A stretch of 64,000 nt of DNA from Blepharisma japonicum (Eukaryota > Ciliophora > Heterotrichea > Heterotrichida > Blepharismidae): the NCBI GenBank assembly GCA_949751835.1, contig CATKHK010000020.1:124001-188000 (forward strand), given 5' to 3'. How positions within the stretch are numbered: the stretch's first letter is position 1; each line of letters begins with the position of its first letter. Below are positions 1-64,000 of this stretch, piece by piece. The position numbers and the translations under genes are program-made. The notes under the pieces were generated by a model. The model had not been told where the DNA came from, did not search any database, and saw only the letters and a list, made by a program, of their open reading frames with translations.

Positions 1-3000
1 TTCCTGAGGAATTTAGCTCTTTGCAGAAATTCCTAATAGAGTAGTCATTTTTCCCTTTAGAATAGCGAAGATAGCAAATCACATAATTAAAAGATGTATA
101 AATATCCTTCAGATCCATAGAGTAGTTCATTCTTGCGCTTCTTTCTAGTTCACTGAAAAATAATTCAATACTATGCAAACTTTCTGCACCTAATGCTTTT
201 TGAGGGATGATTTCTTTTATTTCTAATAAAAGTCCCGATTCTTCACTCGTAGTATTTAATAGCTCAAATTGGTATTGAATTAAGTCAAGCCTAGTTGTAT
301 CAATCATTTTAGCCAAAAGTAACTTTTTAGTCAACAATTTTTGCATTCTTTCAAAGTCATATATAATTTCTCTTCCTTTTCCATATTTAGGATTACTAAA
401 TGAGCAAACCCTGAGTAATTCACTATCATCTATATGAAGAGATATAATATTTTGCTCTCTTAATTTTTGCAATGGATATTCCGTTACCTTTTTTTGTTCT
501 TCTTTATCTTTGGAGTTATTAGAAATAACTGAATTTATTTGGGAGAGATATTTATTTTGAATTTCAGCTAGCTCATTTAAGGCAGCAGCCATGTACATTC
601 CGGCACCTCTGACTTTATTATCAACAAGAAAATATGAAAGTGAGCTTTTTATATCAAAATTAATTGGATCCAAATCTTTACAACCATAGTGAAGATTGTC
701 AATTCCTTTAGTATTTCATGCTTCAAGAAATTTGGTAAATAGAGGCTGCAGCTCTGAGTGCAAATTTATGGCTTCTCCAATGGTAATGTTATATGCATCA
801 CTTCGAAGGATTTTGTGATTGTATATATCTAGTAAGCTATTTGTGAATTCTATTATTGGATAGAGAGATTCGATTTTTTCTATTTCTTCAGAATTTTCTA
901 AATAAATACTAATCAGTCTAAATTCCTTTGCAGATTGGTTCAATAAAAACTGATTTTTCATATTTTCCAGTGATGGTTCACCTTTAGTTCTAAATAATTC
1001 TATATAAGGATAATTTGCATCGTTATTTAAGTTGAGAAATTCATATATGCAATCCTTAAAAGAATACTGAATTTCATAATTAGCTCTAAGAAGATTTGAA
1101 TATTCCAAAATAGAGTTTTGTGGATTGAGGTTAGGAAGAATCAATTTATTTTCAAATTGTATTTCAAAGTAATCTCTCAATTCAGAAGAAATTGGATCAG
1201 TTTCACATTCAAATAGCAATTCGTCCATATTTGATATTATCTTATACTCCCATAAATGGCCTGAATTTGAGCCACTTAATTCAAGTAATTTTTCATAGTC
1301 TAATTTTACAGATCTTCTTAAGCACTGGTAGCCGGATTCTTGCAAATGGGAAGAGTTTATTAATACTTCAAGAGTTGTGCTATCAATTGATCCTAATTGA
1401 TTTAATGCAAAAATGATACTACTTAAAACAAAGTGTTGGGCGAGGTAGCTTGCTGGCTTTAGATTTCTAATTGCGCTGATTTCTCCTATTAGTGACCCAA
1501 AGAATTTTAAGCCTGCATCTGCTTCTTTACGATGTCTTTTGACAGCATTCTCAATAAAATCATAGGCCTCTCTATGCGATAAATTCACATGTCCTTCTCT
1601 TTCTACAAGCTTATGACGAGTTCCTCCAATTTTTCTACCACAGAAAGGACACTCAGATTCCTCAGTTGGACCTCCACATTTTGTAACAATATATATATAA
1701 TCACAATCACTCGAACATTTATAGGTGCTCCCTTTAGAATATTTTTTACTCCAAGTATCAGTTATAAAGGACTCAAAATTATCAAAAATTTCTTGGGTGT
1801 ACTTATGCAATGGATTAGGCTCTGCTCCAAAAACAAATCAGCTGTTAAACCTTTCTATTAAATTATCTATTGTTCCGTTTTCATTGAAGAAAAGAGAAGA
1901 AATTGGATTTTTCCTTTGACTGTATGACAGTGCTACTGTAAAAATCCCAAGGATCGTTAAAATTCTATGCAAATCTAATTCTGATGTATTTACTTCTAGT
2001 CTTAGGTCAGAATTTGCTGGAAAATTATTGATATAACAGGAAAACAGTTTATAAAATTCTTGACCTAAACTGCTGCGAATTGACTCTTCTTTACGATTAA
2101 ACCAAATAATAATATTTTTGTTCATTTCTTTTTCCTTTGAATAAATTGAAAAGATCTCATTTAAAAATGCGATCCCTAAAGCGAGCTTTTGATCAGGACT
2201 CTGAATTTCGTTTAGAATTTTATCATTTTCATTTTGGTCACCAACTTTATTTAATATGTTTCTCAGGCATTTTACGTTATTTTTATAGATTTCTGATATA
2301 CGAGGGAAAACTAAAAATGATTCTAAATTTAACTTGATTTGTGGCTGTTTTTCTTCTTCAAGTTCTTTTATACGCCTGATTCATATCAGATTAGGATAAT
2401 CTAGCATGAAATTGCTTAGATCAGACCCTGTAATTAATAATATTTTTTTAACGCAATGCATTTTCAAAGTATCGCCTAAATCTGACTCAGAAATAGTTGT
2501 ACCAATATTATTTATTATCTCAATTTCTTCGCTAGTTATTATCATTTTTTTAGCAATCACAAAGCAATAAATATCAAGATAATTTTTCACCATAATCAAG
2601 GATACTAATTGTTTCACATTTGAGAAATTGATATCTCTATTTTTTGCAATCCTCAAAAAATAATTAAAGAACTTTTCCTCCTCACAGAGTTTTATCCTAT
2701 AATATTCATCTTCTTGATCATCTTGGTTTTTATCTTTTAGCGATGTTTCCAAGCTATCACTTAAAATTATACCGAATTTGCTAGAAATATTTTGGTTAGC
2801 TAAAGCATTTTCTATTTCTTCTAAATACTCGTTATGAATTAGTTCAAAATCAGCATTTGCATTATTTAATATATTTTTTTTCAGTTTTTCTATAGAATTT
2901 TTAATTTTTGATCTACTTGTAATTATATTCATAATTTTTGTGGAGTATTGTCAAAATTCTTCATTTTCAAGCTCTTCAGCGATTCTTGCTATATACTGTG

Positions 3001-6000
3001 GTTTGTGGTTTACCAAAAGCTTAAGAAAAGAGCCCATAAATTTAGAATACTCTGATGATTTTTTATATCTGTTTTCAACAACTCTAAAAACTGTATTTGC
3101 AAACCCTTCTGTACATATCAGTAAAGTTCCTTCTCTTTGTATTTCTGGTGCTTGATAAGAAAGATTTAAGAGAATTTCCCATTTTCCATTGCTCTTTGCA
3201 ATTAATTTGCTAAATAATACCCAAAATTCAAGAATGTCTAGAGTATCAATAGAAGTATGTTCCTTTAATTCAATTTCAGTAAGTAAATTATATAGTTTTT
3301 CTGCTTTTATTGAATATTCCAAAACATCAAATTCTTGGTTATTGAATAAATGAGGTTGCATATTACCTATCAGCATTTTATAGATTGAGTTTAATGCAAT
3401 TTTCCAAATTTGTTCGTCTTCATCTTGATCATTCTCAAATGAGTTAATATTTTCTAATATATTTTCCATAGTGGTAGTCACTCCCTTAGTTAACTCTGGT
3501 AGAACATCAATTGCATGGCATAATAAGACTCCAAGCTCTTCTATTTTCATGAATGAAATTAATTTTTCTTCAAATAATTCATCATCATAGAAAATTATAT
3601 TAAGCAAGATTAAAATCATATTTTTATGCTCCAAGCTCAATAAATTTTCCTTAAGATAAATCGAGACGAGATCTTTGAAATACAGATCTTGGAGCTGGAA
3701 GTGTTCTCCATTGAAGTCTATACTTTCTTTATATATAGATAATTTATTATATTCTTCAGTAAATTTCTCAAAGGAAGTTTGAATAGGGTTTTTCTTCACT
3801 TCAGAAATTTTATATAAGTTAAAAGCAGCCATAACAGCTTTATAGTCCATTCTTGAAAATGGAAAATAAAGCTCATATTCGTATTTTAGCAGATTTCCTT
3901 GATTTAATCTTTGAAGTCCAATATTATTATCAATTCTCGTACTATTATTAAAAATGTCAAGCCAGATCTGTTTTCTAAAATTGTCAAATTCAGTGTAATC
4001 ACCCTTAAAAGGTTGAACGTAGCTTAAAAGAGCACTCTTCTCCTCAAGGACATAAATAATCAACTGTAGAGCACTTTCTATTTCCATTCCGAGAATCTCC
4101 GAAATAGCCTCATGAAGGTTATCAGAGTCATCAATAATCTTAGAGTTTAAAAAGGCCTCTTCTTTCCAATCTTTCTTTATATTTACTGTTTCCAAATATT
4201 TCCATATTTTTTCCTTAAAACAGCTAGCAATTTCTTGATCATTTCCAATTGTCTTAATTACATTATTAAGATAGCTGCTAAATTTATCTTCATTTTCTGC
4301 AGTGATCTCAATTTTAAATGAAAGCACACATTTCTCTGCTAATAGTTCTATTTTCTTCTCAAAATTAAATATATTTTCAGTGAGAATCAATGATTTTGTA
4401 TTTTTTGATATTATTTCATCTGTAACTTCAAATGAATCAGGATGTAAACCATCAAACATTTTCATTTTCCATGATTCAAATAGCATAATATTTGAGCTGC
4501 ATTTTATATTTCTCCTTATATGAATCAAAATACAGAATTTCTTTTTTGATAAAGAATTTTCTGAATTTAGCTTATCAATCAAAAATTTCACAAGAGATAG
4601 ATGGTTGCACTCTTCTCCAAAATCAACCTCTAAAATAAATACCTTTTGGTCCTTATTTTGGTAAAATGCATTTAATTCTTTTGTAAGATCTTGCTTTGAG
4701 TTGAAGCTTATCATCTCCTTTATCACAATTTTTTTATCATCGTTTGTATTGAAAATATTTCCTGAAATTCTTTTGTCATAAGTAAAAGCAAGCAATTTAT
4801 CAAAGTCGCTTTCATCTTCTATCATTGATTTAATAGTATCTTGGAAGTTAATACTATGTAGCTCTTTCCAGGTATTTTTTATATTTTCTTTAAGGTATGG
4901 ATCGATTGAGATTAATTCCAGTAATATTAAAATATCAGAAGGGGCAATCTCCAACAGAATGTTTATGCATTTATCTAAAGTTTCCTTCTTTTTCCCTTGG
5001 CTATTGAAAAGTATAAGTAATGCCAAGGTTTCTCTGTTGTAAATTGGAAACAGATGATTTTTGGTAAAACTTACTATTTCTTGTTCATCAATAATAAAAA
5101 ATGAATTAATCCAATCTTCAAGCTTTTCTAATAAATTTGTTTGCTTGCTATCGAGAAGTGTGTCAATTGATAAATAATGTTTTTCAAACCTATTCAGGAA
5201 AGGAGCATCTGCCTTCTCAACATCATCTGGACTTATCAATGTAATCGCATGGAATTTTGGATGCACATAGCATCTAGGGTTAAAATTAGCCCCCAATGAA
5301 ATTTTGCAATACTTTCGCTCATAGCTCTCTGCTCCTTGTATTGCATTCACATTCAAACTCTGACCGTTGCCGACCAGAGTTCCTTGTATCGCAAAGCTCT
5401 GATTAAATAAATCATAAAGCGAACTATAAATATGGTTCATGTCTTTCAAAATGATGGATATTCCTAGTTCCATATAAATTATAATATCATTTAAGCACTC
5501 AAAGCCATAATTATCTTGGTTTATATCATTAGCAAGGTTGCTGCCTATAATAATCCTCCTATCATTTTGCTGGTCTAAATATTTATCCAAAATAAAAGTG
5601 GCTATATCCGGTTTACCAATGAGCATCAAATATCTTGCATTAGGATCATCTAAATTATCCTTGATTAAATCAAGAGTTCTTGTATTTATTTCTGGCAAAT
5701 TTATCTTGTAGTAATCATTAAATAAAGTACACATAATAGATGTACCGTAGCGTGTGCCTCCGAAGTTTCTTTCAATAGCAGTTTTCACATATTTGAGAAT
5801 ATCTTCACTTGCGCTTGGACTGTGTTTTGCAAATTTTTCTGATACATTTTTAATCAAATGATAAAAGTCCCTTAAGCCATAAAAATTCGCATTTATTGTT
5901 TCTTGGATTTGCTGCTTTAGTCCCATATATGACTTGGCAAGACTTGTGATTACAGGCACATAAATTTCATTATCAGTATATGAATGATAAATGCTTATCG

Positions 6001-9000
6001 CAGTAAACTTTAAATCTTTTTCATCAGGGTCAGGTCTGGCTAAATACAAAGCTCTGTTCATTTTAGAAGCGTCAAGCCGTCAATTAGATATCCCAATAAA
6101 TCCAATATTTATGTTTTCTTTTTCTAGATAATTATGAAGCACCTTCAAAGGGTTGTGCCTTGATAGCTCAGCTAAACCAATTTCATCGAATACAATCACA
6201 GGTAGCACTTCATGGCCTATCTTTGGATATCTTCCTGCTTTTTCAAAAACCTCTATAATCCCTTCAGATTTGCAAGTTTCAGAACCTTGAAAATGAACCA
6301 TTGCAAGCTCTGGTAAAGTTCTAAAATAAGGATCATTTGATTTTTTACCTCTGAGGTTAGCAAATATTAACTGCACTGACAAAGATTTGCTGCTTCCTGG
6401 CTTCCCACATATAAAAACAGGTATTTTGTTAACGACGCATGGAATAATAGTAAAAATGTTTTCTTTTAGAGCATTATTCAAAGCTGTGCCTTTGGGCAAT
6501 TCCATCCTTGATATATAGTCGTTTTGTTCGGTTTCAATTATTTCAGTAACTTTTTTGGCACTTATTATTTCAGGCCTACAGAGAGAATCAGCAATTTTGT
6601 GTAAAAACGATTGTCGATCGATATCAGACGCTATTCTCAAATAGTAGCAATGAGAAAAAGCCAGAATTCCAGCTGAAATCTCAATTTCCTTATCATTGCT
6701 ATAATACTTTTCCATTTTTGAGAATTTCGAAATCAGTTCTCTTTTTCTATCATAAATAGAGTCTCTGAACCATAAAAATAAATCAATAAACCTTGAGACG
6801 TCCCTTAAGCTAACACTGCTGACATCCTCTTGTTCTTGAAAATGCCTATGTGCTATACATATCATATTAACGAATAGTTCTTTATAAAGAGATTCAATTT
6901 GGTTTAGCATGGTATATATATAAATTCTTGCATCTTGGTGTGTTAGGGTGCCAAAGTCCCATACATAATCTATCATTGTTTCAGGGAGGGGCTTTACTAT
7001 GTGAACAAGTTGATTTTCATTTAGGGTTCTCCTTGACCTTTGTATACCAATATTTTGCTGCATACCCCTTCTGGAAGAAACTCTATATGGGTTGCAAGCT
7101 CCAAGAAAAGCCATATTTGAAGGTAGCGGATTTCCATCAAGGGTTCTTTCGCACATAATTTCACAAATCATGCCAATAGAGTCAGTTGTATTGAATTCGT
7201 CGAAAAATACCCACAATTTCTCCTCAATTGTATTAGCTTTGGCCACTAATTCTGTCATTTTTTCCCTTATGTCTTTAGATGTGGTTCCTGCATGAATATT
7301 AACTTTTGCAAATAGTTGAGATTTTTCATGTTCAGCTTCTTCCCCTTTATTTTCTCCATTTATGATAGGATTATATAGACATTCTTGTGTACGTCTTTTT
7401 CTCATAGGCTTTCCTAATACTTTTTTAACTAGAAATTGTATCAATGATGTTTTTCCACACCCAGTTTCGCCCATAATGATAACTGGAAGACCTGACTGGA
7501 CTCTGAGATAAATAAGATTCATTTTCAAGAAATTGTCAGGAGTCAAAACATATTCATCGTTTGCATACTCTTTATCAAGCTCTACACTTTTGTTATAAGT
7601 ATTTAGCTTGCTAAGTAGCTGAACATGGGTCATTTTTGAGTAGTCTTCAATATCATATTTTTTTAATTTTATCATTTTAGCCAATTCTTTGCCCTTGAGC
7701 ATGTATCTACTTTGTAAAAATACCAATTTTTTGAATTCGTCTGGGACAAGAACTGGAGATCGATATATAGGTATAAAAGATCCATCTTCAAGTAAAATAA
7801 GATGAAAATGGTTAGAAGATTCTCACTTGATATTATTTTGATATCTCGTAACCAAGGAAGAGATTTCGTTCGTTTCATCAATTTGATTACTAGAGATTTG
7901 TTCTGAAGACCTCTCTTGCATTTCTCTAACATTTGTTAGATATTTAGTAGTGAATTCCTTAGTTGAGTCTAAAAGACTCTCAAAAATCCTTGTTCGCATA
8001 TTAGAGTACTTTTTTGCTACAAACCCAAGAGAATTTTTTTCTAAATCCTTTTTAAAATTTTGAATCATTTCAGGCGAAAATGGACTTCTTTTAAAATTAA
8101 TTAGCAGCCTATTTAAAATTGACATAAAAATATGTAATTGCGTATAAGTGATTTGCTTTGTATCAACTTGAAGAGTAATAAAATATTTTTGTATTAAATA
8201 TATCATTTCTCCTTTTGTCAGATCTTCAAATATATCTGCATTATCTTTCTCATCGATTAATTGCTCATCATAAATTTTTAAGTATTTCCCCACAATTTGC
8301 ATAGATTCATCAACAATTAAATGATCTATATTAAAATTGTCAAGATGTGAAGGAGTGACAAAGCTTAAATATTCTACAGATCTAAAAAGATTATTCCCAT
8401 ATGTGTTTGCGACTTCAATCCAAACGGGGCAATCTCTGTCTAAAACAAAAATATTTTCAGATGTACATAAGGTTCTTAAAAGGCAAATATTGATTAAAAT
8501 TTCATTTAATAATGATGGGTTGCTTGTATAGCTAATATTTAAATGCAAAATAGTTCTTTCATAAGTGATGCTCAGTTTTGAAAACATTTTACAAACTTCT
8601 GCATAATTAATGTCTCCTCCTATTGGAAAAGTAATTAAATTAATCATCTCAGTAGAAGCTTGATATTTCATATTCTTTGTTTTCCCGAGTCCCGCACATA
8701 ATGAAGTTATTACTCGAGTGTCAGCGTCAATATCATTAATAAAGCCTCTAATTACTTCGTCGTTTAAGAACTGATTGGTACTAAACCTATTTACTTTTGG
8801 AGCAGTTAAATCTTTAAAATATTGTAATAAATAACATCTAGAGTTTGCTGTGATTATTGCTAGTGCTGATTTTATGTGCCCTGAAGTATATAGTTCGCTA
8901 AAAAGAGCTTTGAATTTGGCTTGGCTTTCTTGGGAAAGGTTTTCGCAGTTTATTAATGAATAAATATTGCTGTATGGGTCTTTGAAGTATCTGTATAAGA

Positions 9001-12000
9001 AGGACTTTAACTCTCTTCAGTGGGTAGAACTTTTGCAAAATAAAATTTGGGAAGCATTTGGGAAATATCCTACATAATATTTATAAATAGAAAAAATCCC
9101 ATTGAGATATTTCATAGTGTCCAGAAGAATGATTTCGCCTTGGAAATTTAAAGATTTGGGAGAATGATCAAGAACAAAAGACTGTTTTTTAGGAGTAGGT
9201 GTTTTATCCAATATTTTGCCGATATTTTCTAATCTTTCTCCTGGTGATTTATCTGTAATAAGTTCTCTTCCAGCAGAAATTGCAATACTTTTGCCCATAA
9301 ATTTTAAGATGTTTTGTGCCTCAATTTTTGACTCACAATTTGGGTTTAAAATATAACTTTCAATGGTCCAAAATTGCTTTCCATTCAAAAATGTAAGCCA
9401 AAAATATTTAAGATATGAATGACTTAAATCAATTTCCCACACTTTATATAAATCAGAAATTTCCTCTTCTAGTTGGCTTACATTTCTATAATCCCCATTA
9501 TTGCATCCATATGGAACTCTAAGCTTATCCTCTAGAACAGGATAACCATTTTGATATAATTCATTCATACAAAGAATGATGTTATTTATAGAATTTGCAT
9601 AATCCACAAAAATAGGAAAATACATTAAATGTTCATTTTTTTGCTTGTCAAAAGACTGATGAGAAGTATGTATCATCAACTGTGCTCTACATTTAAGCTC
9701 GTTAATGTCTGCAATTGAAAAGCTTAATCTCATAATGTCAGGATAAGTTAATTCAATGCCATATTCGTCATTTTCAAATTTAATCGTAAAAGTCGAATTT
9801 TTTGTAATTTCCGAAATTTGCTTCTTTTTGGCTTCTTCTTTGCAATTTATATCTGTATGTAATTCTGTTATAGCAAAAAGCTGGGGGGCGCATATAAGAA
9901 GTTGTTTAGGAATTAATCTAAATTGTTTTCCATCATCTCTGTTTGGCTCAAAAAGTTTGCAGAAATCAGTGAAATTTGAGGAAAATTTTCTAATGTCTTG
10001 AATACAGTACCATAGATTTTCTAAATATAAAACAATTTCAGTGCTCACAAATTCATTTTCATACTCATTCACATTTCCTTTCATATTCTGAACCATTTCT
10101 AAGCTTAAATCTCTTAAAAATAGAACTAGGTCTTTTGATTTTTCTATTGCTTGAAGTGTTTCTATGAGATATTTTTTTTGAAGATCGGATAAATTTTTAA
10201 AAAGGCTATTAATTTTTGATGAATTTCTTAAAAATTCGCCAATTGTGGAATATTGAAGAATTAAGGAAAATTCAGCATACTCTGAGCACATTTCTAGAAC
10301 ATTAAGATCTCCTTCTCCTGTAATCTCTTTAAGGTCAATCATTCCATTGCATGCATTTATTAAATTTTCGTGCTCTTGATAGTTTTTCAAACATTCTCTA
10401 AGAGTTGTAATATTTTCTTCATTGGAAGTTTCTATTGTACTTAGAACTATGATCTCCTTGTCAATGGCTTTTATATTGGAAAATATTTTCATAATTTTTT
10501 TCATTGGATAATCAACTGTATGGCTGAATAAATTGCTTAAGTTGTCCTTCATTTTCTTATATGAAATTTTGCAATTGGAATTTATAGTATAAATATCCAA
10601 TTTAGACAGCGATGAAGATAATAACCGCTTACATTTGGCAAGATAATAATTATTGAAAATATAAGAGTTGATTGCCTGCCCTACATCTCTTGAAATCTCT
10701 ATTATTGTTTCCATTTTATCTGGAAATTTGAAATCAACCAATTTGACACTCAGATAATTCTTCTTAAATTCTTTACATATTTCTTCAATATCCTCATAGT
10801 CTTGCATTATATCTTGAAAATGGTTAATAAATATCCCGAAAGCCTCAAAACTTTTTTCTATTTCTTTTCTTTTCATAATAATTTTTTTAATGATTCGAGA
10901 ATAATCATTCTCTTTTTTTCCTAAAATTTTGGCTGAATCTTCTAAGAATTTGATCATGATTGATTTTTGACTTTGAGACTGCTTACTAATAATATCAACT
11001 TCATATAATGCAATATTTTCTTGAGCTAGCTTATCTCCTACCTCTGATAATGAGTTAATAAGAGACTGTGTATACTCAAATTCTTTATATTTTTCATAAG
11101 AGGAAATTATTGAAACCCAAGCAACTTGCTTATCAGGCTTTGAAAATAAATTACACCACTCTGAACTCTCATATTCCATAATAGAAAGTTGTTTTTCTAT
11201 GAGTTCTTCAATAATTTTATTGGTGGGTTGGAATTTAAAAAACAATTCAAGCACTTTGCACTTTTTTTGGTTATCTGACATTTCTTCTCTAGCCAATTTT
11301 TCGTTTTCATCTCTTAATTCTATTTCAATATAGGCTGATCTCAATGAATTAATTTTGCAATCTTCAAAATTTTGAGAGCAATCCAAAAACTGAATATTTT
11401 GTTTTTTGCAAAATAATAAAAACTTTTCAACAAAAACCCAGTGCATTTTATCTAGATTTTCTTTGTCCATTATTTGATTCATCTCTTTAATAAAGTAAGA
11501 GATAATGCTTGCATAGCTTCGATTTTTACTGATGATTTCATCTACCCATTTCTCGAAAAGTTCAAAAAAAGGTCCTCTTAAGCTAAAAATGTTGCATATC
11601 TGATAGAACGGGATATTGAAATCTTTCATAAGCCGATTGGAAAGCTTAGCAGCATAAAAATCATCAGAAAAGAAACTATCATAGTAGGTTGTAAAAATCA
11701 ATTGATAGCATTTAAGTCTGAATTCAATTTTCTCTTTGTCTTTATTTAAAATACTTCAGATAATATTTTTTATTGAATCGCTATACATTAAGCACTTAAA
11801 GCGTTTATCAAGCCTATATATTACTTCAAAAAATTGAATGACATCATTCATATTTAATATATAGCTTTGGCAATATTCATTAATTAGCATACTAGAGCAA
11901 TCCCAAATCTCTTGAATTTCATTCTCAGGCAAGTTATCATTTGTCATTAATATCAAATTTTGCAAATTTGAAAGAAACTCACTACAATTTAAGCTATGAA

Positions 12001-13189
12001 TAGCTAAATCTCCAAAAAGTTGCATTCACTCTATCCATTTAAAAATACTGATTTTTTCGAGTATAAATATCTTTTCTTCTTGCCTTAAACTGATTTTAAA
12101 TCTCCTCAAATCCTTTAAAAAATGATCGAGTATTGAATACTTCAAATTATTATTTAGATCACAATTAAGAACATGGCATCAATTTTCATTATTTTCCTTT
12201 AGGCTATCTATCATTAAATGGACTAACCCTTCTAATGAATGAGTGCTGGATTCCAAATCTTGTATTTTGTCAGTATTTTCTAATAAAATGAAAAATCGTC
12301 TGAAATTGGTATCACTATAATGCATTATTGAGTGGGGAATGCATGAAATTAAAGAAAGAAGAAGACGAAAATGATCTATAGATAAAATAGGGTTTCTAGA
12401 CATAAATTCTTCAATTATTATATAAAAAACATTCGCATTACTTGGAAAATCAGTAAAAGTGCTTTCATAGGTTGCTTTAAATTGCTCAATAAGGCTGGGA
12501 AAGGCTTCGTCCAAATTGTTTTTAAATAAAAAATCTGTATAAATTGACAGCTCTTGAAATGGATCAGTTACAGATTCCCCGTCAGGTATTAGAAGCTTAA
12601 ATCTTGTAGGAACTATTTTCAAGCCAAATAAGAAGTTATGCTGGAACTTTAAATCAATTAATCTGGCTTGCTCATTAATTTCCCAATTGTCTCTAAAATG
12701 GTCTCTATTTGGGTCTTCAAAACTAAGTTTGATCTTAATATGCCCATCCCACCCTTCAAAGGGCATAAAAGGCATGCAAAATATTTTTATGTTTGGGTCA
12801 AAATATTGACAAGAGTTATCAAATTTTTCAAATTTTTCGAATTTTGTAGTTCCAATTTGAGTAAGCTTTAAAGAATTGTAAATGCATTCTTCTGGCTTGA
12901 GTTTGTATAAAGCATAGATATGGTAGCAACTTTGACCATTATCTAAATTTTCAATTGAAATATGATCAGATTCACTAATATCTTGGAATTCTCCAAAAGA
13001 CCGAGGACATAAGTCTTGAAATTCTTCTAAGTGCTGATAAGGTTCTTCTGGCTCTGGGATCGGTGAAATATCTCTTGATGGTATAATTTTCGATTCCTCA
13101 GGAGAAGATTCATCTAATTTGCTGGACTCTTCTGTTTTTTTCTTTTTACTTTTAGGCTTAGTTAACTTCTTCACTGTTTGCTTCCTCAT
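1..13189 (-). CDS. RNF213-like: RNF213-like giant AAA+ / RZ-finger E3 ubiquitin ligase (3' end beyond window)
   Basis: About 4,396 codons are visible in one frame, open to the left edge. The frame is interrupted only by ten TGA codons (at 716, 1838, 2381, 2951, 6080, 7823, 9017, 11756, 12026 and 12179), read as Trp. The start is the ATG at 13187-13189, with an in-frame stop just upstream. Seen: a Lys/Ser-rich N-terminus; a GLGKT loop near residue 1498; a P-loop GETGCGKT near 1907 with Walker B FFDEFNT; a second P-loop GKPGSSKS near 2260 with VFDEIGLAELS; then GISNW-RLD-KMNR near 2370, a hallmark of RNF213. A Cys-rich RZ-type zinc finger lies at about 3813-3860 (CGGPTEESECPFCGRKIGG). Known: RNF213 is a dynein-like mechanoenzyme ubiquitin ligase acting on lipid-associated and microbial targets. 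No RING-type Cys/His cluster is visible between the AAA core and the RZ finger. No intron was found. Confidence 0.93.
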
Positions 13190-13678
13190 TATGATTATAA
13201 AGCTAATAATCTATAAAAATTTATCAATTCAAATGTAGACTTCTATACTTTTTACTATTAATTTTTTTAAGTTTAAAAGTTAAAACCGCAAACCCCAGAG
13301 CTACTATCAGTGATTATAATTTTGGATAACTTATTTTTTGTCCTAAAATTCAAATTATACTTTTAAGAAAAAGCAAATCTTTATAAATTTAATCAAAACA
13401 TATAAAATTAATTTCTTTTAAATTAAGAAATATCTTCAAGATCGTTTTAAGTTTTGCTAAATCTATAATTTTTTCCTCTTTATATAAGCTGCAATAATTA
13501 TATATTTTAATTGATATACTAAAATTATTGGATATTTATAAAAAATTTAGCTTTCAAGCAGCCTTAAAATTCAAATATTTTAATAATTCACTTCATATTT
13601 AATATCTCCCTAATTTAAAAATTTAGAATTTTCTAGCACACTAATAACTTGAAAACTCCGCTCATTTTAACAAAATAA
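13190..13678. other. AT-rich intergenic stretch, nothing recognised
   Basis: This is the upstream region of the RNF213-like gene. It is very AT-rich with homopolymer A and T runs. I see no convincing ORF in either strand even with TGA read as Trp, and no RNA gene. Confidence 0.5.
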
Positions 13679-13858
13679 ATGGCATACGACTACTGACTTT
13701 TATATTATCTCAGCACTTATGGACTCCCTTTGTGGGAATATCCCCAGCAGTTGACGATCCCAACTTATTCTAATGAAACCAACCCTCATATTGAGAAATC
13801 TGAATCATTGAATAGATTTATCAACTTAATGGTTAATTTGACTAGCATAAGCTGGTAA
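13679..13858 (+). CDS. possible small protein gene (59 aa)
   Basis: With TGA as Trp an ORF of 59 codons runs from an ATG to TAA. Its composition is less AT-rich than the flanks and it is rich in aromatic residues (starts MAYDYWLLYYLSTYGLP). It ends in a Trp codon directly followed by GTAAAG; a GT...AG stretch of 19 nt (13854-13872) would let reading continue for about a dozen codons. No homologue is recognised. It may be a real short gene, a decayed exon or chance. Confidence 0.25.
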
Positions 13859-14025
13859 AGCCACCTACAATAGTTTCGGAGTAAATTACGAAGAAGGGAG
13901 TTCATAAGCGTGGAAACTCTATATACTCTATCATATTAACTTTTAAACTGAAAGTGAAAATCATATTGATCATTGTAGCATTCGCATTTAAATTTATTTT
14001 CTAAACTCCATAGATGATAATAATA

Positions 14026-15087
14026 ATGGGAAATATTTGTAGTAGTGCTTCTATAGATATTGCAAAATCCTGTCATAATGAAATTCTTAGCCCACTCTTT
14101 TTATCGCCTCGCCCTATCACTATTGGAAATTTCTTAATTAAACGAGTTCTCGGCCATGGATCGTTTGGAAAAGTTCTATTAGTTGAGAAATTAGAAACTG
14201 GCAAGCTTTATGCAATGAAAGTCATAAATAAAAACTCCCTTAATAGTAAAAAAAAGAAATTACATGTATTGACCGAACGTGAAATATTAGCCAATGTGCA
14301 TAGCCCATTTATTGTGAGAATGCATTATGCTTTTCAAACCCCAGATAAATTATGTCTCGTGTTTGATTATTTTGGAGGTAGAAATCTCAGCTATCATATA
14401 AGAGAAAACAAACGACTAACTGAGTCTACGGCTCAATTTTATATAGCTGAAGTGTTATTAGCCTTAAAAGATATCCATGATAAAAAAATAATTTATAGAG
14501 ACTTAAAGCCTGAGAATGTTCTGATGAGTGAAGATGGACATATTTGTTTATCTGATTTTAACCTTTCTAAAGAAAAAACAGAGAATAATGGCAATGACAC
14601 AATTTGTGGGACTCCAGAATATATTGCTCCGGAAGTCTTGTTGGGAAATCCACAGGGTCCTGAAGTAGATTTTTGGGGCCTGGGAATTTTATTATATGAA
14701 ATGATAAATGGAAAATCACCTTTTGCTTCACAAACTTACGAAGAAACTTATAAAAATATAATTAGAGGGAAAATCAACTTTTCCTACTCTACTTCTTATC
14801 AAGCCAAAGATCTAATTAAGAAGCTTTTAAATCCAAATCCTAAAAGAAGGCTAGCAAGCATCGAAGATATAAAAAATCATGCATTTTTTAAAGATTTGAA
14901 CTGAAAAGACTTAGGAGAGAAGTATGTGAACCCTCCAATTATACCTAAAAATGATGAGTTTAGATTGTCATACAACACATCCACAGAAGAGTCAGAAAGT
15001 GAAGATGAAGAATACCGAAGATGTGAAACAAATCCTGATAACGTTGAAAGTGAATATAAAAATTTCACTTATACAGAATCTATGTAA
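14026..15087 (+). CDS. AGC-family protein kinase, YANK/STK32-like
   Basis: A 353-aa kinase. An ATG also exists at 14014, but the one at 14026 gives MGNICSS, a good N-myristoylation and palmitoylation signal, so it is preferred. Seen in order: glycine loop GHGSFGKV, AMK lysine, catalytic YRDLKPEN, then DFN in place of DFG, then CGTPEYIAPE. Near the end of the domain is the AGC motif FFKDLNW, whose Trp is a TGA codon at 14902; without recoding the protein would stop there. An acidic Ser/Glu-rich tail follows. Known: YANK kinases combine an N-myristoyl site with DFN, which fits. Inferred role: membrane-associated signalling kinase; the substrate is unknown. Confidence 0.88.
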
Positions 15088-15749
15088 ATTTGTAAATTGC
15101 TTAAAGACACAATTTAATATAACTCTTAACAAAATCTTCTTGGATATTTTATAAATTTTTATGTTTTATAATTATTTTTAAATGATTATTTTTTATGCTA
15201 AAATGAAAATGTAAGCTGTAACAATTGTCTCAACAAATTTTCTTTTAGCTTGATATAAGCACAATTTTGTGTAATTTTTATTATAATGTTTGAGAAAGCT
15301 CTGGCTTAAAGCCTAAAGCAAAAAAACTATAAAGTTATTGAATTTTGCATTGTTGAAGCAAATCTAGGCGATTAAATACTTTTAAGGTATTGGCTTATAT
15401 ATAATCAAGAATAGATATTTGTCTCATATTAATTAAAACCTGAGCCAGGTCATTCTCAGCTGAAGCTATACAAATATATTAGCTTTTGCTTATACAATAT
15501 TTTCAGAGGCCTAAAACACCAAATAATTTTGGATATCAACATTTGTGCCAAATTCATATTAAATACAAAAAAACTGATCACATTTTATATAATAAAAAAC
15601 TCTTAATCTATTCATAATCAATCTGTCTTTTAAGTTGGGATAGAGATAATAATTTCATTTAATTCATTTAGCTTCCTTAATGCCTAAATTATTCAACATT
15701 TTAATGGTACCCAAAAAATCTTAAGAATTTTAATTTTATAATAAAAAGC
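15088..15749. other. intergenic stretch between two kinase genes
   Basis: About 660 bp of AT-rich DNA between tandem, same-strand kinase genes. I found no supported ORF, RNA gene or notable repeat. It presumably holds the 3' end of the first kinase gene and the promoter of the second. Confidence 0.5.
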
Positions 15750-17225
15750 ATGACCAGATCTCATAGCACGCTTGATAACTATATTGTTATAAAAACCCTT
15801 GGAAAAGGTGCAACCTCTAAGGTAAAGCTTGTACAAGATAAAAATACTCAAGAAATTTTTGCAGTAAAAATCTTCAAACCTCCAACAGAGTTGAATTTTG
15901 AAAGATACAGAGATTCCATAGCAAATGAAATCAGAAGCTTAAAGCTAGTATCACACCCTAACGTAATTAAATGTTTTGGGTTTAGTGAAAATGGAATTTA
16001 CATTCAGAAAAGTTCGGGATCTTTAAAGAAGTGCACATATCTAGTTATGGAGGTATGTCCAAATGGCTCACTTTACGATGTCATTTTTTACACCGGGATT
16101 TTAAATGAGAGAATTACTAGATATCTATTTCATAGACTAGTCGAAGCCTTAGAATGCTGCCATAATAACGGGGTTACCCACCGGGATCTAAAACCTCAAA
16201 ACATTTTATTCGACGAAAACTACAACCTAAAGTTGTCAGATTTTGGGCTGTCAATTAGCCTATTTGGAAGAGATGGTTCTGGGTATCTGGGAAGTCCAGT
16301 GGGCACCGAGAATTATATGGCTCCAGAAATTCATATGAGAAATCCTTATGTCGGTACAAATATCGACATTTTCTCATTGGGTGTTATTTTATTTATAATT
16401 TTTTCATATAATCCTCCTTTTAGGTTTGGGTATTTAACTGATCCATGTTACAATATGCTAGTGAACAATGAAACTATGTTTTGGGGCTTACATTCAAGAA
16501 ATAAGTCAGAAGGATTTTATACTCCAGAGTTTAAATCATTAATTAAAGGAATGCTAGCACTGGATCCTAAGAAAAGATACACTATCAGTGATATAAAAGC
16601 TGATAGCTGATATAATGGACCTATTGCAACTTACGAAGAGGTTTACAGAGATTTGATGTCAAGATGCCAAGCAGTTAGCAGAATGGTTGAACAAGTAAAA
16701 GAGCAGCAAACAATAAGCTCAACCAGCACAAAATCAACTTCAGCTTCTTCAAGAATTTATAGAGGAGACTCGTCAATGTCAGAATTTAGATCAAGATCGT
16801 TATCCATTGTAATTGATGATCTCTCTATCAAGCCTCTTCCAGAAAGCTATATCACCGTTAGAAAGTTCTCACAATTTGTTACTGAATTAAGGCCGATTGA
16901 CTTGATTAATATAACCATTCAAGAAATTTATAAAAATGATGGCGAAATTCAAATTTCATCTGAATTTTATGAAATTAAATCGAAAATTTTCTTAGAAGAA
17001 AATGAAATAGAATTCAAAGCAACTATTTATCAAGTAGAAGCTGATATTTATTTACTTGATTTAGTTTGCAAAAGCTCTGAACAACGTATCTTCATCGAAT
17101 TTGTAAAGAAACTTTTCGAGTCTATCAAAGAAGCTCAAAGTCCTTCAGAAGATTCCAATAATTTTTCAAGTTCTTTTCTATCTGTTTCCAATAATTTCTC
17201 AAGCTCTTATCTATCTGTGACATAA
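15750..17225 (+). CDS. CAMK/SNF1-like Ser/Thr protein kinase
   Basis: A 491-aa protein joined across a TGA codon at 16608. Residues 9-285 form a complete kinase domain: GKGATSKV loop, AVKIFK lysine, THRDLKPQN catalytic loop, DFGLS, GTENYMAPEI. The TGA Trp sits in ADSWYNGPI, just after the domain, where related kinases carry an aromatic/Trp. A Ser/Thr-rich linker follows. The last ~120 residues alternate strands and helices in a pattern resembling the KA1-type regulatory domain of SNF1/MARK/CIPK kinases; that is inference. The C-terminus carries a short repeated phrase (NNFSSSFLSVS, NNFSSSYLSVT). Probable cytoplasmic signalling kinase. Confidence 0.87.
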
Positions 17226-17268
17226 TTAACTTAGATTAATTTTTTCTATATAAGAATAATTATTTATC

Positions 17269-20223
17269 TTATATTGGATTAATATCGCCATGTGGCTTCA
17301 CATACGGTGCTGGGTAAGATGAAAAGCTTCTTTTCAAAGGTGATTTTCGGAAAACTTCTTTTAGACTTGGAATTGGATCTATATGAGAATTTTTAATTGT
17401 ATCTTTTATTAATTTTTTCATCTCCTCATATGAAGATTGTGGAAAAGGCCTACTTGAAAAAGATAATGATTCTTGTAGCTCCATGTATTGGTCTGCCCAT
17501 TTTCCTAACAAAGTATTTAGCCTAACTACTTCTGCTTGTTTTCTTAATAATTCTTTTTCACAATTTTCTTTAAGCTCTATAAAGAATTTTCTTCATCTTT
17601 CTCGTTCTTCTTTTTGTGCTTTAAATACATCTTTTTCGAAATTATTTAGCATTTTTTGATAAGTTTCTGATTGCTCTTTAAGAAACTCGTTTGTTCGTTT
17701 TAGCTCAATATTATAAAGCCTTTGAAGCTCAAGACTAGCTTCTATATTGCTATATTTCAATTGGAAGCCAAAAGTATCAGTCTTATAGCAGTCCAGGTCA
17801 TCTTTGGATTTAGAGTTTTCCCTAGTGGATTCACAAGAATCAATTAATTTTGTTGTTGACAACCTTCTCCGTTTAGCTACTGCAGATGGCGTGAATGATT
17901 TAAGCATTTGCGCTTTAGGTATTAATACCGGATCATTTTTAGATAAATTTGGTTTTTCGGGATTAACTTGCTCATAAAGCTTTAGCATGTGTATATGAGA
18001 ATCGTGCAAAAAATCAATCATTTTTTCTAATGAATCTATTTGCTCTTTCTGATGGCTTACCAGCATTTTTTTAAGACTGTATTTATCAGCTAAAAGTCTG
18101 AATTTCCAATCTAAAGCATTAATTCCTCTAACTAAGTTAGAATTTATCATGCTTGCATGAATAAGCTGATTTTTCAAATGGAAAATAGAAATATCTCTAT
18201 TGAGTTCATCGTTATTTTCAATTGCTTTTTTTATTTCATCAGTATAAGGGTCAGAAATTCTTGATAAATCACGAGGATTTATTGATAAAGAATTTGTGAT
18301 TACTTCTAAATTTTCTGTTCTACAAGCTTCTAACTCGCTTAATTCTTGCTCCCCTACAACGGGAGTGCTTAATTGCAAATAACTAACTTCAGTTAAATCG
18401 TCAAATTCCACCTCAGTAACTTGATGACAATTTATTAGCTTTTCATTTACATATTTGTATTTTATATTAAGAGAGTCTAAGGCTTTTGTAAATTTGCTTA
18501 CCTGAAGCACCAATTTTTCATTTTCTTCTTGTATTAACTTTAGTGTATTATTTTCTTTATTATTTCCTAAAACGACTTTATTGTATTTTTCGTAAAATTC
18601 GTGGGCTCTTTGCTCATTTTGTAGTTGTTTTGTTTTAGTTGAAGTTACTTTTTCTTCTAATTCTACAACTTTTTCTCTTAGCTCTGTATTTTCTCGTTTT
18701 AAAAATTTGTTTTTCTTTTTATATTTTCGGATTTTTTTCTCAAAAGCTTCATTATTAAATTTAATGGCTTCTGGATCAGGAGATGATGGAAATGAGGAAT
18801 CATATGGTTTCAACTGAAAAGAAGTAGTTAAATAATCAGGTTCAAATGTACTAAATGGAGATCTTTTTAAATCAAGCTGAGAATCCTCATATGTAGAAAA
18901 TCTTGAAGAGTCAATAAAATTTTTTGGGGATGCTAATTCAGCGAGATTTATTGTATTAGAGTGACAAAGACCTGGCAACACCGGGTCTTTTAATATAGGG
19001 GATAATGAAGCTAAACTTCGAGACTCCCCTGCAAAATCCCTTTCAGACTTCAATAAGTTTATTTCTCTTCTCGCTTCAGCCAGCTCTGCCTTTAATTTTT
19101 CAATCATTTTTATGTAGCTTTCAGGAGAATTTTTTATATTTATTGTAGCTTTATTTTTGATTTTTTTAGCTCTTACTGCAAATTTTAAGGTGTTTAAAGT
19201 TTCTTCTATAGCACGAGCAGAAGGAGAGCAAGCTACAATTAGCGTGGTTTTATAATTTCCTCCAAGAGATTCTTGAAGGAGTCTAGTCAGCTTAGAATCA
19301 CGATATGGGATGTGATCGGAGTATGAAATTAAAGCATGAATCACATTTCCAAGTGCTGAAAGAGAAAGATTTATTTTCTTGGTTTCTTCAAGGTTATTTC
19401 CAGTCACACCTGAATGGCTAACTTTTTCACTTCCAGCCAAATCCACCAAATTTAGCTTCCCTTTTTTTTCGCTATCGTTAGGCAGTTTTTGAATTACTTC
19501 TAAAGTAAATAATAAATGAGACCTTGATGATGTTTTATTTAGTTTTGTAGTTGCAACAGTTCTCATTTGTTGGCCGATTGCTAATACTTCGATCATGTCG
19601 TTTTCATTTGTGACGCAGACTTCGGTTAGCCCCTGAACATGAATTCCTCTTCTTGGGCATTCTTTTATTTTTAATTTCATGGAATCTGCTACTAATAAAT
19701 CTCTAAGTGTTTCTTTATATATTTCAAGCATCGAGCACTTTAAAGTGTACTCAATTTCTCCATAATCTGATTGTACAGCTTCAAAAATTTGTTGAGCAGC
19801 TCTTGGAATAATTCCTTTATATTCTTCTTCGAAAATATTTTTACCCATCATTGTATGTGTTTTGCCACTTCCTGTTTGCCCATAGGCAAATATTGTCCCA
19901 TTGTAGCCGTTTAAGACATCTTCAATAACTGGTTTACCCACTATTTCATATATTTCAGACTGTTTTGAGTCTGGATCAAAAACATGATCAAGCGTAAAAG
20001 TTTCAAATCCAGGCCCAGCAGCTATGGTATTTTCAGATAAAAAATTCACCAAAGCATGATTGTCGCTGGGAATTTGATTTTCATCTGTCATTTCGAAGTC
20101 AATTAAGGGGCGAAACCTAGCAATAACTTTAATATTGTTTTGTCGCGACATCCCAGCCCTAACATGGGTTGCAAAATCTGGATCAGCCATCATAGTTTTC
20201 GAGCGAATAGCATTTCGTCTCAT
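17269..20223 (-). CDS. kinesin heavy chain, N-terminal motor (kinesin-1-like)
   Basis: A 984-aa protein, joined across one TGA codon at 17593. The motor domain occupies about residues 34-370: start VIARFRPL, P-loop GQTGSGKTHT, switch I SSRSH, switch II NLVDLAGSEK. The motor is followed by a neck/coiled-coil region rich in Lys and Glu, several further coiled coils, and a short Pro/Ser-rich C-terminus. Motor at the N-terminus means plus-end-directed movement is likely. The sequence most resembles conventional (kinesin-1) motors, but the tail is not diagnostic. The start ATG is preceded by an in-frame TAA. Short degraded copies of its 3' end appear at about 20850 and 21110. Confidence 0.93.
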
Positions 20224-20498
20224 GAGAGCTTAAAATTTATATTTCTATTTTATGGTTATTAAATTAAATTTTTGCGTAGAAAAAATATACAATTTAATCA
20301 GTATTCTTGTTAAGCAATATGATATGAACTAATTATACCATAAAATGTAGAGTAAACTGATTATGCACTTTTAAATAAAATTTCTTTAAATTTGATTAAT
20401 ATAAAAGTGTTTATTCTTCTTTATAAGAGAAAAACTTTCTTTAAAAAGCATTCAAAGCTTTATATTTTCCACCATTTTCTTTAATTATTATTTAAAGT
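20224..20498. other. intergenic, 5' side of the kinesin gene
   Basis: AT-rich DNA upstream of the kinesin start codon. No ORF or RNA gene supported. Confidence 0.45.
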
Positions 20499-20780
20499 TT
20501 AAATATATTTTAAGTGCCAAAAAGAGCTCCAGCTCCACATTTCGGTACCCTTTAGTTTTGCCTCATAATCTTCTCATTCTTCATCTTTGTTCTTATAATC
20601 CATTTCCTTATCTCCAGAATTTCGTCAACATCTCAAATCTGTTGTCCCAAAATAAATCATGGAAATATCGGTCAGTATCCTCATCAGAATTCTTAAAACT
20701 GCACAATCCTAGGCAGCTCTTTTTTTGAAACCTTTTAATTCCATCAACCTTGTTAAATAAAAAGTGTACTAAAAAGAATC
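20499..20780 (-). pseudogene. gene remnant or frame-shifted short gene
   Basis: This block stands out from its flanks by higher GC content and protein-like codon patterns on the minus strand. One frame reads a Trp/Phe-rich stretch (DRYFHDLFWDNRFEMLTKFW) and then hits a stop. The adjacent frame continues with MDYKNKDEEWEDYEAKLKG and ends at TAA at 20499. The second frame alone gives a 61-aa ORF from the ATG at 20682-20684. The two parts look like one reading frame separated by a one-base shift. It contains a TGA at a plausible Trp position. No family is recognised. It could be a decaying gene, an assembly error or two short exons. Confidence 0.35.
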
Positions 20781-20848
20781 ATTTTTAATTTTTGAGCTTA
20801 TTCAAGATTTTTGTATATAAGGTTGTGAGATGTCTTATTTATATCTAG

Positions 20849-21145
20849 ATTAATATTGGATTTTATCATGCCTTGCATACTTAGAGGTGAATAATTGAAA
20901 ATTCAAAATACCATTAATATATATATCACATTCATTGCAGCTTTTGGTCGTTAAAGAATTTTCGTAAATAGTGTTATACTTGTAATATGGTATGATATTA
21001 TTATTCTAGCTTTTAATAATTTCTAAAATTTTTCTTTCTCATTTGCCGAAAATAATTATTATTATCTCAGTTTTTAATTTTCTTTATTAGTTTTATATGA
21101 CTTTTCTTTATATTGATATCTAATATCGCCATGCTATGCATACTA
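20849..21145. repeat. short degraded copies resembling the kinesin gene 3' end
   Basis: Two stretches of about 30-37 nt, near 20849-20880 and 21109-21145, resemble each other and the end of the kinesin coding region at about 17270-17305. All share a core like tattggatt...atc-gccatg...catac. The spacing differs and the copies are imperfect, so this is a weak repeat call by eye. The rest of 20781-21201 is AT-rich with no supported gene. Confidence 0.3.
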
Positions 21146-21201
21146 AACGCTATTCTTCTTTTATTATTATACGATCAATAATTTTAATAAGTAGCTTATC
21201 G

Positions 21202-22831
21202 TTAATCATTCAATATATCTTGAAGCTGCTGATTTAATAATTCCTCCAAAGTTTCTTTCATATCCGAATTTAAATGATATGCCATACAAAAATTGCTTGC
21301 AAGCTCTTTGGGATCATCATCTTCATGTATCGCAATTCTCCCTGTCCTCCCTGGCCCAACATTGACATCAACATAAACTAGCACATTTCTTTCATTTTTT
21401 TGCCTTTCTAAGAATGAAAATGGTTTTATTTTTTCATTTTTCAATTTTTCATAATTTTCTCCGACAGGCCTTTTTTCAAGCATATCTTTAAGCTCTTGTC
21501 TATTTTTATTAGCTTGTCTTAGCCTTTCAATTGATTCTTTATATCCTCTAGGTGTAAATTTTGCTTTAGGAATTTTTACATCAGAGCTTAATGAAGGCTG
21601 AAAGGTACATTTTTCTAATTCTTTTTCTAAAGAGGTTCTTGGGTCTTGCACAACTTTTGGGGCATTTCTTTGGCTATACAGCCTCTCCTCTATTTTTAAG
21701 TTAAAATCTTGACTTTGAGGTCTAAGTGAATAGGTTTCAGGAGCAAAAGTACATTCTTCTAATTCTTGCTCTAAAACTGCTAATCGGTTAACTATTATTT
21801 TTTCTTCTTTTTCTTTTTGCTTTTTAAATAAAAATTCATATCTTTTGTGAGGCGAAATAGGCTCCTGGGATGACTGCAAAATTTTTGATTTTTCACAAAT
21901 TTGAGGCTTAAATGTGAGGTCTTTGGTGACATGGCTTGTCAATTTTTCTAGTTTTTTTTCAGTTAATACTCCTGTTTTTTTAAACGCAACTTGATTATCA
22001 TTAAGTTTTTGAAAATTTTGCAAAATTTTTTCAGCGTTTCAGCATTCTTCTTTTCTTTTTCCAATTTTTTCATAAATAATTCCATCTAATCTTTTCAAAT
22101 CTTCAATTAAATTTTCCTCATCTGTATCTTTATCAAATAAAATTAATAGAAAATCACTGATAATTTCCCTTTGAATATGAGAAGCTTTTACCGGATTTAA
22201 AAATTTTCATGACTCTTCATAAAAAATTTCTTCTGACTCTGCTCTGAGTTTATGAGATTTGCTTATAATGCTTCTGATATTTGTTTCACTAACTGGCTAA
22301 TTTTATAATACCTGGAAAAATTCTGATTAAATCAAGTTCTTTATAGATCATAAATAGGCTTTCTTTTGAGATGCAGCCAATTGGGTCTTCATATTTACTG
22401 ATAATTGCATCTATTTCTTTGGAGATTTTGTGATAGGCTAATTTTTTCGATTTTACTAGCACTTTGTCAACTGAGCTATTACGGATTACATCAAGGGCTG
22501 CCTATATAGATTTTACGTTTTCTTGAATTAGCTGTTTTCGTGCCAACCTCCCCATAGCGTCCTGATATAAAGATTCATATTTTTTCGTTTTTCCAGCTGA
22601 CTGCTGAGCATCGATATCCTGAGGATTTTTCCCACACTCAGAACTAGTTCTAGATCTTGCTAATGTCCTGAGCTAATTTTAATTTACCTCTTCAAGTTTT
22701 TTCGCTCGGGTTAAGTGCAAATCGCTCTGGGCTTTTTGGCCAATTGCATTATCAAATTCTTCCTTGGCAACTTTTGCGTCCTCTTTAAGCCGTTGTAGCT
22801 CTTCATCCGTAGTTAAATTAGGGTCCTCCAT
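21202..22831 (-). CDS. conserved-type ciliate protein with CTFxP repeats and a possible ubiquitin-like C-terminus
   Basis: 526 aa after removing introns at 22673-22687 and 22502-22516 (15 nt each, GT...AG) and a third at 22293-22311, which must be 19 nt to keep the frame. The start ATG is at 22829-22831. TGA Trp codons occur in the EESW and EECW segments. The N-terminal half is helical and charged. The middle has three spaced copies of a motif like LEK-CTFxP (LTFKPQ, CTFAPE, CTFQPS), each followed by charged helices. The last ~80 residues (VYVDVNVGPGRTGRIAIHED) resemble a ubiquitin-like/PB1-like fold seen in protist ciliary proteins; this is inference. I cannot name it. Confidence 0.78.
22293..22311 (-). 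other. anomalous 19-nt intron (15-nt core 22297-22311)
   Basis: On the minus strand a normal-looking 15-nt GTATTATAAAATTAG is present, but removing 15 nt leaves a TAG stop two codons later. Extending the acceptor to the next AG gives 19 nt and restores the downstream frame (FP-VSETNIRS). Either the 19-nt intron is real or there is a one-base change here. Confidence 0.45.
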
Positions 22832-22943
22832 TTTAACTAATTATTTAGGCGCTTCATCAACTTGCGTGAAATAAGTTTGATTAAAAGCTAACTCATAAAA
22901 TATTAACTTATTTGAAGATATTTTATTGAAAATAAATGATAAT

Positions 22944-23393
22944 TTATGGTTTTTTCTCAATTTCTTCATTATTTTTCGATTCATTAGTATCGTTTAATCC
23001 TCCTTCTAAGTAATATTCACTAAAAACTCCAGCCATATCATAAAGTTGAGTTAATCCAAAAATTCTAAGCAGACCTTTATAATAAAAAGGAATAGCAAGA
23101 GATGTGTACACTGTCGCAAAAAATATTGCAAGCAATGCTAACTGTGTTGGAGATTTATGCTGCAGTCTGAGAAGCCTAGCATGGAATCCACAGAATTTTT
23201 TAAAAGCCCATCCATTTGTTATTGTGAATATTGGAATTGCAAAAAAAGTGACTGAGTAGCCCAATGCAAAACGCCACCTTTCTTTTTTCATTAGCTCTTC
23301 AATTGGTGCTGGCTCTTTCACAGGAGTAAATAAAGATTTTGCGACCTTTCAATAAGCTGAATAGCTACTTTCCTCTTTTACTTCTTCGGACAT
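22944..23393 (-). CDS. small integral membrane protein, unknown
   Basis: 149 aa, starting at the ATG 23391-23393 and passing through a TGA (Trp) at 23349. Seen: an acidic/Ser N-terminus, a basic patch (MKKERWRF), one clear hydrophobic helix (YSVTFFAIPIFTI), a basic loop (KKFCGFHARLLRL), a second hydrophobic helix (LALLAIFFATVYTSLAIPFYY), then an amphipathic stretch and an acidic tail. Two transmembrane helices with a positively charged loop are the best model. There is no cleavable signal. The compartment and function are not recognised; mitochondrial or ER membrane are both possible. Confidence 0.75.
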
Positions 23394-23447
23394 TATTTTA
23401 TATAATTTTATACTAAAAAACATAAAATATACTATTTTTCATATTAA

Positions 23448-24380
23448 TTATAGACCTTTCGCCCAAGCAGATAACTTGGACGCGTCCATCCATCTGTCTC
23501 CATCAGTTCTTGACCCTAAAGTCGTAATATAAAGCGGCCTCTGTGAATCTTTGGTTCTCACACACAAGCAAGGCCCAGCTTTCGGTGTCGTTCCTGTTTT
23601 TACTCCATCAAATCCTCTTCCCAGTAGTTTATTTGTATTAAACCAATGTACAGTCCTCGTTCCCCAATAATCATTATCGATTTCACACGTATATGATTGT
23701 GTATTCACAATTTTCCTGAATTTTTTATTCTGCATAGCATAGGCAGCCAATACGCAGACATCTTTAGCTGACGAAATATTTGGCTTATTAGAAAGTCCAT
23801 GAGTATTTTGGTAATGTGTGTTATCAAGCTCTAGGTATTTTGCCATAATATTCATCATACGAATAAACTCCAGAGTCGGAATGTTTGGGTTGAATAAAGA
23901 GCCGATATAAGTTGATAATGCAACCGCTGCGTCGTTGCCAGAAGGAAGCATAAGACCATATAAAAGGTCTTTGATGCTTACTTTATCACCTTCTTCTAAA
24001 TTAGCGGTTGTCCCAACTATATTAGCTGCATTTGAGCCAATACTGACCAAATCATTTAAGGAAATATCATTTTCGTCACAAATTTCTAATACCAAAACGC
24101 AAGTCATGATTTTTGTAATACTTGCTATCTCACGCTTTAAAGTACTGCATCGAGTTGCTAAAAATTCTTTAGCAACTGGATCGTAGATCGCCCAGGACTG
24201 TGCGGTGATGTCAGATGGCATTTCACGAGTTAATGAGATTTGGTCTTTATTAGATGATTTTATTAAATTGTCTGGAAGCAAACTGAATGGATTTGAATGT
24301 GAGCGCTTTTGATCGGTTTTAATCCGTGATTCAGCTGCTTGGATAGCATAGCTATAATCGTCAACTTGTGCGTATGCCAT
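23448..24380 (-). CDS. peptidase S11 (D-alanyl-D-alanine carboxypeptidase / PBP5-like) homologue
   Basis: 310 aa. All three active-site motifs of the penicillin-binding/beta-lactamase fold are present: SITK (Ser87, Lys90), SGN (147-149) and KTG (261-263). The order and spacing fit family S11. In bacteria this family trims the terminal D-Ala of peptidoglycan stem peptides in the periplasm. The first ATG in frame is at 24378-24380, and its N-terminus (MAYAQVDDYSYAIQAAESR) is neither hydrophobic nor a signal peptide. The C-terminal domain and amphipathic anchor of PBP5 are missing, so only the catalytic domain is present. All Trp codons here are TGG and there is no intron. It sits among ordinary eukaryotic genes, so it is likely an old transfer or ancestral acquisition rather than contamination. 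Substrate in a ciliate is unknown. Confidence 0.9.
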   Translation of the reverse strand: MAYAQVDDYSYAIQAAESRIKTDQKRSHSNPFSLLPDNLIKSSNKDQISLTREMPSDITAQSWAIYDPVAKEFLATRCSTLKREIASITKIMTCVLVLEICDENDISLNDLVSIGSNAANIVGTTANLEEGDKVSIKDLLYGLMLPSGNDAAVALSTYIGSLFNPNIPTLEFIRMMNIMAKYLELDNTHYQNTHGLSNKPNISSAKDVCVLAAYAMQNKKFRKIVNTQSYTCEIDNDYWGTRTVHWFNTNKLLGRGFDGVKTGTTPKAGPCLCVRTKDSQRPLYITTLGSRTDGDRWMDASKLSAWAKGL

Positions 24381-24650
24381 TAAATTTGCATGAAATTTAA
24401 AAGAGATCAAAAATTGGATGATTTTTAATCTTATTAAGTGGCAGGATATAATTTAAGGAGTTTTCATTGATAAATTTGAGCTATTTAAAGATATTAATAC
24501 CATTAATGAGTTCTATTTCAAAAACAAAAAATTTTATAAATTAGCAGGTGAAAAAGATGTTAAGAGAGAAAGATTGCTACAGTAGATAATTTTTTATGCC
24601 TAATTTTATGGTAAAATTCTTGTTATTATTAGATTTAGTATATCAATAAA

Positions 24651-26615
24651 ATGGGAGGAAGGAAAAAGGTTAAGGACGCTTCTGAAAATGATAATGAAAA
24701 AAAGGTTACACAAAAGCCAGAACCTAGCACTTCTGGCAGAGCCACTCGATCTATGACTCGTGCTGCTGGAAACCAAGAAAATATAATAGAAAAAACAGCT
24801 GCGACTCGTAAACCATCGAAATCCCAAAAAGTCAAAGAAGAAGCCACAGAAGATGCCCAACCCGCTAAAAAAGCTCGAAAAAATCAAAAAACTGTAGAAA
24901 TTGTTGATGATTCAATAGAAAAGGTTGAAGACCTGATTGATCAGTCAAAACCAAAGGGAAAATCAGAATCAAATCCAATAATTATACAAGAAAAGATAGA
25001 AATTAAGGCAGAAACCCCAAAGCTCAGTAAACAGATTACAAAAGAAATAGAAGAACCTATAGAAATCAAAGAAAATAATATACCTAAATCTTCTGCAAAG
25101 AAAGAAAAAGGTGTGGAAAAGATAGAATATAAATTTAATGATGAAAAATCACCAATTAAAGTGGAAAATCCTCCACCAAAAGCAGCAGAAAAATCAATTG
25201 AAAAGTCCACAAAATCGAAATCAAAAGAAACAATACCTTTTCCATCTTCAAAAAAGCGAAAAGAAAATTCTGCTAGCTCTGATGAAGACTGCCAATTGCT
25301 TACAGCAAAAAATATTTTTTCCAAATCTGCAGGGTCAGCCAAAAAGATGCTTAAAACTTTATTTGAAAAATCACATGAAATCCCAGGTTCTAGCAGCAGC
25401 GAAAAAGAAGAACCAAAAAAAAAACAAGTAAAAAAAGAGGAGGAAGAGGAAAGTGTTTCTAGTGAAAGTGATCAAGAAATTATTAAAAAGCCTGCAGTAA
25501 AAAAGCAATTTAAAGAAGATTCTGAGTCAGAAAAGAGCTCTGATGGAGAAAAATATGAATTTATTCCTGATTTAGTAAAAGAATTAAATATAGAATTGCC
25601 AGAAGCTTCATGCTCAAGTGAATCTGATGAAGAATTTGTTAAGAAGAGTAATAAAGTGAAAACTGTAGAAAGTAAGGACAAAAAAGAAGAAAAAGAAGAA
25701 AAAGAAGAAAAGAAAGAAAAGAAAGATATCCCTGCCACCAAAACTCAAGAGAAAATAGAAGTAAAGCATGATAAATCAGAGTTTCTAAAAGAAAAAGTGA
25801 AGAGAAAAAGGCAAAAAAGGCAAAAATTAAAAGAAAAGCCAGCCCCAGAAGTTCTACGAGACGAACTCCCAGGAAAAAAGCGAAAACGAAGGCATGGGAA
25901 AGATAAAGACATCACCAAAAAACAAAAAACAGAAGAAGCCACTGAAAATTTGAGCCTAAAGCGTGTCCCTGATCAGACTCCTTCCACAAAACAAATCAAG
26001 CCTAACGAAAAGCCCACAAATCCTGAAGTTTTCATTACAGGCCTCAGCTATAAAACCACAGACACAGACATTCACGAGTTATTCAAAAATTGTGGGGAAA
26101 TTAGTTCCATGAAGCTCCTTCGCAATGAAAAAGGTTTCAAAGGTTCTGCCTTTGTGATGTTTAAATCAATGGAGTCAGCAGAAGAAGCCATAAAATTATC
26201 AAACACTGAATTTTCTGGCAGAGTTCTAAATATCCGATTTTCCCATGAAAAATCACCAAAGCCGCGCCCTTATAAAGGAGTTCATACAATTTTTATTGGA
26301 AATATTTCATGCAATGTAGACGAAGACAGCCTTTTCAGTTTCTTTAAAAAGTGTGGAGAAATTAAAGAAGTAAGAATCGCTGTAGATTTTAATGGAAACA
26401 AGCGAGGATTCGCACATATGGAATTTGAGTCTATAGAAGCCGCAGATGCAGCTATAGAATTATCAGGCAAAATTTTGGACGGAAAAATATTAAAAATCGA
26501 TTATTCTGAAGATAGAATAATCGACAGCACACACAATAAAGAAAATCCTTTCACAAGGCCGCCATTTGGGAAACTTATAGAGAAAGCCAAAAGTGGATAT
26601 AAAAGACTATTTTAA
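24651..26615 (+). CDS. nucleolin-like protein, two RRMs
   Basis: 654 aa. The first ~450 residues are low-complexity: Lys/Glu-rich with acidic Ser tracts (SSSSEKEE, SESDQE, SSESDEE), typical of nucleolar proteins with CK2-type sites. Two RNA-recognition motifs follow: RRM1 at about 458-530 (VFITGLS as RNP2, GFKGSAFVMF as RNP1) and RRM2 at about 544-615 (IFIGNIS, NKRGFAHMEF). A short basic tail ends the protein. The architecture matches nucleolin/Nsr1/Gar2, which act in pre-rRNA transcription and processing; orthology is inferred from architecture. It converges on the next gene with 11 bp between stop codons. Confidence 0.88.
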   Translation: MGGRKKVKDASENDNEKKVTQKPEPSTSGRATRSMTRAAGNQENIIEKTAATRKPSKSQKVKEEATEDAQPAKKARKNQKTVEIVDDSIEKVEDLIDQSKPKGKSESNPIIIQEKIEIKAETPKLSKQITKEIEEPIEIKENNIPKSSAKKEKGVEKIEYKFNDEKSPIKVENPPPKAAEKSIEKSTKSKSKETIPFPSSKKRKENSASSDEDCQLLTAKNIFSKSAGSAKKMLKTLFEKSHEIPGSSSSEKEEPKKKQVKKEEEEESVSSESDQEIIKKPAVKKQFKEDSESEKSSDGEKYEFIPDLVKELNIELPEASCSSESDEEFVKKSNKVKTVESKDKKEEKEEKEEKKEKKDIPATKTQEKIEVKHDKSEFLKEKVKRKRQKRQKLKEKPAPEVLRDELPGKKRKRRHGKDKDITKKQKTEEATENLSLKRVPDQTPSTKQIKPNEKPTNPEVFITGLSYKTTDTDIHELFKNCGEISSMKLLRNEKGFKGSAFVMFKSMESAEEAIKLSNTEFSGRVLNIRFSHEKSPKPRPYKGVHTIFIGNISCNVDEDSLFSFFKKCGEIKEVRIAVDFNGNKRGFAHMEFESIEAADAAIELSGKILDGKILKIDYSEDRIIDSTHNKENPFTRPPFGKLIEKAKSGYKRLF

Positions 26616-26626
26616 TTCATAAATCA

Positions 26627-29128
26627 TTATCCTAGCTCTGCAATTTCGCCTTTCATAATTTTAACTCTATTGACAATGATCCCAAGTTTTTCTCTGTCTC
26701 CAGCATTTTTGAAATAGGTCGCTAATTGCATGTCATGTTGTATTTGATTTTCCAGTACTGCTTTGTATTGCTCTGGGGTGATAATCCCATTTTCTACTTG
26801 TGACTCAATAATCATTTTCTTTCTGGCTACTTCTCTTTGTAAATTAATTTCTGCAGTTGGATTTTTCCCGTCTCCTCTTAGCTGGATGATTAATTGTTGT
26901 AGCCTTTTAGACTCTTGTTCTAGGACTTCATAAGAATTCAGGTTATCAAGAATATTGGGATTTTTTATTTCAGCAGGAGAAAGCTGGATTGGCTTCTCTG
27001 GAATTTGTTTTTCTTCTTCTATTGGTGCTTGCTTAGGGGCTTTTTGTGCAGGCACTGGCTGAGGAACTGTTTGCTGCACTTTTCCTTTTGCCCCTGGCTG
27101 CTGCAAACTGTTTCCTTCTGGAGTTCTGAAAACTGGTAAAAATTTGTCCACGAATTCTACTTTTTCTGTCACTTGCTTATATTCAGGTGTGCTTAATGAT
27201 TTATTAATCCTCAGCGTCATTTCTAATGTCGGTCCTCTCCTTGCCAGTGGTACAGTCAGTTGCAGTACTGATTTGCTAGCAAAATCATCAAGCTTTACTG
27301 TTGCAGTCCCTACATTTTTATTGCTTCTAAGTACATGATATTCCATAACATCAAACGTTAAATGTCTTCTAAAAAGCGTAGAAAATGTTTTTGGGTTTGG
27401 CTTAATGATTTCTTTCAAATTAAACCCGTTTTTGCAAACTTTTTTGCCATATCCAGTTCGATTTGTTAGATCACTACCGCCTGAGCCTGATAATGAATAA
27501 TTAATAAAATGATCGCGGGAGTCATCAAGTCCAGTCGCCTTACCAAAAACTACTTCTATAGCGCCAGGTTCGACGTCATCATTTACAACAGGGACTGTTT
27601 TTGTTAAGGATTTTACACCAATTTCTGGAGGTATTGCCCAAGGATTTGATAAAGATAATTCCAGCTCTTTAGCTTTGGTTTCGTTTTCGGTCATTTCTCG
27701 CTTGAAAACTTTGGCAGCTTCTTGGTCTTTAGCCCGCAGAGCTGATAAAGCATGCTCTTTGGCTTCGGCACCTTTCTTTGCGCAAAAATCAATTAGATGT
27801 GATATGCGTTCTCGGCGCTCTTTTTCAGTCATACCTGTGATATCTTGAGGAGTTATTGGGGCAATTTTGAGTGGAGGATTTTGGCCTTGCTGGATTAGCT
27901 TGATTATATTGTGGAGAGCTTCAGCTTTTTCTAGAAGAGGCTCGCAACGCTTGGCAGCACCTAGTGATTTTAGATAGGAAAAAGCTTCTTTGGTTTCTTC
28001 TAAGAGATCATATGCAGTTTTATAAGTGAAATTATGCTCATATAGCTCTGAATGAGAAATAACAGGGGCGCTTTCAGTTCTGCTTGATGCCCTAGATTGC
28101 TCTAATCTCTGTGATTCTTCATTTGGTTTTTGAGAGCTTTCGCTTTGCCGATGTTGCTGGTCTTGTGCCACTTCTTCTTCCTCCTCTTCCTCTTCCTCTT
28201 CTTCCTCTTCTTCTCCAGCTTGATCTAGTTCTTCTTGCATTAGTTTAATATGAGTTTGATATGTTTCAGCTGTTTTTCCTGATGCGTTTTTCAAATTTTC
28301 TTTATATTCAGTAATTTTATTTGTTAATGATTCCATATAATCTTCTTGGCTTATAATTCCAGCTTGAATATTTGTTGCCAACAAATTTATTGCCATTTCA
28401 AGCTTTTCTATCATATCTTTATCTTTTTTCTTTGTGAAAATTTCTTTTTCATACTCTAAGACGCTCATAGCGACAATCGAATCATAATCAAAATCGTCTT
28501 CAATTTCCATTGCCATGTTATTTTCTGCAATTTTTGGTGCAGCTTTAGCTTTAGACTTAGGATCTTCATAAGAGCTTTCTGCCTTGGGCTTATGAGCAAT
28601 ATTATGTATATTCAATATCTTCTCAGCATTCGCTAATTCGACTTCTAAGCTTTTATATTCCTTCATCTTTTCTACAGCCTTTTCTTTATTTCCTTCTTTT
28701 TTGTATTTTATAGCCCGGCGTTTAATTTTTTCAATTTGTTGTTTAAGCTGCTCAATGCGCTCTTGCTGCTCAGACACCAGTTGTGCGTTTGTTTCTGCGC
28801 CCCCAAGTTCATTGAGTTCTCCTTGGAGCTCCGGGTCTTCTAAATCATCAATTTCCAAGTTTGCATTTTCGATGTCTTTCTCTGAATAAGTTTTGTTTCC
28901 ATATTTTTTATATTGGGCTTCTAAAGCCTTTTCTTCTGCATCCATTTCTAATTCAAGTTTGCGAGCTTCGTCCTCTTCGGGATCAATTTCTTCACCTTCT
29001 TCCCAGCCCATTTGTTTTAGTTCTGCCATGAGTTTTGGGTCATTGAAGTCCATTTCCATATCTTGTTGGCCACCTAGACTTGCTAGGAAATCAAATTCTT
29101 GTTGTGGTTGCTGCTTTTTCTTGCTCAT
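26627..29128 (-). CDS. CC2D1/Lgd-type coiled-coil and C2 domain protein
   Basis: 833 aa from the ATG at 29126-29128 (MSKKKQQPQ); the open frame extends further upstream but only through a hydrophobic, AT-rich stretch without support. Seen: acidic N-terminus (LGGQQDMEMDF, EIDPEEDEARK); a repeat resembling a DM14 domain (KRRAIKYKKEGNKEKAVEKMK) with a second near the C-terminus; a Glu run of about 16; and a C2-like domain at about 540-720 (VVFGKATGLDD, FDVMEYHVLRSNKNVG). Known: CC2D1A/B and Drosophila Lgd bind the ESCRT-III subunit CHMP4/Shrub and regulate endosomal sorting. By inference this is an ESCRT-regulating protein. Confidence 0.85.
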   Translation of the reverse strand: MSKKKQQPQQEFDFLASLGGQQDMEMDFNDPKLMAELKQMGWEEGEEIDPEEDEARKLELEMDAEEKALEAQYKKYGNKTYSEKDIENANLEIDDLEDPELQGELNELGGAETNAQLVSEQQERIEQLKQQIEKIKRRAIKYKKEGNKEKAVEKMKEYKSLEVELANAEKILNIHNIAHKPKAESSYEDPKSKAKAAPKIAENNMAMEIEDDFDYDSIVAMSVLEYEKEIFTKKKDKDMIEKLEMAINLLATNIQAGIISQEDYMESLTNKITEYKENLKNASGKTAETYQTHIKLMQEELDQAGEEEEEEEEEEEEEEVAQDQQHRQSESSQKPNEESQRLEQSRASSRTESAPVISHSELYEHNFTYKTAYDLLEETKEAFSYLKSLGAAKRCEPLLEKAEALHNIIKLIQQGQNPPLKIAPITPQDITGMTEKERRERISHLIDFCAKKGAEAKEHALSALRAKDQEAAKVFKREMTENETKAKELELSLSNPWAIPPEIGVKSLTKTVPVVNDDVEPGAIEVVFGKATGLDDSRDHFINYSLSGSGGSDLTNRTGYGKKVCKNGFNLKEIIKPNPKTFSTLFRRHLTFDVMEYHVLRSNKNVGTATVKLDDFASKSVLQLTVPLARRGPTLEMTLRINKSLSTPEYKQVTEKVEFVDKFLPVFRTPEGNSLQQPGAKGKVQQTVPQPVPAQKAPKQAPIEEEKQIPEKPIQLSPAEIKNPNILDNLNSYEVLEQESKRLQQLIIQLRGDGKNPTAEINLQREVARKKMIIESQVENGIITPEQYKAVLENQIQHDMQLATYFKNAGDREKLGIIVNRVKIMKGEIAELG

Positions 29129-29581
29129 ATTTTTATCAGGCAAATAATCTTTAGCTAGATATCTATATATATGAAATATTAAGACATTGAGATTGACCTT
29201 TAGAGTTATATTTAATATAAATAAAAAAGATTCTAAAAGCAACCAAAAAAACAATTATGAAAATTATAAAGCAAAATATAATTTTAGTTCTCAAAGAGTA
29301 TTATTCAGAAGTTCTGTATTCTTTTATAAACAGAGGTGTTTTATTTAAGATAATAGAATTAGAGTAATTTTTAATTGAAGATATTAATAAAAAATTAAAA
29401 TTAATTATAGCATTTTAAAACTTTTATGAAAATCCAGAAAAATGGTCAATATGCTTTTCATTTTAATATTCAAATCCTATCATTTAAAATATCTTTATGA
29501 AAAAGGCTCATGAAAGACTAAATCTAGCAAACTATATTAATTATTGCTTTAATTTTATATTCCGATATATATCCTTCCAAA
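29129..29581. other. intergenic, nothing recognised
   Basis: About 450 bp of AT-rich DNA between two minus-strand genes. No supported ORF, RNA gene or repeat was seen. Confidence 0.45.
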
Positions 29582-30082
29582 TTAGTGAAAAAATACATCA
29601 AGCTCTTGCAACAGTTTTTTAGTCTTTTTCTCTTCATCATTCTCAATTTCTTCAAATCAATCTTGTAAACCCCATTTTCTTTTAGTAGAAGCCTTGTTAG
29701 AAGGAGAACTAGGAGCACTTAATCTTGACGAAGTAATTTTATTTCTTATAAGTAGCATTTTTTTTGATGCAGATTTGTTACTTTTGCCTAATAATTCAAA
29801 TTCTGAGTAATCAGTTCTCAAATCAACCGTTTTAAACTGCTTAATCAGATTGAAATTTTGATGATTAGAATAGGCTGGACTAAAAGTCAGCCTTTCTAGA
29901 GCATTAAATTGGGAAGGCTTAGATTTTTTTATTCGAATTGAAACCGGAGTTTTTTTAGAGTTTAGGTCTAAACTTGCTCCTGAATAAGAATTACGATGCA
30001 ACGGAATCTTCCTGTTAATTGATTGGATTTGTTGGGGTTTATGCGGTATTTCTTGAATTTTGATTTTCTTTTGCAGAGACAT
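29582..30082 (-). CDS. small basic Ser-rich protein, unknown
   Basis: 166 aa, from ATG 30080-30082 through a TGA (Trp) at 29657 to TAA at 29582. The N-terminal three quarters are basic and Ser/Asn/Gln-rich with proline (KIQEIPHKPQQIQSINRK, SAPSSPSNKASTKRKWG); the C-terminus is acidic and helical (WFEEIENDEEKKTKKLLQEL). It is probably disordered apart from the C-terminal helix, perhaps a scaffold or cytoskeleton-associated protein. No family recognised. Confidence 0.7.
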
Positions 30083-30149
30083 GAATTATGGTTAAAAAAT
30101 TCAATAGTTTACTAATCCAAATTTTAATGTAAAATAATTATTTTTAAAT

Positions 30150-30551
30150 TTACTCAACTGTAGGCTCTTCTTCTCTCCAATCAAGAAGTTCTTTTCTAGT
30201 CAGCATCATATCTAAGAACTGCTGATAATCACAAGCTGCGAAAATATATTCGAAGCATGTCAAAGCATTTGAATCCTTTTCATACACCACTTTGCAAAAG
30301 TCAAATATTTCTTCCTCTGTCAGATTTTCTTCTCTGGCGAAATCCTGAAGCTTTTTTTCTATGTCCTCACCAAATTTTTGATAAATTTCATAGCACTCAT
30401 GTGTTTGTTCGCCACTTTCAAATTTTTCAAGATTATTATTGAGATAAATTTCGATCTCACATATGAACTCTGGCTCTGTAAACAGTCGTTCTAACCCAAG
30501 TAAAACCGTGATTGCTTGTTCAATATTTTTAGAGTCTTCTGCTTCAGACAT
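30150..30551 (-). CDS. ARL2BP-like: BART-domain protein, ARL2BP-like
   Basis: 133 aa, a compact all-helical protein that fits the BART domain along nearly its whole length: FICEIEIYLNNNLEKFE, then HECYEIYQKFGEDIEKKLQDF, then FEYIFAACDYQQFLDMMLTRK. The last segment aligns by eye with the human ARL2BP region ending in MFLDYRAEK. Known: ARL2BP and relatives bind GTP-loaded ARL2/ARL3 and function at the ciliary base and in tubulin or STAT handling. In a ciliate a basal-body role is a reasonable inference. No intron or TGA codon. Confidence 0.8.
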   Translation of the reverse strand: MSEAEDSKNIEQAITVLLGLERLFTEPEFICEIEIYLNNNLEKFESGEQTHECYEIYQKFGEDIEKKLQDFAREENLTEEEIFDFCKVVYEKDSNALTCFEYIFAACDYQQFLDMMLTRKELLDWREEEPTVE

Positions 30552-30650
30552 AGATTTTCTATGGAAGAATTATTTTAATTATGGAAAAATTTCCTTTATT
30601 ATTGTATATAAACCTCAAAAAGTATATAAGTATTACTAAATTGTATATGA

Positions 30651-31352
30651 TTATTCAACGATATCATTAACTTCATCAGTAGTGTCTAATGTCTCTTCTT
30701 CACCATTCTCCTGAGGCTCATCTCTCAATTTAATTTGGACTTCCTCCCATTTTTCGTCACATACACGTTCAGCTCCTTCCTTTTTCTTACAAAGATAGAC
30801 CCAATGAGGGTTTGTGGTCTCTTCCCCAATAATTTGATTGGAAACGTCCCATAATAAATGCTCCATCTCAAAATGCTCAAGTCTAGTCTCAGGTGCGCCA
30901 TAAGAAATTGCCATATAGAATCCATCGGTTTTCAAAACCCTTTGGATTTCTTTTGTCATTCTTGCGACATTTAAATAAGCATCATCTCCACATAGTAAAG
31001 CGTCTATTGTAGATTTGTCAATGGCCAAATCAAATGTATTACTTGGGAATTTTATGTCTCTAACATCCTGGACACTCCAAGTCATGCTAGGCTTGTCAAT
31101 GTTTCTTTCTGCCATTTGTTTGATAACAACACTGGAGATGTCAATATTATCGATATTTTGGAAGCCGTCATGATACATATCTTCACCTAATTCAGCGTTG
31201 CCACACCCTAAAATCAAGATTTTTGCAGTCTTAGGAGCTATTTCATTGATAATAGGGGCAAGGCTGCGATAGTCTTCAAGCCAGTCAAAGGTAGAGCCTT
31301 CTTGATCAGCGTAGCGCTTTTCCCAGTATTCCGGGTCACCGTAGTTAGGCAT
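30651..31352 (-). CDS. class I SAM-dependent methyltransferase, EEF1AKMT4/METTL13-like
   Basis: 233 aa. The N-terminus YGDPEYWEKRYADQ...FDWLEDY is the family signature preceding the SAM site. The SAM-binding loop is ILILGCGNAELGEDM; an acidic residue ends strand 2 (NIDNIDIS), and FDLAIDKSTIDALL matches the family's Asp/Glu-Lys-x-Thr-x-Asp-Ala-Leu motif. Known relatives (EEF1AKMT4, N-terminal half of METTL13) methylate lysines of translation factor eEF1A in the cytosol. The acidic C-terminal tail is lineage-specific. Its ATG lies only 25 bp from the ATG of the divergent gene at 31378. Confidence 0.87.
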   Translation of the reverse strand: MPNYGDPEYWEKRYADQEGSTFDWLEDYRSLAPIINEIAPKTAKILILGCGNAELGEDMYHDGFQNIDNIDISSVVIKQMAERNIDKPSMTWSVQDVRDIKFPSNTFDLAIDKSTIDALLCGDDAYLNVARMTKEIQRVLKTDGFYMAISYGAPETRLEHFEMEHLLWDVSNQIIGEETTNPHWVYLCKKKEGAERVCDEKWEEVQIKLRDEPQENGEEETLDTTDEVNDIVE

Positions 31353-31377
31353 TTAATGGATTTAAAAGGATTATAAT

Positions 31378-31892
31378 ATGGAGAGCGAAGAGGATAAGGA
31401 ATTTATTAATATTGGAAGAATTGCTCTTTCTGCAAGGGTTTATCCTGAGCATATAATTGAGGAAGTTAAACAGATGAAAAGTACTAAAGGAATAATTTTA
31501 TATGGGGAAGGGATTAATTATAAAGTTATAGAAGACGAGATTTCGAGAAAATGACATGGCATAACTATCTTGAAAGCTATTAATGCCTTGGAAGTTTATA
31601 ATGAAAATTTTGAACAAAAAATTTTAACGATTTTTGGTGATGCAGAAAACGATCAAAGGCAGGAAGATTGAAGAAATCTTCACATCATTGTTATTGGCCA
31701 TTTTGAAGCTATTTTTGGAACTAAAAACAGTGAATTAGAAGCTAAGATAATTGCCAGGAGTTTAATTATTTCGAACAAGAGGAACTCGATAATGTTTTGG
31801 TGATTGGAATAGTTAATAATAAAAATGATATTGATGAAGCGATTTTAACAGTAGGAAAATTTGATGTGCTCATAGAATTTGGAGTTTTATAA
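31378..31892 (+). pseudogene. unknown gene with an apparent one-base frame break
   Basis: From ATG 31378 the frame reads 126 well-formed codons (IGRIALSARVYPEHIIEEV..., with TGA as Trp in SRKWHG and EDWRNL). The protein-like sequence then switches frame near 31760: the first frame soon stops, while another continues as FNYFEQEELDNVLVIGIVNN and ends at TAA 31890-31892. Total length is 515 nt, two over a multiple of three. One missing G in the AGGAG run would restore it, and so would a 17-nt GT...AG intron (31731-31747), though no other intron here is 17 nt. Alternating hydrophobic strands and helices suggest a small alpha/beta protein. No family recognised. Confidence 0.55.
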
Positions 31893-32230
31893 AATTAATT
31901 TATCATTATAACATTAAAAAGATAACATTTTTAATTCAAAATGCATTTAATATGAGAAAAGCCTATCTTTTACGAGATTTAAATCCATAAAACTTCTTGG
32001 TTTTTCCAGGTTATTTAATCCAAACCTTAATAGGCATAAATCAATTAAAGAAATTTTAATTTAGCTATTATAGATTAGTTATATTTATAAAATTAGTCTT
32101 TTTATTTTGGAGATAAAAGAAAAATTAAATTCATCCCATACTGGACAAATCTTTCAGTTAAAGATTTAATGCCTTAAATAAAATGCTATCCATTTATTTA
32201 TTGAATAATAATCTATAAAAGCCACTTTAT
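31893..32230. other. intergenic, nothing recognised
   Basis: About 340 bp of AT-rich DNA between two plus-strand genes; no ORF or RNA gene supported. Confidence 0.45.
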
Positions 32231-32857
32231 ATGAGCACAATTAAAACTACAAAGTCTGGCATAACATATACAAAGAGAAAAACGAGATCAAAAACTGTAA
32301 AATTTGAAAAAACTCCAAAAAAATCAGAAGGCAAGCGTACTGGATATGAGCGTTCCAATACCTTAGAGCAAGGATCAGATATAACGAGCTCTTTTGATCT
32401 TTCTCACGATGGAATCAGCAAAGATGATTGGAAAACTCAGTCTATGACGCATGAAGACGTGGAAAAATCTTTTGACTCCATAAGTTTTGATATGGCAAAA
32501 TCGTTTGAATTGGAAAATGGTTATGCTTTTGAGGGACGCAAGGAAAGCGAAAACCCGCACAAGGAAAAATACGAAGAAAACGAAAAATCTCCAGAAAATA
32601 CCATCCAAGAACGTCCAGAAGATGAAAATCAGCAAAAAGAAGAGGTCAAGGAAAATCCAATAATACCGTTAGAAAAAGTAGATAATTCTAAAATCGAAAT
32701 AAAAGAAGAACCAAAACTCAAGCCAAAAGAAGAAAATAAAAATAAATCTGAAACTAAATCTAAAGAAGAAAAAAGCTCAAAAGTTATATATGGAGTTGCT
32801 ATTGGAGCATTAGCATTGCTAGGCATCGGAATATTTTATATTAGAAACAAGAAATAA
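32231..32857 (+). CDS. tail-anchored membrane protein, charged
   Basis: 208 aa. The N-terminus is basic (KSGITYTKRKTRSK). The middle is a highly charged Glu/Lys-rich, probably disordered region. The only hydrophobic segment is close to the C-terminus (VIYGVAIGALALLGIGIFYI), followed by RNKK. This is the classic layout of a tail-anchored protein: single C-terminal helix, cytosolic body, and a basic tail of the kind seen on mitochondrial outer-membrane and ER anchors. No family recognised. It converges on the MULE-derived gene with 18 bp between stops. Confidence 0.75.
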   Translation: MSTIKTTKSGITYTKRKTRSKTVKFEKTPKKSEGKRTGYERSNTLEQGSDITSSFDLSHDGISKDDWKTQSMTHEDVEKSFDSISFDMAKSFELENGYAFEGRKESENPHKEKYEENEKSPENTIQERPEDENQQKEEVKENPIIPLEKVDNSKIEIKEEPKLKPKEENKNKSETKSKEEKSSKVIYGVAIGALALLGIGIFYIRNKK

Positions 32858-32875
32858 ATTATTTTTTAAATTTTA

Positions 32876-34777
32876 TTATCTCAAGCTTAATTCATCAACC
32901 TTAATTTGCCCCATCGTATAGAAATATTTTAGATCCCTCAAAAGCTCATCATTGCTTTTGTTCCTCATTTCTTGTAAAAGTCATCTTCTTTCAGTAGTTT
33001 TGACAATAAACCTTATCATATCTGCACCTGTTAACTTGCAAACATAAATTAAATGGCTGCAAGCTATCCCATATCTCATTATTTTGTCACATGTGCAATA
33101 GCTATTTTCTCAGTCAACTTGGTAATTTTTTATATTTTTTGGAGATTTTTGATCTTCGACTACTAAAATTTCTCCATCACCATCACTATCGAAACTGCAA
33201 AACTCAGTATCTCTTATTGAGCTTAAAATATGTAAAATGCAGTAAGATGTGTATATATTTTGGATGCCATTTATATCTTTCAGTAAACTGCTTATAATAT
33301 TTTCAGAACTCTTTATTGATAAATTTTTGACGCATAAATCTTCTTTATTTGATTCCGAAACTTCTTCAAGATAAGAAAAAATTTGAAAATCTTTATTTCT
33401 CTTGATTAGTTTTGTTAGCTTTCTTAGCAATTGTTCAATGCTGTTTAACCTTTTTTTAGAATCTAAACCAGCTGTGAAATGGTTTTTTACTGAAAATTTA
33501 ACCCAGGATTCTAAGTCTAGCATTAAGCTGGAAATTTCATGGTTTTTTTCTAATTCCGGATAATCATTTAATAGAGAGGAATATCTTTGTATCATTTCAT
33601 TGTAATTTTCAGACTGATATATAGATACAAATTGGTCCTTTATATTGCTTCACTCACGTATTAGTATTAATTTTAATCTTTTTTCAATATGATGATAGCT
33701 GATAATAATATTTGATTCTGGGAAAATCTCCAACAAAGCTTCATTTTGTATATGATTTGAATCAGTCAAAATGGTTTTTGGGTCACAGAGTCCTTGTTCT
33801 CTAAAGCAATTAAATACTCACTCAAAATTTTCTTTAGCTTCTATTTTTACCAGAGCCATTGCTATCAAATTATTAATTCCATTAGAATCCACAGTAAAAA
33901 ATGTCATACAACAATTATAGAATGGATGTATTTGAAATGAACTTTCTATCAGGATCACATCTCCCAGTTTATTCCAGATTTCTACTTTTCTAGCAGTAGT
34001 AACAAATAATTTATTTTCACCTGGATCCTTAACTGGTATAATGTCCTGCTCCCTCAAATTATAATACAAAATATCATCTATGTCAGATGACGCATGCTGA
34101 GAATGTCCTTGGTATTTACTTTGTAAAAAATATCTAAGCTTGCTTTCATTAATAATAGCATTAGGATATTTTTGGCTTAAAATTTTATGGACCTGTTTGA
34201 ACGTCACGCCAGTTGAAAACAGTTGAACAGCAACTTCTTTTAATGGTTTTGGCAAATAAGAACATTGAGCTATGCTTTCTACATGCTCATTAGAAATTTT
34301 TTTATGGTTATGGTATGGGTAAATTTCTCCGCAGCAATATTCTATACTATCAAGGTTAACCTTAGTCACAAATCATTTCATTGAAAACCTGCAAGGGGTT
34401 TCTGGGGTAATTTTAGGAAATTTGTTCATCTGACGGATACGTGAAAAATAGCATGCCCATTCAGTTCGTCTTTTATTGGAGCGTTGGCAGCGGATAATGG
34501 TTTTATCATTTTGTAAGAATTCTGTGATAAGGTCACATTTGAATTCTTCACGATTTTTCTTTTTAATTGTAGAACCTTCAGAGTATAGGCTAGAAATGTA
34601 GCCGTCACTAAAATCTTCTTCAGCGGGCGAAGCCTGGCTTGCAAAAGAAGGTCTCTTTGTAAGTATATTAAAATGGTTATATGGCTCATCGAAAGAGGAT
34701 TTGAGATTATAATTTGAATATGTGGGGTCGTGAGAAATGTGAAATCTTTGTGTTGGTGTATTTGCATAATCGAGCAT
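32876..34777 (-). CDS. domesticated MULE-type transposase (FAR1/FHY3-like layout)
   Basis: 633 aa, uninterrupted once five TGA codons (34373, 33818, 33650, 33110, 32981) are read as Trp. Seen: an N-terminal Cys/His region like the FAR1/FLYWCH DNA-binding fold; a MULE transposase core at about 270-345 (VILIESSF, then LTDSNHIQNEALLEIFPE, then YHHIEKRL); and a SWIM zinc finger near residue 560 (CTCDKIMRYGIACSHL, pattern CxCx8-10CxH). The first catalytic Asp of the core appears replaced by Glu-Ser (IESSF for the usual D-x-T/S), while the second (TDSN) is kept. The stop lies 18 bp from the next gene's stop, leaving no room for a terminal inverted repeat there. This points to a host gene, perhaps a transcription regulator. 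Confidence 0.85.
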
Positions 34778-35145
34778 TATTAGATTATAAAGCCCCCTTT
34801 TCGTAAATTACAACTTTTAAAAGAGTATTTCATTTATCTTAATTTTTTTAATAAAAACTTAAAAATATAAGAATACAAATAAATAATAATAGAATGTAAT
34901 ATTTTGACTATTAAAGCTTATGGAAGCATATTTATTGTATATGCGGATTAATAAATAATTTTGCAGCTTATTATTCTACAACGTTGATAATGATGCTATA
35001 AAGTTACAAAAAATATGGTATTATTTTAATGATTTCTTTGTAAGAATATTTTATTCTCCGAAATAATCTATTTCTCTAATATGTTCTATGCTTATTAAAT
35101 TTTTTACAAAAATCTTATCACAAAGCCAATATCTAATAAAGTAAA
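34778..35145. other. divergent intergenic region
   Basis: AT-rich region between the MULE-derived gene (-) and the EF-hand gene (+). It should hold both promoters. No ORF or terminal inverted repeat is visible. Confidence 0.45.
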
Positions 35146-35496
35146 ATGGGAAATAAACATTCTGGAAGAGGTCAGCTTTCAGAGCGTTGCAGAGCACTAG
35201 CAGAAGAAATATTCAAAGAAATTGACATAGATGGGAGCTTAACTATAGATATGGAGGAAACAGCAAAGTGGTGGGATAAGAACTTTGCAATCGTCAATTC
35301 CAGAGCAATGTTTGAAAACGTTGACCGTGATCGTAATGGGACAATTGAGTTCGATGAATGAATAGACTTTTGGACAATGGTTAAGCATCAAGGTTACAGC
35401 GATGATGAGATATATGAAGAGCTGACTAACTTGAAAAATAGAGGATCATGGGTGCAATTTATTGGAACTCAAGTTCATGCTAAAGCAAAGGATTAA
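35146..35496 (+). CDS. myristoylatable two-EF-hand calcium-binding protein
   Basis: 116 aa with a TGA (Trp) at 35359 inside the second EF-hand's exit helix (FDEWIDFW). The N-terminus MGNKHSGRG is a good N-myristoylation site. Two canonical EF loops are visible: DIDGSLTIDMEE and DRDRNGTIEFDE, with calcium-ligand residues at positions 1, 3, 5, 7, 9 and 12. The short C-terminus ends VHAKAKD. Small myristoylated EF-hand proteins usually act as membrane-reversible calcium sensors; the partner here is unknown. Confidence 0.85.
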
Positions 35497-36045
35497 AAAA
35501 TATTTAGACAGAAAGCTATAAATAAGAAGGGAATTATAGTTTAAGAATCATAGAGATAGGGAATAGTAAATTAGGTGAAATTTTATTCAGGATTAGTTTT
35601 CATAAAATGATTTTTGCTTTAAAAATTATTTAGAATTATAAGGTTCATCGATTATGATAATCGCAATTATGATGTATGGATTAATGATTTTAATTTGATA
35701 ATTAATGAAGATTATTTAAGAAAACATGATATGATATTAAATTCATAATTTTTACTTAAATTCTAGAAAAATCTTATTTTAATGAAAGGGCTCAGCTTAA
35801 TTGATGAGATGAGTTGGTTATTAATTTTATAATGTGCATATTATATTTATCAAACAGAGTAGAACCTATTAAGCAAATAATGCCATTCATGTTTGGCCTT
35901 TAACTTTGTAATTAGAATTTATTTTTATCTTAAATTTTTGAATCAGAATATTTCATTTTATATATTGACAGCAGAGAAATATGGATAAATGAGAAAAAAA
36001 TCAATATTGTAAAAATAGAAAACCATAATAAATTAATTATTTAAT
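35497..36045. other. intergenic; small perfect hairpin
   Basis: About 550 bp between convergent genes. A perfect 6-bp stem with a 3-nt loop (CGATTA-TGA-TAATCG, near 35649) is the only structure I noted. A 37-codon stretch without ATG (ending LRKHDMILNS, TAA near 35747) looks mildly protein-like but cannot be supported as a gene. Confidence 0.4.
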
Positions 36046-37686
36046 TTACTCTAGGCTCTTCAAGCAGCTATATAGAAATTACTCCTCGCAAAGCTTTTGC
36101 CCATCGCAGCGTCCTTGACATTTTTTATGGATATTATGTCCACAATTTCCGATAACTATATTAATTTCATCAAGACTAGATAAAAATTACTCTGATTCGC
36201 ATGCCACACAAATTTCCCCTTTACTTTTCTCCAAATCTTTATCTTTTACCTTTTGGAAGAAAGCACTTGTCACTTCTTCTCCAATGTTTTGTCTATTTAA
36301 AACACTAGCCATCCTTGCTGATGTTTTTTCGGTTATAGAATCTTCGTTATCTTTAGTCACGTTACAGTCTTCTATTATTGGAATCTCTAAAATCTTCTTG
36401 CCCAATTTCGATTTTTCCAATTTATGCTGTCCTGGAAAAACTTGATGCTCAATTTTTCCAAACTTTTTCGAATATATTACACAATAAAAAACTGCCGCAA
36501 AAAATTCGCAAAATAAACTCACAATACTCAAAATTGGCCCATCTTCGGGGCAAAATGAAATATCGTCATCACTTGCTTTAACTCTACAATTTGTTCTATA
36601 TGATACCTCAGATAAATTAAACCAGCTAACTATTCCAATAAGATTAAATAAAACACATAAGCTCGGCCAAACATAATTCAATTCAGAAGCCCCAAATTGT
36701 TTTTTCAAGACAAGATGGAGAAGATGCTCAAGCCATAAAATTAAAAATAGCAAAGAAAAGGTGATCATTCAGCAATAAATGTAGCCTGCTTTAGACAGTT
36801 TATCAAATGCGGTGCATTCACGTTGAGTTATGGAGAGATCTGATTTACTAGCACAGGATGGGCCACTAATGCAATTATAATCTAGGTTGTGGATTGAGAT
36901 ACTGCTTTTACGATATGTGCTCATGCCTATAATGGTGCCGGTCATTGTTTTGGGGGACTGGAAACTTATCCAGTCCCAGCCAAGCGCTAGGCCTGTAAAT
37001 AGAGCACTTAGGAGAATGGCAACTGCTACTTTACCATTCATTAAGATATAGCCATTTTCTAGCCCTTTAAGTACTTTTTCTTTATCTTCTTCTTTATTTC
37101 GGAAAATTATAGCTAAAATTACAAATCCGCACCCAATTACACTTAAAATGAGCGAGGAAAATAGGTAATTTGGTCCATCACTATTACAAATGTTCTCGTT
37201 ATTGTCACAATTTGAGCTAATTTTTGATTGGCTAATTTCAATATAACTTAAAAATCCAGCAAATTTCGATGAAATAAGTACCCCTATTAGTGTATACAAA
37301 ATCCACAATTTTCCATAGCCCTTTCTAAAAAGCATATAAAAAAGTCTCTCAAGAATTAGGATAGTAAATAAGCCTGCTATAACTTCGCTAGAAATAACAC
37401 TTGAGCGAGCTCTCATTAGTTTTCTACCAATTGAACAAAGTTCAGATGACGAATCTTCCTTGCAAGAAATAGCAGCTAAGCAGTTAGGGCTAGTATTTTT
37501 ATATTTCACAGGGCAATCATCGCAATCGAACATCCCATAATTGAACGTCTCCTCATTATAAGAGAAAGAATTTCAGGTAGGAGTTAAAATGCTGGCAAAA
37601 GAAATAAACAGACTTGTCGTCAAAATAAGCGAAGACGAGACTACTGCAGAAAAGAAACCAATAGAATGGCTGAATATAAGCTTCAT
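36046..37686 (-). CDS. multi-span membrane RING-finger protein with an internally duplicated four-helix module
   Basis: 536 aa from ATG 37684-37686. TGA Trp codons occur at 37573 and 36769; two 15-nt introns lie at 36176-36190 and 36068-36082, and the final exon is 22 nt. About eight hydrophobic helices are seen. Residues ~10-235 and ~240-425 repeat the same plan: helix, W-x-SF, a Cys-rich lumenal loop, three helices, with a Cys...C-x-x-DGP loop before the last helix (NICNSDGPNYLFSS versus SFCPEDGPILSIVS). The C-terminus, revealed only after intron removal, is a RING-like finger: ICVACESDL...NCGHNIHKKC...LCEDC (C2-H2-C4 spacing). Inferred: a membrane-anchored E3 ubiquitin ligase. I do not recognise the membrane family. 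Confidence 0.82.
36068..36190 (-). other. two 15-nt introns bracketing the RING-encoding exon
   Basis: On the minus strand GTAATTTTTATCTAG (36176-36190) and GTAATTTCTATATAG (36068-36082). Without splicing the first, translation would end in TAA right after CESE and the RING finger would be lost. With both removed the exons sum to 537 codons in frame. Confidence 0.85.
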
Positions 37687-37985
37687 ATATTTATATTTGG
37701 CTTTAAATTTCCATGATGGAGAATTTATTCCGAAAATAAAGATTTATGCATATTTTCATTCATATCATAATCTTCATTATTAACTAAGGTGGCTCTTTAC
37801 CGTTATAAAAGACTTTCATTGAAATTATAGCTAATATGAAAGATTTCTATAATCCTACAAAATTTATTTACACAAAGCTGCACTCTTAATTTTTATCACT
37901 TATTTAATTTTCCTTTACCATTAGTAATCCATCCATAGTATGGTATATTCCATATATACAAAAATCCAAATCTCGAATCATAATA

Positions 37986-38927
37986 ATGGATCCAGATCAG
38001 ATAAGTGCTAAATTCCAAGAAAATCTTGAAGCACCCAACACATCTCCAGCTCATGCCTCAATTAGGACACTCACCCAAGTAATTGAAGCAAGCACAGAGC
38101 AAACAGTTCAAGGTCTTTCGAAAGAGCTTGAAAGAGCAGCATCCATTCTATATAATGTTGCAGAAAGCCAAAGCAAAATATTAGGAAGAACTCCCTTATC
38201 AGTTATAGCTGGCTGTGACATGTTTAGGCATCATACCTCTAAAACACTTGCAGCATTAGATTACGACGATTTTCCTAAGCTTAAAGCAAAACTGGTAGAG
38301 CGTGGATATTACTTATCAGAAACTAGGCCAGCGTTTTTGAAGAGAATAGCTGATATGGCAATTTGCTGCTTTAAAGACAACCAAAGCGTGCTGGTCCATG
38401 GATACTCAAATGTAGTAAATCATATTTTGGTGAAAGCTGCTGAGCAATTTCATATAACAGTGATAGTGACTGAGTGTAGGCCGTTTTGTGAAGGCTATAT
38501 TATGTGTGAAGAATTAAAAAAACATAACATCCAATTTACGCTGATAATGGACAACGCTGTAGCCAGTGTTATGGATGGTATTGACATGGTTATGGTAGGT
38601 GCTGAAGCTGTTGTTGAAAGTGGAGGAGTTATCAATAGAATTGGCACTTATGGTATCGGTTTAATTGCAAAGTTTTTCAAAAAACCTTTATATGTATGCA
38701 CAGAGAGTTTGAAATTTGTAAGAATGTTCCCACTAAGCCAGCGAGATTTGCCACAATGCACAAAATGTTCCTGTGCACCCATACAAGCCTGCAAAGGCGT
38801 AGAAAATATCGATATAACTGTATGTGATTTGACGCCTCCTGAGCTAATATCACTAATGTTTACAGACTTAGGAATTCTAACACCTTCAGCTATTTCTGAC
38901 GAGTTAATAATGCTTTATAACCAATAA
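37986..38927 (+). CDS. EIF2B1: translation initiation factor eIF2B subunit alpha
   Basis: 313 aa, close to the human length. The eIF2B-alpha/beta/delta family core is clear: SVLVHGYSNVV, VIVTECRPFCEGY, FTLIMDNAVASVM, DMVMVGAEAVVESGGVINRIGTY, KPLYVCTESLKF, and the C-terminal LTPPELISLMFTDLGILTPSA. Known: the alpha subunit helps assemble the decameric eIF2B guanine-nucleotide exchange factor and senses phosphorylated eIF2 in the cytosol. There is no TGA and no intron. A short Cys-rich insert (CTKCSCAPIQAC) before the C-terminal motif is unusual. It converges on the next gene with 15 bp between stops. Confidence 0.95.
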   Translation: MDPDQISAKFQENLEAPNTSPAHASIRTLTQVIEASTEQTVQGLSKELERAASILYNVAESQSKILGRTPLSVIAGCDMFRHHTSKTLAALDYDDFPKLKAKLVERGYYLSETRPAFLKRIADMAICCFKDNQSVLVHGYSNVVNHILVKAAEQFHITVIVTECRPFCEGYIMCEELKKHNIQFTLIMDNAVASVMDGIDMVMVGAEAVVESGGVINRIGTYGIGLIAKFFKKPLYVCTESLKFVRMFPLSQRDLPQCTKCSCAPIQACKGVENIDITVCDLTPPELISLMFTDLGILTPSAISDELIMLYNQ

Positions 38928-38942
38928 TCTAGGCTTATTTTG

Positions 38943-39938
38943 TTAAACACAAGAATTAATTAATTTATTCAGCTTGTTTCTCAGTATAAGCATTTTTTGC
39001 AAAACCGGCTTGATTTTTGGTGGGATATTTGGCTGTAAAATAGTAAGGGCACTTAAAGAAAACAGCAGCTTTGACCTTTTCGCGAGAATTTTAAACCTTC
39101 TTCAGCATTGGTTGTCAGTCCTTAGTTTTACTAATTTAGCGATTTTGCTTCAGCGTTTCCCTAGATAGCAGACTCCTAAAATCAGTCTAATGTCTTCACT
39201 TTCACTTCAGCTTGTAGAATTTACTTCAGGACTTAAAATATTGCAGTATCTTTCTCTACATTGAATATCTGTTCTATGTGGCACATATTCAGCGATCAAA
39301 TTTCAGTTGCCTCCAAATACTTTTACTGCTAAAGCAAGCTTGATGTCTTCTTCTTTGTCCCACTTTCCTCTGTGAATATTTGGGTGAATTGTCTTCATTC
39401 ATCGATGATAGCATTGCGAATTTGTTTTCCCATCAACACAATTAGAAATTTCTCGTCAATTATTTATTCCATATTTTGCGACAGCATGATGAAGCTGGAA
39501 ATCTTCATCTTTAGATCAGGATAAAGTCCGAATAAAAACAGGTGATTTTCTATAATGCTTTTCGTACATACGGAAACAATCTATTTTTGTCTTGTTTAAT
39601 GATATTGAGATCTCTGCCCAGTTTGGACCTTGCTTATCGTAGGAAGATTTTAATGCTGAAAGCTCGGATGCCGAAAATTCTTTTGTGGAAGCCAGTGATG
39701 GAGTTTTAAATTTCTTTAAAAATTGCTGAAGTTTGAAACAAGGGTGAATTGGGATTTTTGGCTTTGGTGGCTTTTTTGGTCTCTCTGGGGTATTTTTTTT
39801 GTTTTTTTGGCGTTTTATAATAGATATTGTTTTAAGCTTTTTGTCTAGCTCAATTAAGTAGTTTCTTAAATAATTCTGATAAGCCCTGGAAGCTCGTATA
39901 GACTGAAAAATATTTCTTAGAATTTCCAATTCATTCAT
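38943..39938 (-). CDS. SNAPC4-like: multi-repeat Myb protein, SNAPC4 (SNAP190)-like
   Basis: 331 aa with seven TGA codons read as Trp, five of them on the spaced Trp residues that define Myb repeats. After a basic N-terminal ~90 residues come four repeats at about 92-300: GPNWAEISISL; WSKDEDFQLHHAV...NNWREISNCV...CYHRW; WDKEEDIKLALAV...GNWNLIAEYV; WSESEDIRLILGV...KRWSKIAKLV...QCWRRF. Human SNAPC4 has 4.5 Myb repeats and recognises the proximal sequence element of snRNA promoters; the repeat number and divergent first repeat fit. c-Myb-like proteins are the alternative. Nuclear. Confidence 0.88.
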
Positions 39939-39964
39939 AAAATTATTATTCTAATTATTTTTAA

Positions 39965-41278
39965 TTAAGAGAAAGAAGGATTAAGAAGCATATTTTCTCT
40001 TTTTGGTCCTACCCCAACCCATGAGATTGGCACTCCTGTGACTTCAGTGATTTTATCAAGATATTTTTTGGCATTCGTAGGAAGACTATTCCAATTTTCA
40101 ATTTTTGTTGTATCGCATTTTCACCCTTTGAGAGTCTCATATTGGACTTGGACTCTACTTAAATCTTCTAAATTGCTTGGCATTGTATATATTGGGCTTC
40201 CATCAAGCATATATCCAACTCCAATTCTGACTTCGTCTAGCTCATCAAGAATATCAAGTTTGGTGATGTTAATGGAGGTATAATTATTGATCATATGGGT
40301 ATATTTCACAACCATTAAATCAAGCCAGCCGCATCTTCTTTTCCTTCCTGTAGTAACTCCAACTTCTTGTCCTTTGGTCTGCAAGTGGTCTCCTATACCT
40401 CCAATGATTTCAGTTGGAAAAGGCCCAGCCCCTACTCTTGTTGTATATGCTTTAACAACTCCTATAGCAGATTCAATTTTAGATGGCGCAATGCCAAGCC
40501 CTGAGCTGATCCCAGCTACTCCAGTAGAGCTTGATGTAACGTATGGCCACGATCCATAGTCTACATCTAACATTAATGCATTCGCTCCTTCACAAATTAG
40601 TCTTTTTCCATCATTCAATCCTTTATTTACTAAATAGACAGTATCTACTATCATAGGCCTGATTTCGCGGCTTAGTTTTTGAAATCCGTCAAGTTCTGTA
40701 GCACGATCTATTTTAAGGTCATAGGCATGCTCAAAGAAATCAACAACTCTGTCATATTTGTGAACAAAAGAGTCCCAGTGGAGTAAATCGCCAACTCTTA
40801 GCCCAATTCTCATCATTTTGGTGGTATATGTTGGGCCGATTCCACGCTTTGTAGTTCCGATGCCTTCAGAGCCACGCGATCTTTCTTGAGCACCATCTGC
40901 TTCTATATGAGCTTGAGTTACGATATGAGCTCTATCAGAAACAAAAATTCTGTCACGGCAAGTAATTCCTGCTGCTTCTACTTGCTTGATTTCTTCAAGC
41001 ATTGTAGGAAAATGCATAACCACACCGTTTCCTAGTATATTGTGAGTGCGTGGGTAGAGGACTCCACATGGTAAGAGATGAAAACCAAACTTAACGCCAT
41101 TTGCATGGACGGTATGGCCAGCATTGGCGCCTCCATTAAAACGTCCAACCATATCATAGTCTCTAGCAAGAATATCAACTAGTTTTCCTTTTCCTTCATC
41201 ACCCCATTGACTTCCAACAACTGTGCAAACTTTACTATGCCTTCCAGTTTTGCAGAATGAAAAAGCACGCCTGAGCAT
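39965..41278 (-). CDS. ADSS: adenylosuccinate synthetase
   Basis: 437 aa, family-typical length. It converts IMP, aspartate and GTP to adenylosuccinate in de novo and salvage AMP synthesis. Seen: GTP loop GSQWGDEGKGK (23-33), NGGANAGHT, GIGPTYTTK, GANALMLDVDYGSWPYVTSS, TTGRKRRCGWLDL. The C-terminal family motif is joined across a TGA codon at 40121 that encodes the usual Trp (LKGW), followed by WNSLPTNAKKY and VPISWVGVGPKR. The N-terminus (MLRRAFSFCKTGRHSK) is a basic, Ser/Phe-containing extension resembling a mitochondrial presequence. It is divergent from SHMT. Confidence 0.96.
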
Positions 41279-41583
41279 TTTTATTTTCTTTATTGGTCAA
41301 TTATTGAGATTCTCTATAGAGAATTACAAGAATTTTTATTATTAATAAAATAATAACAGTCGCCTTTATTGATTATTTTAACTTAAATTGTTTAAAGCCT
41401 AATATCAAAATAAATAAAATAGGTTTAGTCATATATTAAAATCCATAGTTTATTAAAGACCCATTTAGATCTCATTTAAACTTTTAGTTTATTAAAAATC
41501 ATTTAAGTCTCATTTAAGCTTCTCCTAGAGCTTAATTCACAACTTGCTTTCATAAATCTTGAAAAAATGTGGACTGATAATAA
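41279..41583. promoter_or_regulatory. shared divergent promoter region of ADSS and SHMT
   Basis: About 305 bp between the divergent start codons. It is AT-rich and holds an imperfect direct repeat of about 39 nt at 41447-41485 and 41486-41520 (both start AGTTTATTAAA and contain TCTCATTTAA). The duplicated block is a candidate shared regulatory element; this is inference. Confidence 0.45.
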
Positions 41584-42999
41584 ATGTTGAGAACCATCTT
41601 CAGAAGCATATCAGTTGATGCCCAAAAACTCAACACTCCCTTAAAGCTCTGGGATCCAGAAATTGATGCCATAATTTCAAGCGAAAAAGAACGTCAAAGA
41701 AATTGCGTAAATTTAATTGCTTCAGAAAATTTCACCTCAAGAGCTGTACTTGAAGCTTTAGGATCTATTATGACTAACAAGTATTCTGAAGGGTATCCAG
41801 GGGCTAGATATTATGGAGGCAACGAGTTTATTGACAAAGCTGAAAATTTGTGCAGATCCCGTGCTTTGCAAGTATACAGGCTTGATAGCGAAAAATGGGG
41901 AGTCAATGTGCAGCCACTTTCGGGGTCTCCATGCAATTTTTATGTGTATACTGCAATTTTAGGCCCACATGAAAGAATGATGGGGTTGGATCTTGCTCAT
42001 GGTGGCCATTTATCACACGGATATAGAACTGAGGCTAAAAAAGTATCAGCAACTTCTATTTATTTTGAAAATTTACCATACAGAGTTAATGAAACTACAG
42101 GAATTATTGATTATGATAAACTGGAAGAAAATGCGAAACTTTACAGGCCAAAATTAATTGTTGGAGGGTACAGTGCTTATCCAAGAGATTATGACTTTGC
42201 TAGAATAAGAAAAATCTGTGACGAGACTGGGGCTTTATTTATGTATGATATGGCCCATACTAGTGGAATTGTAGCTGCAAATGTTGGGCTAAGGGATCCA
42301 TTCCAATATGCTGATATAGTGACAACAACTACTCATAAAAGCTTAAGAGGTCCTAGAGGTGCAATGATTTTCTATAGAAAAGGATCATATAAAGACAAAA
42401 AAGGCAATGATGTCCCATACGACTTGCAACAAAAAATTGATTTTGCTGTATTTCCAGGCCATCAAGGTGGCCCACACAATCATACCATAACTGCCTTAGC
42501 TGTTGCATTAAAAGAAGCCCTTTCTCCAGAATTTAAAGAATATCAAGCCCAAGTCCTTAAAAACTCCCAAGTTTTAGCAGGAGAATTGCTATCATTAGGA
42601 TTTAATTTAGTATCAGGAGGAACTGATAATCATCTAATGCTCGTTGACTTAAGAAACCGAGGGATTGATGGAGCTAGGTTTGAAAAAGTGTTAGACAAGG
42701 TCAGTATTGTTGCTAATAAAAATACAATTCCTACAGATAAAAACGCTTTAGTACCAAGTGGAGTTAGACTGGGAACTCCAGCTATGACTAGCAGAGGATT
42801 TATGGAAGGTGAATATAAAAAAGTGGCTGGATTTATTAATAGATGTGCAAAGATCACTAAAGAAATTAACGAAAAAGCACCAGGGAAAAAAGTTGCTGAT
42901 TTTAATGCATTTTTAAATAGTCAGCAGTGGCCTGCTGTTGCTGAACTTAAAAGTGAAGTTGAAAGTTTGGCTTCTTCTTTCCCAACAATTGGGTATTAA
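41584..42999 (+). CDS. SHMT: serine hydroxymethyltransferase, probably mitochondrial
   Basis: 471 aa. It interconverts serine and glycine with transfer of a one-carbon unit to tetrahydrofolate, PLP-dependent. Seen: [62 protein letters not shown], the PLP-lysine motif [14 protein letters not shown] near residue 250, and GGPHNHT. The N-terminus ([16 protein letters not shown]) is basic, hydrophobic and Ser-containing, typical of a mitochondrial presequence. All Trp codons are TGG and there is no intron. It is paired head-to-head with ADSS; both enzymes feed purine synthesis. Confidence 0.97.
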
Positions 43000-43111
43000 C
43001 TTAATAAATTTGATTATGAAACTAGGCTAATTTTATGTAAGACTATATTTTTAAATAAACCATAAAAGCAATATAAAAATTTTCCTAACAAAACTATGTT
43101 TATGTGTAATT

Positions 43112-43555
43112 TTATTCTGTGAATCTATAATAATAAACCTTTTCGCCTTTCTTTATAAACCTATAAAAATCCAGCTTGATCTTGAACGCCATTTTTGCCA
43201 TATCTTCATTATATTTTCCATTACTTTCTCTATATCGTTCCAAAATGACCTTTTTTAATTCCTTTTTATCCGCTCCTTTCGCTCCTTTTTCCTTCAAATA
43301 ATATTTTATTTCATTTCTCCATCCTTTAAATACCCTCACTTTTTTCTTCTCTTCTTTTGGTTTATGAAATTTCCCAAAATATTTTTCGCTTTCCGTAATG
43401 CAGCTTGTATGTTTATCAAACTCAAACCCCTTGAAATCTTTTGCACAGTCTATACAGGTAAATGTCCAAGCATTTGGGCAAACAGTCTCGCAGTGCTTAT
43501 TTACTTGATTTTTCTTAAGAGTAGCTTGGCACGCACCACATATAAACGTGACCAT
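43112..43555 (-). CDS. LYAR-like: LYAR-type C2HC zinc-finger nucleolar protein
   Basis: 147 aa from the ATG at 43553-43555; a longer open frame upstream has no conserved residues. The N-terminus VTFICGACQATLKKNQVNKH...CPNAWTFTCIDC...FDKHTSCITESEKYFG carries the paired LYAR fingers with the family's Cys and His spacing. A basic linker (PKEEKKKVRVFKGW) and a winged-helix-like C-terminus of Lys-rich helices follow. Known: LYAR acts in the nucleolus in ribosome biogenesis. It lies directly downstream of IFT56 on the same strand, with 17 bp between that gene's stop and this start. Confidence 0.9.
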   Translation of the reverse strand: MVTFICGACQATLKKNQVNKHCETVCPNAWTFTCIDCAKDFKGFEFDKHTSCITESEKYFGKFHKPKEEKKKVRVFKGWRNEIKYYLKEKGAKGADKKELKKVILERYRESNGKYNEDMAKMAFKIKLDFYRFIKKGEKVYYYRFTE

Positions 43556-43572
43556 TTTTATTACTAAATTAT

Positions 43573-45243
43573 TTAGACTTTTACTCCGTTTTCTTTGGCC
43601 CATTTATTGATGACTCTTACGATGTATTCTACCTGCGGGTTGTTGGTGTTTCTTAAAATTTCAACAGTTTCGACAAGTCTGTCTTTACTTTCTTTGCCTG
43701 CCACTACCATTTGAAAAACGCCAACAGCTGCCCCTCTTTTGCCTTCCCAGTACTCCGGATCTGGGTCAAGTCTTTCTAATACATCAAAAGCTTTGAGGGA
43801 ATAATAAAATTGCCCCATTCGGTAGCAGTCATTTGCAATAAGCTGTAATAATGAAAAAGATTCATTGGAATTTTCCATATTGAAATAAATACTCCAAGCC
43901 ATGCTAGGTTTTCCATTCATTATATAAGCTCTGCACAGTCAAGTTATATATGCATAATCCATCTTAAGTCTTTCATTTTGAATTAGCGATAAAGATTCTT
44001 CTGCGTCTTTATATTCACCTGCAGCAGCTGATGCAATTCCAAAATTCCAGTTAAAATCGTCATCGTTTGGAAAATAAGCTTTAACGGATTTAAGATAAAC
44101 AAGAACGTCTTCAAACTGCTGAAGCAAAAAGAAACAAGACGCCATACATTGGCGACCTGGAATTGTATCACATTCGCTAGCTGAAGCTCCGACAAGCTGG
44201 AAAAGGGTTTGAGCAAGCTTAAGGTGTTCACGATTTTCTGTTTCTTGACCGAGCATAGCATAGACAACACCTTTTAATATATATTCCCTAGGAACAGTCG
44301 GCTCCACATCTTTTATAAGTTTAAACGCTTCTTGGACTTCATCATTTCTTAAATGATAAATCACCAAATTTAGCCTAGCTTCCGGTATAATGTCTATTAA
44401 CGGTGGCAAAACCTGCAACGCATTTTCTCCATTTCTGAAAACAACCTGGTTATGTCTCAGCAAATCACTATCATTAAATACATTTCCACTTTCAGCAGAC
44501 GAATTAATTCCTTTAAGCTCTTGCTCAGCTGCTTTCCCATTAAAAAGCTGGAATTGGTTACATGCTTTTAAGTTAACTGCAATTACACTATCAGGGAATT
44601 GATTTAAATAGACTTGTAAGATTTCGTTACTGACCTCGAAATAGTCTAACTTGTAATAGCATAATGCTACATATACGTTGAGAGCATTAAAATCTCGATT
44701 GTCGAGGAGTAGTTTTTTATAAATATCATTGGCTTCATCAAAATGACTTCTTAAGTAGTGTATTGCTGCCATACAAAGTTGATCAGGAGTACTTTGGCCG
44801 ATTTTTTGATGGTAAACTAATACAGCATTTTCATCACCTCGTTTGTGGGCTATATGAAACATGAGGCGAATTAGTAATGGAGTTTCAGGAGCTTTGGCGC
44901 ATTCACCGTATGCTTCATCATATTGACAGAGGGCATAATAGCAGCATGCTTTATAAATATGAAGTTCAGGAGAATAGCTTGGATTTTTCATAAGCTCATC
45001 ATAAGCTTCTATAGCTTTTTTATACTCGCCAGCATGAAAAGCTGAATATGCTAGCCATAATAAAAGTTTTTCATCACGAGCAGCAGATTTTTGAATTTCA
45101 AGGAATGTTAAAGCGCCTAAGAAGTCTCTGTCATCAATAAATGATTGCAGCTTAGGCATTTGCTGTTCTTTTCTTGGTGCATTTGGAACAGCGGCTTGTT
45201 GGCTTGCTTTATGCTTTGATAATGATGATAAAGGTCTGATCAT
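43573..45243 (-). CDS. IFT56: intraflagellar transport protein IFT56 (TTC26/DYF-13)
   Basis: 556 aa, matching the usual length. It is a TPR-rich IFT-B subunit that carries motility proteins into cilia. Many long segments match the human protein as I recall it: [85 protein letters not shown]. One TGA (43939) encodes the Trp of [15 protein letters not shown], where animals also have Trp. No intron. The N-terminal ~30 residues are poorly conserved. A motile-cilia role is expected in a ciliate. Confidence 0.97.
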
Positions 45244-45434
45244 TTATATTGTTTAAATTGCTAAAAATGAGGTTAACTTTCAGATTATTATGAAAATTAT
45301 AATTATTTATCAAGATTTGCAAATTATTAATTAAAACCAAATAATCAATTTTAGTGAATTTACAATCAATAATAAAATGCCTAAGATCTTAAATTAATGT
45401 ACAAAATTAAATCTATCAAGCTTTTATAATTATT

Positions 45435-46587
45435 ATGGGTGTGTGCATAAATAAAGCCATTACTCCTCAAATAACAAAGGACGATCTGAAGTCGAAAATA
45501 TATAACGCAATAGACCTAGATAAGGTCGGAACTTTAAATAATTTATGAAAGACTTATATTAAGCCTAGACCAAATATCGTACCGTTTTTTGAAATCAATG
45601 AGCCACTATTGCAGATTCAAGGCGTAATTTTTATTTTAGGTTGATATTAATACTTTAGCTTTCGCAATAAGGATAGGAAAAACGAATATTGTGAAATTTT
45701 TAATAGAAAATTGCAAAGCAAAAATTGAAGTTATGAACGAAATATATAGTTCCATTGGGAAAACTCCGATGGATGTCATTTGCGAATACGGACATCTTGA
45801 TCTTTTAAAGTACTATTTACCTATATACCTCGAATCCAAAGAAATAAGGTCTACTGACTTTTCATTTCATGAAGACAATCTTGAAGATCTTTCTATATTT
45901 AATTCAAAAACCATGAAAAAATCTTTAAATAGAGGCCCAACTGCAATCCAAAGGGCTTGCGAAAGAGGCAAAATTGAAATTGTTGATTATCTTACAGACT
46001 ATTTTAAAGAAAAATCAGTCCCAGATGAATTTAATGTGCATTTTGAGGACGAAAGAACTGGTGAAAACTGTGCGTTGATCAGCTGTCGAAATGGAAATTT
46101 AATTCTTGCCATGCTTCTTTATAAGAAGTGCAATGCGAATTTTCATAAATTAAATAAGAGATCAGAAAACTCTGTACAGCTAGCAGCAATTGGAGCCAAT
46201 AAATATCCTTATAGGAAATACTTCGATTTGATAAAATTTTTAGTAGAAGACTTGGAAGTAGACATAGCTTACCAATATGAAGAAACTCTTATGCTCTCAG
46301 AAAATAAATTAATAACTTCTTATCTAGAATCAAAAATGCTGCAAAGAGGATTAGACAAAGCGAAAAAGAAATTCATTGAGAAAGAAAATGCTATTAAGCA
46401 AGAAACACATGATGAGCTAACTGGATTGTCGCCAGAAATTATTGATAGACTGGCTAGTGCTGGAAGAAATTTTGAATTTACTGAAATATTCAAAGAAGAG
46501 TTAAACGAAAAATCACAATCATCTTTTGTTAGCTCTATAAGTCAGTATTCTGAGCCTTCAGAGATTTCTTGCCCGAAATTTTGGTAA
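45435..46587 (+). CDS. ankyrin-repeat protein with N-terminal lipidation signal
   Basis: 378 aa from two exons (45435-45623, 45640-46587) separated by a 16-nt intron GTAATTTTTATTTTAG. A TGA (45546) encodes Trp in NNLWKTYI. The N-terminus MGVCINK is a likely myristoylation plus palmitoylation site. Several ankyrin-like units follow: TLAFAIRIGKTNIVKFLIE, TPMDVICEYGHLDLLKYYL, TAIQRACERGKIEIVDYL, NCALISCRNGNLILAMLL, SVQLAAIGANKY. The C-terminus is charged and helical, then Ser-rich. Probably a membrane-tethered scaffold. No specific family recognised. Confidence 0.82.
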
Positions 46588-46705
46588 GAGAGAAGGTTCA
46601 GAAAATTAAGGATTTAAGGGTAATATAAATAAAAATAAATCTAAATAATTTTTATCATAGCAAATTTGAGTATAAATAAAGAATTTTATGTAAGGCACTC
46701 ATTAA

Positions 46706-46786
46706 GACAGTATGGCCGAGTGGTTAAGGCGACAGACTTGAAATCTGTTGGGATCTCCCGCGCAGGTTCGAATCCTGCTACTGTCG
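46706..46786 (+). tRNA. tRNA-Ser(UGA): tRNA-Ser (anticodon UGA)
   Basis: A full cloverleaf is visible: acceptor GACAGTA pairing with TACTGTC plus discriminator G; A box TGGCCGAGTGG; anticodon stem ACAGA/TCTGT with loop CTTGAAA, so the anticodon is TGA, reading UCA serine codons; a long variable arm (GGGATCTCCC region) typical of tRNA-Ser; and B box GGTTCGAATCC. A TTTTT pol III terminator follows at once. No intron and no encoded CCA. This is not a suppressor tRNA for UGA codons, despite the anticodon's spelling. Confidence 0.97.
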
Positions 46787-46820
46787 TTTTTGCCACTTAT
46801 TAATAATTCTAATTATTTAA

Positions 46821-48713
46821 TTATTTTTTTATCAAATCACTCATCCTTACCTTCTTTTTCACAGCATTTGTCAGCCCATCATGAAAAACAAACGCCAAAC
46901 ATCGCCCTCCGAGACTTTCCCTTTTTCTTTTTCTATTTTCAAAATCCTGATAAGTCATTTCTTTTACCTGCGAAACTACAGTTCTTGCCACTTGTGTAGT
47001 TCTATTAAAATTATTCACTAGCGTTCTACTAATATAAAAATCTTTTGGAATCCTAACAATTCTCTGTACTGAAGGCTCTACGTTGCCATTAATAACTTCA
47101 AACCCAAATTCCCTAAAAAGGTCTTGTAAAAGTTTCAGAATTTCATAGTCAAAATCATCAGTGCCACTAGAGCTTTGGAATATTTTGGTGATAAAAGAAT
47201 AAATGTCTTCACATGCAACTGAGCTTGGTAGCTTTTCTGGTTTTCGAGGCTGATTGTTTTCGAGATATCTGATGGCATCTGTTGTTTCTGTTATAGCTTT
47301 GTTTATTTGTTTAAAATATAGAGGGAAATGAATTTCTGGAGACATAGATGTGCAGATTTTATTTGCAGTAAGACTTGGCATCTGTATAGATCTTACACAT
47401 TGAAACGGCATAAGTTCAAATTCTTGTTTTTGAGAGATCCTTTGAGAAATTACATCTGCTAGTACTAAAGAGTCCTATATGATATTTACCATTAATTCTG
47501 CAGATTTGTCCATACTATAATCTGTATACTTCGAGCCTGTATAATTTTCAAAAATTCCACTATTTATTAATTCAAAATCCCCAAAACTATTTACAATTTT
47601 TCTCAGCCCGTTGGCGTTTTTCTGGCTGAAAATAATTTTTCATATATCAAAAATAGATCTATTGACAAACTTTGACCTGAAATTATCTGCGTCGCTAGAA
47701 TAAACGTTAAATTGGTTTCCTTCTCTTTGAGATCCCAACAATTGTAAAGTATTTAAACAGGTCCTGATATCAGCATTATTATCTTGTATTAAAGTATTCA
47801 AGTACTGGCTTTCTAAATGAACTCTCTATATATAAAATACCTCTTCTCGGCAGATTTCTTTTAGCCTTTCAAATACTTCTTTATGGAATAAAGCTTTACA
47901 GTTCACAATTTTGCATGTAGGTCTTAAAAGCTTTAAAGAAGGCGCATAAATGTCATTTGTGACCGCAATTATAGGCCTTTTGGTATTTACTGAAATAATT
48001 GCATTTAATTCTTGGACTGTTTGTTTGTCCAAGGTTTCTACTTGGTCGAGGATTAGGAGTAAAGGCTTTTCAGTGACTGTTTTAATGTTAAGAACGTTTC
48101 TTACTCTTTGAACAAGATCTTTTCCGACACCTACTAAAGCACAGTTCACTTCATATGGCTGATAATTGCATTGGCGTGTAATAACTCTTGCTAACGTACT
48201 TTTCCCACACCCAGGAGGTCCACCAATTAATAGCATCGGTTTAGTTTTTTCATTGCTTTCGATTTTTGGTTTCATGAAAGGCCCTCTTTTAACTGGGGTT
48301 CTTTTTTCTTTAAATACAGCTTTATCTCAAGATTTAAGCCATGATAATGCATCTCTATTGATATATTCTTCTGTTATTAATTCTAAAAATGTATGAGCTT
48401 CGTATTTATCCATCCATAAACTGCGATCTTCTTTGTCTAGAAGTGCTAAAAAGTTTAAGCCTGATTCATTTTTTGAAGCAGCTATTGCAGATTTTAGTTG
48501 AATATGTTCATTAATGATTTCTTTTAAGCGCGATATTGGAATTTCTAGTAAACTTTTTTCGCTTAATTCAAACATTAAATCAGTGTTATAGGGATTTGTT
48601 GAAGCTTTCTTTACAAAATATTGGCGGTTTATTGTAAAATCATCAGAAACATTTTCATACATGATAATTGGGATTGAGTTCTCAATTGGCGCCTCACTAA
48701 AATGCTGCTCCAT
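46821..48713 (-). CDS. CTF18-like: CTF18-like clamp-loader large subunit
   Basis: 620 aa from three exons; 15-nt introns at 47826-47840 (GTATTTTATATATAG) and 47475-47489 (GTAAATATCATATAG). A TGA at 48327 encodes Trp in SWLKSWDKAVF, the CTF18 signature before the ATPase domain. The segment LWMDKYEAHTFLELITEEYINRD also fits CTF18. The P-loop is GGPPGCGKST (residues ~164-173). Walker B reads ILDQVETL, with Gln where Glu is expected. The C-terminal half (DSLVLADVIS, MPFQCVRSIQ) matches the CTF18 body. Known: the CTF18-RFC complex loads PCNA and supports sister-chromatid cohesion in the nucleus. Confidence 0.88.
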
Positions 48714-48745
48714 TTTATATCTAAGTATGATATTAATTAATTTCC

Positions 48746-50731
48746 TTATGGATAACTCAACCCAAGCTGCTTTGAAAGTTTTTTCTCTGCTTTTTCATGC
48801 TTTTTAGTCAGAATCACAATGCGTTCACTTGCAGCTGCTCTTTCTATCCCAAAAACTTTTTCCAATTTATTTCTTTCTTCTTCACTAACATTAGCGACCC
48901 TTCTTTCTCTCTCATTTTCTTCTTTTTCTTCTTTATCAAGTAGACTTTGAAGTTCTTGATAATTTTTATTTTTTAAATCATCAAGCATTTTTTGAGCATA
49001 AGCAGTAATACTATCAGGCTGTCCTTGAACTTTCATTTTAGGTTGTGAATTTCGTTTTGTCTTTATGTTTTCTGTTCTTTTTGTATCTGATTTTTCATCT
49101 CTTTGTGTATCTTTCTCTTTGTCTTTTACTAATAATGTCGAAAATTTGCTTGTGTACTCTTTAAGCCCGCTTTTCTTTTTTTTTGCCTCTTCGAACATTT
49201 GGACAATTCGCTGCTTTTCTGCTTCAGCTTTTTCTTTTCTTTTTCTCCTTTCTTCCATTAGCTCTTCTTTAGCTTTTCTTAGCATTTCTACTCTAAGTGT
49301 GTCTTCTTGGATTCTTTCTAAGACTTTTTCTCTGTGATAATTTTGCTGCTTTGAGATTCTGATAACATTATCAGTTCTATCAGCTCTTTTCATATCTTCT
49401 GCTTCTTTTTTAATTCTATTTTCTTTCTCCCTTTTCTTTTTAAGTTTTCTTACTTTTTCTTCCTCTTCTTCTCGCTTTGTCAATATTTTTTTGACTCTCT
49501 CAGTTTCTTGCTGCTCCATTCTTTGCCTTACCATAAGGGTTTGTTCTTGGCGCTGCTTCTCTTCTTCTTTCTTTTTCTCTAGTTCTTCTTCTTTTCTTCT
49601 TAACTGCTCTTCAAATCTTTTGTCAGCTTCTGTTTGTGCTTTAATTAAGTCATTTTTTCTTTTTTCTTCGAGAAACATATTTAATTCTTGGACTTTTTTA
49701 AGTTCTTGAACTTTAATCTCAGCTCGTTTTTGGGACTCAATGCGCGCTAGTTCACGGTCTTCTTCAATTCTTTTGCGTTTTTCTTCGTTTTCTTTTTGGC
49801 GCTGTTCAAATTCGTTTCGGCGCTGACTGAGAATTTTCGTTAAATTTTCTTTTGCAGTTTCAAGCTTAGCATCTTTTTCAGCGCGGATTTTTAGACTTTC
49901 TTCAATTTTCTTTTGAGTTGCAATTGCCATCATTTCTTTTCGCTTTTGGTCCCTTTCATCAAGTTCCTTTTTCCTCTCTTCAGCTCACTTGACTTTTTGT
50001 TCAATCATTTGTTCAGTTCTGAGTTTAAATTCTTCTTGTTTTCGTTGAGTTTCCATTTCTCTTCTTCTTGCTTCTTCTTTCCGTTGCTTTTCTTTTTCTT
50101 TGTCTTCTTTAGCTTTTCTTTGGACCCTTTCAAACTCTTCTTGGGCACGTTTTTTATTTTCCTCCTCTTCTTGAAGCTGGGCCTGCATCTTTCTTTCCTC
50201 ATCCCTTTGCCTTTTTGCCTCTTGTTCTTTTCGCCGTTGTTTAATTTCTTTTTGTCTTGCAATTTCTTTTTGCCTTGCCTTCTCAGCCTTTTCTTCATTT
50301 TTCTGCCTAAGAGCTTCCATGGTGAGTTCATAATCAACCATCTGCTGCAGCTCCATTTGCTGTCTTCTTTCTAGTTTTTCAATTTCCCTTTTTTCTCTTT
50401 CAACTATGCCAGAGCTTAAAAGATTCAAATCAACGCTGGTATTACTGCTCAAATGAGACTTGGTATTTAATATATCAGCATCAGTGATTTTTTCCCTTTC
50501 TTCTTTTAGTCATTTCAGTTTTTCTAGGCGTTTTTGCTCGACAAAATCAAAGCGAATTTGAGCAGTTTCTTTGTCCATTCCTTTAGTCATATAGCTTTCA
50601 AAAGGACGATACACTAGCTCATAGGGTTCGATTCCTAAACGTTTGCATGCCTCTTTTGACTTTGGGGTGAAGTTTGGAGCCTTTGCAATGTTTGCATCAA
50701 TTGTTTCTAAAGATTGCAATTGATTGTCCAT
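48746..50731 (-). CDS. long charged coiled-coil protein
   Basis: 661 aa, one frame across TGA codons at 50510 and 49985. The first ~75 residues are globular (APNFTPKSKEACKRLGIEP, YELVYRPFESYM), a short conserved-looking motif seen at the start of some coiled-coil proteins in animals and protists. The next ~500 residues are almost purely Glu/Lys/Arg/Gln in long heptad-like helices. The last ~60 residues are again more mixed (NKLEKVFGIERAAASERIV). Likely a cytoskeletal or axonemal fibre component. Exact family not recognised. Confidence 0.82.
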
Positions 50732-51179
50732 TTATATAAATTTGCAAAATATTTGAATATTTATTTTATAGATTAAAGGAGATTTAGTATAATTGAGACT
50801 TTCAGATGTTGAGCTATTTGAAATGTAGGATTTGGTATTAAAATAGCTTAATAATTATTTAAAAAAGCCTGGAGTGAACTTTTTTGTCTTTCCTCTTGAT
50901 ACTTTATATATTGTTAAAAAATACAAAAGTTACTATTATATTAGATTTAAGAGATGTTAGGTAAAGATGCAATTGAATAATCTTTTATTATAAATGCTTT
51001 AAAGTCTTAGCTGAAAATACAATTAAATAAATTATTTAAAACACTAATTTACAATTAATTTTTAATTATAATTATATACTTATTAACTAATTAAATATAT
51101 AACTAGCGAGCTAAATGTTTTTGGTCGAGGGAAATAATAATTTTAAATGCATTAGTTTATAATGATAAGATATCTTTAC
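50732..51179. other. intergenic, nothing recognised
   Basis: About 450 bp of very AT-rich DNA with A/T runs. No ORF, RNA gene or repeat supported. Confidence 0.45.
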
Positions 51180-51611
51180 TTATAAATCTCCATTTTTCTC
51201 TTTTCCAGTGCCTTTCTTTCCATTTCCAACTTCCAATCTATACCTAATATCCCTTCTCTTCTTAAAATACATAAAATCCACCTCAATATCTTTCTCAGTC
51301 TCCAATCCATTATTTAAAATTGGCACTAAGTGTTCAAATTTACTCTGCTTTGACGGACTTGTGTTAGCAACTTCTCTAGCTTCTTCTTCAGTAATAGATC
51401 TCATACAATTATTGAATGCCCTTTCCATGATTTTTGTCCTAATATTTGATGCACTTAAACGGGGCTTTGTTTCGATTACTTTTTCTAAATCATCATGTTT
51501 TTGTCGCTGCAGTCACATTGTTAACGAGTAGCAAGAATTTTCTTTAAGCTCTTCTGTAGATTTGCCTGCATATGCTAAGCTAATTATAGTGAAAAATAAA
51601 ATTTTCCACAT
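51180..51611 (-). CDS. small secreted protein, unknown
   Basis: 143 aa from the ATG 51609-51611, with a TGA (Trp) at 51513. The N-terminus MWKILFFTIISLAYAGKSTE is a textbook signal peptide with likely cleavage after AYA-G. The mature part has three Cys (SCYSLTMW, NNCMRSI), a helical middle and a basic tail (VGNGKKGTGKEKNGDL). A KKRR run lies before the tail. Secreted or lumenal. No family recognised. Its start lies 20 bp from that of SAP18 on the other strand. Confidence 0.78.
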
Positions 51612-51631
51612 TATAACACACGTGTAATAAA
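51612..51631. promoter_or_regulatory. 20-bp spacer between divergent start codons
   Basis: Only 20 bp separate the ATG of the secreted protein (-) from the ATG of SAP18 (+). Both promoters must lie inside this spacer or inside the neighbouring coding sequence. Confidence 0.55.
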
Positions 51632-52018
51632 ATGGATAGAAGAAGGATTGATAGAGAAAAGACCTGTCCTTTGCTACTTAGAGTGTTTTGAAAAGAAGAG
51701 CAGGAAATTAGCCCAGAAAGCTTAAAAAATAGAGGTGATGAATTAGAGCAAGATGAAGTAAGATTATATACATGAAAAGATGCAACTTTTAGAGAAATTG
51801 CAGATATGCTAAAGGAATATATTCCAGGAACTAGAAGAAGAGATGCGGAGCTTAAGTTTTATTTTATTAGACCAAATTTAGAAGGAGGATTAGAACGAAA
51901 AGATATAGGCATAGTAAATACTATAAAAAGGGGAGAAGTAGATTTTATGACTTTGAACCAACTGAGGTTTGTAATTGGAGACTATTTGGCATTGACAATA
52001 AAATATAGCTTGAAATAA
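51632..52018 (+). CDS. SAP18: SAP18 (Sin3-associated polypeptide, ASAP complex)
   Basis: 128 aa, joined across TGA codons at 51689 and 51770. The N-terminus IDREKTCPLLLRVF is identical to the human protein as I recall it. LYTWKDATFREIADMLKEYIP matches the human YTWMDATLKEL, with the Trp encoded by TGA. The C-terminus MTLNQLRFVIGDYLALTI completes the ubiquitin-like fold. Known: SAP18 bridges the Sin3/HDAC co-repressor and the ASAP splicing complex in the nucleus. The first TGA gives Trp in VFWKEEQ, a less conserved position. Confidence 0.96.
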
Positions 52019-52518
52019 TTTTTAAGTTTTGTAATTTGTTTATAAATGGAAATGCAATGTAAGCAACACTAAAATAATAAACTCAAAGATGCTAAGGCTA
52101 TATCAAAAAAGACATTAAGTCTTTTAAATAGCAATAATACCGTTTTAAAAGTACTTTTACATAAATTCGATAATAAATCTAAAATTATGGGATCTCATTT
52201 AAGCGGAATGATACTTATAAAGATTAGTGAATTTTTAGTACAATTTTTTGATAATGATAGTTAATGGTTTATGTCAAAAATTCTGTTTAATGATATGCAA
52301 ACAAATAAGAATTTGTATTTTATCTATTGGCAAAAATTTTGAAAATATACATATAAAAGTATACATAGTAAATTTTACTGCTAAAAAGAAATAAGCTTAT
52401 TTAAATTAATTTTTAGCATATTAATATAGAGATTTAAGATTTTATATTTATTTAGTTTAAATTAGCACAAGAAAAAGTTAATTAAGAGAAAGGTGAGTTC
52501 TTGTGCTTCTTGCCTTAC
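52019..52518. other. intergenic; decayed repeat copy and start of a segmental duplication
   Basis: A stretch at about 52187-52325 resembles 54300-54465 (shared ends: GATAATGATAGTTAA and AATAAGAATTTGTATTTTAT). It includes a short reading frame, GMILIKISEFLVQFFDNDS, matching the end of the 48-aa ORF at 54251. From about 52386 the sequence matches the region starting near 56975, marking the left edge of duplication copy 1. Confidence 0.5.
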
Positions 52519-53595
52519 TTATCCTTCTTGCGCTTCTTGTGCTTCTCGGGGTTCTTGGGGTTCTTGGGGTACTTGGGGTCCTTGAAGTTCTTGGGGTCCT
52601 TGGGATTCTTGGAATTTTTGGGGCTCTTGGGTTTCTTGGGGTTCTTGGAGTTCTTGGGGTTCTTGGGGTTCTTGGGATTCTTGGGCTTCTTGGATTTCTT
52701 GGGCTTCTATTAATCTATTACCGTTTTCTCTATTTTCTGGAGAGTTAAGCGATTTATAGACAAAACTCCAGAGTTCGGTTGGCAAGTTTTCATTTAATAT
52801 TCTGATTGCATTCAGAATATATGCTAGGTCATCTTGATAAATGTAAATTCAGTTAGTAGTGAGTGCACTTCTAGTGATCTGGATTTTTATATCCAGATCT
52901 GAATTATTGCTGTTTACAGCTAAATAATAAAGTTTTCTGATAATTTGACATAAATAATCAAAGCGATAGCTTCTTAAAAGCTCAGCATTAATGTGAATGG
53001 TTTCCATAATTTCACTTTTAGGGGTAAGAAATCCTTCATAGGCTTCAAGTATTGCTTGAAAAATTTTGCTACGTTTTCTTTCTTTATCTATAATTATAAG
53101 TCTTGAGTTTCTTAGAATATCTAGTATTTTGGCGTCGTCCATATATAGTGGACTTAGGACAAAAATATCTTCAGATTTTGCAAATTGTACGAGCTGAGGG
53201 TCGCTAATAGATATTTCTCTGAAGCATTTGCTTTGAATAGATTGTATTGCAATTGGTGCAAAATCTGAAGTTGATAGCTTAAAAATGCGCATTTCTGGAA
53301 AGCGAGTAGCGTGACCTCTTCCTGAAAAAGTAAAATTTTCAAACATAGCTACCCTTGAAGTAATCAGGACGGGGCAGCCTTTCGATCTATCAAGGTTTGA
53401 ATAGAAACTGCGAGATCCAGAATAAGAACGGATACTGGGGCCAGCTCTGCCATCATAAAAATTCAGCAGCAAATTTGCATAGGCTGCGAAATAATCTAGA
53501 TCACTTTCATTGATGATTCAAATATCCTGGAATCCATTCCTCCTTTTGATTAAAGATGATTTCCTAAAGGTAGGCATATTATTATTTGAGACCAT
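52519..53595 (-). CDS. duplicated-family protein A, copy 1, with QEP repeat tail
   Basis: 358 aa from ATG 53593-53595, with TGA Trp codons in GFQDIWIIN and at 52849. It aligns along its length with copy 2 (57099-58004): FQD-W-I, LLLNF, SIRSYSGSR, KGCPVLITSRVA, FSGRGHATRF, ILRNSRLIIID, INAELL, LTTNWIY. The core alternates strands and helices; LITSRVA and LSTSDF recall, weakly, the sensor region of STAND-type NTPases, but no P-loop is present. The C-terminal ~60 residues are a Gln-Glu-Pro tandem repeat absent from copy 2. No family recognised; likely cytosolic. Confidence 0.75.
52525..52712. repeat. 9-nt minisatellite coding Gln-Glu-Pro repeats
   Basis: About 20 imperfect tandem copies of TTCTTGGGG (plus strand), that is CAAGAACCC on the coding strand. 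They lie in frame at the 3' end of family-A copy 1. Copy 2 has a single short EAQEAA end at the same place, so the array expanded after duplication or shrank in the other copy. Confidence 0.9.
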
Positions 53596-53882
53596 TGGTA
53601 TGCAGGATAATTAGCACGGTCTTGCTGACCTAAGTTTGTAACTAGAAAAAATAATAGAAAAGATCGATTAATTTGAGTTTCGATTTTTTTGTAGCTATAT
53701 TAAATTTCTCTCCACTTGGTGGAGCTATAGAGCAGTATTTAGAAAATAAATGTCATGATGTTGAAAGAATATGTGAGTTATGTATTTATATTGATAAAAT
53801 TAAAATATAAGAAATTTATTTAATCTTTAATCTCCTTAATTTTAGTTAATTTCTTTCCAAAATGATAAATAAAATTATCGAT
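53596..53882. promoter_or_regulatory. divergent promoter of duplicated pair, copy 1
   Basis: It separates family A (-) from the family B pseudogene (+). It matches 58005-58311 closely, including the block GAAAAGATCGATTAATTTGA and a perfect hairpin CTCCAC-TTG-GTGGAG at 53710-53724 (58133-58147 in copy 2). Confidence 0.55.
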
Positions 53883-54178
53883 AATAGGAAAATTATTTGC
53901 ACTTTTTTTGATTGCTGCTTTAATAGGGACTCAAGGCAAACTATTTCGATCTTTTCTTCAACTTAAAATATCCTCAGATTAAATTGAAACAATTCCAACA
54001 AACGAAACTGACTCATCTATGATAGGAGATTTAACATATAATTCTAAATCTGTCTATGCAAAAATGACAAGAATCGAACCCATTGAGGGATATGAAGGAT
54101 AAATGGCAAGATATTGAAGGCAATAATTATGACAAGGCTATTCAAGTTTCAGATAATCCTGATATCTACTCAGCTTAA
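53883..54178 (+). pseudogene. family B small secreted protein, decayed copy 1
   Basis: Nucleotide-level copy of the intact gene at 58312-58608. Here the start codon is ATA instead of ATG, an in-frame TAA replaces a Glu codon after KISSD, and a two-base deletion shifts the frame before the conserved WQDIE segment. The final residues (DNPDIYSA) and TAA are still recognisable. The decayed copy faces an intact family A copy, so the pair has partly broken up. Confidence 0.85.
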
Positions 54179-54250
54179 TTTTTAATTTGATCTAAAACTC
54201 AAAACAAAAAGTTAATGTGATTTAATATTATTACTTTTTAATTTGAATAA

Positions 54251-54397
54251 ATGGAGCTCACGAAACAGAGAGTAGTGGTACTAAAAGCTGCCCAAGATCT
54301 GGATCTCCAACACTTGAGATTTAGCGATAGTGGAACGATCCTTATAAAGGTTCAATTTAATGAATTTTTTGAAGAATATTTTGATAATGATAGTTAA
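54251..54397 (+). CDS. possible 48-aa protein, repeated family
   Basis: ATG to TAA, reading MELTKQRVVVLKAAQDLDLQ through to FFEEYFDNDS. Its last third and about 70 bp of following sequence recur in diverged form at 52187-52325. Protein-like composition and the repeat suggest a former or current small gene; it has no signal peptide and no recognised family. Confidence 0.3.
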   Translation: MELTKQRVVVLKAAQDLDLQHLRFSDSGTILIKVQFNEFFEEYFDNDS

Positions 54398-54916
54398 AGG
54401 TCTGTATATGAAATCCTGTTTAATGATAAGCAAAACGAATAAGAATTTGTATTTTATCTATTGTATAAAAGTAAAATACATCAATGCAATATAGTTTAAG
54501 GTGTTTTAAGTTGACCAGTGTGCCAATAGAATAATTATAACTGCTTCTCTCTAACTCATGTAACTTATATCCAGCAGCTTGCAGCACTTCGGTAATGAGA
54601 TGCTGAAGTTAGATGAAGTGTATCCGGCAAAGGTCTTCTGGTGCAAGTGGAGCAGCATTTCTGAGCTTATCAGCCCAAACTCAATTTAGTAGCAAATTTT
54701 CCCTGATGGGGAAATAGAGCCAAGATCTCTTAACAGGCCATCATCTGATAGAAACAACCTTCACGATACTGCAAAACTTGAACTAACTATCAGACTGTAA
54801 AACTTGAAGATTCGAGCTTTACTATAAAATGAAGTAAACTTGAACGATATTTTAGAGAATTTCACAGATACTCGTTATTAATAAAAAATTATTAAAAATA
54901 ATTTTTATCGAAGAAA
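54398..54916. other. gene-like debris, unassigned
   Basis: The part near 54560-54735 is clearly less AT-rich than its flanks. One plus-strand frame reads about 47 codons with five TGA as Trp (VSGKGLLVQVEQHFWAYQPK...LVANFPWWGN) between stops, without a start codon. It could be the remnant of an exon or an unrecognised RNA. I cannot assign it. Confidence 0.3.
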
Positions 54917-56199
54917 TTAATTGCCCTTTAGACTATCATGCATCTTGACGAGTTTTGCAACTGCAAATTTATGGCTTGGGGCATTCAAAGTAATAACTTC
55001 ATAAACTCTAGCCTGCTCTTCGACCCCAAGGCTATCTCCTCTTTCACAATACAGTAATTTCAATTTTAGAAGCTCATTTATTTCAGCCTTATCGAACTCT
55101 TTATTGAGATGTCCTCTCAAAACATAGTCTTGTTTTAATAATTTTTCGTATATTGCAAAAGAATATTTTTTTGATTTTTTGTTAATTTTTTTCTGATCCT
55201 GATACAGCAGGCAAATCTAATGTTATTCAATCGCTCCTATATTTTAATACTTCACTTTCAGTTATAAATTCATCTTTTTCACTTAGAAGTTCATTTATTT
55301 CATGAATGCTTCCTCCGTGGAATTCATAGATCATTTCGTGAAATTTTTTAGGTACTTTTCTGGATTTCAAATAATGAAATATTTTTTCTTTAGAAAGCCA
55401 TCCAAGATGCAGCTCTTCCTCTGCCCCACTTCTTAGGACGCACTCTTGATTGAGATAGCCTAACTGAAATAGATCGTTATTGGCTAAAATTACCGAAAGC
55501 TTGTTTTCTTCTTTTGTTAATCTGATTAAATACGTAACGAAAGATGTCGCGAATTCCTGATCTTTTTCGTTTATTATTTCGTGAATTCCTTGATAAATAA
55601 AACTAATTTACTTTGGAAAGCAAGAAATACGTTTGTCAAAATTTTCAATGGCATCTCCAAATATCCTATTAAATTCAGTACCAGTCATCTCTGTAGTATT
55701 TAGCTTTGGAGTTACTTTAAGATAAGAGTTAATATTTGCTATTCAAGGAATTGAGCGATTGATATTAAAACCAAAAAATGTTTCTTGGTCAAAATGTTTA
55801 TTGTCATGTGCACTTTTAAGGCATTTAGTAAAGTGAGATGCATGTTAAATGAGGAAACAACCTGTACAGCCATAGGGTCAACTTTGCCATTTTCTATTTT
55901 TATTGAACGCATGCTATAGGTAATAGGCATAAATTGGTTCAAGTCTTTCAAATTTTCTTTAATTAGTCTTGATTTCCCGCAATTTGGAGGGCCAGTAAGA
56001 AGTATAAGAAATTTTATATCACTCTTTAGATCGCAAGCTGAATTTTTCATTTCTTCTTTTCTTTCGAAATATTTTCCGCTTGGTTTATAAATTTTTTTGA
56101 GCTCATTCATATCCTCTTCTTGATAGTTATGTAAAGAAGAGCCGAATATTTTGCTTTGATGCTAAGATTGGTCCAAAATTTTCTTGCAAACCCCAACAT
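54917..56199 (-). pseudogene. decayed P-loop (AAA+/STAND-like) ATPase gene
   Basis: Coherent ATPase-like protein sequence runs through this minus-strand block but is split over different frames by about four breaks. Recognisable parts in order: MLGFARKFW; SGKYFERKEEMKN; a P-loop FLILLTGPPNCGKSRLI; a possible sensor-1 strand SVILANNDLFQLG; LRSGAEEELHLGWLSKEKIF; and a C-terminal helical part ending HKFAVAKLVKMHDSLKGN (TAA 54917). The order P-loop, sensor, helical lid fits an AAA+ or archaeal-ATPase-like STAND protein. It lies between the two copies of the A/B duplication. No intact copy is in the window. Confidence 0.7.
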
Positions 56200-56411
56200 A
56201 TTTTATGGTTATAATTGTCTCAAGACTTTATTTATGGGGCTTATGCTATTTTAAGGGAAAAACTTACAATAAGCAGATACTAAATTTTGTATTATGCTAA
56301 TAACAATTCTAAAATTTGCAAGAAGTAGAACTTAAGTTCTGCTCTTATTTTGTAGATGTTCCTGTCTCATTCTGACTACCACTGTGGTTTCCCTTAAATT
56401 TTAACTCTCAA

Positions 56412-56663
56412 ATGTGCTTGATCAGACATAAGAAGAGAGCACTTATTAATATATTATGATGAAGAATTGATGCCAAAAAGAGAAGGGGGAGATTTAGTCT
56501 AAGGTATAATATGGCGAATTGAAAGATATCAAAGATACAAAAATTAATTATGAGAAGCATCTTTAAAATTTCAAGACGGTGGAAGACAAGAGCAGCAAGC
56601 CAAAGTTTTGAGAGATTGATCCCAATAATAGAAATCATACAAAAAGAATGTGTAAATCAATAA
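56412..56663 (+). CDS. possible small basic protein (83 aa)
   Basis: With TGA as Trp (three codons) a plus-strand ORF runs MCLIRHKKRALINILWWRID...KKRRGRFSLRYNMANWKIS...VNQ to TAA. The frame stays open about 30 codons upstream of the ATG (VSFWLPLWFPLNFNSQ). The protein is strongly basic and aromatic. No family recognised; given the decayed surroundings it may be an exon remnant. Confidence 0.3.
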
Positions 56664-57098
56664 TAAAAATATGCAACTATAAACAATTAAATGCTATAAT
56701 ATTCTAATTCAGGGCTATTTAGATATTCATAGTGAGTATCCTAAAATCCTTTGCAAATCATAAGAAATATATACTTTCTGAATTTGGAGATTTTAAGAAA
56801 TAAAATGATGGAAAACAGATCTATAATTTTAAGCCATATATAATTTTAAATTATCTCTAAACCCTTATCCAATTGGTTATTGAATTCTTACCAAAATTTT
56901 ATATAGTTTACTTTCAATCTTATAATAAAGTTGTAATTTTCGCTCTTCTTTGTAATAAAGTTTTATTGTTTAACAAGAAATAAGCTTATTTAAATTAATT
57001 ACTAGCATATTAATAAAAGATTTTAGATTTTATATTATATTTAATTTAAAAAACACACAAGTTTTTAAGAAATAGTTAGTTTAGAGAAACTCCTTAAA
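56664..57098. other. intergenic; left edge of duplication copy 2
   Basis: AT-rich. From about 56975 it matches 52386 onward (AAGAAATAAGCTTATTTAAA), which is the 3' flank of the family A genes. Nothing else recognised. Confidence 0.5.
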
Positions 57099-58004
57099 TT
57101 AGGCGGCTTCTTGGGCTTCTATGGATTTATTACCGTTTTCTCCTTCTTCCGAAGGGTCAAGAATTTTAAGGATAAAACTCAGAGAGTCAATCTGTGGATT
57201 GTCTTGCAATATTCTGATTCCATGGAGAATTCTTATTAAGTCAAATTGATAATTGTAAATTCAGTTAGTAGTGGTTGCACTGCTGGTGATTTTGATTTCT
57301 ATATTAAAGTTTGGATTGTTGTTATTTTCTGTAAAAGAATAAAGTTTCATAATACTTTGAATCATATAATTAGCGCGATCTGAGCTTAAAAGCTCAGCAT
57401 TTATATCAAGCGTATGAGTGATCTCATTTCCAGGAGTTAGAAACTCCTTGTAGAATTCATGTTTTGTTTGAAATTGTTGTTTGGTTTTTCTATTTACTTC
57501 ATCTATAATTATAAGTCTTGAATTTCTTAGGATATTTACTATCTTGACGTCGTCTGCATATTGCGGACTTATGACAAATAAGTCTGCACCGTTTGCAAAT
57601 TGCAGAAGTTGAGGGTCGCTGATGGGTATTTCTGTGAAATAGTTGTTTTGATTAGATTGTATGTTTCTTGTTGTAAAGTTAGAAGTTGACAGCTTTAAAA
57701 TTCCCATTTCTGAGAATTTGGTAGCGTAGCCTCTACCTGAAAAAGCAGAGGCTTCAAGCGTAGCTACCCTTGGAGTGATCAAAATAGGGCATCCTTTGGG
57801 GCTATAGCGGTCTGAATAGGATCTGCGAGATCCTGAAGAAGGGCGGATGCTGGAACTAAATCTGCTCCTATCCAAATTCAGCAACAAAGAAAGATAGTAT
57901 ACGAAAGAGTTTGGATCCCTTTCTTTAATGATTCATTCATCCTGGAATCCATATCTCCTCCGTGTCAAGGATGAGAAGGACGAATCGTTCATTGGTTCGC
58001 TCAT
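57099..58004 (-). CDS. duplicated-family protein A, copy 2
   Basis: 301 aa from ATG 58002-58004 to TAA 57099, with TGA Trp codons in FQDEWIIKE and at 57261 (TTTNWIYNYQ), both at the same positions as in copy 1. The order of shared blocks is identical: SIRPSSGSRRSYS, KGCPILITPRVA, FSGRGYATKF, DPQLLQFANGADLFVIS, ILRNSRLIIID, INAELL. It lacks the QEP tail. No P-loop, signal peptide or membrane segment. No family recognised. It is divergently paired with intact family B. Confidence 0.78.
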
Positions 58005-58311
58005 TTTTATTAGGGACCATTGCTATAAGGAGTAATTAGCATTGGCTTGATGATCCAAGTTGGCAACTAGAAAAATAATAGAAAAGATCGATTAATTTGA
58101 GTTTCGAGTTTTTGTAGCTATATTGATTTTATCTCCACTTGGTGGAGCTATATAACAGCTCTTAGAAAATAAATGCCATGATGTTGGAAGCACCTGCGAG
58201 TTATGTCATTTTATTTATAAAATTAAAATATAAGAAAATTTATTTAATCGCTAATCTCCTTAATTTTAGTCTAATTTCTTACCAAAAAAGATTAAAAACG
58301 ATTATCGATAA
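58005..58311. promoter_or_regulatory. divergent promoter of duplicated pair, copy 2
   Basis: Between family A copy 2 (-) and family B (+). It shares long blocks with 53596-53882, including the perfect 6-bp hairpin with TTG loop at 58133-58147. Conservation of non-coding sequence at least as good as the coding part suggests either recent duplication or regulatory constraint. Confidence 0.5.
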
Positions 58312-58608
58312 ATGGGAAAATTATTTGCACTTTTTTTGGTTATTGCTTTAATAGGGATTCAAGGCAAACTATTTCAATCTTTTCTTCAACTTAAAATATC
58401 CTCAGATGAAATTGAAACAATTCCAACAAACGAAGCTGACTCATCTATGATAGGAGATTTAACATATAATTCTAAATCTGACTATGTAAAAATGACAAGA
58501 ATCGAGCCGACTGAGGGATATGAAGGACTTACATGGCAAGATATTGAAAGGGATGATTACGACGAGGCTATTCAAGTTTCAGATAATCCTGATGTCTACT
58601 CAGCTTAA
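58312..58608 (+). CDS. family B small secreted acidic protein, intact copy
   Basis: 98 aa. The N-terminus MGKLFALFLVIALIGIQGKL is a signal peptide with likely cleavage near IQG. The mature part is acidic with no cysteine: ISSDEIETIPTNEADSS, MTRIEPTEGYEGLTWQDIE, DDYDEAIQVSDNPDVYSA. Secreted, or membrane-anchored if the signal is uncleaved. Its stop is followed, on the other strand, by the end of the coiled-coil gene at 58663. No family recognised. A decayed copy lies at 53883-54178. Confidence 0.75.
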   Translation: MGKLFALFLVIALIGIQGKLFQSFLQLKISSDEIETIPTNEADSSMIGDLTYNSKSDYVKMTRIEPTEGYEGLTWQDIERDDYDEAIQVSDNPDVYSA

Positions 58609-58662
58609 TTTTTTTACTCCTCTCAAATCTTTATAATTTGATCTGAAAATTAAAACAAAAAA

Positions 58663-59367
58663 TTAATGTGATTTAATATTATTAAAGTAATTTTGAAATC
58701 TCATATACAAATTCCATAACTCTTCATTTGTACTTCCAAAACTTTTGGGAATACTTAAAACCTTTGGGGTTTTTAATTTTCCATTCTCATTCATCATCAT
58801 TGTTTTCTGTATCTGGCTCATTATTCTATTCTTATCCTCCTGCGAAATATTTCCTTTCTCCACAACTTGTAAAAAATCTTTAGAAATAGCTTCATAATTC
58901 GCTATTTTGGACTGGGTGTGGGATTTTTCTTCTGCAAGCTGTATGATTTTTCTTTTTAAATTTTCGATTTTTTGTTCTCTCCTTTCTTTAACTTTAGATA
59001 AAGTTAGTAAATCTTTATACTCAAGCTGCAGTTCGCCATAGATTGACATTAGTTCTTGTCTTTCCTCATCAAGTTTGCTTAGATTTTTAGTCCTTTCATT
59101 GAAGATTTTGATTGTTTCGCTGCTAGGTGTGCGTTGTTTATGCTTTGTTGTCATGTTTCTTGCACTGATGGAGCCGTGGTTTCTGTCCTTTGGAGTTATA
59201 ACAGATAATAATTTTGTTGTTAAGTCATCATCTCCTAATTGTATTGAAAGCTTTTGCCTTCTTGTAGCTGGCAAAGAAGTAGACTCATCTTTGCCAGTAG
59301 ATAGAGGACGCGTTGATCTTAATATGATTTTTTTTGAGTAAGGACTTTCCTAACTAGAAGTTACCAT
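58663..59367 (-). CDS. coiled-coil protein whose first exon is only the start codon
   Basis: 229 aa. The long frame has no ATG upstream before a stop, but a 15-nt intron GTAACTTCTAGTTAG at 59350-59364 joins an ATG (59365-59367) directly to GAA AGT CCT (M-ESPYSKKIILRS). The protein has a basic N-terminus with phosphorylatable Ser/Thr-Pro sites (LLSVITPKD, RTPSSETIK), a coiled coil at about 80-165, and a C-terminal motif SFGSTNEELWNLYMRFQNYF. The 3' end overlaps the right edge of duplication copy 2. Family not recognised; centrosome or basal-body type coiled coils are plausible. Confidence 0.75.
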
Positions 59368-59419
59368 TTTCTGAGACTTTATATAAAACTTTTAAATTTT
59401 TTTACTATAATAAATATCA

Positions 59420-60220
59420 TTAATTAGATTCATCATATTTTACTTTCCCAGAATGTGTTCTTTTAAGTGCAGAACTTACTATTTTTTCGTCCGCATTAGC
59501 AGGCCCTCTTATCATCTGCAATTTTTCAGCAAAAATTTGTTTATTTTCTAGCATAACCCTTTTCTTTTCAAACATTTCTACATTCATTTTTGAGTTCATA
59601 TTGGCTAGCATTTGATTTTTCATTTTTAGCTCCTCTTCCATTTTCGCTATTTGTTTATGAGCCTTTTTTAGATCATCATCTAATTTAAGATCATATTTCA
59701 TCAAATTTTCTTTGGTTTTTGAAGTTTTATTTAAGGCAGGAGGAGATAAAAATTTATCTGTGAGGCCACCTTCTAGTTCTTCTTCAAAATTCAATTGTGA
59801 CCCAATTTCCGATGCAAGTTTATTTTTTGAGTATTTTATTTGGAAATTAATTCCATCAAGCTCTATTTAAATTTTGCCTTTTTCTTTGTTTAAAATTTGG
59901 CTTTGAAGATTAAAAATTTTATTTTCTGCGGTTTGCTCAAGCTAATTAGGCTTTACTTGTTCTTGTCTAAGATAGTTTACTTTGACTTTGAAATATTCAT
60001 TTTGGGCTTTGGCTTTGGCTTCTTCTAATGATTTAAATTTATCTCTTAAACCATCTCTTTCTTCTCTGAGTTTTGTTAAAATAAGCTGCAAGTTTCTCTC
60101 AGCTTCTAACAGTTTGGCTTTTGCTTCTTCAGAAATATTGGATTGAGAAGGATCAAAATATTTAATTGATGCATCAAGAACTCCTAGTAGTCCAGGTCGA
60201 ACGGTTTCGCGCTGTTCCAT
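59420..60220 (-). CDS. coiled-coil protein with one GT-AG and one GC-AG 15-nt intron
   Basis: 256 aa from three exons. Intron 59942-59956 is GTAAAGCCTAATTAG. Intron 59863-59877 is GCAAAATTTAAATAG: a TAA stop inside it makes its removal necessary, and the lengths then sum to 257 codons. The protein is helical throughout (LLEAERNLQLILTKLREERDG, KAHKQIAKMEEELKMKNQML) with a Pro/Ser linker between two coiled coils and a basic C-terminus (KRTHSGKVKYDESN). Same strand and same style as its neighbour at 58663. No family recognised. Confidence 0.75.
59863..59877 (-). other. 15-nt intron with GC donor
   Basis: Minus-strand GCAAAATTTAAATAG. It is the only intron found here with a GC donor. The flanking exons join in frame as EK-E-LDGINFQ. 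Confidence 0.7.
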
Positions 60221-60325
60221 AATAATTTTGTTATTAAAAATTACTATAATGAATATTGAATTTAAGATTATTTTTTTATATATAAAACCAATTTCTTAAA
60301 TTTTAATATTTGCAAGCAGACTGCT

Positions 60326-61735
60326 TTAATTTGAAATAATTTTCCTCAGTAAATAAACTTCAGCAGGATCGAGGATATCTTCTGTAATATTAAGCATTTT
60401 CTTTCCTTCAAAAAAATGAGAGTATTTCTGCTTTGATTTTTGTAAAGCAATGACATGTCTAATTCCTATCCATGTTAAATGCTCTTTTGAAATTTGATGG
60501 ATTTTTTTTAATTTTTTAAGCGAGCTTATGATTTTTAATTGATGTTTATCAAAATAATCAATTTCATCAGCTGTTTCTTCAACTTTAAAATCAATTCCCA
60601 TTATCATTTCTTCAATATAATTTGAATCAAAAATAGGCTCTGCTACACTTTCCTCTATTCATAATAAAGCAAGCTGAGCTAAAACTCTTGGGTCAAGCTC
60701 TTTTTTCAGCCTCCATATCCCAGAATTAAGCTCTTCTTTTCTTGTAAAGACTTTTGAGTCCACGCTGCAGTCTGTATTTTCATCAATCAATTCTTTATAT
60801 TCTTTTGACTGAAAAACTGCATTATCGGGATCGCAAAAAGCTAGACATATTTGCTCTGAAGTAAATTTTTGAGTTTCAACCAACTCGAAAATATGACTAT
60901 ACAGCTGAATCAATATTTTTGGTACTCCTTTCAGCTTAACTCCTTCTTTTCCATATGTTAAAATCAATTGATTTGCGAAGAAATCATGAATAGATATAGG
61001 ATTAATAGGATATAACACTCTAATCCTAGTGATATATTCATAAAACTTTTTCAGAAAATTGCATTGTGACCTTCTTTGTATACTTTTTTTCCTTTTTGAT
61101 CTAACAAACTCAACAGCATCTATATCATTCATATTTGTGCTATATATCAAATGAGCAGCAATAGCAGACCCAGTTCTTCCATATCCTGCATGGCAATGGA
61201 TTATCAATTTTTCATTTTTTGAAATAATCACACTTATCAGCTGCACAATAGTGATCATCTGAGAAGTTGTAGGAATGTCCATATCAAGCCATCCAAGATT
61301 ATGCACTTTTATCCCTGGTAAATCAGCTTGAGTATAAGAAAAATCTTCTCCAGGCTTAAGTCCATCCCCACAAAATGGGTGCTCGCCTGGAAGCTGAAGA
61401 TTTATAACATTTGTTATGTTATGTTTTTGGAATTCTTCAAGTAGGTTAAATTCTTTTATAATCCTTGTGGTCAGGCGCTGTGAAGCAATGATATTTTCAG
61501 TTACCCAGCTTGAATTTAAGCCTTTAAGGGCTGGGTTGGGGTGGATGAGCCAGTTTTCGTTTCTGCAAGATGAGCCACCACAAACCAAGCAGAAAAACTT
61601 GTTTCTCATATCAAAGTTTCTAGTCGTTGTTCGGAGCTCTAAAGCTGGTGTAACTTGCTTTGAAGAGCCTTTATTACGATTCATACAACATAACATTTTT
61701 TTGATTATATGTGAAATTATCAGAGAAATATGCAT
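60326..61735 (-). CDS. PTPDC1-like: PTPDC1-like dual-specificity protein tyrosine phosphatase
   Basis: 469 aa, joined across a TGA at 60659. The phosphatase domain is at about 50-235: GLNSSWVTENIIASQRLT, NITNVINLQLPGEHPFCGDGL, then the general-acid loop NLGWLDMDIPT, then the active site HCHAGYGRTGSAIAAHL near residue 181 (C-x5-R). The WLDMDIPT and GEH-FCG motifs are typical of PTPDC1 in animals, where it affects cilia length and centrosomal cohesion. The C-terminal ~200 residues are helical and lineage-specific. The N-terminus has two candidate ATGs; the third Met (MLCCMNRN) would expose two Cys for palmitoylation. Confidence 0.87.
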
Positions 61736-62328
61736 AATAATTGTGTTCTAGAAAAGAAAGATGGCTAGATTTGATTAGATTATTATATTTAATTACTTCT
61801 TCTGGGCAAATAAAATCTATAAATCAAGTTAAATTTATTTTTGAATATGCACAATCCATTAAATTGAATTCAGAGTGACTATGATATAATATTCAAATCT
61901 AAGACTATCTTCATAAAATGGACTTTTAAAGGATCTGATAACATTGATGTGAGGATTGGTTTTCTTTTAAGTATTAACCGGAAATTAGCCTTCTAAACTT
62001 TTTAGATATGTATTATTAGACATGGAGGGATAAGACATACGATATAGCCAATTCAGCTTAGTATAAGCCACAAATTTGAAGTGAAAAACTGAAGTCAGTG
62101 AAAACTCAAAAAGCAGATTTTATGATTCTTTTTATCTTATAATTTAATTTTTCTTCATACATATGGCTATTATATTGCCTGTGCATATAAAAAATTTCTC
62201 CAAATAATTTACTTAATCCTTTGCGCTTGATAAAAACTCTCACCATATATTAAAAAAATTTAAATATTAATCTACATTAAATCTGAAAGTACATTTGATA
62301 GCATTTGAAATTAAATATCTCAGTTTTT
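61736..62328. other. intergenic with a possible 49-aa ORF
   Basis: About 590 bp. On the plus strand, ATG 61847 to TAA 61996 reads MHNPLNWIQSDYDIIFKSK...SINRKLAF with one TGA as Trp. The stretch KWTFKGSDNIDVRIGFLL looks protein-like, but no family is recognised and the remainder of the region is plain AT-rich DNA. Confidence 0.3.
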
Positions 62329-63279
62329 TTATTTAGAACATTGAAAGGCTTTTTGGTTTGATTTTAAATTGACAGCATCACTTCCCGCTATATATTCTTT
62401 GCAGTGCATTTCTTTAAATTCCTTTGCCCCTGAATCATATCTCAGGAAAGATTTCATTATCGGGTTATTCCATTTTCTGCACATTTGCTCTGAAAATAAA
62501 ATTTCATCATGAAAACTTGGCGTTTGATCATAATCTTCATCTTTCTCTTCAAACTCATACATGTCTTGACTTTCCCCAGAAAATCCATGGAAAAAAATTG
62601 CCTTTAATATTTCTTGTTTCACAATTTTCTTCTGCTCTTCTTTCTCCATATCAAAATTTTCAATCTCAGTCTGTATCCTTTTCATTTGGCTAGTAATTTC
62701 ATCTAAAATATTATTTTCACCGTTGGATTGATCGGATATTATTTCTTTTTTGGCGCAAGAGACTTCAGTATCTTCACTGACTTTTGATGACTCTATTTTA
62801 AGTTCTACTATAGAGTCATTTCTAGATGACTCTAGCTTATATTCAATTATTGTATTAGGGGTGCTTGCTCTGCTTTCTTTTGAGTCTTCTAAGCTTTTTT
62901 GGCTGGAGTTGGGATTTGGATAAATATCTGGGACAACAGTGTCCGGCGATTCTTCATCAGAAGGAGATTCATATCTGTCTACAAGTTTTTGAGAGAACTG
63001 AGAAGCAATATTTCCAAATGTCAAAGTTTCTTGCAAGACTGGCTTTGGAATTGGCTCTGGCTTGGGCTTTGATTTGGGTTTTACTGATTTTATCCCTTTA
63101 TCAGCTTTTCATTTCTCTATTTGTTTCTTTTGTTTTTCAATTTCAACCTGCCTTGCTTTCAGCCTTTCTTCCTCTTTTTTCTAAATAAAAATTACTTTTT
63201 CAATCCTTTCGTCTAATGCTCGTTTTTTATCTTCTATTAATTTTCGTGCGCGAGCTAATTTTTCTGAGTTAGTATTCAT
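62329..63279 (-). CDS. charged coiled-coil protein, unknown
   Basis: 311 aa from two exons. The start is ATG 63277-63279; a 15-nt intron GTAATTTTTATTTAG lies at 63181-63195, and a TGA (Trp) occurs in KQIEKWKADKG. The N-terminal ~65 residues form a Lys/Glu coiled coil. A Lys-Pro repeat follows (KPKSKPKPEPIPKP), then an acidic Ser-rich stretch, a helix (EITSQMKRIQTEIENFDMEKEEQ) and a C-terminal part with aromatic and Cys residues (FHGFSGESQDMYEF, EQMCRKWNNPIMKSF). No family recognised. Confidence 0.75.
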
Positions 63280-63301
63280 TTTAATGGATTTTTTAAATTT
63301 T

Positions 63302-64000
63302 TTAGTTAGAAAATGTATCAAATTGAAATGGATCTACAATATTGCCATTATCCCACACTCCTTTTGTAACCTTCCCGTCAGCTTCATAAAGCAGGCCACT
63401 GCCATGTGGTTTGTCTTGATTGAATTTTCCTTCATATCTGCTTCCATCTTTATAAGTCATAATACCGAGTCCTGCTTTTATCCCATTTATATACATACCT
63501 AAATATTCTTTTCCATCTCGGTATTTCATTCTTCCAATTCCGTGAAATTGGAAGCATTTTCATTCACCAAGATATGTATTCCCACCTGCTCATTTATACT
63601 CACCAATACCATGAATGTCATCTTCATGGTAATTTCCAATATAAATATCCCCAGAATCCCATGTACTAAGTCCAATTCCATGTCTTTTATCAAATTTAAA
63701 CTCTCCATCATGTGTATCTCCATTACTTAGCACAAGTTTTCCTCTTCCATCTCTTTTTCCATCGCGCCATTCTCCTATATAAACAGACCCATCTTTATAG
63801 TGCTCCTCATAATAGGTTCTTTGGCCTTTTATTAGCTGTATTGATGGCTTTGACAGCTCTTTTATCATTCTTTTATGCTTCTTAATTTCTTCTTCAATTT
63901 TATTAAATTTTTCTTTAATTGTAATCAATTCTTCAGTAAAATCAGCTTGTGCTGTGTTGCTTCTAAACCTTATAGGTATTTTTTTTACATTTTTATTGCT
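63302..64000 (-). CDS. MORN-repeat protein (5' end beyond window)
   Basis: 232 residues are visible and the frame is open to the right edge. TGA codons encode Trp in the repeats (EYKWAGGNTY). A helical N-terminal part (ITIKEKFNKIEEEIKKHKR) is followed by about six MORN units of ~23 residues: YIGEWRDGKRDGRG, HDGEFKFDKRHGIG, YIGNYHEDDIHGIG, YLGEWKCFQFHGIG, YLGMYINGIKAGLG, YEGKFNQDKPHGSG. Known: MORN proteins act in membrane-cytoskeleton contacts, basal bodies and axonemal radial spokes. The specific family is unclear. Confidence 0.88.

Follow-up and report, generated by a model that had tools for sequence, protein, structure and literature searches.

A ciliate gene joining two predicted claudin-fold modules and a RING finger in one chain

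Of what is the membrane part of a ciliate RING protein built, and what might such a protein do? The question is raised by a gene at positions 36046–37686 (minus strand) of the window, the 64,000-nucleotide stretch of Blepharisma japonicum DNA analysed here (contig 20, 124001–188000; assembly of 45.2 Mb in 224 contigs). Once two 15-nt introns are taken out, the gene gives a single frame of 536 residues comprising two four-helix modules and a C-terminal RING. A sequence-only reading had described it as a membrane RING protein made by internal duplication, with a layout that lacked a known match. The comparisons below turn on the claudin-fold superfamily, which includes claudins, PMP22/EMP/MP20, TARPs, GSG1L, LHFPL (TMHS is LHFPL5) and MOSMO, and whose members act mostly by binding other membrane proteins.

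Gene model and RING finger

The coding sequence runs from an ATG at 37686 to a stop codon at 36048–36046. Exon 1 (36191..37686, minus strand), for which paralogues were aligned, contains both modules, the cytosolic linker and the first part of the RING. Exon 2 (36083..36175, minus strand), read from the spliced frame and the paralogues, holds the middle of the RING, and exon 3 (36046..36067, minus strand) adds the last RING cysteine, the residues LKSLE and the stop. Intron 1 (36190–36176, minus strand; 15 nt, GTAATTTTTATCTAG) has a 16-nt counterpart at the same site in the paralogue L010, which is 59% identical to the window gene over exon 1, and intron 2 (36082–36068, minus strand; 15 nt, GTAATTTCTATATAG) has a 15-nt counterpart there; a further paralogue, L012, lacks both. 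Codons 38 and 306 are TGA, read as Trp, and in-frame TGA also occurs in most of the 34 matches from a search of the same genome with the window gene. For Blepharisma stoltei, TGA is reported to be read as Trp and introns to be predominantly 15 and 16 bp long (PMC9942806).

Read without splicing, the frame ends at a TAA inside intron 1, after residue E499; the RING would then lie outside the protein and its likeness to a RING would be that of a remnant. Such a reading can draw on this in-frame stop and on the GTA..TAG pairs spaced 10–30 nt over the whole window, which show no peak at 15 or 16 nt (21 and 19 pairs, against 10 to 24 at other spacings), so that intron length by itself is no proof and the splicing claim is carried by the paralogues. 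These speak against a remnant. Because intron 1 is 15 nt in the window gene and 16 nt in L010, the two genes have a common reading only if spliced, and the intronless RING of L012 has the spacing of the window RING and an identical span of 39 residues from first to last cysteine. The intron lengths reported for B. stoltei (PMC9942806) agree with splicing, as does the low non-synonymous change in the RING. Between the window gene and L010, pN is lowest in the RING (0.152), followed by module A (0.205), module B (0.229) and the linker (0.320; residues 416–486 are the least conserved of the four regions), with synonymous sites near saturation (pS 0.707 overall). Given the paralogue introns and the RING pN, we regard splicing at both introns as well supported and a RING remnant as very improbable; the earlier observation that the RING appears only after removal of 15-nt introns agrees with L010 and L012.

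The RING-H2-type core (C493–C531; 36064..36210, minus strand) spans both introns and is predicted to bind zinc through C493, C496, C510, H512, H515, C518, C528 and C531. RING-H2 fingers follow the pattern C-x2-C-x(9-39)-C-x(1-3)-H-x(2-3)-H-x2-C-x(4-48)-C-x2-C. This eight-ligand pattern is found in the window gene, L010 and L012, with identical ligands and exact spacings at RING identities down to 34%; shuffling the 47-residue stretch 20,000 times never reproduced it. Pfam RING models match the isolated domain weakly (E 1.2e-4) and below their curated cut-off (best zf-RING_5, 22.4 bits versus 27.9), and several of the usual E2-contact residues, as judged by eye, are absent. The putative ligase activity of the RING is the weak link of the functional proposal.

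The same genome has a large RING repertoire, with at least 150 zf-RING_2 matches (150 of 498 candidates scored), several of them close together on contigs 4, 11, 20, 22 and 85. Near the gene, the window contains an eIF2B-type gene (37986–38924, plus strand; IF-2B, E 1.7e-56) and a gene for a small EF-hand protein with an in-frame TGA (35146–35493, plus strand; E 4.3e-10). An open frame at 33818–34372 (minus strand) bears a very faint resemblance to the ZSWIM1-3 RNaseH-like domain (E 0.046) and is possibly a transposase relic, and a weak Myb-like domain at 39519–39938 (minus strand; E 0.003) falls under the cut-off.

The duplicated module and its predicted fold

Residues 1–210 and 211–440 align locally with a BLOSUM62 score of 121, above all of 3 × 1000 shuffles, whose maxima were 59 (full), 89 (within 11 residues) and 73 (hydrophobic pattern kept). 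Alignment of residues 1–235 with 240–425 by hhalign as single sequences gives a probability of 90.7% (E 1.2e-6), and that of the A-module with the B-module family alignments 99.91% (E 4.3e-34). In blastp between the halves the repeat appears at 25% identity over 163 columns (E 7.7e-10); a 100% match was discarded as trivial, residues 206–235 being present in both pieces. Searched with a profile of nine single-module paralogues, built without the window gene, the window protein gives two domain hits, at 60.8 and 99.4 bits. The motifs W-x-S-F (W38 and W239) and C-x-x-D-G-P (C167 and C379) recur in the two halves. Self-alignment, profile and motifs thus bear out the internal duplication of a four-helix module that had been proposed.

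Module A (residues 8–198; 37093..37665, minus strand) has four transmembrane (TM) helices, a Cys-rich first outer loop, and a second outer loop with C160 and C167 that ends C-NS-DGP. Module B (residues 209–412; 36451..37062, minus strand) likewise has four TM helices, with C367 and C379 in a second outer loop ending C-PE-DGP; its first outer loop forms a four-stranded sheet in two models, two strands being assigned in module A in one model. The cytosolic linker (residues 413–492; 36211..36450, minus strand) is mostly of low confidence in the model. According to the models and the charge bias over 63 family modules, each module has four TM helices with both ends inside. The positive-inside bias puts the TM2–TM3 loops and the C-terminal ends of the modules in the cytosol, where, given eight helices, the two termini of the protein would lie as well; the bias places the cysteine loops on the predicted outer side and the RING in the putative cytosolic part.

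Structure prediction gives a claudin fold for the module (pLDDT 90). The best 50 matches listed in each of two structure searches are all proteins that we take, from titles, chain ranges and general knowledge, to have the claudin fold; the titles include TARPs with AMPA receptors and GARLH4 with GABA-A receptors. All 63 family modules open their first outer loop with Trp, right after TM1. The first-loop Cys columns are occupied in 61 and 62 of the 63 (both in 61), each second-loop Cys in 54 (both in 54), and Gly four residues past the second-loop pair in 62. These conserved pairs, which may form disulphides, support the Cys-rich loop layout noted earlier. Claudins carry the first-loop signature W-GLW-C-C; checked against it, the 63 modules have W in 63, G in 45, L in 49 and the two Cys in 61 and 62, and the second Trp is not conserved.

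The Pfam models PMP22_Claudin and Claudin_2 have no match at E ≤ 1 in the genome, nor does either appear among the hits when 11 family proteins are scanned with Pfam at E ≤ 10. No Pfam model scores above its cut-off on the window protein, its halves or ten further family proteins; the lowest E value outside the RING models (DUF485 on L018, E 0.0032, 17.9 bits against a cut-off of 28) was treated as chance. A profile search of PDB sequences gave four nuclear-receptor zinc fingers and nothing else, none better than E 1.4, and was set aside as a Cys-pattern artefact. Each module is predicted to adopt the claudin fold although the Pfam claudin models miss the family, and the models and structure matches would give the supposedly unmatched layout a known counterpart.

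The gene family and the distribution of the RING

Family members were collected by searches of the same genome with three members and then from 27 further stretches, one of which (L064) was the L028 gene again, leaving 26 new genes. The genome has at least 53 family genes, at least 18 with two modules and at least 35 with one; all 26 newly fetched genes have a single module. No pair among the 70 modules compared is more than 86% identical, so the family genes are not near-identical copies. The tree of these 70 modules has 17 rather than 18 B rows, the B module of L028 having been left out on account of the introns that disrupt its gene model. In the tree, one branch (97/90) separates the single modules from the rest and another (86/66) does so for the A modules, B modules require two changes, and the window gene and L010–L014 form one subfamily in their A and B parts alike (100/100). 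One ancient internal duplication, which would precede the divergence of the 18 two-module genes, fits best; the split of the B modules and the lack of a known root may leave room for more than one.

A RING pattern, C-x-H-x2-[HC]-x2-C, that belongs to the family gene itself occurs in three of the 18 two-module genes (L009, which is the window gene, L010 and L012). The 35 single-module genes (nine searched with flanks; 26 in open frames only, with a longer RING pattern) gave none; all were searched as unspliced frames, in which a RING interrupted by an intron inside the motif would be missed. This distribution suggests that the RING was gained after the duplication or lost in part of the subfamily. 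The duplicated layout occurs in at least 18 genes and is not peculiar to the RING protein. A CGH-type match downstream of L026 was rejected as a fourth RING gene and not counted, since it lies past the L026 stop, in a different open frame that has an ATG of its own. That frame (3026–3556 in the orientation of L026) encodes a CPIC...CGHNFCLTC...CPIC RING at the N-terminus and hydrophobic stretches after it, and looks like a more usual membrane RING protein. No relative turned up when viral contigs and contigs of prokaryote genomes were scanned with exon 1 of the window gene, and as these collections contain no ciliates they are silent on ciliate specificity.

Six single-module claudin-fold genes (L034, L035, L040–L043) form a tandem array on contig 85 (136683–148439), and contigs 72 and 18 have three and four further single-module genes. 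A short cytosolic tail motif resembling R-P-N-T-Q-E-S/T recurs in L010, L011, L013 and L014, four of the subfamily's six genes; no RING was found in three of these (L011, L013 and L014), and the motif is degenerate in the window gene. In seven of the 18 two-module genes (L015, L016, L017, L019, L020, L025 and L029), a shared 15-nt intron interrupts the beginning of TM3 of module B, a site that is uninterrupted in L018, L021, L023 and L026; a tiny intron has here been gained or lost.

Possible function and known systems

With claudin-fold and RING parts in one chain, the window protein is best read as a membrane unit that selects targets, with its RING in the cytosol. By analogy with MOSMO–MEGF8–MGRN1 (the MMM complex), we give roughly even chances to a membrane-anchored RING E3 whose claudin-fold part chooses the targets. 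The protein would span the membrane with eight helices, as two fused claudin-fold modules with the RING at the extreme C-terminus in the cytosol. Both modules, with their helices and Cys-paired outer loops, would bind another membrane protein as partner or client, on the model of claudin-fold accessory proteins (TARPs, LHFPL and MOSMO), the RING on its flexible cytosolic tail would recruit a ubiquitin-loaded E2, and ubiquitin would mark the client for removal. If client binding and RING ubiquitination are so combined, one chain would do the job of MOSMO, MEGF8 and MGRN1. A bolder and rather doubtful extension is a heterotrich one-chain ubiquitin ligase for receptor control, in which a claudin-fold family of more than 50 genes would have produced a fused eight-helix sensor at the cell surface, a subset of it with a RING, so that the binding of a ligand or partner outside would decide ubiquitination inside.

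The RING might instead be a zinc-binding scaffold without ligase activity, docking a cytosolic partner to a claudin-fold protein of adhesion, of the cortex or accessory to a channel. The missing E2-contact residues, the Pfam RING scores under cut-off and the 15 of 18 two-module genes in which the gene's own RING was not found all fit a scaffold, whereas eight ligands kept at exact spacings in three diverged paralogues and a pN below that of the other three regions argue for more than docking; we take a scaffold to be a serious but lesser possibility. It is also conceivable, as the sequence-only reading had suggested, but in our judgement unlikely, that this is an ER quality-control ligase of the polytopic type, whose helices recognize misfolded membrane proteins that the RING ubiquitinates. 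In its favour are the many membrane helices and the C-terminal RING on the cytosolic side. Against it are the predicted fold of the membrane part, a claudin fold of the kind known mainly from surface proteins and with outer loops that are Cys-paired, and the finding of a RING in only three of the 18 two-module genes.

The membrane-anchored E3 proposed above would, if real, favour the view that claudin-like proteins select the targets of membrane ubiquitin ligases, and the proposal can be tested in a culturable single cell. The analysis also reveals a large ciliate family of predicted claudin-fold proteins overlooked by the Pfam claudin models, in which claudin folds appear to be fused in tandem and, in a natural fusion, joined to a RING. 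The combination in one gene is new, its parts, the claudin fold and the RING, being already known. No tandem-claudin or claudin-RING protein is among the literature matches listed, which are mostly titles and starts of abstracts, and we know of no other tandem-claudin RING protein.

With the claudin-fold superfamily, the window protein shares four helices, inside termini and a large first outer loop with a β-sheet, and its family shares the Trp after TM1 and the first-loop Cys pair. It differs in having two modules in one chain; its family differs in a second-outer-loop Cys pair (54 of 63 modules), in a first-loop pair that comes later and at another spacing than in the claudin signature, and in the lack of a Pfam claudin match. 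The polytopic RING ligases Hrd1, gp78, TMEM129, Asi1/3 and Tul1 combine a multi-helix membrane part with a cytosolic RING that in several of them is C-terminal, and none is known to have a claudin-fold membrane part; ligases around claudin-like surface proteins appear to be the closer likeness. CLAMP, a protein of another alveolate lineage, has likewise been named claudin-like (PMC9815656, PMC10047546). It is not known to have a RING or a tandem module.

A literature search for claudin-like proteins with a RING finger E3 and four transmembrane helices led to MOSMO/ATTHOG. MOSMO is reported to be claudin-like, to be closest to the TMHS group, and to lower a surface receptor together with MEGF8 and the RING ligase MGRN1 (PMC5792066, PMC8513608, PMC13161197). 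As is proposed for the window protein, a claudin-like four-helix protein is there functionally joined to a RING ligase (PMC8513608, PMC13161197); the MMM complex is described there as three separate proteins with MGRN1 docked by MEGF8, whereas the window protein is one chain with two predicted claudin folds and no MEGF8-like part. If the one-chain ligase is real, it would represent an independent route to the coupling of claudin-like protein and RING in the animal MMM complex.
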